From a virus: DNA of 36,605 bases. The stretch lies in IMG/VR virus record IMGVR_UViG_3300047335_000057, positions 1 to 36,605 of that record; one strand, given 5' to 3'. Of the stretch, positions 1-36,605 are shown in pieces. The notes under the pieces were generated by a model. It made no database searches. It had not been told where the DNA came from and saw nothing but the letters and a program-made list of their open reading frames with translations. Position 1 is the first letter of the stretch. Each line of letters begins with the position of its first letter. The translations under genes and the position numbers were made by a program.

Positions 1-2
1 CC

Positions 3-626
3 ATCGATGGATCAGGCACTGTAGGCGTGACCTGGAGTTCGAGTTCGTATTCCCTAACCCTTCTTCCCGGCAGCTTCGCTTTCAGTGGCGCGGCGATGAA
101 TGTGGGGCTTTCTTTGGCTCTAGCCGCCGGCTCGTTTGCCTTTACTGGCGAACCCGTTAACGCGGCGATAGGTGCCCAGGTCCAGCCAGGCCATTTTGCT
201 TTTACTGGCTACCCGGCGACCTTCACCTACAACGAAACCCCTATAACCACTCCAGATGCAATCTTAACCATGTGGCTACCAACTCGCCTTTTCACCGTCA
301 CCTGGCTACAGGATAACCAGCAAATGCAGTTCTTTGACAAAAAGCTTCCCGCCGAGAAGAACATCCTGGCGTTTGATTTCACGGCCGGGCTGGAAAGCGG
401 CGCAACATTGACAGGGACTCCAACAGTAAGCGTGAGTGTTTATCTCGGAACTGACAGCAACCCTACCGCGATCCTCAACGGCGGGTCTTCGATTTCTGGC
501 AACCAGGTTCAAGTCCCCGTCCAAGCCGGGTTAATGGACACGATGTATCTTTTGGAAGTTGATTGTTCTACCACCTCCGGAGGGATTACCTTGGGCCTCC
601 AGGGTGTGCTGCCGGTCGGCAACTAA
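3..626 (+). CDS. Structural protein with FAFTG repeats, 5'-truncated by window edge
   Basis: The frame is open to the left edge of the window, so this is the C-terminal part of a longer gene; the GTG at 27 is only the first possible internal start. Counting from that GTG, residues 1-61 carry three copies of a G-(S/H)-F-A-F-(S/T)-G motif at residues 15, 35 and 55, an exact 20-residue period. The remaining ~130 residues look like a beta-rich Ig-like domain (alternating hydrophobic residues, repeated VSVSV and VQVPVQ stretches) of the type seen in phage structural or adhesion proteins. It sits just upstream of the packaging genes, so a virion surface role is inferred from sequence style and location. 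No catalytic motif is visible. Confidence 0.7.
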   Translation: MDGSGTVGVTWSSSSYSLTLLPGSFAFSGAAMNVGLSLALAAGSFAFTGEPVNAAIGAQVQPGHFAFTGYPATFTYNETPITTPDAILTMWLPTRLFTVTWLQDNQQMQFFDKKLPAEKNILAFDFTAGLESGATLTGTPTVSVSVYLGTDSNPTAILNGGSSISGNQVQVPVQAGLMDTMYLLEVDCSTTSGGITLGLQGVLPVGN

Positions 627-627
627 A

Positions 628-777
628 GTGGATGCACAACATAAACGCTGTGCAAAATGCAAAATGATTAAGTCAATTAATGAGTTTTATCGAAGTTTCC
701 AGGGCAGACTTCTGTCTTATTGCAAGTCCTGTCAAAAGGCTCTGGTAGCTAAGAAGCGAGCTGAACTGTGCAACTAA
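628..777 (+). CDS. Small zinc-ribbon protein upstream of terminase
   Basis: A 49-residue protein. The frame is open further upstream, but the part that looks like protein starts at the GTG at 628, one base after the stop codon of the preceding gene. It has two CxxC knuckles, CAKC and CKSC, separated by ~22 residues with an NEFYRS and SYCKSC pattern. This is the compact zinc-ribbon found in many phage small proteins and at the N-terminus of some HNH endonucleases, but no HNH motif follows here. Its end overlaps the terminase start by 10 bp, so the two are probably translationally coupled. A role near packaging or DNA cleavage is possible from position only. The ribosome binding site is weak. 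Confidence 0.6.
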   Translation: MDAQHKRCAKCKMIKSINEFYRSFQGRLLSYCKSCQKALVAKKRAELCN

Positions 778-2225
778 CGGTTGATCTGGTAGAAGCGCTC
801 TCGGGGGTTTACCTCAGCCCTCGCTACGACCAGCCCCAGCCTACTCCGGAGTTCCACCGGGAATGCTGGAGGAGATATTGCAGCTCCTCCCCAGCCTGTG
901 CCACGGCGGCCCCGCGGAACCATGCAAAGTCTACTGCGCTGACCCACGACTATACCCTGGCCGCCGTTCTATTCCGTGCCGAAGACTACGTGATAGTCGT
1001 CGGTTCTTCTGAAGACATGGCTATCGAACACCTAGGAGATATTGCTAATGAACTTCGCGAAAATGAAGACATTATTCGGGACTTTAAAATCAAAGATTTT
1101 ATCACTGATCAAAAAACTGACATCATCGTAGAGTGCCATGATGGCCACCAATTTCGACTTATTGCTCGCGGGGCTGAGCAAAAGATTCGTGGACGAAAGT
1201 GGCGCGGTAAACGCCCAGGCCTTATCATATTTGACGATATTGAAGATGACGAACAAGTGGAGTCGAAGGATAGGAGAACTAAATTCCGACGATGGTTTTT
1301 TAGAGCTTGCAAACAAAGCCTACGTGATGGCGGTAAGATTCGTGGACACGGAACGATTCTTCACGAGGACTCTCTCTTAAACCGATTGATGAGGAATAAA
1401 GTCTGGGATTCTAAACTCTACAAGGCGCATAAGTCTTTTAGTGAATTCACTGATATCTTGTGGCCCGAGAAGTTTCCTGTAGCCCGCCTGCAAGCCATTA
1501 GGCAAGAGTTTATAAACGAAGGCGACGCAGGCGGCTACTCCCAAGAATACCTCAATGACCCTTTTGACAACGACCTGGCTTATTTGTGGCGGGACGGTTT
1601 TATAGCAATGGAGGCTAAAGACTTTGAAAAGCCAAAGCGAAACTACGTCGGCGTTGATTTTGCCATTTCGACTAAGGACAAAGCCAATCGGACCTCATTC
1701 ACAGTTGGCGGCAAGTGTGTGGACAACCTTATCCATGTTATCGACCAGAGAGTGGGCCGCTGGGATAGTGAAGAAATCATCGAAACCTTCTTCGATCTCC
1801 AGGGCGCCTGGAAACCAGATATGTTCTTTGTTGAAGACGGAATGATCTGGAAAGCTATTCGGCCGATTCTGGAACGCGAGATGCGGACGAAGGACGTTTG
1901 GATTCCCTACACCGCGATCACTCCGGTAAGTGATAAAAAGGTCCGCGGCAGGTCGTTTCAGAAACGAATGAAGGCTCGGGGGATGAGGTTTGCGAAGGAG
2001 ACTTATTGGTATGACGAGTATGAGGCGGAGCTTCAACGCTTCACTGGCGACAACGAGGCGGTTCTTGATGACCAGTTTGATTCCACGGCTATTCTCTGCC
2101 GCGGGGTTGAAGATGTCAAAGAGGTTGAAGCCGAGGACTTCGAAACAGATTCTGAGATTGAGTTTGCGATGCTTGCGGAGGCTGCGAAGGGAAACTCAGG
2201 GCGGAATAGAGTGACGGGGTACTGA
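768..2225 (+). CDS. terL: Terminase large subunit
   Basis: The packaging motor ATPase/nuclease, 485 residues, the usual TerL length. The N-terminal ATPase half has a classical TerL Walker A variant APRNHAKST (residues 48-56) and Walker B LIIFDD (152-157) followed by an acidic IEDDE run, with the conserved IRG..W.GKRP segment just before it. The C-terminal RNase H-like nuclease half has VGVDFA (catalytic Asp 297), FFVED (Glu 356) and a later LDDQFDSTA Asp. The start is GTG at 768, overlapping the upstream zinc-ribbon gene by 10 bp. No small terminase subunit is recognisable; it may lie outside the window or be one of the unassigned small genes. The portal follows after one 62-residue gene. Confidence 0.95.
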   Translation: MQLTVDLVEALSGVYLSPRYDQPQPTPEFHRECWRRYCSSSPACATAAPRNHAKSTALTHDYTLAAVLFRAEDYVIVVGSSEDMAIEHLGDIANELRENEDIIRDFKIKDFITDQKTDIIVECHDGHQFRLIARGAEQKIRGRKWRGKRPGLIIFDDIEDDEQVESKDRRTKFRRWFFRACKQSLRDGGKIRGHGTILHEDSLLNRLMRNKVWDSKLYKAHKSFSEFTDILWPEKFPVARLQAIRQEFINEGDAGGYSQEYLNDPFDNDLAYLWRDGFIAMEAKDFEKPKRNYVGVDFAISTKDKANRTSFTVGGKCVDNLIHVIDQRVGRWDSEEIIETFFDLQGAWKPDMFFVEDGMIWKAIRPILEREMRTKDVWIPYTAITPVSDKKVRGRSFQKRMKARGMRFAKETYWYDEYEAELQRFTGDNEAVLDDQFDSTAILCRGVEDVKEVEAEDFETDSEIEFAMLAEAAKGNSGRNRVTGY

Positions 2226-2226
2226 G

Positions 2227-2415
2227 ATGAAAAGATTCATTAAGGTGACTTCGAAGGATTCCCGCTACATCCATATCAAGATGGAAGATCATGTTGCCGA
2301 AGGAATGACCAAATGCGGGCGGCCTGTCACGCGTAACTGGCTTTGGTTTATCGGAATGGGAAGGAAGCGAGTTGCTCAGTTAATCAAGCCTCGCTGCCCC
2401 CGGTGTTTTAGCTAA
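2227..2415 (+). CDS. Small basic CxxC protein between terL and portal
   Basis: A 62-residue basic protein of unknown function. It begins one base after the terL stop and ends in a TAATG overlap with the portal start, so it is embedded in a coupled translation unit. The C-terminal CPRC plus an upstream Cys (TKCGRP) could form a small metal site, but only three cysteines are visible. Its length and position between TerL and portal are compatible with an accessory packaging factor, which is inference only. Confidence 0.6.
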   Translation: MKRFIKVTSKDSRYIHIKMEDHVAEGMTKCGRPVTRNWLWFIGMGRKRVAQLIKPRCPRCFS

Positions 2416-4535
2416 TGCGTAACCTTGAATCCCAAATCAAGATTGATGATTCAGTAACCAAGGCCACTAACCTGGTTTCTAGGTTGTCGGCAAAAGATCT
2501 TGAAACCATTGGCGAGTGGGTTTGGGATGGATACCAGGCTGATTTGATGAGCCGCGAGCCCTGGGAACGGCGGACCTCGGCGGCAATGGACCTCGCGATG
2601 CAGATTCAAGAAGATAAAAACTTTCCTTGGCCTGGGTGCTCGAATGTCATCTTCCCGCTCGTCACGATTGCCTCGCTACAGTTCTCCTCTCGTTCCTATG
2701 GCAACATTGTCACCGGAAGTGATGTGGTCAAGTACCGCGTCACTGGTGGTGAAGATCCCGACGGAGAGCGTCTTAAGAAACGTGCCGACCGGATATCGAA
2801 GCACATGTCCTGGCAAGTCCTCGAAGAAGACACCTGTTGGGAGGAACAACACGATCGCCTCCTGATCAACCTTGGCATAGTAGGGTGTAACTTCATCAAG
2901 ACCTTTTTCAGCCCTAAGGTCAACCACAACGTCTCTGAACTAATCATGGCCAGGGATCTTGTGATTAACTACTGGGCCAAGTCGGTTGAAGAATGCCCTC
3001 GCAAAACCCATATAACCTATCTCACCAGAAATGAAGTCTACCAAAGAGTTGTTACCAAACGATTTAAGAACGTCCTCAACGAGGCCTGGTTCAACAACGC
3101 TCCTTCCCAAGTTGAGTCTGCCCAGACCACTAAACAGGATAACCGAATCGGCCAGCGACCGCCGCCGCCCGACCGCGACACCCCCTTCAAATTCCTCGAA
3201 CAACATCGCTACCTTGACCTCGATGGCGATGGGTATCAGGAACCCTACATTGTTACGATGGAGGAAACATCGAAGTGTGTTGTAAAGATCGCGGCCAGAT
3301 GGGAACGCGAAGAGGATATAGAGTACGTCGAAGGAACGCGAGAAATCCTCAAGATCAAATCAACTGAGTACTTCACCAAATACGGTTTCATCCCGGCTCC
3401 TGATGGAGGCATTTATGATCTTGGGTTTGGTACTCTGTTGGGGCCTATCAACGAATCAGTCAATTCCGGCATCAACCAGATCCTGGACGCCGGCACGATG
3501 CATAACTCCAACGGTGGATTCCTCGGACGGGGAGTTAAGATCCGTGGGGGCATGTACACGATTGCTCCTTTCCAGTGGGTTAGAGTGGATTCGACTGGAG
3601 ACGATCTGCGCAAATCGATGGTTCCCTTCCCAACCAAGGAACCTTCAGACGTTATGTTTAAATTGCTCGGTCTCTTAATCGAGTATGCTGATCGAATTGC
3701 AGGAACCACCGACCCGATGGTCGGGGTGAATCCTGGGCAGAACACCCCGGCTGAGACCTCCCGTAACACTATGGAACAAGGAATGAAGGTTTACTCGGGA
3801 ATCTACAAACGGATCTGGCGCTCGATGAAGGAGGAGTTTAAAAAGCTTCACCAACTCAACGGGTTGTTTCTTCCCTCCCGCCAGCGTTTCGGCACCGAAG
3901 GCTCTTACATAACTCGTGAGGACTATTTAAGTGATCCTGATCTGGTCATACCTGTGGCTGACCCTAATATTGTTTCTGATGGTTTACGACTCGTTCAAGC
4001 TCAAGCCATTCGAGAAGCCGCCCATACAGTTCCGGGTTACGATATCGCGGTGGCTGAGAAAAATTACCTCCGGGCGTTGAAGGTGGATTCAATAGACACC
4101 TATTACCTCGGGGTTGATAAAACCGGTCCGCTGCCGAATCCGAAGGTTCAGGTTGAGCAGATGAAGGCCGAGATTGCGAACAAGAAAATTGAACTTGATA
4201 AGATGAAGTATACTGGTGATTTGATGGAACAGCGCAAGCTGAACCAGGCAAACATCAACAAGCTTAACGCCGAGATTCTCAAGATACTCAATGACATGAA
4301 GGTTGATAATGCGGCCCAAAAGATAGAGGCCTTTGAACTGGCCGTCGACACTCTGGTCAAACACGACGAGATGCTTCGCGGCCATATAGACTTAATGCAA
4401 CAAGCTCAGGGAAATCAAGATGACCAATCAAGTGGATCAGGAAGTAAAGGCGGAGCTGGAATGGAAGGAGTGGCTCAATCTGCCCCAGGGGCAAATGCTC
4501 CGAGCCTACCTTCGAGCCAGCCAGCAGTCGCTTAA
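2415..4535 (+). CDS. Portal protein (P22-like)
   Basis: Portal, 706 residues, the dodecameric ring that forms the DNA entry vertex and docks terminase during packaging. It fits the long P22-type portal class in size, in its position directly after terL, and in the early FPWPGCSNVIFPL segment, which matches the PWP.(A/C)SN..(Y/F)PL signature of podoviral portals. The C-terminal third is a long Lys/Glu/Gln/Asn-rich helical region (about residues 575-665) followed by a Gly/Ser/Ala-rich tail, as expected for a portal barrel and flexible end. Within the barrel region there are acidic and amphipathic repeats such as EIANKKIELDKMK. Its last 116 bp overlap the next gene in another frame. It starts at ATG 2415 through a TAATG overlap. 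Confidence 0.9.
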   Translation: MRNLESQIKIDDSVTKATNLVSRLSAKDLETIGEWVWDGYQADLMSREPWERRTSAAMDLAMQIQEDKNFPWPGCSNVIFPLVTIASLQFSSRSYGNIVTGSDVVKYRVTGGEDPDGERLKKRADRISKHMSWQVLEEDTCWEEQHDRLLINLGIVGCNFIKTFFSPKVNHNVSELIMARDLVINYWAKSVEECPRKTHITYLTRNEVYQRVVTKRFKNVLNEAWFNNAPSQVESAQTTKQDNRIGQRPPPPDRDTPFKFLEQHRYLDLDGDGYQEPYIVTMEETSKCVVKIAARWEREEDIEYVEGTREILKIKSTEYFTKYGFIPAPDGGIYDLGFGTLLGPINESVNSGINQILDAGTMHNSNGGFLGRGVKIRGGMYTIAPFQWVRVDSTGDDLRKSMVPFPTKEPSDVMFKLLGLLIEYADRIAGTTDPMVGVNPGQNTPAETSRNTMEQGMKVYSGIYKRIWRSMKEEFKKLHQLNGLFLPSRQRFGTEGSYITREDYLSDPDLVIPVADPNIVSDGLRLVQAQAIREAAHTVPGYDIAVAEKNYLRALKVDSIDTYYLGVDKTGPLPNPKVQVEQMKAEIANKKIELDKMKYTGDLMEQRKLNQANINKLNAEILKILNDMKVDNAAQKIEAFELAVDTLVKHDEMLRGHIDLMQQAQGNQDDQSSGSGSKGGAGMEGVAQSAPGANAPSLPSSQPAVA

Positions 4536-4683
4536 AGACCAGTGGGCGGCCAAGGCGTTTATGGGTGAACAACGAGATGAAGTTTTGATCCTAAACGCGG
4601 CCGCCCTCGGGGCGATGGAAGCTTACGGGATGATTTTGGACCTTACCTACCAGCAAATGGAAGAGGTTTTGAAAGATGACTAA
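4420..4683 (+). CDS. Small portal-coupled protein
   Basis: An 87-residue protein whose first 38 codons lie inside the portal 3' end in another frame. It has its own Shine-Dalgarno-like CAGGGA 7 bases before the ATG at 4420. The sequence is mostly predicted helix (two amphipathic helices around LRAYLRASQQSLKDQW and LGAMEAYGMILDLTYQQMEEVL). I do not recognise the family beyond its position: small helical proteins directly after the portal gene are common in podoviruses. It ends by an 8-bp overlap with the next small gene, consistent with coupled expression of a head-assembly series. Confidence 0.75.
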   Translation: MTNQVDQEVKAELEWKEWLNLPQGQMLRAYLRASQQSLKDQWAAKAFMGEQRDEVLILNAAALGAMEAYGMILDLTYQQMEEVLKDD

Positions 4684-4852
4684 AAGGCCGCAGTTTATTT
4701 CAAGAGGTTTCAGAACCTTTAAGGATTGTTTGGAGTTCCATGAACAACTGCAATACCCTGAAGACTGGAACATCGTTGAGTTGGTTGAAGATTTGATAGA
4801 CAAGCCACAAGCAATAGCTTATTATTTGGAGCCAAAGTATGGAAATCGTTAA
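4676..4852 (+). CDS. 58-residue hypothetical protein in head operon
   Basis: A 58-codon ORF from ATG 4676 to TAA 4852, fully coupled at both ends: it overlaps the preceding stop by 8 bp and the following co-chaperonin gene by 14 bp. It fills what would otherwise be a 155-bp gap in a genome that has almost no gaps, which supports it being real. The protein is acidic and aromatic (FKDCLEFHEQLQ, VELVEDLIDK) and probably helical. There is no recognisable domain. A reasonable AAGAGG-type purine stretch lies about 10 bases before the ATG. Confidence 0.6.
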   Translation: MTKRPQFISRGFRTFKDCLEFHEQLQYPEDWNIVELVEDLIDKPQAIAYYLEPKYGNR

Positions 4853-5159
4853 CAAGTCTGGGTTGAAGCCAAAGGGTCATGCGGTGCTGGTGCAGCCTTA
4901 TGAGCCGGAATTGAAAGGGACTCTGATCCAAATCCCTGACCACGTGAAACAGAATCTTCAGACCCTGGAGAATCGAGTGATTGTGGTGGAGGCAGGACCG
5001 GAGGCCTGGATCGAGGAACGAGTCCCGCGGGCGAAGCCAGGGGATAAGGTTCTGGTTACGAAGTACGCAGGGTTTGCCGCCACCGGGACGGCGGACGGCC
5101 AGCCCTACCGCCTGGTAAATGACCGGGATATCTTCTGCCAGATCGGAGTCGAAGCGTGA
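4839..5159 (+). CDS. GroES-like co-chaperonin (Cpn10 fold)
   Basis: 106 residues, the normal length of GroES. The GroES-type layout is visible: an N-terminal strand PKGHAVLVQP, a mobile-loop segment (residues 24-33, ELKGTLIQIP) carrying an aliphatic L-I triplet where GroES has the GroEL-contacting IVL, then VIVVEAGP, KPGDKVLVTKYAG and a final NDRDIFCQI that matches the GroES C-terminal D-I strand. Such proteins cap host GroEL to fold phage capsid proteins, as phage T4 gp31 does. Its place between portal and scaffold, coupled to both sides (GTGA overlap with the scaffold gene), supports a role in head protein folding. Cpn10 assignment is from motif reading only. Confidence 0.8.
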   Translation: MEIVNKSGLKPKGHAVLVQPYEPELKGTLIQIPDHVKQNLQTLENRVIVVEAGPEAWIEERVPRAKPGDKVLVTKYAGFAATGTADGQPYRLVNDRDIFCQIGVEA

Positions 5160-5947
5160 GTAACGAAGTCGAAGCCCGTGCGCGGGAAATGGGCTGGAAG
5201 CCTAAGGAAGAGTTTGAACTCGATCCAGCAAGATGGGTGGATGCTGAAACCTACGTTAAAAGGGGCGAGGATGTCCTGCCGCTTTTGCGGGCGAATAACC
5301 GCAAGTTAAGTGAGGACGTGGTTTCGCTCCGGATGCAGTTGAAAGAGAACCAGCAAGCCATTCAGGATCTGAAGGATTTCAACACTGATATAGCCAAGAA
5401 CAACGCGAAGGCTCGAGAGGCGAAACTCCTTGATTCGATTAAAGAGGCTAAGACCTCCGGGGACGTGGATACGGAGGTTCAACTGACCTCGCAGCTCACG
5501 GACCTGAAGGCAGAGATTAAAATTGCTGAGGCGACGAAACCGGCTGCCAAGGCCACCGAGCAGCCTGCTGTGACCCCTGAACAAAAACAGTGGTTGGCGG
5601 ACAACCCTTGGTTTGGTAGTGATAAACGTAAAACCGGCTATGCCTTTGGCATCGCTGAGGAACTCCGAGCCCAGGGCATTGTTGCGGGGACTTCGGAGTT
5701 TTACAAAGCAATGGATCGAGAAATGGACAAGCAATTCAACCAAAACACTCGCCGGCGAGAACCCTCGAAGGTTGAAGACGCTAACGGCGCTGGTGGGGCT
5801 TCAAATGGTTCTGCCAAATCCTACGCCGACCTCCCGCAGGATGCTAAAGACTCCTGCGAGAGGCTAGCCCCAAAGTTCGTAGGCAAGTCTTTTAAAGACA
5901 TCGCGGCCTGGCGAACCCACTATGTTTCAAAATATTTTACCGAGTAA
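5156..5947 (+). CDS. Capsid scaffolding protein
   Basis: 263 residues with the typical scaffold composition: an N-terminal AREMGWKPKEEF / WVDAETYVKRGEDVLPLLRANNRKL segment that recurs in podoviral scaffolds, a long charged coiled coil (about residues 45-125), a Pro/Ala linker, and a small basic C-terminal part that would contact the coat protein. Scaffolds guide procapsid assembly inside the shell and are then released. The start is GTG 5156 in a GTGA overlap with the co-chaperonin gene. Position immediately before the capsid genes fits. Confidence 0.85.
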   Translation: MSNEVEARAREMGWKPKEEFELDPARWVDAETYVKRGEDVLPLLRANNRKLSEDVVSLRMQLKENQQAIQDLKDFNTDIAKNNAKAREAKLLDSIKEAKTSGDVDTEVQLTSQLTDLKAEIKIAEATKPAAKATEQPAVTPEQKQWLADNPWFGSDKRKTGYAFGIAEELRAQGIVAGTSEFYKAMDREMDKQFNQNTRRREPSKVEDANGAGGASNGSAKSYADLPQDAKDSCERLAPKFVGKSFKDIAAWRTHYVSKYFTE

Positions 5948-5953
5948 CCTATC

Positions 5954-6475
5954 ATGCCTGCACAAGTAATCCCTCCGACCAATGTAGCCAATGCCAAGCC
6001 AGTTGCCGCGGGCGCTCGCAAGCGAGTCCCCATGTCCACCCCGATGCTTAGGCTGGAAACCCCCGAGATCCCTGGGTTCCATAGCCACTGGGCCAGAGAC
6101 TGGCAGATCCCGAGATTCCTTGCGGCGGGCTACCAATTTGTGCTCTCGGATGAGATTCCTGTCAACCAGCGCGGAATAGGCACAGATACCCAGATTAGTG
6201 GCAACGCTGACCTCGGGTCTCAAATCCGCCTTCCCGCCGGCATTGGGCCTGATGGCAAAACCGAATACCTTGTTTTGATGAAGCTCGCTGAAGAGCTTTG
6301 GCTTGAAGACCGTAAGATTATCGATGACCGGAATGCTTCAGTAATGAATGCAATCTTCCGGGGAGAGAAGATTATCGGAACTGAGAAAGACGCCAACCAA
6401 GACGACAGCAACCTAAGATACGTTGATAAAGAAAGAACCAAGGCCTTATTCAACAGACCCATAAGAAAGGGCTGA
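5954..6475 (+). CDS. Head-associated protein of unknown function
   Basis: 173 residues, located between scaffold and the capsid-region genes. The sequence has a recurring phage pattern that I have seen in this position: PMSTPMLRLE, then PEIPGFHSHWARD, AGYQFVLSDEI, SGNADLGSQIRL and LVLMKLAEELWLEDRK. No enzymatic motif is visible. Its conserved neighbourhood suggests a capsid-assembly or minor head component. Start ATG 5954 lies 6 bases after the scaffold stop. Homology is judged by pattern only. Confidence 0.75.
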   Translation: MPAQVIPPTNVANAKPVAAGARKRVPMSTPMLRLETPEIPGFHSHWARDWQIPRFLAAGYQFVLSDEIPVNQRGIGTDTQISGNADLGSQIRLPAGIGPDGKTEYLVLMKLAEELWLEDRKIIDDRNASVMNAIFRGEKIIGTEKDANQDDSNLRYVDKERTKALFNRPIRKG

Positions 6476-6503
6476 AACTTTTTAACCTAACGGAGATTGA
6501 CAA

Positions 6504-7196
6504 ATGGTAACTCAGGTTACGAATATCAATAAACCGTCTGGCCTTACTCCAGTCAAGTATCTCAATGGGGCTGATTGGACGGGCGGCGGAAATTTGTATT
6601 ACATTGACAGCACTGACACGAATGCGTATTATCCAGGGGATCTGGTTAGCCCGAAAGCTGGGCTGGACCAGTGGTCCGGGATTCCCACGATCACGCTGAC
6701 GGTTTCGGGAACCAACACGATTGTTCAGGGGGTAGCAATTGCCTTCGGGGCGAGTCCGACGACCTCGTCGAGTCTTCGTGGTGGGCCTTACATCGATCCT
6801 ACGAACCTCACCCTCACGTCGGTTCCTGCCACGAAGACGAAGAATTACTTTGCCTTGGTGGTTGATGACCCGAATGTGGTTTTTGAGATTCAGGAATGCG
6901 CGGTGGGCACGACGGCATCGACGGCTCTGAGCTATACCAACGCAACCAAGAACGCGTACTTCTTGTACGCCGCTCCGGCTACGGGGGTTTATATCTCAGG
7001 CACGACGCTGGACAACGGAGTTAACTCGGGGAACACTCCCGCTACGACTGCCGCCGCCCCGTACTTCTTGCGAATGCTGGGTCTCAGCCAACGGATCGAC
7101 CCTGCAACGGCCAACTATAACTTCTTTGGTCTCTATGCCAAATGGCTGGTTAAGTTGAACAATCACGCGTTCGGCCCTTCGGTCGTCGGTTTCTAA
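6504..7196 (+). CDS. Putative head decoration/structural protein
   Basis: 230 residues, Thr/Ala/Gly-rich and beta-rich, directly before the major capsid gene. Motifs such as KPSGLTPVKYLNG, YYPGDLV, VVDDPNVVFEIQE, TGVYISGTTLD and LVKLNNHAFG match a common podoviral structural family that lies next to the coat protein. A decoration or cementing role is inferred from position and beta-rich composition, not demonstrated. The start ATG 6504 has an upstream ACGGAGA Shine-Dalgarno. Confidence 0.75.
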   Translation: MVTQVTNINKPSGLTPVKYLNGADWTGGGNLYYIDSTDTNAYYPGDLVSPKAGLDQWSGIPTITLTVSGTNTIVQGVAIAFGASPTTSSSLRGGPYIDPTNLTLTSVPATKTKNYFALVVDDPNVVFEIQECAVGTTASTALSYTNATKNAYFLYAAPATGVYISGTTLDNGVNSGNTPATTAAAPYFLRMLGLSQRIDPATANYNFFGLYAKWLVKLNNHAFGPSVVGF

Positions 7197-7206
7197 GGAG
7201 TAATTT

Positions 7207-8127
7207 ATGGCCGGTGGAGTTATTAATACTGGTTCCCATCCAAAAGCCCTATGGCCGGGAGTCCACGCTTTCTGGGGGCAGACTTATGCGGAGCATACGA
7301 CTGAGTATACGGACCTCTATGAGGTTTTGAGCTCGAGTCAGGCGTATGAGGAAGACGTCCAGGTGACGGGGTTTGGTTTGGCTCCGGTCAAGCCTGAAGG
7401 TGCTCCGTTGCAGTATGATTACGAGACCCAAGGCCCAGTGCAGCGTTACACCCACATCGCTTATGCGTTGGGGTATAAGGTTACTCTGGAAGAGCAAAAA
7501 GACAATCTCTACGAGACGGTTTCGATGCGGCGGGTTAAGGCAAATGCGTTCTCGATTGCTCAGACGATTGAAAACATCGCGGCGGCAGTTTACAACGACG
7601 CCTTTACCGGGAATGTCTTTCAGTACGCAACGGGACAATCGCTCTGTGGGACGGCGCAGGTCAACACTACGGGTGGAACGTTCTCGAATGCTTTGAGCCC
7701 CGGAGCCGATATGACCGAGGCCTCGCTCGAGGATATATGCATTCAGGCAATGGGACTCCAGACCGATCGTGGGTTGTTGGTTTCGATTCTGCCGGTGTCG
7801 TTGCACATTGCTCGCCAGGAATGGTTCAACGCTCATCGGATTCTGAAGTCCATTGACCAGTCCGGAACTGCAAACAACGACACGAATGTGCTTCGTGCGA
7901 CGAATGCTTTCCCTGGTGGGATCAAGATGAACCATTATTTCACTGCCCCCCATGCCTGGTTTGTTCGCACGAACTGCCAGAATGGAATGCAGTGGTTCTG
8001 GCGTGACATGCCTGAGTTCGATCAGGACAATGACTACGATACGAAGAATTTGAAGGCGGCAACGTACTTCAGAGCTTCGTGCGGAGCGACTGATCCGCGA
8101 TCGATTCTAGGGAGCAACGGGCCGTAA
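7207..8127 (+). CDS. Major capsid protein
   Basis: 306 residues, the expected coat-protein size for an HK97-fold capsid. It has an N-arm and spine-helix-like start (ALWPGVHAFWGQTYAEHTTEYTDLYEVL), a conserved internal VTLEEQKDNLYETV helix region and a C-terminal GMQWFWRDMPEFDQDNDYDTKNLKAATYFR stretch that resembles the P-domain end of phage coat proteins. It follows the scaffold and decoration genes and is closed by a strong terminator, all typical for the most abundant late product. A strong AAGGAG site sits 9 bases before ATG 7207. HK97 fold is inferred from family knowledge. Confidence 0.85.
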   Translation: MAGGVINTGSHPKALWPGVHAFWGQTYAEHTTEYTDLYEVLSSSQAYEEDVQVTGFGLAPVKPEGAPLQYDYETQGPVQRYTHIAYALGYKVTLEEQKDNLYETVSMRRVKANAFSIAQTIENIAAAVYNDAFTGNVFQYATGQSLCGTAQVNTTGGTFSNALSPGADMTEASLEDICIQAMGLQTDRGLLVSILPVSLHIARQEWFNAHRILKSIDQSGTANNDTNVLRATNAFPGGIKMNHYFTAPHAWFVRTNCQNGMQWFWRDMPEFDQDNDYDTKNLKAATYFRASCGATDPRSILGSNGP

Positions 8128-8142
8128 GAAAGGGCCAAATTG

Positions 8143-8180
8143 TGTGTGCATAGAATCATGGGGTTCTATGCACACATTTT
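8143..8180 (+). terminator. Rho-independent terminator after capsid gene
   Basis: A perfect 13-bp inverted repeat (8143-8155 pairs with 8164-8176) with an 8-base loop is followed by TTTT at 8177-8180. It lies 15 bases after the capsid stop codon. The stem is only moderately GC-rich and the T run is short, so termination may be partial, letting some transcription enter the tail genes. Confidence 0.75.
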
Positions 8181-8193
8181 CAATCTACTTCGC

Positions 8194-8220
8194 GCTCAAT
8201 TTGAGCGGTAGCAATACCGC
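8194..8220 (+). promoter_or_regulatory. Two mutually exclusive small hairpins before an RBS
   Basis: Between the terminator and the next start codon there are a GCTCAA/TTGAGC inverted repeat (8194-8206) and an overlapping GCGGTA-GCAA-TACCGC stem with a GNRA-type tetraloop (8205-8220). They share bases, so only one can form at a time. The second ends directly at the GAGGAG ribosome binding site (8221-8226) for the gene at 8235, so it could stabilise the mRNA 5' end or tune translation. Function is inferred. Confidence 0.5.
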
Positions 8221-8234
8221 GAGGAGATTTTTAA

Positions 8235-9074
8235 GTGACAACGCCTTCACAAGTTCCCGTTCGCTATCCGAGCGGGGTTACGTCGGATTATCCTTGGGGG
8301 CCGCTGGCAAACAGCGGGGCAGGGAATCCCTTTTTCTATCAGGTTTTACAAGATGATTTTATGGGAGCTGTTTCAGGGAACGAGAACTGGCAGGCCGTTA
8401 CGAGTGGTACGGGGGCTACGGTTACGGAAGTTGCCGGAGATGGAGGCCAGTGGTTGCTGACCACAAGCTCCTCGGGAGCCGGGACTGCGGGGATTCTGGG
8501 AAACAAAGGAAACTTTGTGATTCCACCTGCGGCCTCAACGGGGACCGGACTGGCCGCTACTCGATTCTCGTCGAAGAAGCTTTTCTACCTGGCCCGAATC
8601 AACGTCACGGTGGTGGCTTCGACAACCATCTACGCAGGCTTGATGCCGTCAACCACGACGACTTCCTTGCCGACTGATGGGCTCTTTTTTGTCTTCACCA
8701 ACGCCACCACGGTAGCTCTCAAGGCTTATTCAGGCAGCACCAATACCTGGTCTGTCAGCATCCCGGCCGCCGTTCTAACAGCTAGCTATACCAACGCAAC
8801 CTGGATCGATGTTGGATTCTACATGGATCGTCTGATGAACGTCTATGTGTTCTTTGGATTCCCACTGGTTGGATGGGTGCCGGCAAGTGCGTGGACGGGA
8901 GTCAACAACACGACGGCAGCTCCGCCTCCTCTGGGCGCGGTGGCGGCCTACCAGGTTTCTACTAGTGGCGCATGGACGCCTTCGACTGCAACAACTCTCA
9001 CCCCAGGGGTGATTGCAGACGCCACGGCAGAGACCGTTTATGTAGACTTTATGATGGCTTCAAAGGAGCGGTAA
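8235..9074 (+). CDS. Virion structural protein, beta-rich, unknown role
   Basis: 279 residues, Thr/Ser/Ala-rich with alternating strand pattern, preceded by a clear GAGGAG site 8 bases before the GTG start. The first ~40 residues (YPSGVTSDYPWGPLANSG.GNPFFYQ...DDFMG) match a motif that begins several podoviral structural proteins located just after the coat gene. The remainder reads like a lectin/jelly-roll type beta sandwich. A head fibre or minor capsid surface role is possible. No catalytic residues are recognisable. Confidence 0.7.
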   Translation: MTTPSQVPVRYPSGVTSDYPWGPLANSGAGNPFFYQVLQDDFMGAVSGNENWQAVTSGTGATVTEVAGDGGQWLLTTSSSGAGTAGILGNKGNFVIPPAASTGTGLAATRFSSKKLFYLARINVTVVASTTIYAGLMPSTTTTSLPTDGLFFVFTNATTVALKAYSGSTNTWSVSIPAAVLTASYTNATWIDVGFYMDRLMNVYVFFGFPLVGWVPASAWTGVNNTTAAPPPLGAVAAYQVSTSGAWTPSTATTLTPGVIADATAETVYVDFMMASKER

Positions 9075-9075
9075 A

Positions 9076-9453
9076 ATGCAGATCAAGATCGGCTCGGACG
9101 GACCAAAGAGTTGTTTGGCTACTTACAGCGGCCGAATCACGACGAAGTTCATTCCCGAGTCGATCTTGTCTTTTGATAGGTTAAAGCCCGTTCCGGCAAG
9201 AATGCGGCTGGACTCGGTTACCTTTGCCATTCAGGAGAAAATGGGGTTTAACCTTTGGTGGGCCGCGGGGGCCACTATCATGGACTGGCATTTAATAATG
9301 CCAATAGAGTCGAGAGGTTACTTTGACCTCGAGAAGGCAGGGGGAATTCATAGCCCCCCTGGAGCATTTGGAATCGGTCTGAGTTGCTTCCGCAACACCG
9401 ATCCTGACATGACCTTTATGTTTATCCTTGATTTGACTAAGCAGTTCGATTAA
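9076..9453 (+). CDS. Hypothetical protein in virion operon
   Basis: 125 residues with no recognised domain. It starts at ATG 9076 one base after the previous stop, with AAAGGAG 8 bases upstream, and ends in a TAATG overlap with the gp4-like adaptor gene. Patterns such as MRLDSVTFAIQEKMGFNLWW and YFDLEKAGGIHSPPGAFGIGLS suggest a small beta-rich structural protein. Coupling on both sides argues it is real and made with head-completion proteins. Confidence 0.7.
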   Translation: MQIKIGSDGPKSCLATYSGRITTKFIPESILSFDRLKPVPARMRLDSVTFAIQEKMGFNLWWAAGATIMDWHLIMPIESRGYFDLEKAGGIHSPPGAFGIGLSCFRNTDPDMTFMFILDLTKQFD

Positions 9454-10178
9454 TGGCTATCACGACAGATCCGCTTTATTACAACGCTTACGGGATTATT
9501 ACTGATGCGATGCTGAATGTCGGGAAGCTTCGGACCGGAGGCACGCCCGATCCGGCGACCCTCAAAGGGTATATGAGGAAGCTTAACAAGCTCATTAATT
9601 ATTACCAGACCCAGGGATTAAAATTATGGCTCTTGGAGGATACTTCGGTTACGTTGACCGCCTTGCAAGCACTCTACTCCTTTGGCCCAACGGGAACTAC
9701 GGTGATGGTCAAGCCTTTGAGAGTGGCCTATGCCTATTATCTCGATATTTACGGGTCGCAAAGACCTCTGATCCCAATGGCAATGACGGATTACAAGATG
9801 CTTTCGCAGGTGAGCCAGCCAGGGGCACTGAATAGTTACTATGTTGACAAGCAACAAGTCAACCTCGACGTTTATTTTTGGAACACTCCAGACACCTTTA
9901 CCGCCTCTAACGGCTCGGCTCATTTAATGCTTTGTAATCAGGTCAGTAACTTCATCAATCTCACCGATACGATGAACTTTCCCATCGAGTGGGGGTTGTT
10001 GCTGGAATGGGGCCTGGCCGACCAGATATCAACTGGCCAGCCTGCCTTTATTGTTAATCGCGCGAAGATGATGGAGGCCCAATACCGAGAGGCTCTGGAA
10101 GACTGGGACGTCGAAGACGCGCCGACGAATTTCACTCCTGATCCGCGGAACATGCAGCAACAGGGCAAATTTCGATGA
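9453..10178 (+). CDS. P22 gp4-like head completion / tail adaptor protein
   Basis: 241 residues. The N-terminal helical half (ALN.G.L..GGTPDPATLKGYMRKLNKLINYYQTQGLKLWLLED) followed by a strand pattern ALYSFGPTGTTVMVKPLRV, then YYVDKQQVNLDVYFWNTP and FPIEWGLLLEWGLADQI is the recognisable layout of the P22 gp4 tail accessory family that binds below the portal ring. It is directly upstream of the gp10-like gene, the canonical order. A 4-bp overlap couples it with that gene. Confidence 0.8.
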   Translation: MAITTDPLYYNAYGIITDAMLNVGKLRTGGTPDPATLKGYMRKLNKLINYYQTQGLKLWLLEDTSVTLTALQALYSFGPTGTTVMVKPLRVAYAYYLDIYGSQRPLIPMAMTDYKMLSQVSQPGALNSYYVDKQQVNLDVYFWNTPDTFTASNGSAHLMLCNQVSNFINLTDTMNFPIEWGLLLEWGLADQISTGQPAFIVNRAKMMEAQYREALEDWDVEDAPTNFTPDPRNMQQQGKFR

Positions 10179-11686
10179 TGCCTGAGCAACCACAACCTCA
10201 GCAAGCTCGGACAGCAAATGAGCCGAAAAGGTTGCCACTGGTCACCCAACCCGAGAATCGTTCGACCTCTTATTTAAAGGATTCGAGACTGGTTAATTGT
10301 TATGCAGAGAAAACCTCTGATGGTTACTGGATTGAGAAGCGGCCAGGAACTGCGGTTTATAGCCCCTCGACGAACTTCTTTGCCGCCGGCGGCCAGGGAA
10401 TGTTTTTGTGGGTTCAGCAGGCAGACCCAAACACTGTCAGCCCCTTGAACACAATCACCTTAATCATCTCAGGCAACCATGTTTATAAGCTGGCTTTTAC
10501 CCAAACGCCTTCTGCCCATATCGTGGTGGATAGCCTAGGCACCATTACTCCGCCCACAGTTAGAAGTGGTCTTTGCCGTTTCTGCACGGTTCCTAACACC
10601 AATCCTTATCTTGTGTTTTCGTGTGGGTGGGGACAGCCGACTTACTGGATCCAAGCATCTAGTACTTCGCCTACTGCAATAACCGATTCTAACTTCCCTT
10701 CGATTACCGTTCCTGGAATAGTTTATCTCGACGGCACGACCTACGTGATGGATAATAAAAGCAATATCTGGGGAAGCGCTAATCTAAACGACCCGACGGT
10801 TTGGAGTGCACTGAATGTTATCCAAGCCGAGAATGAGCCAGACCAGCCAGTCTTCTTGGCCAAGCAATTAACCTACGTGGTGGCTATAAAGTCTACCACA
10901 ACCCAGTTTTTCTACGACGCCGGAAATTCCACAGGCTCGCCATTAAGCCCGGTTCCAGGGGCGTTGATGACCTACGGGTGTCTCTCCGCCGACACGGTTC
11001 AAGAAATCGATGGGCTACTCCTTTGGGTGACTTCATCCAAAACTCAAGCCTCCCAGGTTATACTGCTCGAGGCCCTTCAACCTCGAATCGTCTCCACCCC
11101 GGCGATTGATAGGTTTATGGACCTCGGGCAGTTTGCTTCTTACTTGTCAGTCTCATTTAAACACATGGGGCATAGGCTTTATTTGCTTAGCAACCTGACC
11201 AACAACATTAGTTTAGTCTATGATATTGATCAAAAGCTTTGGTATCAGTGGACTGATGTAAACGGGAATTGCTTTCCTTATATTGCTGTAACCAATGACC
11301 CGACCGGGGTCAGGATAGTTCAGCAGTATGTTAGTGGGCAGGTTAGCCTCTTTGATGCGGATTATGTTTATCCGACTGATAGCGGGGCTGTAGTCCCAGT
11401 AGATATTTATACACCAAATTTTGATGCAGGAGTGGATAGGATCAAATACCTGAGCCAGATGCGATTTAATGCCGATCAGGTTGGAGGGAGTAACCTTTTA
11501 GTCCGAGCGTCGGATGATGATTATCAAACCTGGTCGGCTTATCGGTATGTTGATCTGGGGCAGCAAACCCCGATCCTCAATGACGAAGGGTCGTTTTACC
11601 GCCGAGCTTATAACTTTCGTCAGGAAGCCGCCTTCCCGTTTAGAATTAAATCAGTCGACCTTCAAATGGACATAGGAACTTTATGA
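10175..11686 (+). CDS. P22 gp10-like packaged-DNA stabilisation protein
   Basis: 503 residues, close to the size of P22 gp10. It starts with the family-typical ENRSTSYLKDSRLVNCYAEKT...Y.IEKRPGT segment and continues as a repetitive beta-propeller-like chain (VYLDGTTYVMD, LYLLSNLTNNISLVYD, KLWYQWTD). In P22, gp10 hexamers seal the tail hub after packaging and retain DNA. The ATG at 10175 overlaps the gp4-like gene by 4 bp; a second Met follows immediately. Downstream coupling (ATGA) leads into small tail genes. Confidence 0.85.
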   Translation: MMPEQPQPQQARTANEPKRLPLVTQPENRSTSYLKDSRLVNCYAEKTSDGYWIEKRPGTAVYSPSTNFFAAGGQGMFLWVQQADPNTVSPLNTITLIISGNHVYKLAFTQTPSAHIVVDSLGTITPPTVRSGLCRFCTVPNTNPYLVFSCGWGQPTYWIQASSTSPTAITDSNFPSITVPGIVYLDGTTYVMDNKSNIWGSANLNDPTVWSALNVIQAENEPDQPVFLAKQLTYVVAIKSTTTQFFYDAGNSTGSPLSPVPGALMTYGCLSADTVQEIDGLLLWVTSSKTQASQVILLEALQPRIVSTPAIDRFMDLGQFASYLSVSFKHMGHRLYLLSNLTNNISLVYDIDQKLWYQWTDVNGNCFPYIAVTNDPTGVRIVQQYVSGQVSLFDADYVYPTDSGAVVPVDIYTPNFDAGVDRIKYLSQMRFNADQVGGSNLLVRASDDDYQTWSAYRYVDLGQQTPILNDEGSFYRRAYNFRQEAAFPFRIKSVDLQMDIGTL

Positions 11687-11877
11687 GCGGAATCCCACTT
11701 AGCAAGTTTACCCAGATCGTAGATGAAGAGGGGAGACCTACACAGTACTTTATTAACTTTCTCTTAAACCAGGGTTATAGTGGGACTGTTACTACAGCTA
11801 AATTAACCAATACTGGAGCTAACGGCTCGATGACCTTTGCCGGCGGAGTTCTAGTCCGAATGGTGGCTGCTACATGA
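11683..11877 (+). CDS. Small tail-associated protein
   Basis: 64 residues. It has a pattern common in short phage tail proteins: PLSKFTQIVDEEGRPTQYFINFLLNQ followed by TTAKLTNTGANGSMTFAGGVL and a short C-terminus. It overlaps both neighbours by 4 bp. It may be a needle or fibre-attachment component, since no separate gp26-like needle gene is obvious, but this is speculation from position. Confidence 0.7.
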   Translation: MSGIPLSKFTQIVDEEGRPTQYFINFLLNQGYSGTVTTAKLTNTGANGSMTFAGGVLVRMVAAT

Positions 11878-12353
11878 ACCTCGTGGAAATTCCTGAATGG
11901 GATGGTTTAGCGCCTTATCTGAACTGGGAGGATAAGGTGGCCTATCTGGCCTGGATGCTTTCCAAACTTCCTCAGGCCGAGACGCCGGTTAAGGAACTTT
12001 GGGAAAACGGGTTTTACTTTAGGGTGATGACAATTCCCAAGGGGACATTGTTTATAGGCCGCCGGCATCTCTTGGGACATGAGGTTACGTTAACCAAGGG
12101 ATCTTGCATTCATATCCAACCTGACGGGCAAAGGTATCTCATCAAGGCCCCGTTTACGATGATCAGTAACCCAGGATTTTATGTCGTTTGCTATGCACTG
12201 GAAGATATGGTCGCGTATACTGCGCATCCGGAAGGGGTTACAGAGGCCGAGGCTTTTGAGGATTCCAAGGTCATGCTTGATCGCGGCCGGCAGATTGAAT
12301 CAAAGCTTTCCCATGATAAGGTAATGGCTAAACTGGCTGTAGGTGAAGTATGA
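11874..12353 (+). CDS. Cupin-like virion-operon protein
   Basis: 159 residues. The central part (about 50-125) reads as a small cupin barrel: an FRVMTIPKGTLFIGRRHLLGHEVTLTKGSCIHIQPDG stretch with a glycine-turn pattern and a later YVVCYALEDMVAYTAHPEG containing a His. This resembles a recurring phage protein family downstream of the gp10-like gene. Only some of the usual cupin metal ligands (His 67, His 70, Glu 71 or His 117) are visible, so metal binding is uncertain. The gene is 4-bp coupled on both sides. Confidence 0.65.
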   Translation: MNLVEIPEWDGLAPYLNWEDKVAYLAWMLSKLPQAETPVKELWENGFYFRVMTIPKGTLFIGRRHLLGHEVTLTKGSCIHIQPDGQRYLIKAPFTMISNPGFYVVCYALEDMVAYTAHPEGVTEAEAFEDSKVMLDRGRQIESKLSHDKVMAKLAVGEV

Positions 12354-12940
12354 GTGGATTGATTACTGCGTCGGTTGTTGGGGCCGTTGGGATCGGGGCA
12401 GGGCTTTACGAGTCCTCCCAACAACAGGGAATTGAAAACCAGGCTCTAGGAATTGCCAGTTCCCAGAACTCCAGACAGGCTTATTCGTTTCAGCAACTTC
12501 AGAGTTTGATCAGCAACCCAGGGAGTTTTTTCTCGTCCCCAGTCTACCAGGCCGCCTTTGGGCAGGGAACTCAGGCGGTTACGCGACAAGAAGCCTCGGG
12601 AGGGTTTTTGAACTCAGGGAACGAGGCGACAGCGTTGCAGGCTTATGGGCAATCGTTTGGGGCATCACAGTTGTTGAGCCAAGAACAATTGCTGGCCTCG
12701 ATGTCAGGGACTTCAGCGAATCCGGCGAGTGCTTTGGGAACTGCGTCGGGGGCAGGAGCTACTTCGTTTAATCAACTGGGGACGTTGTTAGCTGCCTTGG
12801 GACAGAGTGGGTCGATGTTTAATGGGGGTTATAGTGGAGTAGCAGGTATGGATACAGGTAGTTATGATGCTTCACTTAGTTCAATGGGTACGAGTTTAAG
12901 TAACTCTGTCCCTCTCGTAACACCTACAGGACCGTGGTGA
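12350..12940 (+). CDS. Putative ejection (internal virion) protein
   Basis: 196 residues. It has a hydrophobic Gly/Ala-rich N-terminus (GLITASVVGAVGIGAGLY, membrane-like) and then a Gln/Ser/Gly/Ala-rich helical body (NSRQAYSFQQLQSLISNPGSFFSSPVYQAAF, RQEASGGFLNSGNEATALQAYGQSF). This composition is typical of small DNA-ejection proteins that form a membrane channel in podoviruses. It lies upstream of two larger internal proteins. Assignment rests on composition and location. Confidence 0.7.
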   Translation: MSGLITASVVGAVGIGAGLYESSQQQGIENQALGIASSQNSRQAYSFQQLQSLISNPGSFFSSPVYQAAFGQGTQAVTRQEASGGFLNSGNEATALQAYGQSFGASQLLSQEQLLASMSGTSANPASALGTASGAGATSFNQLGTLLAALGQSGSMFNGGYSGVAGMDTGSYDASLSSMGTSLSNSVPLVTPTGPW

Positions 12941-14058
12941 TGACTGACCCAGGCTGGGGTGTAGCAAGTGGGTGGCTGAGCGGGACTCAGGAACAGCAGG
13001 CTATTGCACTTAATAACATCAAGTTGCAGGAAGGTCCTATCACGCTGGAGAGCGAGAAGCTGGCGCTGGAGACACAGAAGCAACAGGTTGCAATGCATAA
13101 CAAACTGTTGCAGACTCTTAATTCCCAGCCCCAAAGTGGAGCCGACCCGATCGGGTCTGCCGCCGAGACTTTCTTCCGAGTTGGCCAGGCTCAGCTTGAG
13201 AGCGGCCTGCCCGAGGAGGCGATGAAGACTATAGCAACGGGCCAGGAGATGCTTGATCGTCAGTCTCAGGTTGCCTATCGCGCCTTCGAGGCGGCGGATA
13301 AACAGGCTCAGTATGTGGAACAAATGGTGGCGGGGGTGGCTGATGCTCCGAACCAGGAACAGGCTTACAACCAGGCTGTGGCGATTGCCAAGATGCACTT
13401 CGGGGAGAAGTCGATTAACTTGCCGCCGTGGGACCCAGTTAAAGGGCCGCAGGTTCTGGAGGCTTATAAACGGGCCGCGGAGGCTCACCGAACCGAAGCG
13501 CAGAAACAACTTGACAGGGCAAAAATTGCGAAGGAAAACGCTGATGCGGAATATGCTAGGCAAAATACTGAACGAGCCAAGGCAACTACTCGGCTAGATA
13601 ACGACCGGGCTGAGGCGATTGAGAAGAATTCTGGGAAGGGTGGTTCAGGGATGCCGAAGTCTTCAGTGGTTACTGCAATCACAAATAAACTTAAAACCAT
13701 GTACCCGGATCAGTTTGAGGACTCTTCAGGATATAGGGATCTTGCTATGCCTATGGCGCTGGAAGTCCAGCGGATGATGGACAAGGAAAAGAAAAATCTG
13801 CCAGATGCTATTAATGCTGTGATTAGGTCGGATCAGCTTCACGGGAGACTGGGTGGGTTGAAGCCTGCAAGGCCGGGAGAGCGGCAGACCAATCCTGCCG
13901 CCATCCCCCGCACAGCGGATGGAAAGGTAGATGTTTCACAGATGAAAGACGGGGGCTGGTATAAAACCCCTACGGGCGAGGCGGGATACTATGATGCTGC
14001 TAAAGGGGGACTAGTAGTACCTGATGCTCGAGATGATGATGAAGAGGATGATGAATAA
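12940..14058 (+). CDS. Putative coiled-coil internal virion protein
   Basis: About 372 residues. I chose ATG 12940, in a TGATG overlap with the previous stop and 8 bases after a CAGGA site; in-frame GTGs at 12934 and 12937 are less well placed. The N-terminal two thirds is a long alpha-helical, Gln/Glu/Ala-rich coiled coil (KLALETQKQQVAMHNKLLQ, EAAEAHRTEAQKQLDRAKIAKENA). The C-terminal part is Gly/Pro-rich and ends in a run of Asp/Glu. It overlaps the 1460-residue protein by 1 bp. A DNA-ejection component is inferred. Confidence 0.7.
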   Translation: MTDPGWGVASGWLSGTQEQQAIALNNIKLQEGPITLESEKLALETQKQQVAMHNKLLQTLNSQPQSGADPIGSAAETFFRVGQAQLESGLPEEAMKTIATGQEMLDRQSQVAYRAFEAADKQAQYVEQMVAGVADAPNQEQAYNQAVAIAKMHFGEKSINLPPWDPVKGPQVLEAYKRAAEAHRTEAQKQLDRAKIAKENADAEYARQNTERAKATTRLDNDRAEAIEKNSGKGGSGMPKSSVVTAITNKLKTMYPDQFEDSSGYRDLAMPMALEVQRMMDKEKKNLPDAINAVIRSDQLHGRLGGLKPARPGERQTNPAAIPRTADGKVDVSQMKDGGWYKTPTGEAGYYDAAKGGLVVPDARDDDEEDDE

Positions 14059-17000
14059 TGGCTGATACTGTTTATAGCCTAGAAGAGCTAAGTGCCCAGC
14101 CGGCGGCTAAACCTAAAGCCACTGGTAAGGTTATACCTTTAGCCTCCCTAGGCGAGGTTGCTACGGCTAAGCCAGTCTCTAAAGACCCTACCCCCTTTAG
14201 TCGCTTTGTGGATAAGTCAGTAGACGCAGTTAAGCGCGCGGGTAGCGTTATTAACGAAGACCCCTCGGCGGCTATTGAAGGCGGGTTTAATGCTGCGGTA
14301 AAGGGGATTGCCTCGATTGCGCAGTTAGCTGTCAGCGGTGTCGGGGCGTTGGCTAAGACTATTTATACACGCGACAACGTTGATGGATTTGTTAAAACTA
14401 AAGAAGCAATTGATAAGCACATTAACTTGATTAACCAGGCTCCCGCAGACAAACAAGAGGAGGCGATGCAGAACCTCTTGGGGATTATACCTTCGGCGGT
14501 TGAAGCGGTTGGGGATACTGTTTATGATAAAACAGGGTCTGCGTTAGCAGGTGCCGGGGCACAAGCGTTAACCACTCTGTTAACCTTCAATCCTGAAATT
14601 GCAGGGAAGGTGATGAAGGGGGCTGGTGAGTGGACGAAGGGAAAGCCAGATAGCAAACTAGGCGGTGCGTTTGATGAACTGGCTGCGACAGATAGTGAGG
14701 CGGCTACCAAGGTAGCTAACCATGTTAATCAAGTTGATCCGGTTACTGCGAAGGTTCTGCATAAGCGGATTCAAAAGTACATCGATGCTTCGGAGGAAGA
14801 ACTCAACCTCATAGGCAAGAATGCCGCCGACGCAGCGATAGAGGAGATCTCGGGTGATTACGAGAAAGTTCGCGCTAAAGCTAATCTGCCTGGTTATCTT
14901 GGTTCCGGCGCTGAGCGTGGTATGGGTAGTGGAGAATCTGGGACCTCCAAGCGAAGTCGTGTACAGGCTGGTGCGTCAGGCATGCTTGATGCTGAAACAG
15001 ACCCTGGGTTGGGGGTAGGAGAGGGGAAGGGCGGGAGGATTAAAACGCAGAGGATGGCGGCGGACCGCCCAACCTTCAGTCACTTCGACAATATTGACGA
15101 AGGGATGTTTGACAAGTATGCTGATTATGATGCGAAGGGAGGAAGTGTTAGGTCGAAGCAACTTTTAGAACAGATGCTTGAGCATGCCAAGTCTCCAACC
15201 GAAACTGGATCGTTGCAGCGACAACTGCTTAGCCGCCTTCACAGACTAGTACCAAACATCGAGATTCACTTTACAGATGACTTGGTGGACTCCCAAGGTG
15301 AAAGATTTGACGATGCTGCCGGGATCTACGACGGGCATGCAAATAACATTAAGGTTAGTTTAGCCAAGGGTGCTGACACTCGTGCAATTCTTCATGAACT
15401 AACTCATGCCGCGACGACCAGGTTTATTTACTTCAACCCTGATCATCCGCTGGTTATGGAGCTAGAAAAGCTTCGGCTTACTGCAAAGTCAGTATTTAAT
15501 AAATCGGGTGAAACCTATAGCATTAATAGCCATTATGGGCTTACTGACGTTCATGAGTTCGTGGCTGAAGCCATGACAAGTCGACAGTTTCAGCAATTTC
15601 TAGGCAGGGTTAAACTATTAAACAAAGAAACTCTGATGTCGAGGTTTGTAGATACTGTTAAAAAAGTTTTAGGGTATAAGCCTGGAGATAACACCAGGTT
15701 TTTGGAAAGGGTGATTAGGACTTCGGAAGACTTGATGGAGGAGGCAGGAGAAGCTCGGCGGCAAGGAAAAACCATTCCAGGCCGCCGGCCAGTCGAAACT
15801 GCACCGATTAAGGTCAATCCTGAACAAGCCAGTTCAACCATTCGGGAGACGGTTAAACAAGCCCTAGGAACAATCGAGGAGGCCTCGAAGGACTCTACCA
15901 AAGCTGGTGAGGATAATGTTCTTTACTTCAACAACGGAATCCCTGTAACCAGGCAGGCTATTGAAGGAGCTTTCAAAGCCGTCGGTGAAGGCCTCCGAGC
16001 CATTCCAGGAATGAAGATTGCTGAAGGCAAACTCGAAGGTCTTTACTCAACCTTCATCGAGCACTTTAATCCTGAAGCCAAGGGACCTCAGGCTCGGGAG
16101 GCCGGCGCGGCGATTGCCAGGAACTTTTTTGTCAAGGCGGCAAAGGAGAATGAAGTCTGGGAACAGGGAAAGACTCGTCGGGAATACTGGCTCAAAATGG
16201 GAGAGCAGGCTGGGATTGACTTCATCAATGGAATGGAACGTGGGGTGAAGTTTAAGAATGAAACGTGGAACAAGGCTCAAGCCCATTACACCCAATGGGC
16301 CGCGAAGATTTATCGCCAGGATATGGAAACCTGGGCGAAGGCTGGCCGCGATGCTCCTTATGATCCTTTAGATCACTACGTTCCTCATATGTTTGAGGAT
16401 ACTAGAGGGGTAGCCAAATGGATGAAGCTGCCAGAAAATGCCAGGAAGTGGGGCGATCCGAGGTTTATTAAAGAGCGAGGGTTTGATCTCTATACCGAAG
16501 CCCTCAAACACGGCTTCACGCCGAAGTTCAAGAACCCTGAGGAGTTGATGCAGGCGAGACAGATAGCCTCCGACACCGCGAAGTTTCGGTCAGAGTTATT
16601 AATGGACTTGAGGCAACGGGGGCTGGCAAAAGAGGCTAAGCCTGGGGAAGAGTTAGCCCCGCATGGGTATCACACGAACTCTTATCGGGCCCCTACCGGC
16701 CAGCGTTACTGGGTGAACGAAGAACTCGGACCCTTGATGTATAACGTCTTCGACTCAAAGTCTCTCTGGGAAAACCAGCGGTTGCCAGGACAGACTTACC
16801 GCGGGTTCATGGAGTTGAAGAACAAAGTGATTCCACTCAAACTAGCCGCCAGTCTATTTCACCCCATGCACGTTCTGCATATTGATGCCGCTGCGGAGTT
16901 GACGGCGGCAACGAAGGAAATGCTAGCGGGGCAAGGAAATGTGCTGAAACGGACTGGGGACTTTATGTTGAAGTTAGCCACGACGTTCCCTTATTCTCCA

Positions 17001-18440
17001 GGCTCATGGTACAAATCAGGTTGGAAGAACTGGCGAGCCGGCGAGCCTCTCTTAAGAGTCTTTCAGGGCAAACTTCCCTTCGACAAACTTAGTGATTCTG
17101 ACAAAGAGGCCTGGGCTACTTTGGCTGAGAGTGGGTTGATTCCTACCAGACCTCGCGAAGAAATGACTAACGATATTCAACGCTGGAATGACGCTCTAGT
17201 CAAACGCTCGGTGACGGCAGTCTGGCATGCCCCTTGGGCCGCCTTAGCTTTTATGAGCAAATGGACCTTTGGAACCTGGATTCCCTCTTTGAAGATTGCG
17301 GCGGTATTGCGTGACGCGAAGGCGATTCGCGAAACCAATCCTGGAATGTCTGCGAAGGATCGACAGATTGCTTTGAGAGACGCGGCACGGAAGGTCGAGG
17401 CTCGCTATGGCGAAATGAATCGAAACTCGCAATTCATCAATAAACTATTCCAGGACACAATGATCGCGACTAATCTGTCGTGGGGCTGGAATGCAGGATT
17501 ATTGGATCAGTATGTGGGCGGGACGATTGACTTGGCGAGAGGAGTTGCTGGCAAGGGGTCAATTAAGAGTGGACAGTTTGACCGGCCAATCATGGCGGCT
17601 TACTATATCACTTCGGCCCTGGTGCTTGGAGGGTTGATTACGAAGTTGCTTGGTGGCCAGGACCCACAGAGTTTGATTGACTATACACACCCTTTATCAG
17701 GTGACAAGGATAAATATGGCAAGCCAGTCCGCCTGAACACTATGTGGTATACGAGGGAATTTGAAGGTCTCTACAAACACATGCAGCAGGAAGGGGTTGT
17801 GCCTGGACTGGAAGAGTTTGTGCTGAACAAAGGCTCGGGAATTTTTGAAATGGCAAAGACTGGGTTGAATGGAGTTAATACTCTTGGTGAAGAGATCATG
17901 GACCCAAACGCTCCCTTGCATAAAAGAATCGAACAGACTTTGCTTTATGAGTTCGCTGATATTAACCCCATAGCGATTGAAGCGATAAACCGTTCGACTG
18001 GTAATAGATACAAGGCGGCCGCCGAGGCCGTCATTGGCTTCACCCCGGCCGGCCGTTACATCAGTCAAACTGTCACCGAAGGCAAAATCGAAAATGCGTA
18101 TAACAAGTTTGTCAGGCCAACAGAGAAGCCGTTTGAAGCAGTCCAGCGGTCCAAGGATTTCGGTCACTTGGCACAGTTATATGAGAAGGGCGGCCCAGCT
18201 TATGACCAGGCACTTGATCAAGCCATTAAGGCGTATCAGATGACACCGAAGGACGTAGGGAAGTTAGAACGCTCCTTTCGCAAGGAGGATAGCTATGATC
18301 CCTCCCTGGCTATGTTTAAGAGACTTGACTGGACTACGCAGAAAACGATCCTTGACCATATGACTCCTACGGAGCGCGAGAAGTACCTTCCGGTTTCCAA
18401 CAAAGAACACCTTCGGCGGCATTACGAGGCCACTCCGTGA
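14058..18440 (+). CDS. 1460-residue internal virion protein with HELTH zincin domain
   Basis: The largest gene. Region by region: a charged/Ala-rich N-terminus with hydrophobic helices (about 75-160), a flexible Gly/Ser/Lys-rich stretch (270-320), and then a zinc-peptidase-like domain (about 360-540) with HELTH at residues 446-450 and a downstream DVHEFVAEAM (498-507) whose Glu 500 or Glu 504 could be the third ligand. This is followed by ~900 mostly helical residues and a hydrophobic segment near MAAYYITSALVLGGLITKLL (about 1178-1197). The size, position after other ejection proteins and mix of domains match phage large ejected or polyvalent proteins. It probably enters the host with the DNA and may cut a cell-envelope or cytoplasmic target. 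The specific substrate is unknown. It ends in a GTGA overlap with the PurD-like gene. Confidence 0.8.
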   Translation: MADTVYSLEELSAQPAAKPKATGKVIPLASLGEVATAKPVSKDPTPFSRFVDKSVDAVKRAGSVINEDPSAAIEGGFNAAVKGIASIAQLAVSGVGALAKTIYTRDNVDGFVKTKEAIDKHINLINQAPADKQEEAMQNLLGIIPSAVEAVGDTVYDKTGSALAGAGAQALTTLLTFNPEIAGKVMKGAGEWTKGKPDSKLGGAFDELAATDSEAATKVANHVNQVDPVTAKVLHKRIQKYIDASEEELNLIGKNAADAAIEEISGDYEKVRAKANLPGYLGSGAERGMGSGESGTSKRSRVQAGASGMLDAETDPGLGVGEGKGGRIKTQRMAADRPTFSHFDNIDEGMFDKYADYDAKGGSVRSKQLLEQMLEHAKSPTETGSLQRQLLSRLHRLVPNIEIHFTDDLVDSQGERFDDAAGIYDGHANNIKVSLAKGADTRAILHELTHAATTRFIYFNPDHPLVMELEKLRLTAKSVFNKSGETYSINSHYGLTDVHEFVAEAMTSRQFQQFLGRVKLLNKETLMSRFVDTVKKVLGYKPGDNTRFLERVIRTSEDLMEEAGEARRQGKTIPGRRPVETAPIKVNPEQASSTIRETVKQALGTIEEASKDSTKAGEDNVLYFNNGIPVTRQAIEGAFKAVGEGLRAIPGMKIAEGKLEGLYSTFIEHFNPEAKGPQAREAGAAIARNFFVKAAKENEVWEQGKTRREYWLKMGEQAGIDFINGMERGVKFKNETWNKAQAHYTQWAAKIYRQDMETWAKAGRDAPYDPLDHYVPHMFEDTRGVAKWMKLPENARKWGDPRFIKERGFDLYTEALKHGFTPKFKNPEELMQARQIASDTAKFRSELLMDLRQRGLAKEAKPGEELAPHGYHTNSYRAPTGQRYWVNEELGPLMYNVFDSKSLWENQRLPGQTYRGFMELKNKVIPLKLAASLFHPMHVLHIDAAAELTAATKEMLAGQGNVLKRTGDFMLKLATTFPYSPGSWYKSGWKNWRAGEPLLRVFQGKLPFDKLSDSDKEAWATLAESGLIPTRPREEMTNDIQRWNDALVKRSVTAVWHAPWAALAFMSKWTFGTWIPSLKIAAVLRDAKAIRETNPGMSAKDRQIALRDAARKVEARYGEMNRNSQFINKLFQDTMIATNLSWGWNAGLLDQYVGGTIDLARGVAGKGSIKSGQFDRPIMAAYYITSALVLGGLITKLLGGQDPQSLIDYTHPLSGDKDKYGKPVRLNTMWYTREFEGLYKHMQQEGVVPGLEEFVLNKGSGIFEMAKTGLNGVNTLGEEIMDPNAPLHKRIEQTLLYEFADINPIAIEAINRSTGNRYKAAAEAVIGFTPAGRYISQTVTEGKIENAYNKFVRPTEKPFEAVQRSKDFGHLAQLYEKGGPAYDQALDQAIKAYQMTPKDVGKLERSFRKEDSYDPSLAMFKRLDWTTQKTILDHMTPTEREKYLPVSNKEHLRRHYEATP

Positions 18441-19762
18441 GAGTTCTCATAATGGATCTTGAAGGTATTGGCACCGGGATCGACCTTGCCCTCCGTGCCC
18501 AAGACGCCGACCACGAGGTACGTTACTGGATGCCCAGACGTAACTCTGGCGAGCCGCGACCATATGGCGACGGCATGCTGGAGAAACCCGATGAATGGGA
18601 ACCTTCAATGGATTGGTGTGATATTGTTGTACTTACTGCTAATAATAAGTATGGCACTGCGCTGGCACCGTATTTCGGCCAAGGGTATCCGATTTTCGGC
18701 GCGAATGCGAAGGGAGCTGAACTCGAGCTGGACCGGGGAAAAGGTCAGGAGGTTTTGGCTGCTAACGGTGTTCGGACGATTCCTTATGAAGTGGTTAAAA
18801 CGGTTGAAGAAGGTATTGCGCTGATTAAGGAGACGGGAAAGGCCTATGCGATGAAACCCTGGGGAGGGACGGAGGATTGTGCGTTGACCTATGTCAGCCG
18901 CGCTCCGGACGACGGTATTTTTACCCTGGATAAATGGAAACGTGAAGGCCTCTTTAAGGGTCAACTCATGATGCAGGAGAAAATCGATGGCATCGAAATG
19001 GGAATTGCTGGATGGTTTGGCCCAGGGGGATGGGCGATCCCGCTTGAGGAAAGCTTCGAACACAAGAAGTTCCTCTGTGACGATCTTGGAGCGAATACCG
19101 GAGAAATGGGGACAGTTATTAGACACGTCAAACGTTCAAAGTTATTCGATGACGTGCTTGCCCCCTGCACTGACTACCTGCATTCTATCAACTACGTGGG
19201 GGACTGTTCAATTAACTGTATGATTGATGGTAAGGGACGGGCCTGGCCGATGGAGTTTACCACGCGACTCGGATGGCCTGATTTCTGCATCCGCCAATCA
19301 GTCATTCAAGGCGATCCTATTCAATGGATGAAGGACCTTTTAGATGGGAAAGATACCCAAGTTTGTAGTCCTCGTATTGCTGTCGGCGTTGTCATGGCTC
19401 ATGGTGATTTTCCTCATTACCACGATCAGCCTGAAAAGTGGTCTGATTATCCTGTGTATGGGGTTAGTGATTCTAATTGTGAGAACGTACACTGGCAACA
19501 GGTGAAACTCGGCAAAGGGTTTCTGTGGGCTGGAGGGAAGCTGGTAAGGCCTCAGATGGTGCTCACCGCCGGGGCGTATGTGGGAGTGGTGTCTGGGGTG
19601 GGGCGGACCGTTACGGCGGCCACGGAGGCCGCTTATGATGTTGCATGGGGGGTTAAATGGCCCTCAAACATCGTGTTTCGGACCGACATCGGGAAACGCT
19701 TAGAGGACCAACTGCCAAAGTTACAGAAGCACGGCTACGCCGTGAATATGAACTATGGGTAA
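18437..19762 (+). CDS. Divergent PurD-like (GAR synthetase) ATP-grasp protein
   Basis: 441 residues, the length of phosphoribosylamine-glycine ligase, which ligates glycine to phosphoribosylamine in purine synthesis. Whole-length correspondence is visible: a linker FGANAKGAELELDRGKGQEVLAANG, the nucleotide-binding region, GANTGEMG (218-225; family GPNTGGMG), PMEFTTRLGWPDF (271-283; family EFNCRFGDPE), then the C-terminal domain VGVVMAHGDFP (316-326), SGVGRTV (386-392) and RTDIGKR (415-421). Differences: the N-terminal GGREHA motif of PurD is absent (DLEGIGTGIDLA instead), the Mg-binding Asn of EFN is Thr 275, and FGDPE is LGWPD. A different substrate or weak ATP-grasp activity is therefore likely. 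It is coupled to the ejection protein (GTGA) and followed by a zinc-ribbon gene. Confidence 0.85.
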   Translation: MRVLIMDLEGIGTGIDLALRAQDADHEVRYWMPRRNSGEPRPYGDGMLEKPDEWEPSMDWCDIVVLTANNKYGTALAPYFGQGYPIFGANAKGAELELDRGKGQEVLAANGVRTIPYEVVKTVEEGIALIKETGKAYAMKPWGGTEDCALTYVSRAPDDGIFTLDKWKREGLFKGQLMMQEKIDGIEMGIAGWFGPGGWAIPLEESFEHKKFLCDDLGANTGEMGTVIRHVKRSKLFDDVLAPCTDYLHSINYVGDCSINCMIDGKGRAWPMEFTTRLGWPDFCIRQSVIQGDPIQWMKDLLDGKDTQVCSPRIAVGVVMAHGDFPHYHDQPEKWSDYPVYGVSDSNCENVHWQQVKLGKGFLWAGGKLVRPQMVLTAGAYVGVVSGVGRTVTAATEAAYDVAWGVKWPSNIVFRTDIGKRLEDQLPKLQKHGYAVNMNYG

Positions 19763-20210
19763 TCTGATTAAAGGTCCTGATGATCACCTGGTCATCGGGG
19801 ATTATAATGCTGTTTGCTCGATGTGCGGGGCGAAGCGAAAGGCTTCGAAGATGGTTCAGAACTGGCAGGGCCAGTGGCGCTGTCCACAGCATAATGAACC
19901 GAGGCAACCGCAGGATTTTGTCCGAGGCGTGCCGGATATTGTTACGCCGCCTTGGGTGCAGAAACCAACCTCGCTTTATACCCAGATCTGTACTTATAAT
20001 GGAATCTCTGCGATACCTGGGTTGGCGATTCCAGGGTGTATGATTCCTGGCCGCGCGATTTGGGACCAGGACTTCTACCCGCCATTGCCGCCGCCTCCGC
20101 CAATCACAGTCGGTCCTTGGTACTGGTCTGACCCGACGATTTTCTTCAGCCCGCAACCTAACGTCATTGTTTACTTCAATGGCGAAATTCAAAATCTTGA
20201 GAGTAATTAA
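19755..20210 (+). CDS. Zinc-ribbon virion-operon protein
   Basis: 151 residues. The N-terminal ~60 residues form a phage zinc-ribbon: CSMCGAKRKASKM...WQGQWRCPQH followed by NEPRQPQDFVRGVPD, a pattern known from several podoviruses (Cys-x2-Cys, then Cys-x2-His, then EPR.PQDFVRG). The rest is Pro/aromatic-rich (YPPLPPPPPITVGPWYW) and probably unstructured or beta-rich. It overlaps the PurD-like gene by 8 bp, so both are made together. Function unknown; a tail or adaptor role is suggested by position. Confidence 0.75.
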   Translation: MGNLIKGPDDHLVIGDYNAVCSMCGAKRKASKMVQNWQGQWRCPQHNEPRQPQDFVRGVPDIVTPPWVQKPTSLYTQICTYNGISAIPGLAIPGCMIPGRAIWDQDFYPPLPPPPPITVGPWYWSDPTIFFSPQPNVIVYFNGEIQNLESN

Positions 20211-22202
20211 ATGACCTTTACACCGCAGAATTTTGTCAACCAAGTCGGCCCGGCGGTTTCGGCTGTATGGCTTAACGGGGTTGATGTGACGGTTAACTTT
20301 GTGCTGAACGGTGCGCAGACTGTGGCGGCGGCACAGGCGGCTTTAGGGATTACGCCGATAACTTTGCCTCTGGGGATAGCTGAAGGTGGGACAGGGGAGA
20401 CTGCTGGCACGGCGGCATTACAGAACCTAGGGGCCAACCAAGCCTATATTGGAGGACAACTTTATCCGCGGACCGCCGCGGAGGACGCCGCCTTGATTAC
20501 ACCAACTAACGATGCTTATCCGACTCTCAACATCCTTCGTTATGGAGGAGATAATACTGGGACGACGGATAACACGACAGCTTTTAATGCCTTGTTTGCC
20601 GTTCTCTTGCAACTCAATGGAGGAAGCGCAGTTATTCCTCCGGGAACTTATAACCTTAATACTTCGATCACTACGACTCTGATTCCTTCGTCAGGAGCAA
20701 GTGCTTTTACCCACGGGGTTAATCTCTATGCTTATGGGGCTCTGGTTAATTTTACCGGATCAGGCTTTGCCTTTGATTTTACCTCGGTTGAAGGCGGAAG
20801 TGCTTACCAGTATCAACCTAACCTCTCAATCTTCGGGATGAACATTGGGCTGACGAGTGCCGCCTCGGGCGGGATTCGGCAGAAGGATATGTGTAGTAGT
20901 CGTTACTATGATGTCTTTGTGTTGAGCACGAGCCAGACCCTGATCACGGCGGCAGGATTCACGCAGACTAACGTCACGCAATATTCTGAGAACAACCATT
21001 ATGTTGGCTGCGGAGTGGTGACTTGCACAACTGGGATACAGTTTATTGAGACTCCTGGGGCGCAACAGTCGATGGCGCGAACCCTGGTGCGAGACTTTTT
21101 TGGCGCCGGGATAGGGAGTTACTGGTTTGATATCGGCGCCGGCGTTGATATGTATGACTCGGTGTTTGAAAACATAAAGGGAAACTTTGGAAGCATTGCT
21201 TATTTTGGAGTCGGGTCCTCAAGCGGCGGGGCTAATATGGGTGGGACTACGATCTACCCGATACTTGCCGAGTGGAATGGGAATCCTAACTCCTATGCGC
21301 AATGTATCGTCCGTCTTCGGGACTACCCGAATACTTCAGGAACGGATCTTCGTCCGACACTTTATGAGCCCTGTGCGACGTCCCAAATCACTCTGAGTGG
21401 AACGATTCCTATCTGGGCGGGAGGAAGCTCTAATACTTCGCAAACAGTATTGCCTGGGCCGGAGAGCATTGAAACCCAGGGTCTGGGGATGGCGGTTCCC
21501 TTTAACAGTACTTACGGCCAGTCTAGTCTGTTTGAGACAGGACCTAACGGGCAGGTTTATGCCGTCCGCAACGCTGCGACAGCCAACAACGCTGGATTTG
21601 TTTACGCTGCCTTAACAGGGTTTGCGAGTAATATTGTTACTCGCTGGACGATGGTCAGATCAGGCTACCATGCTACGATCATGGTTTACGACGCGCTTGC
21701 AGGGACCTCGACCTCTACTGGAATGACTCTGATAATAGCGAATCCAGAGTTCATGCCTTATGGGGCACCAGGGTATACGATTCAGGTTCCTTGCATTGTG
21801 GAGAACAATGGAAATTCTACGACGCCGGCAATAGCATCCTTTGCCCCCGCGAGTACTTATGCTTCGATAGCCTTTACAGGCAACCCGCCAGTCGAGGCAG
21901 TAAGCGGGACCTTGAGTGCTAACTGGACTGATCCTGACGGGATCGTGGCAAGCGGCTCAGGAGTCTACCTTGGAGTTTTTAACGACGGCGAGGTTAGACC
22001 GGTTACGTTGACTGTAGGAGCCGCCACGTGTACGTGGAGTTCCCCTCTAACCGCCGCACAAACCAGCACCGCTTTAACCATCCAATGCGTTGTGGTGACC
22101 TTTTCGGTGGCCACAGCTTTCGCGACTTACAGCACTACCGGGTTTACTGGGACTAAGGGAATTCCAGTTGGTACCTGCATTACTTATCCCTTGGTTTACT
22201 AG
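20211..22202 (+). CDS. Tail fibre/tailspike with pectate-lyase-like beta-helix
   Basis: 663 residues. The N-terminal part contains the fibre signature GIAEGGTGETAGTAALQNLG (about 55-75). From about residue 100 there is the classic entry of a right-handed beta-helix (ILRYGGDNTGTTDNTTAFNALFAVL then GGSAVIPPGTYNLNTSI), followed by repetitive strand-turn sequence with many Asn/Thr/Ser/Gly. The last ~150 residues are another beta-rich domain. It is likely the receptor-binding or polysaccharide-degrading tail protein. Catalytic residues of such spikes are not predictable by eye. It starts directly after the preceding stop and ends with TAG just before an AGGAGG site. Confidence 0.8.
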   Translation: MTFTPQNFVNQVGPAVSAVWLNGVDVTVNFVLNGAQTVAAAQAALGITPITLPLGIAEGGTGETAGTAALQNLGANQAYIGGQLYPRTAAEDAALITPTNDAYPTLNILRYGGDNTGTTDNTTAFNALFAVLLQLNGGSAVIPPGTYNLNTSITTTLIPSSGASAFTHGVNLYAYGALVNFTGSGFAFDFTSVEGGSAYQYQPNLSIFGMNIGLTSAASGGIRQKDMCSSRYYDVFVLSTSQTLITAAGFTQTNVTQYSENNHYVGCGVVTCTTGIQFIETPGAQQSMARTLVRDFFGAGIGSYWFDIGAGVDMYDSVFENIKGNFGSIAYFGVGSSSGGANMGGTTIYPILAEWNGNPNSYAQCIVRLRDYPNTSGTDLRPTLYEPCATSQITLSGTIPIWAGGSSNTSQTVLPGPESIETQGLGMAVPFNSTYGQSSLFETGPNGQVYAVRNAATANNAGFVYAALTGFASNIVTRWTMVRSGYHATIMVYDALAGTSTSTGMTLIIANPEFMPYGAPGYTIQVPCIVENNGNSTTPAIASFAPASTYASIAFTGNPPVEAVSGTLSANWTDPDGIVASGSGVYLGVFNDGEVRPVTLTVGAATCTWSSPLTAAQTSTALTIQCVVVTFSVATAFATYSTTGFTGTKGIPVGTCITYPLVY

Positions 22203-22210
22203 GAGGGTTA

Positions 22211-22477
22211 ATGGCAGAGCCACAACAGTCTAACTGGATAGTTCAAGTTTTTGTCGGAACACTCAGCACCTTTGTGGCTGTGATAGGAGGTATCTTGAAA
22301 TACTTTCAAAACAAGCTGGATAAATTGGAAGACAGACAAAAGGGTTTTTTGACTCGGGAAGAGCTCGAGGTGATTCTTTACGAGTATCAACAGGAGAACA
22401 AGGCGAAGCACGAACAGAATATTCAGGTGATGAATAACCTGACCCAACGGATTGATCGGGTGCTGGAACGTCTGTGA
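22211..22477 (+). CDS. Single-TM coiled-coil membrane protein of lysis block
   Basis: 88 residues with one N-terminal membrane segment (WIVQVFVGTLSTFVAVIGGILKYF, about residues 9-32) followed by a charged coiled coil (KLDKLEDRQKGFLTREELEVILYEYQQENK...RIDRVLERL). A strong AGGAGG lies 4 bases before the ATG. It overlaps the endolysin start by 4 bp (GTGA). Such proteins next to an endolysin are candidates for a holin, holin regulator or spanin-like factor. With a second holin-like gene downstream, a regulator role is also possible. Confidence 0.7.
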   Translation: MAEPQQSNWIVQVFVGTLSTFVAVIGGILKYFQNKLDKLEDRQKGFLTREELEVILYEYQQENKAKHEQNIQVMNNLTQRIDRVLERL

Positions 22478-23472
22478 CTTGGCGCGACGGGCCGGCGGCC
22501 GAAAAGTGGATTCCTGTTTTAAACCTTGCGGAGTTTCATCATGGCATCCCCAAAGACCTTCTTGCAAGACAATGTTACGAAGAATCTCGATTTAACCCTC
22601 GAAGTAGAAATCCCTCTGGAGCCGTCGGGATCATGCAGCTCCTCGGGAAGTATTTCCTTGGGGCCGGTGAAAGTCCCCTTCGGGACATCGACACAGCCGC
22701 AGGATATCTCAGGGGACTTTACGACAAAAGAACTGGAAAACCCCCCGACTGGCAACTTGCCTTAGCCGCGTATGATTGGGGACCAGGGAACTTGGAAAAG
22801 GCACTGAAGAACCCAGGATTTGGCTTGAGAAGCTTACCAGTTGAGACCCAAAACTACGTCACTCAAATTATTCAGGACGTTCCCGTCCCAGGAGTTTTAT
22901 GCAAGATCCAGAACCTGAAAAGCCTGTCAAATCGTGGGCCCCAGGACAAAAAACCGTTGGAGGAGCAGTCATCGGATCCTCAGTTGCACAGCTCATTATC
23001 GCAATTGCTGACTACTACTTCCACTCCCCTTTGGCCCCAGAAATCAGCTCAGCCATCACAACCCTCTGCGTTGCAGTCGCAGCTTACTTCATCCCGAATG
23101 GGCAGTCGATTAACTAAGGAGTCTTCAATGTCTTCAACACCGAATCCGATTCTTGTAGCCGCTGCACCGGCGATCATTAATGCTTTGAATGCTGTCAACC
23201 AGTTCGCCACGGACATCGGGCCTGACCCGACGAAGTGGGCACTGATGGTGCCAGGGGCTTTGCAAAAGCTTCTGGGGACCCTGGAAATGCAGATCCCGAT
23301 TGTCGCGACGGCGGAAGGCGGCGCGCTTCAAACCGTGGTTAATGCCAAGGTTACGGAGTTGATTGCAAAGTTGAATGCTGCGGTGGCTGAGCCTTCAGCG
23401 GCACCGCCGTCCCCAATCTCTGTAACCCTGGTGCAGCCGAGCCACCTCTCTGTCTCCGGTCCGGCGGCATGA
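22474..23472 (+). CDS. SLT-family endolysin in a long open frame
   Basis: The first ~148 residues are a complete soluble lytic transglycosylase lysozyme-like domain that cleaves peptidoglycan: CYEESRFNP with catalytic Glu 37, GAVGIMQL (49-56), LAAYDWGPGNL (97-107, usually YN.G) and PVETQNYV (122-129). The frame then stays open across a Ser/Gln/Pro-rich stretch (about 149-218) that is the out-of-frame reading of the holin-like gene at 22899, and continues into a third gene-like segment beginning at Met 219. Either the protein is really 332 residues, or a single-base indel removed its stop: shifting one frame gives a TGA at 22916. The start is GTG 22474. Confidence 0.75.
   Translation: MTWRDGPAAEKWIPVLNLAEFHHGIPKDLLARQCYEESRFNPRSRNPSGAVGIMQLLGKYFLGAGESPLRDIDTAAGYLRGLYDKRTGKPPDWQLALAAYDWGPGNLEKALKNPGFGLRSLPVETQNYVTQIIQDVPVPGVLCKIQNLKSLSNRGPQDKKPLEEQSSDPQLHSSLSQLLTTTSTPLWPQKSAQPSQPSALQSQLTSSRMGSRLTKESSMSSTPNPILVAAAPAIINALNAVNQFATDIGPDPTKWALMVPGALQKLLGTLEMQIPIVATAEGGALQTVVNAKVTELIAKLNAAVAEPSAAPPSPISVTLVQPSHLSVSGPAA
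22899..23117 (+). CDS. Holin-like membrane protein embedded in endolysin frame
   Basis: 72 residues with AGGAG 4 bases before the ATG at 22899. After a charged N-terminus it has KTVGGAVIGSSVAQLIIAIADYYF and ISSAITTLCVAVAAYFIPNG, two membrane segments of the layout seen in small phage holin-like proteins (KTVGGA...EIAAAITTL...). It is completely contained in the endolysin frame, in a different reading frame. The good RBS and family-like sequence make this the biologically coherent reading of 22899-23117. Confidence 0.75.
   Translation: MQDPEPEKPVKSWAPGQKTVGGAVIGSSVAQLIIAIADYYFHSPLAPEISSAITTLCVAVAAYFIPNGQSIN
23128..23472 (+). CDS. 114-residue hypothetical protein after holin
   Basis: In the same frame as the endolysin ORF but with its own strong TAAGGAG 6 bases before ATG 23128 and placed 10 bp after the holin-like stop. 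Its sequence (ILVAAAPAIINALNAVNQFATDIGPDPTKWALMVPGALQKLLGTLEMQIP...) is helical, Ala-rich and coherent, and resembles small proteins found in phage lysis regions. Independent translation from this ATG is more likely than a fusion with the endolysin. It ends in a 4-bp overlap with the hydrolase gene. Confidence 0.6.
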   Translation: MSSTPNPILVAAAPAIINALNAVNQFATDIGPDPTKWALMVPGALQKLLGTLEMQIPIVATAEGGALQTVVNAKVTELIAKLNAAVAEPSAAPPSPISVTLVQPSHLSVSGPAA

Positions 23473-24125
23473 TCCACCTAATCCACGGCATCCACACCCA
23501 AGGAGAAAGCCCCGTTGAGGGGCTGATCCCCTTTTTAGGCTCCACGATTAAAGTCCGCTATCCAGACTACGGTTACATACTGGGGATCGAAACTCGCATT
23601 ATAAACCCAGTAGTCGTAGGGACACTCCTGGCATACATCGAGCCAGGAGATGTACTTATTGGCCATTCTAACGGGGCTGCTGTGGCCTACGATTTGATGC
23701 GAGCGGGCGCACCCGTCGAAGGTCTGGTGCTCATCAACGCGGCGGTCGAGCAGACTATAGTCCGCCAGGCGCCATGTAAGTGGATAGATGTTTACTTCAA
23801 TCCGGGGGACGAGATTACAGAGGCTGCTAAGATCGGCCAGGAGCTGGGCATCACGGATCCCATCTGGGGTGAGATGGGTCATGCAGGGTACAAAGGGAGT
23901 GATCCACTGATCACTAACTTCAATTGTGGAGCTATGCCACCACTTCCGCAGGTCAGCGGTCATAGTGATTTTTTTACTCCCGAGAAACTGGCCAAGTGGG
24001 GGCCCTTTTTGGTGGAGAGGGTAAGGGCGCGGATGGCTGGGGGTTCTGTGATCACACAATCGGGGGATTCTGTGCCCACAAAACCTAAGCCTTCATCAAC
24101 GTCAGTGATTGTCGATCGAGCTTGA
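23469..24125 (+). CDS. Alpha/beta hydrolase (esterase/lipase-like), end of late operon
   Basis: 218 residues with an alpha/beta-hydrolase layout: N-terminal strand and oxyanion region HLIHGIHT, nucleophile elbow GHSNG with Ser 67, an acidic residue in NPGDEI (Asp 114) and GHSDFF with His 165 as the probable triad. The ~35 C-terminal residues are Ser/Pro/Lys-rich. Being last in the lysis block, it could be an envelope esterase analogous in position to mycobacteriophage LysB, or modify a host polysaccharide. The substrate is unknown. Its 3' end overlaps the opposite-strand gene by 41 bp. Confidence 0.75.
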   Translation: MIHLIHGIHTQGESPVEGLIPFLGSTIKVRYPDYGYILGIETRIINPVVVGTLLAYIEPGDVLIGHSNGAAVAYDLMRAGAPVEGLVLINAAVEQTIVRQAPCKWIDVYFNPGDEITEAAKIGQELGITDPIWGEMGHAGYKGSDPLITNFNCGAMPPLPQVSGHSDFFTPEKLAKWGPFLVERVRARMAGGSVITQSGDSVPTKPKPSSTSVIVDRA

Positions 24126-25266
24126 TCATTCCGGAGGCTATAGCGCCGGCCACGATTCCCTCGAAATCCTTGACAAACGGGAAGGCGGAATGAACATAAG
24201 CATAGGCCGTGGCGTAGGCGACAGGGGAGTTCTTGATTACGAAGTTAACGAATTTCTCGGCCTGGACAGAGTCCTCCGAGCGGCCGATTCGAGCAAAGAC
24301 TTTGGGCATGTCGGCTTCGAGATCAGTGATCATGGTGTTGGCTAGGACGAGGTCCTCGGCTTCGATGATTAGTTCGTCGCGGCAGGAAGCAGCAATTACC
24401 ATCGCTAGTTTGTGCAAATGGGTTTGCTTGCGGGCTAGGTAGCCCCCGAACTTCTCGTCCTGAAGGTTCGAGGGCGGATGGGCATAATGATGCTGATACC
24501 ACTCTTCCCCCCAAAGCCTCGCGTCTTTAGACAGTAGATAAGGCCCCGCCAGAGTCGTCGCGATGTGTTCGAGGTCCTGGGCAAGCTTCTCCTGAGTTTC
24601 TTTCATCCCAGAAGGAATATGGAAAATCGGGTAGGCCACAAGTTTCTCTTTCTGGTCGGTATAGACAAAAAGGCACCTGGAGGTGAACCCTCCACCGATG
24701 ACATATTCGGGAAAGTTCCCTGCAATCCACGAGGGAGTTGTACAGGCTATGAGATTTATCCATGGGTTCTCCACTGTGTCGTTGCCAGAATTCTTGGTGA
24801 TTTTCTTGAATCCGCCTTGCTTGCTGTCCCACAAGGTAACCAAGAGATCAATCATTTCTCGGTCAGTTGGATTAACAAGGTTCCCGAACTCCGACGATTC
24901 CAGTGTGAGAGCACATTGAGTATGATAGTCTCCTGCCACGTCAAAACTTTCCATTGAAGCGGCAAATGCTGAGACCAAGGCTGGCCAGGTAACAATGTCA
25001 GGTCCAAAGCTAATTCCAGGTACTTTGCGGAGGATGTCCATTGCAATAGCCACTGTAGTTGACTTTGAGACAATCCCTGGAGGAGCCACAAAGATAATGT
25101 AATGGTTGACACACCAGCGGTAGTAGCCCATGGAGAGCCAGACTCTTCGTCTAAGCGCACCCGCCAGGGCCGCCACGCCACTCCAGAAGTGCATTCGTTT
25201 TGGAGCCTCTGAAAATCCTGCGTATTGGATATAAGCCGTGAGCCAGTCATCGTAATTCCTCGCCAT
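24085..25266 (-). CDS. P-loop ATPase, DUF3987-like putative replicative helicase
   Basis: 393 residues. A P-loop variant APPGIVSKST (residues 61-70; the second Gly is replaced, Lys 68 and Ser/Thr 69-70 kept) follows a strand YIIFVAPPG, then a likely Walker B region ALTLESSEFG and a sensor-like LIACTTPSW. The start (YDDWLTAYIQYAGFSEAPKRMHFWSGVAALAGAL) is typical of phage DUF3987/helicase-like ATPases. It is immediately downstream of the DNA polymerase gene (12-bp gap), supporting a replication role. The degenerate P-loop tempers the call. Confidence 0.65.
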   Translation of the reverse strand: MARNYDDWLTAYIQYAGFSEAPKRMHFWSGVAALAGALRRRVWLSMGYYRWCVNHYIIFVAPPGIVSKSTTVAIAMDILRKVPGISFGPDIVTWPALVSAFAASMESFDVAGDYHTQCALTLESSEFGNLVNPTDREMIDLLVTLWDSKQGGFKKITKNSGNDTVENPWINLIACTTPSWIAGNFPEYVIGGGFTSRCLFVYTDQKEKLVAYPIFHIPSGMKETQEKLAQDLEHIATTLAGPYLLSKDARLWGEEWYQHHYAHPPSNLQDEKFGGYLARKQTHLHKLAMVIAASCRDELIIEAEDLVLANTMITDLEADMPKVFARIGRSEDSVQAEKFVNFVIKNSPVAYATAYAYVHSAFPFVKDFEGIVAGAIASGMIKLDRQSLTLMKA

Positions 25267-25278
25267 GATTACTGGGAA

Positions 25279-27759
25279 TCATTCACAGTCACCCCACGAA
25301 ACAGCCGAGGATTTAATCCTAAACGGGATGACGAGGGGGTCGTCATAAGGGATACTAATGCGCGATACTCGAAGAATTTCATTGAGACAACTCGTTGCAG
25401 ACGCCGTTGGCACCTGACCTGCGAGGGAGTCATGGACCTGGAGGAGGACTTGAGCTTCCGGTACTTTGTCATAAATTTCCATCCATATTTTGTTGATGAC
25501 TACAGAGACGGTGGACTGGGGAATCCAGGCTATGGCCTCGGGGATGATAGAATCAACTCGATCGAAGATGTACCATCGGTAGCCGAAGCGATTTTCAATG
25601 AACCGGTGGCGGGTGACTTGATCCTTAACTCGATCTTGCCATTTTTTGATACCAGGGTGGGCGCCAAACCAAAGGCGTTGGGCCACCTCGACCTCCTTGA
25701 CAGTTCGCCCAGTATGAGCAGCCATTGTTCGAGGCTGGCCGCCATAGTTGGTTCCATGGACGAAGACTTTGGCGAACTCACGTTTGATTTTTCTTGGGCC
25801 GCGATGGTAGGGGTAGCGAGGGTGGCCCTCGACGAGTTCCTCGAGAGGGGGAGGCTCCTTGCCGTCGAGGGCATAGACGTTCATTAGGTGAAGGTCAACC
25901 CCCATTGAGATGGCGGCCCGGAGCATCTGGTCGCCGGACTCCGCAATCACGACCTGCAGATCGGCACGATCAAGGTCTCCGTCAAAGAATGTATACCCTG
26001 GGTCAGGGATAAACATACTTCTAATGTTGGGATAAGAGTAGGGGTCACCAAGCCCTGCAGTAGGTCCTCTAGATGCGGCCTTTCCCAGTGATTTAGACTT
26101 TTCTGAAGGAACATTCTGCAAGTTTGTTCCGCTTCCGAAAGCGTTCTCTGAAGAACTAAGTCGATAAGTTTTTGGCGCAGATTTTCCTGAAGCAGAACCT
26201 CCGATATTGTAGGCTGTTCGCATTCTTCCGTCTTCGTCGAGTTCCGCTCGGAGAAAGTTTGACAGAAAAATTCCCATAGTGCGGATGTCTGCGATGGCGT
26301 TAATGAGAGGCTTAAGCAAAGGCTCTCGAATTGAAATCTGCTGGAGAGCGTCATCGTTGAGGGTAGCACGAGAGGGGACTCCTTTTGTCGCGCGGGTCAT
26401 GATAGGAGGCTGGGCTAGATCTTCGTAGAACAGCGAATGCATTTGCTTCGGCGAAGCTGGGTTGAGGGGATGGCCAAGAAGATCCAGAATGAACTGTTGC
26501 CGACGCTGAATTTCGTGGGTAACTTCTTCAGTAAGTGCTGCACGTTTTTCAACGTCGATTCGTACTCCTCGCTGCATGGTTTGCAGTACGGGCCAGAAGA
26601 GTCGTTGCTGAAATCTATGGACGGAGGCGAGATTGAGCTTGGTGACGAGTTCATTTTCTACTCTTCCTACTTCATCGGTGTAGACACAATCAAGGCAGTT
26701 GTAATGCCAGAGGGACTCCTCGCCGAGCTTTTCGTCCCAATTCTTGCCTTCATCCTTCCAATATACATAATATTTGCAGTACATTGACGCTTGAAATGCC
26801 AGGCTCTTTGGTAAATCGGAAAAGATCGAATGCTGAGATATCATACAATCCTGCACCACATGAGGAACAAAATGCCAGTGCCGCCATGTGTACTGACTGT
26901 CGTACAAGATATTTTGTCCCACAACTTCTGCATTCTCGTGCGTGAGGATCTTCGCGAGCCACCATATTATTTCTCCTTCGTGATCAGCCGACCAGTATTC
27001 ACGGAATCCGTGGTGGATGAAAGGGATGCAGATTGCGTCTTCGAGGGACCAGGAGAGTCCTGCGCAGGCGATGTGGCCGCCGCGGGTTTCAAGGTCGAAG
27101 GAGAGGCGACAGCGGCTGGTTGCAAGGCGACTGAGTATCCCTTGTAGGGATTGTAAAGCCTGTCCGAAATTCGGGCGGATGATGAAACGGTAGTTTGGCT
27201 TGGGATAGGGTCGGCCGTCGCGGAACTGGGCGGCTCGGCGGAGGTCGTTGACGACAACAGCGCGATCGGACCACTGGCGGAGGACGGCGGCAGGGTGGAG
27301 AGTGGGGATTACTTTGGTAGCTCCAAAATCTCCATCCGTAAATAGCATCGAACCTCGCCACTTGGCCACCCCGGTAATCCCTGTAAGAGTCCATAGAGCT
27401 GTATTGCCGAGCGCAACGATAACATTAGGTTTGACCAGCGAGATTTCTTTAGCGAGAAGTCGGCCTCCTTCAGCCACAAAAGGGTGTACATTTTTGTCTC
27501 TGAATCGTACGAAGTTCGGTAGAACATCTTTTTTAGCCTTTGGGATGAAGTGGTTTATGTCGTTGGAGGGAGGGCGGATGCGACAAACGTTAGTGACAAA
27601 ACACTCATTCCTTGTAATCCCTGCCTCGTGAAGCATCTTGTTGAGTTCTTGACCAGAGGCCCCTTGGAACGGGAGGCCTTTTTGTTCCTCCTCGTAACCA
27701 GGAGCCTCGCCGACCAATAGGATTCTTGCAGGTATAGGCCCTTCAGGACGGCAGATCAT
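25279..27759 (-). CDS. UDG-family-4-like domain fused to family A DNA polymerase
   Basis: 826 residues. Residues ~10-180 are a family 4 uracil-DNA-glycosylase-like domain: GEAPGYEEEQKGLPFQG (18-33), VTNVCRIRPP, and LHPAAVLR (154-161). The same domain is known at the start of the phage SPO1 polymerase. Residues ~215-370 are the 3'-5' exonuclease: FDLET (Asp 222, Glu 224), GQNILYD (Asn 283, Asp 287) and YNCLD (Asp 357). The polymerase has motif A DLDRADLQ (Asp 595), motif B R660-K664-Y672-G673, and motif C VHDS (Asp 777). Oddities: the steric-gate Glu is Asp 600, the HDE Glu is Ser 778, and only C3, C53 and C59 remain of possible Fe-S cysteines. It overlaps the methyltransferase gene by 4 bp. 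Confidence 0.9.
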   Translation of the reverse strand: MICRPEGPIPARILLVGEAPGYEEEQKGLPFQGASGQELNKMLHEAGITRNECFVTNVCRIRPPSNDINHFIPKAKKDVLPNFVRFRDKNVHPFVAEGGRLLAKEISLVKPNVIVALGNTALWTLTGITGVAKWRGSMLFTDGDFGATKVIPTLHPAAVLRQWSDRAVVVNDLRRAAQFRDGRPYPKPNYRFIIRPNFGQALQSLQGILSRLATSRCRLSFDLETRGGHIACAGLSWSLEDAICIPFIHHGFREYWSADHEGEIIWWLAKILTHENAEVVGQNILYDSQYTWRHWHFVPHVVQDCMISQHSIFSDLPKSLAFQASMYCKYYVYWKDEGKNWDEKLGEESLWHYNCLDCVYTDEVGRVENELVTKLNLASVHRFQQRLFWPVLQTMQRGVRIDVEKRAALTEEVTHEIQRRQQFILDLLGHPLNPASPKQMHSLFYEDLAQPPIMTRATKGVPSRATLNDDALQQISIREPLLKPLINAIADIRTMGIFLSNFLRAELDEDGRMRTAYNIGGSASGKSAPKTYRLSSSENAFGSGTNLQNVPSEKSKSLGKAASRGPTAGLGDPYSYPNIRSMFIPDPGYTFFDGDLDRADLQVVIAESGDQMLRAAISMGVDLHLMNVYALDGKEPPPLEELVEGHPRYPYHRGPRKIKREFAKVFVHGTNYGGQPRTMAAHTGRTVKEVEVAQRLWFGAHPGIKKWQDRVKDQVTRHRFIENRFGYRWYIFDRVDSIIPEAIAWIPQSTVSVVINKIWMEIYDKVPEAQVLLQVHDSLAGQVPTASATSCLNEILRVSRISIPYDDPLVIPFRIKSSAVSWGDCE

Positions 27760-29072
27760 TTTAGCTCCGCGATCCGTTTAACCGCAATCCCATAAGCCGT
27801 CGGGTCCGTCTCCACTCCTACCGCCTTAATCTTCAATCCATGAGCAGCCGGAAAGATACTTCCAGACCCAGCAAAAGGATCGAAAACAGTATCGCCAGCA
27901 CGACAAGAGCGTAGTAATAAATCCTGAAGGAGTCCGACGGGTTTCTGGGCTGCCCACCCGAGGTTCTGGTCCGAGGCATAAGTCACCACGTCCGGGGAAA
28001 GTTTGAGGACTGGCCTGTCTCCCTTTTTGGCATAGAGGCAGAGTTGGTACCGGCGATGGGGGCCGGACTGAGGCCAAGGGGCTCTCTGGGAGGTTGGGTT
28101 GTGCCACACGAGGGGGGTGCGGAAGGGGGTCCAGCCGGCGCGCGCAATGATATCGCGCAGCTCAACAAAGCGATCGATGTCACAAAAGATATAAAGGTGC
28201 GCCTGAGGTTTGGCAAGTCGGAAGGACTCGGGTGCCATAACTCCCATAAGTTTAAGCCAGCTAGGATAACTATCATCATAGGTATGACCGATTGCATTTG
28301 CTTTGCCTCCCGAGTCGTTGAAGTTCTGGGCATCGATGCCGTAGGGAGGATCGGTGAGGATTACATCGAAGCGGGAGGCCTCGCAATCCTTCATCCAATC
28401 GCGGCAGTCACAAAGGTAGAGCTGGTGAGAATGCTGGCCAAAGGTCTTGCCTACCTTCTCCCCAAGGGCGATCTGGCGTTGGGCCTCCTCCTTGCGCTTG
28501 ATGACTTTAAGTCCTTCGGATCGCGAGGAGGCCTTGGCAACATCAGGATCAGAGAGGTTGCGGGCCAGGATTAATTCCTCACGGACGGCCGCGGAAGCCG
28601 CAGCAGGATGATGATCAGGGTAGAGTTCCTTGGCAATGTCTTGGGGGAGTTGAGCCTGGGGCTTGTGAGTCTTCTCGGCTTGGAGCCGGCGCAGCTCGTA
28701 GAGTTTGCTAGTAGCCGCCGATCTATCTTGCCACGAAAGGTCGGCCCTTCGTATATTCTCCTCTAACTCGACTTCCATCGCGTCCAGCGGATCGAGGTCA
28801 TGGAGCCAGATGCAGGGGATCTGGCCTTCGGGAACCAGAGTGCCGCCGTGGGTGAAAAATCCTCCCATTGACCAGATGGTTTCGATAGCCTTGAGTCGCC
28901 GCTCGCCGGCTACCAGGATCGGGGAGCCGCCGTCCTGGGTTCGCAGAATGATTGGGTGGAGAAGCCCGATGGAGGAAATTGAATTGGCAAGTTCTAGAAG
29001 CGCTTCGGCTTCAATCTCTGTTCTTTGGCGGTTTGCCGCCACTGTTATGTCTTTGTGCCATACTACGTTCAT
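27756..29072 (-). CDS. ParB-N domain fused to DNA methyltransferase
   Basis: 438 residues. The first ~190 residues are ParB/sulfiredoxin-type: ILVAGERRLKAI (GERR at 56-59) and VELEENIRRADLSW. The rest is a beta-class amino-methyltransferase with the catalytic DPPY (241-244) before the SAM-binding DPFAGSG (398-404); it methylates adenine N6 or cytosine N4. ParB-methyltransferase fusions are known in phages, where the ParB part may act as a DNA-binding or nuclease-like module. A good AGGAG precedes ATG 29072, directly after a terminator. No matching restriction enzyme is present, so self-protection or regulation is more likely than restriction-modification. Confidence 0.88.
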   Translation of the reverse strand: MNVVWHKDITVAANRQRTEIEAEALLELANSISSIGLLHPIILRTQDGGSPILVAGERRLKAIETIWSMGGFFTHGGTLVPEGQIPCIWLHDLDPLDAMEVELEENIRRADLSWQDRSAATSKLYELRRLQAEKTHKPQAQLPQDIAKELYPDHHPAAASAAVREELILARNLSDPDVAKASSRSEGLKVIKRKEEAQRQIALGEKVGKTFGQHSHQLYLCDCRDWMKDCEASRFDVILTDPPYGIDAQNFNDSGGKANAIGHTYDDSYPSWLKLMGVMAPESFRLAKPQAHLYIFCDIDRFVELRDIIARAGWTPFRTPLVWHNPTSQRAPWPQSGPHRRYQLCLYAKKGDRPVLKLSPDVVTYASDQNLGWAAQKPVGLLQDLLLRSCRAGDTVFDPFAGSGSIFPAAHGLKIKAVGVETDPTAYGIAVKRIAELK

Positions 29073-29087
29073 TCCGACTCCTGTCTT

Positions 29088-29116
29088 AAAAAGGGGGAGG
29101 GTGGAAGTCCCCTCCC
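29088..29116 (-). terminator. Rho-independent terminator on minus strand
   Basis: On the minus strand a GGGAGGG/CCCTCCC stem (29110-29116 with 29095-29101, 8-base loop) is followed by CC and a T run (29092-29088). It lies between the gene ending at 29150 and the methyltransferase gene and thus divides the early operon. The T run also sits just upstream of the methyltransferase RBS. Confidence 0.7.
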
Positions 29117-29121
29117 AAAGG

Positions 29122-29148
29122 CCCTCAGCGGAGGATGATTGCTGAGGG
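29122..29148 (-). promoter_or_regulatory. 8-bp hairpin preceding the terminator
   Basis: A perfect CCCTCAGC/GCTGAGGG inverted repeat with an 11-base loop begins right after the stop codon of the 29150 gene on the minus strand. It precedes the T-tailed hairpin by only 5 bases, giving a tandem hairpin pair. It has no T run of its own, so it may be a processing site or a 3'-end stabiliser. Confidence 0.55.
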
Positions 29149-29149
29149 G

Positions 29150-29644
29150 TTAAGCCTTGGCTACGGAGTCAATCTCGTCGTAGGCTTCGCCTTCGTAGAT
29201 CCGGTGCTTGATCTTGACTTTGACTTGACGGCCCTGCATCTGCCGGATGGAGAAAGTTTCGCCAGGGTTGTTGAGACCCAGGGCCTCCCGCCAACGGCGA
29301 AGAGCGCCATTCTTGCCGACTGACCAGTCAATGGCCTTGGCTTCGTTGAGGTCGAGCATCACTCCAGCGGTGATTACGACCTTCTCCACCCCCTTGAAAA
29401 TCTCCTGATTCTCCTTGGTCATGGTGTGGAGGGTCGAGGCCACGTCGATCGTGATTGGAAGGTCGATCGCGATCCCGGCTTTGACCTTGGCATCGGGCTT
29501 GTTGGAGGTCCACGAACGGGACTTGGGTTCGCCAACGAGGCCAAGGTAATCGCCTACGGGAAGAGGCGGACGGCGGACGAGGGCCTCGGTGGTGGTTGCG
29601 TCGAGGAAGGCGGCCGGATCGAATGAACCAATATCGTCACTCAT
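29150..29644 (-). CDS. Hypothetical early protein, possible single-strand-binding type
   Basis: 164 residues. It begins FDPAAFLDATTTEALVRRPPLPVGDYLGLV, a pattern typical of phage proteins located in replication/recombination cassettes that are often compared with ssDNA-binding proteins. The remainder is beta-rich and basic (KVVITAGVMLDLNEAK, RQVKVKIKHRIYEG). It is downstream of the RecA-like ATPase and ends at a tandem hairpin terminator. DNA binding is inferred from context; no diagnostic motif is seen. Confidence 0.65.
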   Translation of the reverse strand: MSDDIGSFDPAAFLDATTTEALVRRPPLPVGDYLGLVGEPKSRSWTSNKPDAKVKAGIAIDLPITIDVASTLHTMTKENQEIFKGVEKVVITAGVMLDLNEAKAIDWSVGKNGALRRWREALGLNNPGETFSIRQMQGRQVKVKIKHRIYEGEAYDEIDSVAKA

Positions 29645-29753
29645 GTTGAGTTCCTGTATCTTGAATGTTGCTGAATTTCTTGGATAACATCTCGCGCTGA
29701 TGGGCTTCCCAAGATTCTCTTGCCCGGCGCGCTTCGTTGAAGTCGGATTTCAT
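29637..29753 (-). CDS. Possible 38-residue coupled protein
   Basis: A short ORF that fills the 105-bp gap between the ATPase gene and the 164-residue gene. Its ATG (29753) overlaps the ATPase stop as ATGA and its TGA overlaps the next start by 8 bp. The peptide is charged and helical (MKSDFNEARRARESWEAH). Perfect coupling at both ends argues for translation, but such a short ORF can arise by chance. Confidence 0.4.
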   Translation of the reverse strand: MKSDFNEARRARESWEAHQREMLSKKFSNIQDTGTQHE

Positions 29754-30610
29754 GCCTTGACCTTACTTGTCAGTCGTCCACCCCTCGATTTCCACTTGTC
29801 AATAATCTGCTTAAAATCTGGGGTTATATGGTTAGCGATGGGAAGGTTTCTGGCTTTAAGATCAGCAGCAGAGTTAGCTGTGTCCCAATAAAACTTAGTC
29901 CCTTCCCGACTAGTCAACACAACGTCTGAAAACATCGGAGGTATTTTAGGTGCTAGTTTTACGCCTAAAGTTGCTACGGTAAGCTTTACCCCTCCTAAAA
30001 CTTGATCTATCTCACGCTCGACGTGGGCTGTCATGACGAAGTGACACTTGCAAGCATCTGTTAACTCTCGGACGAGATTGTCCAACAGCGACATCGCAAT
30101 GCCCCAATCGCTCTGGCTCTTAACCGGCTTCCCGCCCACGACCAGAGACATGACAATAGGGTTAAGACCGCTAAGACTATCAAGAGCGAGACACCTATCA
30201 GGACCCCAAGAGTGAACATCACCGAACTTTTGACCAGTTCGATCGTCCGGGAAATCATTAAGCACCTTGAGGAAGTTAACGTATTGGTTATGCTTCGCAC
30301 GATTGGTGTCCTGGAGTTTGGAAAGCGAGGCTAGGTCGAGCCGGTTGATGTCTTCTGCTGATCGCGCCATAGTCTCAAATGACGATGTACTTCGGCCGAG
30401 CATGTGCCAGCGCACGTTGGGGGGAATCTCAAGTCCTCGATCAGTCCAGTATCCAAGTGACGTTTCCAGACCACTTTCAGTGAACAGGAGGAACAGTTCC
30501 ACTCCTGAGTCTGCAATAGACCCGAGAGCGTGGGTTTTGCCGGTGCCAGTGGGGCCTTCAAGAAGGACGTTGACGCCGGGGAGGAGGGAGAGTTCTTGAT
30601 TGTCATTCAA
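29750..30610 (-). CDS. Sak4/RecA-like AAA ATPase
   Basis: 286 residues. Walker A GPTGTGKT at 19-26, a Walker B-like CLALDSLSGL, and a VMTAHVE segment as in RecA-like phage ATPases of the AAA_24/Sak4 type, which promote single-strand annealing or recombination. The C-terminus ends with VVLTSREGTKFYWDTA, typical for that group. The gene is directly downstream of a zinc-containing small protein and the Cas4-like nuclease, which together form a recombination-type cassette. An AGGAG is 11 bases before ATG 30610. Confidence 0.82.
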   Translation of the reverse strand: MNDNQELSLLPGVNVLLEGPTGTGKTHALGSIADSGVELFLLFTESGLETSLGYWTDRGLEIPPNVRWHMLGRSTSSFETMARSAEDINRLDLASLSKLQDTNRAKHNQYVNFLKVLNDFPDDRTGQKFGDVHSWGPDRCLALDSLSGLNPIVMSLVVGGKPVKSQSDWGIAMSLLDNLVRELTDACKCHFVMTAHVEREIDQVLGGVKLTVATLGVKLAPKIPPMFSDVVLTSREGTKFYWDTANSAADLKARNLPIANHITPDFKQIIDKWKSRGGRLTSKVKA

Positions 30611-30896
30611 AGGTAAGCTCCTGGGTTAGGTCGAGTTTGCTCATGGTCAAATCGAACTCACGACGAAGAAGATCTTCGGGGAGAACGTCGAAAAGGCGAA
30701 GGGAAAGGTCGAGTTCCAAAAGACTGCCTTCAAGCCAACAGCCGTAAACAAAGGCGGCCTGGGGGTGGTCGAGGCAAGGGACATAACGATGCCACCAGTG
30801 AGTGGTATCGGTGCCGCGAAGCTTGGCCCAGCAGTCTCCGCACCAAGGACAAAGGATGAGGAAGCTGTCGAGGATGGGGAGGTCACGCTGGATCAC
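30603..30896 (-). CDS. Small CPWCGDC zinc-knuckle protein
   Basis: 97 residues starting at GTG 30896, which overlaps the nuclease stop as GTGA; the frame stays open further upstream but that part is antisense-like noise inside the nuclease. It has CPWCGDCW and later CLDHP and GCWLEG, giving 3-5 possible metal ligands, and an acidic Leu-rich C-terminus (LLELDLSLRLFDVLPEDLL). It overlaps the ATPase start by 8 bp. Function unknown, presumably an accessory of the recombination cassette. Confidence 0.65.
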   Translation of the reverse strand: MIQRDLPILDSFLILCPWCGDCWAKLRGTDTTHWWHRYVPCLDHPQAAFVYGCWLEGSLLELDLSLRLFDVLPEDLLRREFDLTMSKLDLTQELTFE

Positions 30897-31789
30897 TGTA
30901 GCTTCGTTTCGATTCGTAGAAGGGGATTCCACTCTCTTTTCTCGAAGTAGGTTTCTAACCAAGGAGTTTCGTCTTGGCTGGAGCAGGCTTCGCGGAATTG
31001 GCAGCCGCCGTACTCTGCGCAAGCATGGTCGAAGTTATGGATCCAGCGGTTGGTTTTATAAGCCGTGATCATTTGCTCCACCCACCAGAGCATCTCCTCA
31101 TACCAGCGATCAATGACCCAATCCGGCCGATAAGAGATCGCCTGTTGCGTATCATACTTGGTCTTTAAAATCGAGACTCCACGGACCAGTGCGCCGTCAA
31201 CTTTAATTCCAATTTGCCGTGCCCCCCAAGCATAGCCTGTGAACTGACTTCGAAGGTCCCACTGCCTTGACCACGAAGCACCAAGTTGGCTAGTAGTCTT
31301 TTCATCAGTGATGTATCGCCCCCCTGCGTAATTAAGAATTGCATCCATTCTTCCACAGTAGAGCAAGGGATTCCCGGTATCGGGGTGGAGGATAGGGAGG
31401 GGTTCGGCGATTGAGACTTCGATTGCATACTTGCCTCCGGAGAGTTGGATTGGCGCGGTTTCGTGGTCGAGGGGATAGTTGGCCCAGTAGAACTCAAAGG
31501 CACCAGCCATTCGCTCGGCGGATTTGGCAGAGTCCGGCGGACACTCGAAGTCGCCGTAGAATCGTAAAAGTTCAGAAATTCCCTCAGCAACTGCTGTATC
31601 GCTATCCTTTGCCTCGACGTAGAATGCTGTACGAGTTCGCTCAATTCCGGAAGCAAATGCGCCACCAGCGTGTAGGTGGACGGAAGGTTGGCTTGATTTA
31701 TAATGTTCAAAATAAACCTTTCTGCATAACTCAGGGCAGGATTTGAATGAGGATAAGAGGGAGGCATCAATCAATTCGGGGAACTTCAT
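30893..31789 (-). CDS. PD-(D/E)XK nuclease, Cas4/RecB-like, with Cys cluster
   Basis: 298 residues from ATG 31789, chosen because AAAGGAG lies 7 bases upstream; the frame continues 13 codons further. Nuclease core: Glu 124, GRMDAIL (Asp 149), ITDEKTT (Asp 162, Glu 163, Lys 164), then the SQFTGY motif (Gln 182, Tyr 186). Cysteines C18, C22 near the N-terminus and C257, C263, C269 at the C-terminus resemble the Fe-S staple of Cas4/AddB proteins. It would resect or trim DNA ends alongside the RecA-like ATPase. No CRISPR array or other cas gene is present. Confidence 0.85.
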   Translation of the reverse strand: MKFPELIDASLLSSFKSCPELCRKVYFEHYKSSQPSVHLHAGGAFASGIERTRTAFYVEAKDSDTAVAEGISELLRFYGDFECPPDSAKSAERMAGAFEFYWANYPLDHETAPIQLSGGKYAIEVSIAEPLPILHPDTGNPLLYCGRMDAILNYAGGRYITDEKTTSQLGASWSRQWDLRSQFTGYAWGARQIGIKVDGALVRGVSILKTKYDTQQAISYRPDWVIDRWYEEMLWWVEQMITAYKTNRWIHNFDHACAEYGGCQFREACSSQDETPWLETYFEKREWNPLLRIETKLQ

Positions 31790-31967
31790 CTTCAGTCTCC
31801 TTTGGGTCGTTCCAGAGATTCCAGTCAATCATTTCTTGGTCGTTGAAAAAGTGAGGGCCGCAGAGATCGGTGTCGGGGCTTGGATGGCGGAACACTACCA
31901 CGCAAGGGCTGAAACCGCAGATGCGGCACTCGGCTTCGAAGTCAGGGGAATAGAAGAATTGCTTCAT
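31767..31967 (-). CDS. Small zinc-knuckle protein
   Basis: 66 residues with CRICGFSPC and a later LCGPHFF, enough for a four-ligand zinc site. The stop is inside the nuclease start region (23-bp overlap) and the start is 10 bases after the previous stop. The ribosome binding site is weak, so translation may depend on coupling. The function is unknown. Confidence 0.6.
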   Translation of the reverse strand: MKQFFYSPDFEAECRICGFSPCVVVFRHPSPDTDLCGPHFFNDQEMIDWNLWNDPKETEDEVPRID

Positions 31968-31976
31968 TTAAAACAG

Positions 31977-32210
31977 TTACATGTTTTCGAGGTCGGAAAG
32001 AAGGTCCCCGATGGCTTCGGCGGTTGGAGGGGACTTTTTGGGCTTTTTGGCCCCCGAGGCTGCGTTGGCAGCCGCCGCGGCCGCTCGAGAATCGCGAAGG
32101 ATCAAAATGGCTCTCTTCATTTCTTCGAGGGTAGGAGGTTCGGGGTGGCCGGCGGCCATTCGGAACCTGAGTTGCGAGATGAAGGTCTGGTTTTCAGGAC
32201 TGATTTTCAT
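31977..32210 (-). CDS. Hypothetical early protein
   Basis: 77 residues: an N-terminal helical part (QTFISQLRFRMAAGHPEPPTLEEMKRAILILR) and an Ala-rich then Lys/Pro-rich middle (AAAAAANAASGAKKPKKSPP). The LTLEEMKRA-like segment resembles small phage proteins of unknown function. It overlaps the preceding gene by 17 bp. No motif indicates a role. Confidence 0.6.
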   Translation of the reverse strand: MKISPENQTFISQLRFRMAAGHPEPPTLEEMKRAILILRDSRAAAAAANAASGAKKPKKSPPTAEAIGDLLSDLENM

Positions 32211-32388
32211 TAGCTTCTCGATTGTTGAAGAACTCTATAATTCGGTCACAGATGAAACGCTGGTAGGCCCCCGAAGGGACGCGCTGCTCGGATTCGCGGA
32301 AGAGGTAGAGAGTTAACTTCGCGTGAAGGTCCTCCGGAAGAGTCGTGTGGAGGCGGACGGAGCGAAGAATGTTAGGAGGACGGGCCAT
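32194..32388 (-). CDS. Small ribbon-helix-helix-like protein
   Basis: 64 residues. NILRSVRLHTTLPEDLHAKLTLYL reads as a beta-strand followed by a helix, then GAYQRFICDRIIEFF as a second helix, the layout of an Arc/MetJ-like ribbon-helix-helix DNA-binding protein. It starts at ATG 32388, which overlaps the previous stop by 1 bp. It could be a transcription regulator of the early operon; fold assignment is tentative. Confidence 0.6.
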   Translation of the reverse strand: MARPPNILRSVRLHTTLPEDLHAKLTLYLFRESEQRVPSGAYQRFICDRIIEFFNNREANENQS

Positions 32389-32615
32389 TAGATTTTCTGA
32401 AGGTTAAGTTGAGCTTCAGCTATTAGCTGGTTGAAATGCCATTTGGTTAGGGCGATGGTAGCGACTTCAGCCTTCGGATCGTCTATTTCGAGCTGGATTA
32501 ATAATTCACCAGACTCGTCACGGCCGCAGATGCTTAGGGTTAGAGATACACCAAAGTCTCCGGGGCCTTTGTAACCAGCTAAAAATCTGTTCATAGAGAA
32601 TAACTTTATAGCCAT
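32388..32615 (-). CDS. Hypothetical early protein
   Basis: 75 residues, beta-rich in the first part (FGVSLTLSICGRDESGELLIQLEID) with a helical end (ALTKWHFNQLIAEAQLNLQ). It starts inside the last codons of the preceding gene (10-bp overlap) and ends in a TAATG-like contact with the next. I do not recognise a family. Confidence 0.6.
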   Translation of the reverse strand: MAIKLFSMNRFLAGYKGPGDFGVSLTLSICGRDESGELLIQLEIDDPKAEVATIALTKWHFNQLIAEAQLNLQKI

Positions 32616-33082
32616 TGACAGCCGGGGGCTTTCATGTCGATCAGAATTTGCACGACGTTCTCTGCGAAGGTGACAAGGACCGATTCGGCGGCGGCGGCGG
32701 CGGCGGCGCCCGTCAGTACCTTGGCGGCAGATCGCAGCGCAAAGGGCACCACCGTTTGAATGGTCATGCGTGCGACGCGAATGGCAAACTCTTTCTCGTC
32801 CACTGTTCCGGCGCTGCCCAACTGGGCGATGGCAAGACGGCGCAAGCCTTCAGCCCGCGCTTTGTTCGAAGTCCACCGACCGGAATCGTTGAGCTTGATT
32901 TTGAGGTGGCGCAGGGACTGCATGACGCAGCCGGGGTCATCGCCGTGCGGGCGACCCAAGGCGTAGTTGATTGCCGCCTCCACACACATGGAACCGGCTT
33001 TCGGTTCGCCCAAGCCAGAAACCAAACCGGCATCCAAAAGCTGGTGAATCTTCGCGATGTGCTCGCGGGTAATCTCAATCAT
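32606..33082 (-). CDS. Hypothetical protein with poly-Ala tract
   Basis: 158 residues preceded by a very good TAGGAGGT site 5 bases before ATG 33082. The protein is helical: IHQLLDAGLVSGLG, CVEAAINYALG, LRRLAIAQLGSAGTVDEKEFA and a run of seven or more Ala (GAAAAAAAES) encoded by a (GCC)n repeat at 32686-32706. The MCVEAAINYALG..HGDDPGCV segment looks like a phage family of unknown function. It starts after a 63-bp gap, so it may begin a transcription unit. Confidence 0.65.
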   Translation of the reverse strand: MIEITREHIAKIHQLLDAGLVSGLGEPKAGSMCVEAAINYALGRPHGDDPGCVMQSLRHLKIKLNDSGRWTSNKARAEGLRRLAIAQLGSAGTVDEKEFAIRVARMTIQTVVPFALRSAAKVLTGAAAAAAAESVLVTFAENVVQILIDMKAPGCQWL

Positions 33083-33145
33083 GCAAACCTCCTATGATGT
33101 CCATAAGCGTATCGTGCAGGTCAGCCGGTTTTGCCGATGAAACGA

Positions 33146-33361
33146 TTACAAGCATTTTTTCTTGAGCGCTTCTTCAAGTTCCCTAACTCTAGCTTTCAAG
33201 GCTAAAATTTGTCTATCTCTGGAATCTACCCTTAGCCTTTTAGGCTCTGGAAATCTATGCCCTTGGGGGCATTCCCGCATATGGCATCCCTTTCCCCCAC
33301 TAACAGGAGTGCTATAAAAAGCGCCGCCGATAAACTGTACTTTGCAAATCGGACAAATCAT
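33146..33361 (-). CDS. Zinc-knuckle plus coiled-coil small protein
   Basis: 71 residues with CPICK and CHMRECPQGH as probable zinc ligands, followed by a coiled coil LKARVRELEEALKKKC. It starts with a TAATG overlap to the gene at 33361. The last part of the protein carries the RELEEAL motif shared with the neighbouring small genes. Confidence 0.65.
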   Translation of the reverse strand: MICPICKVQFIGGAFYSTPVSGGKGCHMRECPQGHRFPEPKRLRVDSRDRQILALKARVRELEEALKKKCL

Positions 33362-33711
33362 TAATCCTCCGTAGGCTCACCTTCCCGGTCCACTGCTGTT
33401 GTGGCACCGGAGGCCGCCGCACCAAGGGCCGTATCCGCGATCTGATTGACCTTGTACATGCGCTCGTCGCCGTCCTCATCGTCCCCGATGAACTGCTTGG
33501 AGAAGTCGGCTATTTCCCGCAGCGCCACCTCAAGCCGCTCGACTCCGCCCTCTAGCCGCTGATTCGAGTAATACCGCTTCTCGGCAAGCTCCCATAGGCG
33601 CTGTATTTCCTCGGCACCGATCTTGAGCATGGCGACCAGTTCGGGATGCGGCGTGCCCTCCATGACCACGCTGGCCTCGCTCAATCGCTTGGCGACGGGG
33701 CTTTCACTCAT
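33361..33711 (-). CDS. Small coiled-coil protein
   Basis: 116 residues, acidic, with a helical segment ERLEVALREIADFS and a low-complexity C-terminus. Coupled to the upstream gene through ATGA (33708-33711). It has the same RxxxLExALRE heptad motif as its neighbours. Function unknown. The local sequence is visibly more GC-rich than the rest of the early region. Confidence 0.6.
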   Translation of the reverse strand: MSESPVAKRLSEASVVMEGTPHPELVAMLKIGAEEIQRLWELAEKRYYSNQRLEGGVERLEVALREIADFSKQFIGDDEDGDERMYKVNQIADTALGAAASGATTAVDREGEPTED

Positions 33712-33974
33712 GTTTCTGCCTCCCGGTCCGACGTTGCGTTGTCACTCGGAGGTGCGCCTGCCAATAGATAAACGGCGTCATTACGGGCCTTCGCTTGGCG
33801 GTCTGCCCAAGCATTCTGAGCGGCAATGCCTGCCTCGAACGGCGGAATCAGCGTCTCTTGCGAGTCCAGCAATTCCCGCAGCGCCGCCTCAAGCTCGTCT
33901 ATGCGCTGATCACGCTCGGCAACTTCCCGCTGGCACAGGTAATGGTCGTCCAAATGTTCCTCGTCGAAGCTCAT
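33708..33974 (-). CDS. Small coiled-coil protein
   Basis: 88 residues with the heptad segment REVAERDQRIDELEAALRELLDSQ and an acidic N-terminus. ATGA overlaps at both ends join it to its neighbours. It resembles the short 'RIxELExALRE' proteins that are common and poorly understood in phage early regions (Ead/Ea22-like style). No enzymatic motif. Confidence 0.6.
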   Translation of the reverse strand: MSFDEEHLDDHYLCQREVAERDQRIDELEAALRELLDSQETLIPPFEAGIAAQNAWADRQAKARNDAVYLLAGAPPSDNATSDREAET

Positions 33975-34213
33975 TTCTTACGGATACGTCGGAGCATATC
34001 AGCGGGCAGCAGCTTGGCTGCCGTAGCATCCGCAGCGCCTACCGCAGCCCAATCCTTGGCGTGCCAATACTCAAGCACGCACGCCTCAAGCTCGGCGATG
34101 CGGGTAGCCGCCGCATTCATAGTCTTTGGCTCTACCGGCTCCGCCGGCTCACCGCAAAAGATACAACGGCGAGCCGACATAAAAAGGTGCCCGTTGGTTT
34201 TGCAGTTAACCAT
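33971..34213 (-). CDS. Small zinc-knuckle coiled-coil protein
   Basis: 80 residues from ATG 34213; a GTG six bases upstream (34219) is possible but the ATG has a better-spaced GAAGG site. CIFCGEPAEP with an upstream Cys and His (CKTNGH) suggests a zinc site. A coiled coil TRIAELEACVLEYW follows. It overlaps the upstream gene by 8 bp and the downstream one by 4. Confidence 0.6.
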   Translation of the reverse strand: MVNCKTNGHLFMSARRCIFCGEPAEPVEPKTMNAAATRIAELEACVLEYWHAKDWAAVGAADATAAKLLPADMLRRIRKK

Positions 34214-34595
34214 GCTCACCCTTCATCAGCTCATTAAACCTCGCCCGGATAGCCCTTTCTTCAGCCTCTGAATCATCTTGAGGACCTGTGGCCTGGAACC
34301 TCGGATGGAGCCAGAACTCACCAAAGACCAATTCGTTTCGATCACAGGCCAAGCCGGCGGCGGCGGGTAAGAGCCTTCGGGTTCCCGAGTGTTTGATGTG
34401 AAAGTACTCTTGGAAAAGCCCGAGGCTCCCCTCAGTCACATGGATCAAACAAACGACCTGGCCTAGGCGCCAGTTCTGTGGGTTCGCGTAGGTTGACTGG
34501 CTTGGGGGTTTTTTGACTTTTGGCTTTGCGGCTTCGATTGCGAGGTCGCGGCTGATCTGGTGGAAGAGCGCGTCGAGCGGATTCTTCAAGGGCAT
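34206..34595 (-). CDS. Hypothetical early protein
   Basis: 129 residues. A TGGAG site is 8-9 bases before ATG 34595. The core WRLGQVVCLIHVTEGSLGLFQEYFHIKHSGTRRLLP and ELVFGEFWLHP is aromatic and beta-rich, unlike the coiled-coil neighbours. The C-terminus is helical and acidic. I do not recognise it. The upstream ORF at 34432-34743 overlaps it in another frame. Confidence 0.6.
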   Translation of the reverse strand: MPLKNPLDALFHQISRDLAIEAAKPKVKKPPSQSTYANPQNWRLGQVVCLIHVTEGSLGLFQEYFHIKHSGTRRLLPAAAGLACDRNELVFGEFWLHPRFQATGPQDDSEAEERAIRARFNELMKGEHG

Positions 34596-34743
34596 GGGTA
34601 GTCTCCATTTGGGAAAGTTCGTTCATAAGACGAAGGTGGTTAGTGAGTTCCTCCTTCGAGGCCGGGCGAAGCCACCAGGGTGGGGACTTCGCCGGCCGCG
34701 GGGAGGAAAAGGGATTGGGAGGCTTAACCCTCCTCGTCGGCAT
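34432..34743 (-). CDS. Possible overlapping small protein
   Basis: 103 residues from ATG 34743 within the end of the upstream gene. The first ~50 residues fill an otherwise empty 128-bp gap and look protein-like (ASKEELTNHLRLMNELSQMET). The last ~50 (RRALPPDQPRPRNRSRKAKSQ) overlap the next gene by 164 bp and look like a frame shadow. It could be a truncated or frameshifted remnant. No clear RBS. Confidence 0.35.
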   Translation of the reverse strand: MPTRRVKPPNPFSSPRPAKSPPWWLRPASKEELTNHLRLMNELSQMETTHALEESARRALPPDQPRPRNRSRKAKSQKTPKPVNLREPTELAPRPGRLFDPCD

Positions 34744-34933
34744 CTTCGTCTTCGTCCTTTTCTGCGAAGTAAGCCTCGTAGGCTTCCTGGGCCACATCGG
34801 CTACGGTGGCTAAGGCCATTGAAGCCTTGTCGAGTAGGTCGCCTGCGGCCTCTTCAACGTATTCGAGGGGAAGGCCTTCGAGCTGATAGAGGGTGTTGGC
34901 AATTATTCCGAGCGTTGCTTTAGCACTTGTCAT
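34724..34933 (-). CDS. Small acidic early protein
   Basis: 69 residues from ATG 34933, with AAAGGAG 7 bases upstream; the frame is open for 86 more codons but that part overlaps the intergenic leader and terminator. Helical (LGIIANTLYQLEGLPLEYVEEAAGDLLDKASMAL) with a highly acidic tail EKDEDEDADEEG. It is the first gene after the 266-bp leader. Highly acidic small phage proteins often mimic DNA or bind host factors, but there is no direct evidence here. Confidence 0.6.
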   Translation of the reverse strand: MTSAKATLGIIANTLYQLEGLPLEYVEEAAGDLLDKASMALATVADVAQEAYEAYFAEKDEDEDADEEG

Positions 34934-35015
34934 CAAGAATCTCCTTTGAGTGGTTTTGGCTTGGGAATCGACTTTTACATGCACACACAATACCGTAATT
35001 CCGTGCCCACGTAAA

Positions 35016-35046
35016 CAAAGAGTTGGGCAATCTTTACAACTCTTTG
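35016..35046. repeat. 10-bp inverted repeat in early leader
   Basis: CAAAGAGTTG at 35016-35025 is perfectly repeated in inverse at 35037-35046, with an 11-base spacer. Centre-to-centre spacing of ~21 bp, two helical turns, is typical of a dimeric repressor operator. It could also form an RNA hairpin, but no T run follows. A regulator candidate in the operon is the ribbon-helix-helix-like protein at 32194-32388. Confidence 0.6.
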
Positions 35047-35076
35047 AAACTTTTACAAAGCATAGAGACAAAAAGA

Positions 35077-35098
35077 AACGGGGTCTTGCGACCCCGTT
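35077..35098 (-). terminator. Rho-independent terminator after 35200 gene
   Basis: A perfect 9-bp GC-rich stem (AACGGGGTC / GACCCCGTT) with a 4-base loop. On the minus strand it is followed by TTCTTTTTGT. It lies 102 bp after the stop of the gene ending at 35200 and ends the upstream early transcription unit. Confidence 0.85.
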
Positions 35099-35199
35099 GC
35101 TCCGCCTCGAAGGAAAGGAGACTAAACCAAACTTCGAGACTCGGGAAGAACAGCTGAGGCGATAACGTTGGTCTTCCCTATGCGCGGCCAAGCGCCAAA

Positions 35200-35880
35200 T
35201 CAGGCCATTGCGTCGAGGTCGGCTAGGGCGGCCGAGGTATCGACTTTGACTCCCTTGGAGGCCTTCGCGGCCTCGATCTCGCGAACAATCGCGGCCATCG
35301 TCTTGCCGTCCTTGTTCGGCCGCTTGTCGTCAAGGCGCAAGGCAGTCTTGAACTTCGCGTCCTTGTCTTTCAAGAAGGCCTTGACTTGGTCGACAGACTT
35401 CCCGCCGTAGGCCACGAGAGCCTTGATCAGAACCGAGGTTCCGCCAGATCCATCCCCCTCCTTGCGGGTGGACCACTTGCCTTGCTGAATGGTTCCGTCG
35501 AGTTCTTCCATTGCCAGAACCATATCGTCGATATCGACTTCGTCCTGGCCCTCAGCGGGCTTGAGGCCTGCCAACTCGTCCCCGTACTTCTGAATTGCTC
35601 CGTGGCCGGCGAACTGGCCCATGAGGCTCTGGGGAATGGTGATCAGCAAGACCCGACCATTGCGGAACTCGAAGCGGCAATGGTTCAGACTCCCATCCTC
35701 GTTCAAGACATAAGACTTGTTGAGCTTCCTCTTCCCGACGAACTCGCCCTTCGTCCCGTCTTCGAGGTCAACAATTTCGACTTCAGCTTTCTTTGGCTTG
35801 GCCGCGGTGGTGACTACTTCTGCTTCGGCCGCTTCGCTCTTTATCTCTGTTTTACCTATGAACATTCTTCTTTGCTCCAT
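35200..35880 (-). CDS. Hypothetical phage early protein
   Basis: 226 residues; ATG at 35880, with a second candidate at 35865 (MFIGK) that is also reasonably placed. Lys/Glu/Ala-rich at the N-terminus, then a beta-rich core (GEFVGKRKLNKSYVLNEDGSLNHCRFEFRNGRVLLITIP) with GKWSTRKEGDGSGGTSVLIKALVAYGGK in the second half. I know a widespread phage protein family of this layout but not its function. It is followed by the strong minus-strand terminator. Confidence 0.7.
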   Translation of the reverse strand: MEQRRMFIGKTEIKSEAAEAEVVTTAAKPKKAEVEIVDLEDGTKGEFVGKRKLNKSYVLNEDGSLNHCRFEFRNGRVLLITIPQSLMGQFAGHGAIQKYGDELAGLKPAEGQDEVDIDDMVLAMEELDGTIQQGKWSTRKEGDGSGGTSVLIKALVAYGGKSVDQVKAFLKDKDAKFKTALRLDDKRPNKDGKTMAAIVREIEAAKASKGVKVDTSAALADLDAMA

Positions 35881-35936
35881 TCTTAAAGTGGTCAGCGTTA
35901 ATGACGGCCGCCGACCGATTGCCGTTTTAAAGGATA

Positions 35937-36125
35937 TTACTCCGTTGGTTTTCGGGACGCAACAAAGGGTTTCATAGAATCACGAACTCTTTCGAGAGCG
36001 GTGCTTACTCCGAGGTCGAAAAACAGGGCGGCCAGACTTCGGTGCTCGGCCTTGAAAAGGCCTGGATTTGGACCCTCATCGTTGAGGCGTTTCCAATGGA
36101 GATCAAACTCTTCCTGGCGGGTCAT
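35937..36125 (-). CDS. Small hypothetical protein
   Basis: 62 residues, helical (QEEFDLHWKRLNDEG, LAALFFDLGVSTALERVRDSMKPF). It overlaps the upstream gene by 4 bp and is separated from the downstream gene by 56 bp. No motif is recognised. Confidence 0.6.
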   Translation of the reverse strand: MTRQEEFDLHWKRLNDEGPNPGLFKAEHRSLAALFFDLGVSTALERVRDSMKPFVASRKPTE

Positions 36126-36505
36126 CGGGAAAGCTCCTGGATATGACGTTCGTAAGCAAGCCAGTCAACCCCCATCTCGGCGGCAAGGATTCTTTCGATA
36201 CCTGTCGCGATTTGGTGCTGGTGGTAATAAGGGGCTTCGACTCGATCGCCTGGTTCTTCGCCGCCGGTAAAAACTAATTCATCGAACTCCTTGTCAAAGG
36301 CGTCGATCGAGGCGTTGGAGATTCCCTTGACTTGGCAAAGGGCCATTTCGATCAGTTCGTGGATGGCCACAAGCAGGATCTCGCGGCGATCCGGAAGGTG
36401 GCTGACCAGAATCATATCTGCCCCAGCGTAGTCAGAGTAGTAGTAGTCCCCGCAGGTGTTGTAACGTTGCTGAGAATGCTTGATGGTTTCGATGATGATT
36501 TTCAC
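36122..36505 (-). CDS. HELIE-motif phage protein
   Basis: 127 residues from GTG 36505 with AAAGGAG 9 bases upstream. It holds an AIHELIEMALC helix, followed by VDAFDKEF-like (IDAFDKEFDELVF), GEEPGDRVEAPYY and HQHQIATGIERILA. This matches a recurrent phage family with conserved His/Glu residues that look like metal ligands (HELIE, then HQH..., Glu). A zincin-like or metal-dependent hydrolase role is possible but not known. A 4-bp overlap couples it to the next gene. Confidence 0.7.
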   Translation of the reverse strand: MKIIIETIKHSQQRYNTCGDYYYSDYAGADMILVSHLPDRREILLVAIHELIEMALCQVKGISNASIDAFDKEFDELVFTGGEEPGDRVEAPYYHQHQIATGIERILAAEMGVDWLAYERHIQELSR

Positions 36506-36547
36506 TTTGAAGATCTCCTTTGGTTGATTGTAAAAATCCTGGTCGTG

Positions 36548-36564
36548 GCCGGGCCTTGCCCGGC
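36548..36564. repeat. 7-bp GC hairpin near right edge
   Basis: GCCGGGC-CTT-GCCCGGC, a perfect short hairpin between the 36505 start and a possible gene end (in-frame TAA at 36569-36571 on the minus strand, reading in from the right edge). A T run lies ~10 bases away on the minus strand, so it is at best a weak terminator for an upstream gene outside the window. Confidence 0.45.
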
Positions 36565-36605
36565 GGCTTTAGCGCTTCAAACTTGCTCCATAGGTCAGGG
36601 TCTCT

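Follow-up and report, generated by a model that had tools for sequence, protein, structure and literature searches.

The window analyzed here is a single linear virus record from IMG/VR (IMGVR_UViG_3300047335_000057; 36,605 nucleotides) whose gene content includes a terminase, a portal, a GroES-like protein, a nozzle protein, DNA polymerase A, and a primase. A PurD-like gene, predicted to encode a C-N ligase of the ATP-grasp class (hereafter, the ligase), lies among the late genes of this phage. The features of the region are as follows:

10175..11686, plus strand: tail nozzle/head-closure-type protein (phrog_578), the anchor for the presence/absence count
12350..14058, plus strand: two smaller late proteins, of 196 and 374 aa, found ahead of the 1460-aa protein in a conserved gene order
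14058..18440, plus strand: 1460-aa late protein in the ejection-protein position, upstream neighbor of the ligase
18437..19762, plus strand: PurD-like ATP-grasp C-N ligase, 441 aa, GTG start; domains (aa): pre-ATP-grasp, ~1-98; ATP-grasp core, ~99-300; GARS-C-like, ~315-421
18854..18880, plus strand: ATP lysine K140 (equivalent to K145 of Escherichia coli PurD) and shortened Gly-rich loop (residues 140-148)
19097..19114, plus strand: ligase family signature T221-G-E223-x-G-T226 (TGGMGA in PurD)
19214..19279, plus strand: predicted metal/phosphate site N260...E273-x-T275-x-R277-x-G279-x-P281
19755..20210, plus strand: protein with a zinc-ribbon-like motif (C-x2-C...C-x2-H), downstream neighbor of the ligase
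20211..22202, plus strand: tail spike-like protein, 663 aa

The GTG start of the ligase is supported by its relatives, which share the opening M-[KR]-x-L stretch. This GTG and the TGA at the end of the 1460-aa ORF form a 4-bp overlap (GTGA, 18437-18440), and the zinc-ribbon gene begins 8 bp inside the ligase end; these two overlaps bear out the embedding and translational coupling within the late operon that were proposed in the initial annotation. The GC content of the ligase gene is the same as that of the flanks. A scan for promoters and terminators yielded a few consensus matches, none of which is used as evidence here. The 1460-aa protein is labeled 'ejection' for its position and the gene order; in a PHROGs search, this protein produced partial matches only, one of these to a virion RNA polymerase family.

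An optional cassette in the late operon

In about 90 loci, the ligase gene is found behind a large late protein, in some cases a fragment, with 1738 aa as the greatest length; the overlap with the upstream gene is exactly 4 bp in 64 of 89 loci. To test whether the ligase is a core gene, relatives of the phage were gathered by the nozzle protein, with a narrowed alignment, and presence or absence was counted in the 22 loci that extend 9 kb or more beyond the nozzle gene on its downstream side. The ligase gene is present in 12 of these and was not seen in the other 10 (one of which, L193, breaks off before the end of the long protein upstream, so that it does not count as a shown absence). Most of these ten loci have the ejection-type gene directly abutting the zinc-ribbon gene, with an overlap of a few bases in L203, L217, L221, and L228. 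Thus, the ligase gene is a neatly fitted optional cassette between the ejection-protein and the tail-anchor/adhesin genes. In the five close pairs for which dN/dS could be measured and dS is below 0.6, dN/dS ranges from 0.025 to 0.069, indicating that the cassette is under strong purifying selection while present.

A specific linkage with the zinc-ribbon neighbor did not hold: some relatives encode the zinc ribbon without the ligase and others, the ligase without the zinc ribbon. A tail-fibre-type ORF (PPIPQDKIGE...WRxWF) takes the place behind the ligase in another clade. Zinc ribbons were judged by eye, since pattern counts come out too low with His as the usual last ligand.

In related phages, another accessory slot lies between the nozzle and ejection genes, close to the former, and is occupied by GNAT, 2OG-oxygenase-like, or radical SAM proteins (L228:11737-12309, L237:6840-7373, L221:1933-3213, and L193:5658-6116). 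These are enzymes that are able to modify proteins or small molecules. No association between the ligase and GNAT was seen, with GNAT present in 13 of 62 loci with the ligase and 3 of 10 without it. In the window, a small protein (11874-12353, plus strand) that matches 'short tail fibre' PHROGs sits in the GNAT slot of the other phages, and its relative in L203 shows a weak match to a cupin domain.

The GroES-like Cpn10 protein of the window (4839-5159, plus strand) is encoded in the head gene region and is also annotated in MW202796 and QDWS535. On the minus strand, an 826-aa protein (25279-27759) combines an N-terminal uracil-DNA glycosylase domain with a family A DNA polymerase, and the product of 27756-29072 is a fusion of a ParB N-terminal domain with an N6/N4 DNA methyltransferase.

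Fold and active site of the ligase

The ligase was initially annotated as a full-length homolog of GAR synthetase, and both sequence and structure comparisons agree with this assignment. A phmmer search of the PDB with the 441-aa sequence retrieved PurD (3mjf) with an E-value of 2.5e-15, and all matches down to E = 0.0016 were PurD or GAR synthetase. The NCBIfam purD model (TIGR00877; phosphoribosylamine-glycine ligase, EC 6.3.4.13) matched the ligase with an E-value of 2.9e-19; the score, however, was 69.2 bits, against a cut-off of 288. The AlphaFold2 model of the ligase, for which 80 sequences from the window, other phages, and cellular organisms served as input, has a pLDDT of 95.6 and a pTM of 0.92. 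When this model was compared to the PDB, 13 GAR synthetase entries aligned with Z scores of 31.7-35.2 over 378-398 residues, at ~20% identity to PurD, followed by PurK and PurT with Z of at most 24.8; the modeled fold is that of GAR synthetase, far above any other ATP-grasp, and its N, A, B, and C domains follow those of the PurD structures in the PDB. Homology to PurD is thus well above chance. The C-terminal domain that the initial annotation described as persisting is present, but its GARS_C score (29.8 bits) is under the Pfam gathering threshold of 34.8, as is that of GARS_A (23.0 bits, threshold 27). A cellular relative, L113, passes both thresholds (GARS_A, 52.4 bits; GARS_C, 40.5 bits).

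Comparison with E. coli PurD shows both shared and altered residues. Apart from the whole fold and domain order (Z 32-35), the two share the equivalents of PurD K145, E194, E286, and R290 (in the ligase, the ATP lysine K140, the ribose Glu E187, the central metal Glu E273, and R277), a TGxMG loop, and an R-x-DIG motif near the C end. The changes noted at the outset are all confirmed: the GGREH motif is gone, N288 is replaced by T275, and FGDPE has become LGWPD (GDPE to G-W-P-D). In addition, Q180 replaces PurD E187 and N260 replaces G273, and the ligase is encoded outside purine operons. The GANTGEMG loop was said to persist, but G229 in the corresponding NTGGMG of PurD is replaced by an invariant Glu (E223).

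These features constitute a family signature. In all 85 full-length phage homologs, K140, Q180, E187, E208, K210, T221-G222-E223, and G225-T226 are invariant, and so are E273, T275, R277, G279, and P281; W280 is found in 82 of the 85, and N260, in 74, with Ala (9) or Ser (2) in the remainder. The same core set is invariant in the 45 cellular homologs wherever these are complete, with N260 present in 44 of 45, and a second viral scan yielded TGExGT and ExT in 80 of 80 sequences, on contigs partly shared with the first scan. Therefore, the changes are not particular to this one phage: phage and cellular homologs alike have T275, E223, and G-x-P without exception. The candidate explanation of a degenerate, dying gene was ruled out by the dN/dS values and the residue invariance.

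In alignments with the E. coli enzymes, T275 corresponds to N288 of PurD, S281 of PurT, and A240 of PurK; N260 corresponds to E267 of PurT, E226 of PurK, and E276 of AccC, whereas PurD has Gly (G273) in this position. The metal roles of these E. coli residues are established background. The cellular relative L113 has the N260-equivalent Asn exactly 12 residues before the central Glu, which is the spacing in PurT, PurK, and AccC. The ligase thus resembles PurT and PurK in having a residue other than Asn at the third metal position (Ser or Ala in these enzymes) and a side chain capable of ligating metal at the first position, 12-13 residues before the central Glu. It differs from them in that the first position is Asn (N260), not Glu, with E273 as the second, and in the fold (Z of at most 24.8 compared to 32-35 for PurD) and sequence family. 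The replacement of the PurD Asn does not suggest inactivation, given that PurT, with Ser, and PurK, with Ala, are both active. The loss of this Asn combined with the gain of a candidate ligand where other active ATP-grasps use one argues, at the level of sequence, for a metal site that is working but re-set.

Distribution and cellular relatives

Relatives of the ligase are encoded on at least 577 viral contigs, yet a PHROGs search with the ligase matched no family, and in BFVD, a viral structure library, there was no full-length close match (top TM, 0.38-0.45). With a second, divergent query, at least 573 viral contigs were matched, a set that overlaps the first. The carriers include many uncultured phages from soil and freshwater, and a scan of bacterial and archaeal genomes identified prophage copies in Burkholderiales (Glaciimonas and Paraburkholderia). 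The phage homologs are deeply divergent.

The genome scan also yielded about 45 stand-alone cellular homologs from Woeseiaceae, Patescibacteria, Micrarchaeota, and other groups. These proteins, annotated as 'phosphoribosylglycinamide synthetase C domain-containing protein' (Woeseiaceae, Patescibacteria, Micrarchaeota, Halarchaeum, and Ekhidna), share 25-30% identity with the ligase over the full length, have the same invariant set of residues, and group with the phage proteins against PurD. They differ from the phage proteins in being chromosomal or plasmid-borne, in the lack of conserved partners, and in carrying Tyr or Phe in place of W280. The scores of the cellular relatives with TIGR00877 are 84-107 bits, whereas those of the true PurD proteins in the genomes checked are 407-579 bits; a true PurD over the cut-off was found in all 10 of these genomes, 7 with the cellular paralog and 3 with a prophage copy.

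The phylogeny does not group the ligase with ordinary PurD: a branch with 100% support, which is long and gives no direction of transfer between phages and cells, parts PurD from the phage and cellular homologs. Recent acquisition of a host PurD was ruled out by the flank-like GC content, this 100% split, and the deep divergence of the phage homologs. The ligase is, accordingly, a GAR-synthetase-fold ATP-grasp protein but not PurD itself; its family stands apart from PurD as a paralogous one.

No consistent neighborhood was found for the cellular homologs in Woeseiaceae-type genomes, Patescibacteria, Halarchaeum, Sphingomonas, and Roseomonas, and therefore, the neighborhoods do not indicate the substrate. 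The neighbors in Woeseiaceae-type genomes are glg genes together with other ATP-grasps, or acyltransferases, and those in Patescibacteria are D-Ala-D-Ala ligase and radical SAM genes. In two Woeseiaceae-type genomes (L107 and L121), the PurD-like gene lies beside two other ATP-grasps and a PGM1/IQCH-type ATP-grasp, and the locus adjoins genes for glycogen synthase, a GlgC-like protein, branching enzyme, and phosphorylase.

Possible functions and comparison with known systems

The explanation that we favor, and consider fairly likely, is that the product of the gene is a C-N ligase that is active and expressed late and that represents a separate family paralogous to PurD, the gene being carried as an optional, translationally coupled cassette. 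Because no family member with a known activity was found, we infer this activity. The enzyme would be made late, by translational coupling; it would bind MgATP through K140, E187, N260, and E273, activate a carboxylate as an acyl phosphate, and then join it to an amine.

It is very improbable that this is an auxiliary metabolic gene for a true PurD, which would raise purine synthesis in the infected host. The PurD fold and ~20% identity to PurD are compatible with such a role, and viral purD/GART genes have been reported as purine genes in virome surveys of snow (PMC11097641), oceans (PMC11360552), and vents (PMC12043954). However, the 69-bit score falls short of the 288-bit purD cut-off, the GGREH, ExN, GDPE, and TGGMG motifs are all altered, invariantly, the hosts carry their own PurD, and the gene sits in a late virion operon. 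Furthermore, none of 21 phage records contains purM, purC, or purH, a result that bears on genomic linkage only; combined with the hosts' own PurD, it makes purine synthesis unlikely. The altered substrate that was proposed initially is likely, judging from the ligase's own invariant active site and the lack of purM, purC, and purH in these 21 phages; the particular substrates put forward with it (sugar amine, nucleotide, virion protein) are hypothetical candidates.

Structural exaptation, whereby the PurD fold would serve as a non-catalytic virion part, such as an ejection core or a tail adaptor, was also suggested initially and could account for the location in the late operon, with ejection and tail genes adjoining in about 90 loci. 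This appears quite unlikely, however, because the gene is optional (12 of 22 relatives), being absent in 10 of 22, most with intact virion neighbors, and because the catalytic-type residues of the ATP and metal sites are invariant across phage and cellular homologs, with low dN/dS. We also regard as unlikely, if slightly less so, a virion-packaged enzyme that is ejected with the DNA and performs ligation inside the new host at entry, in counter-defence or in nucleotide or peptide modification. The gene lies directly behind that for the ejection-type protein and overlaps it, but position alone is no proof of packaging, no ejection or packaging signal was identified, and no PADLOC model, these covering mainly defence proteins, matched it.

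For the active late ligase that we favor, a virion protein or a late-phase surface or peptide metabolite is a possible acceptor that we propose tentatively, given that the ligase sits among virion genes and that modifying enzymes occupy the neighboring slot; the accessory-slot argument is a positional one.

Phage-borne C-N ligases of the ATP-grasp class are known from other systems. Peptide-ligase cassettes with ATP-grasp, amidoligase, and GATase genes are described for phiEco32, PA11, and LUZ24-like phages (Iyer et al. 2009, as cited in PMC10580990, PMC6256558, and PMC3890496); their ligases have reportedly been proposed to modify surfaces or proteins, and the ligase of the window is similar in its class and in the kind of role proposed. 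Unlike the ligase, the ATP-grasps of such cassettes are smaller (~218 aa in QDWS535 and 291 aa in UFV-P2), have an amidoligase and a GATase as partners, and are not encoded in the late virion operon. Amidoligase_2 (PF12224) was detected in none of 21 ligase-carrying phages, whereas the positive control, QDWS535, was matched; membership of the ligase in a cassette of this type was thereby ruled out. Alcaligenes phage QDWS535 carries an ATP-grasp, GATase, amidoligase, COOH-NH2 ligase, and gamma-glutamyl cyclotransferase cassette (L176:35678-44432); it has the same late gene order, and no PurD-like gene was found in its annotation or by tblastn.

A more far-reaching and rather doubtful proposition is that phages, CPR, DPANN, and Woeseiaceae share a ligase family, readily taken for PurD, with an undescribed amide-forming reaction; encoded in an accessory slot of the virion operon, it would serve phages for the post-translational modification of their ejection or adhesin proteins. 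With an active site of its own, this PurD-like family probably makes a different amide bond from PurD. Viral 'purD' or GART genes that carry the TGExGT and E-x-T-x-R-x-G-x-P motifs should be left out when purine metabolism genes are counted. The comparison with the empty sites of ligase-less phages amounts to a natural experiment on the role of the enzyme inside the ejection operon, and a relative from the cellular branch could be expressed in order to identify the reaction.
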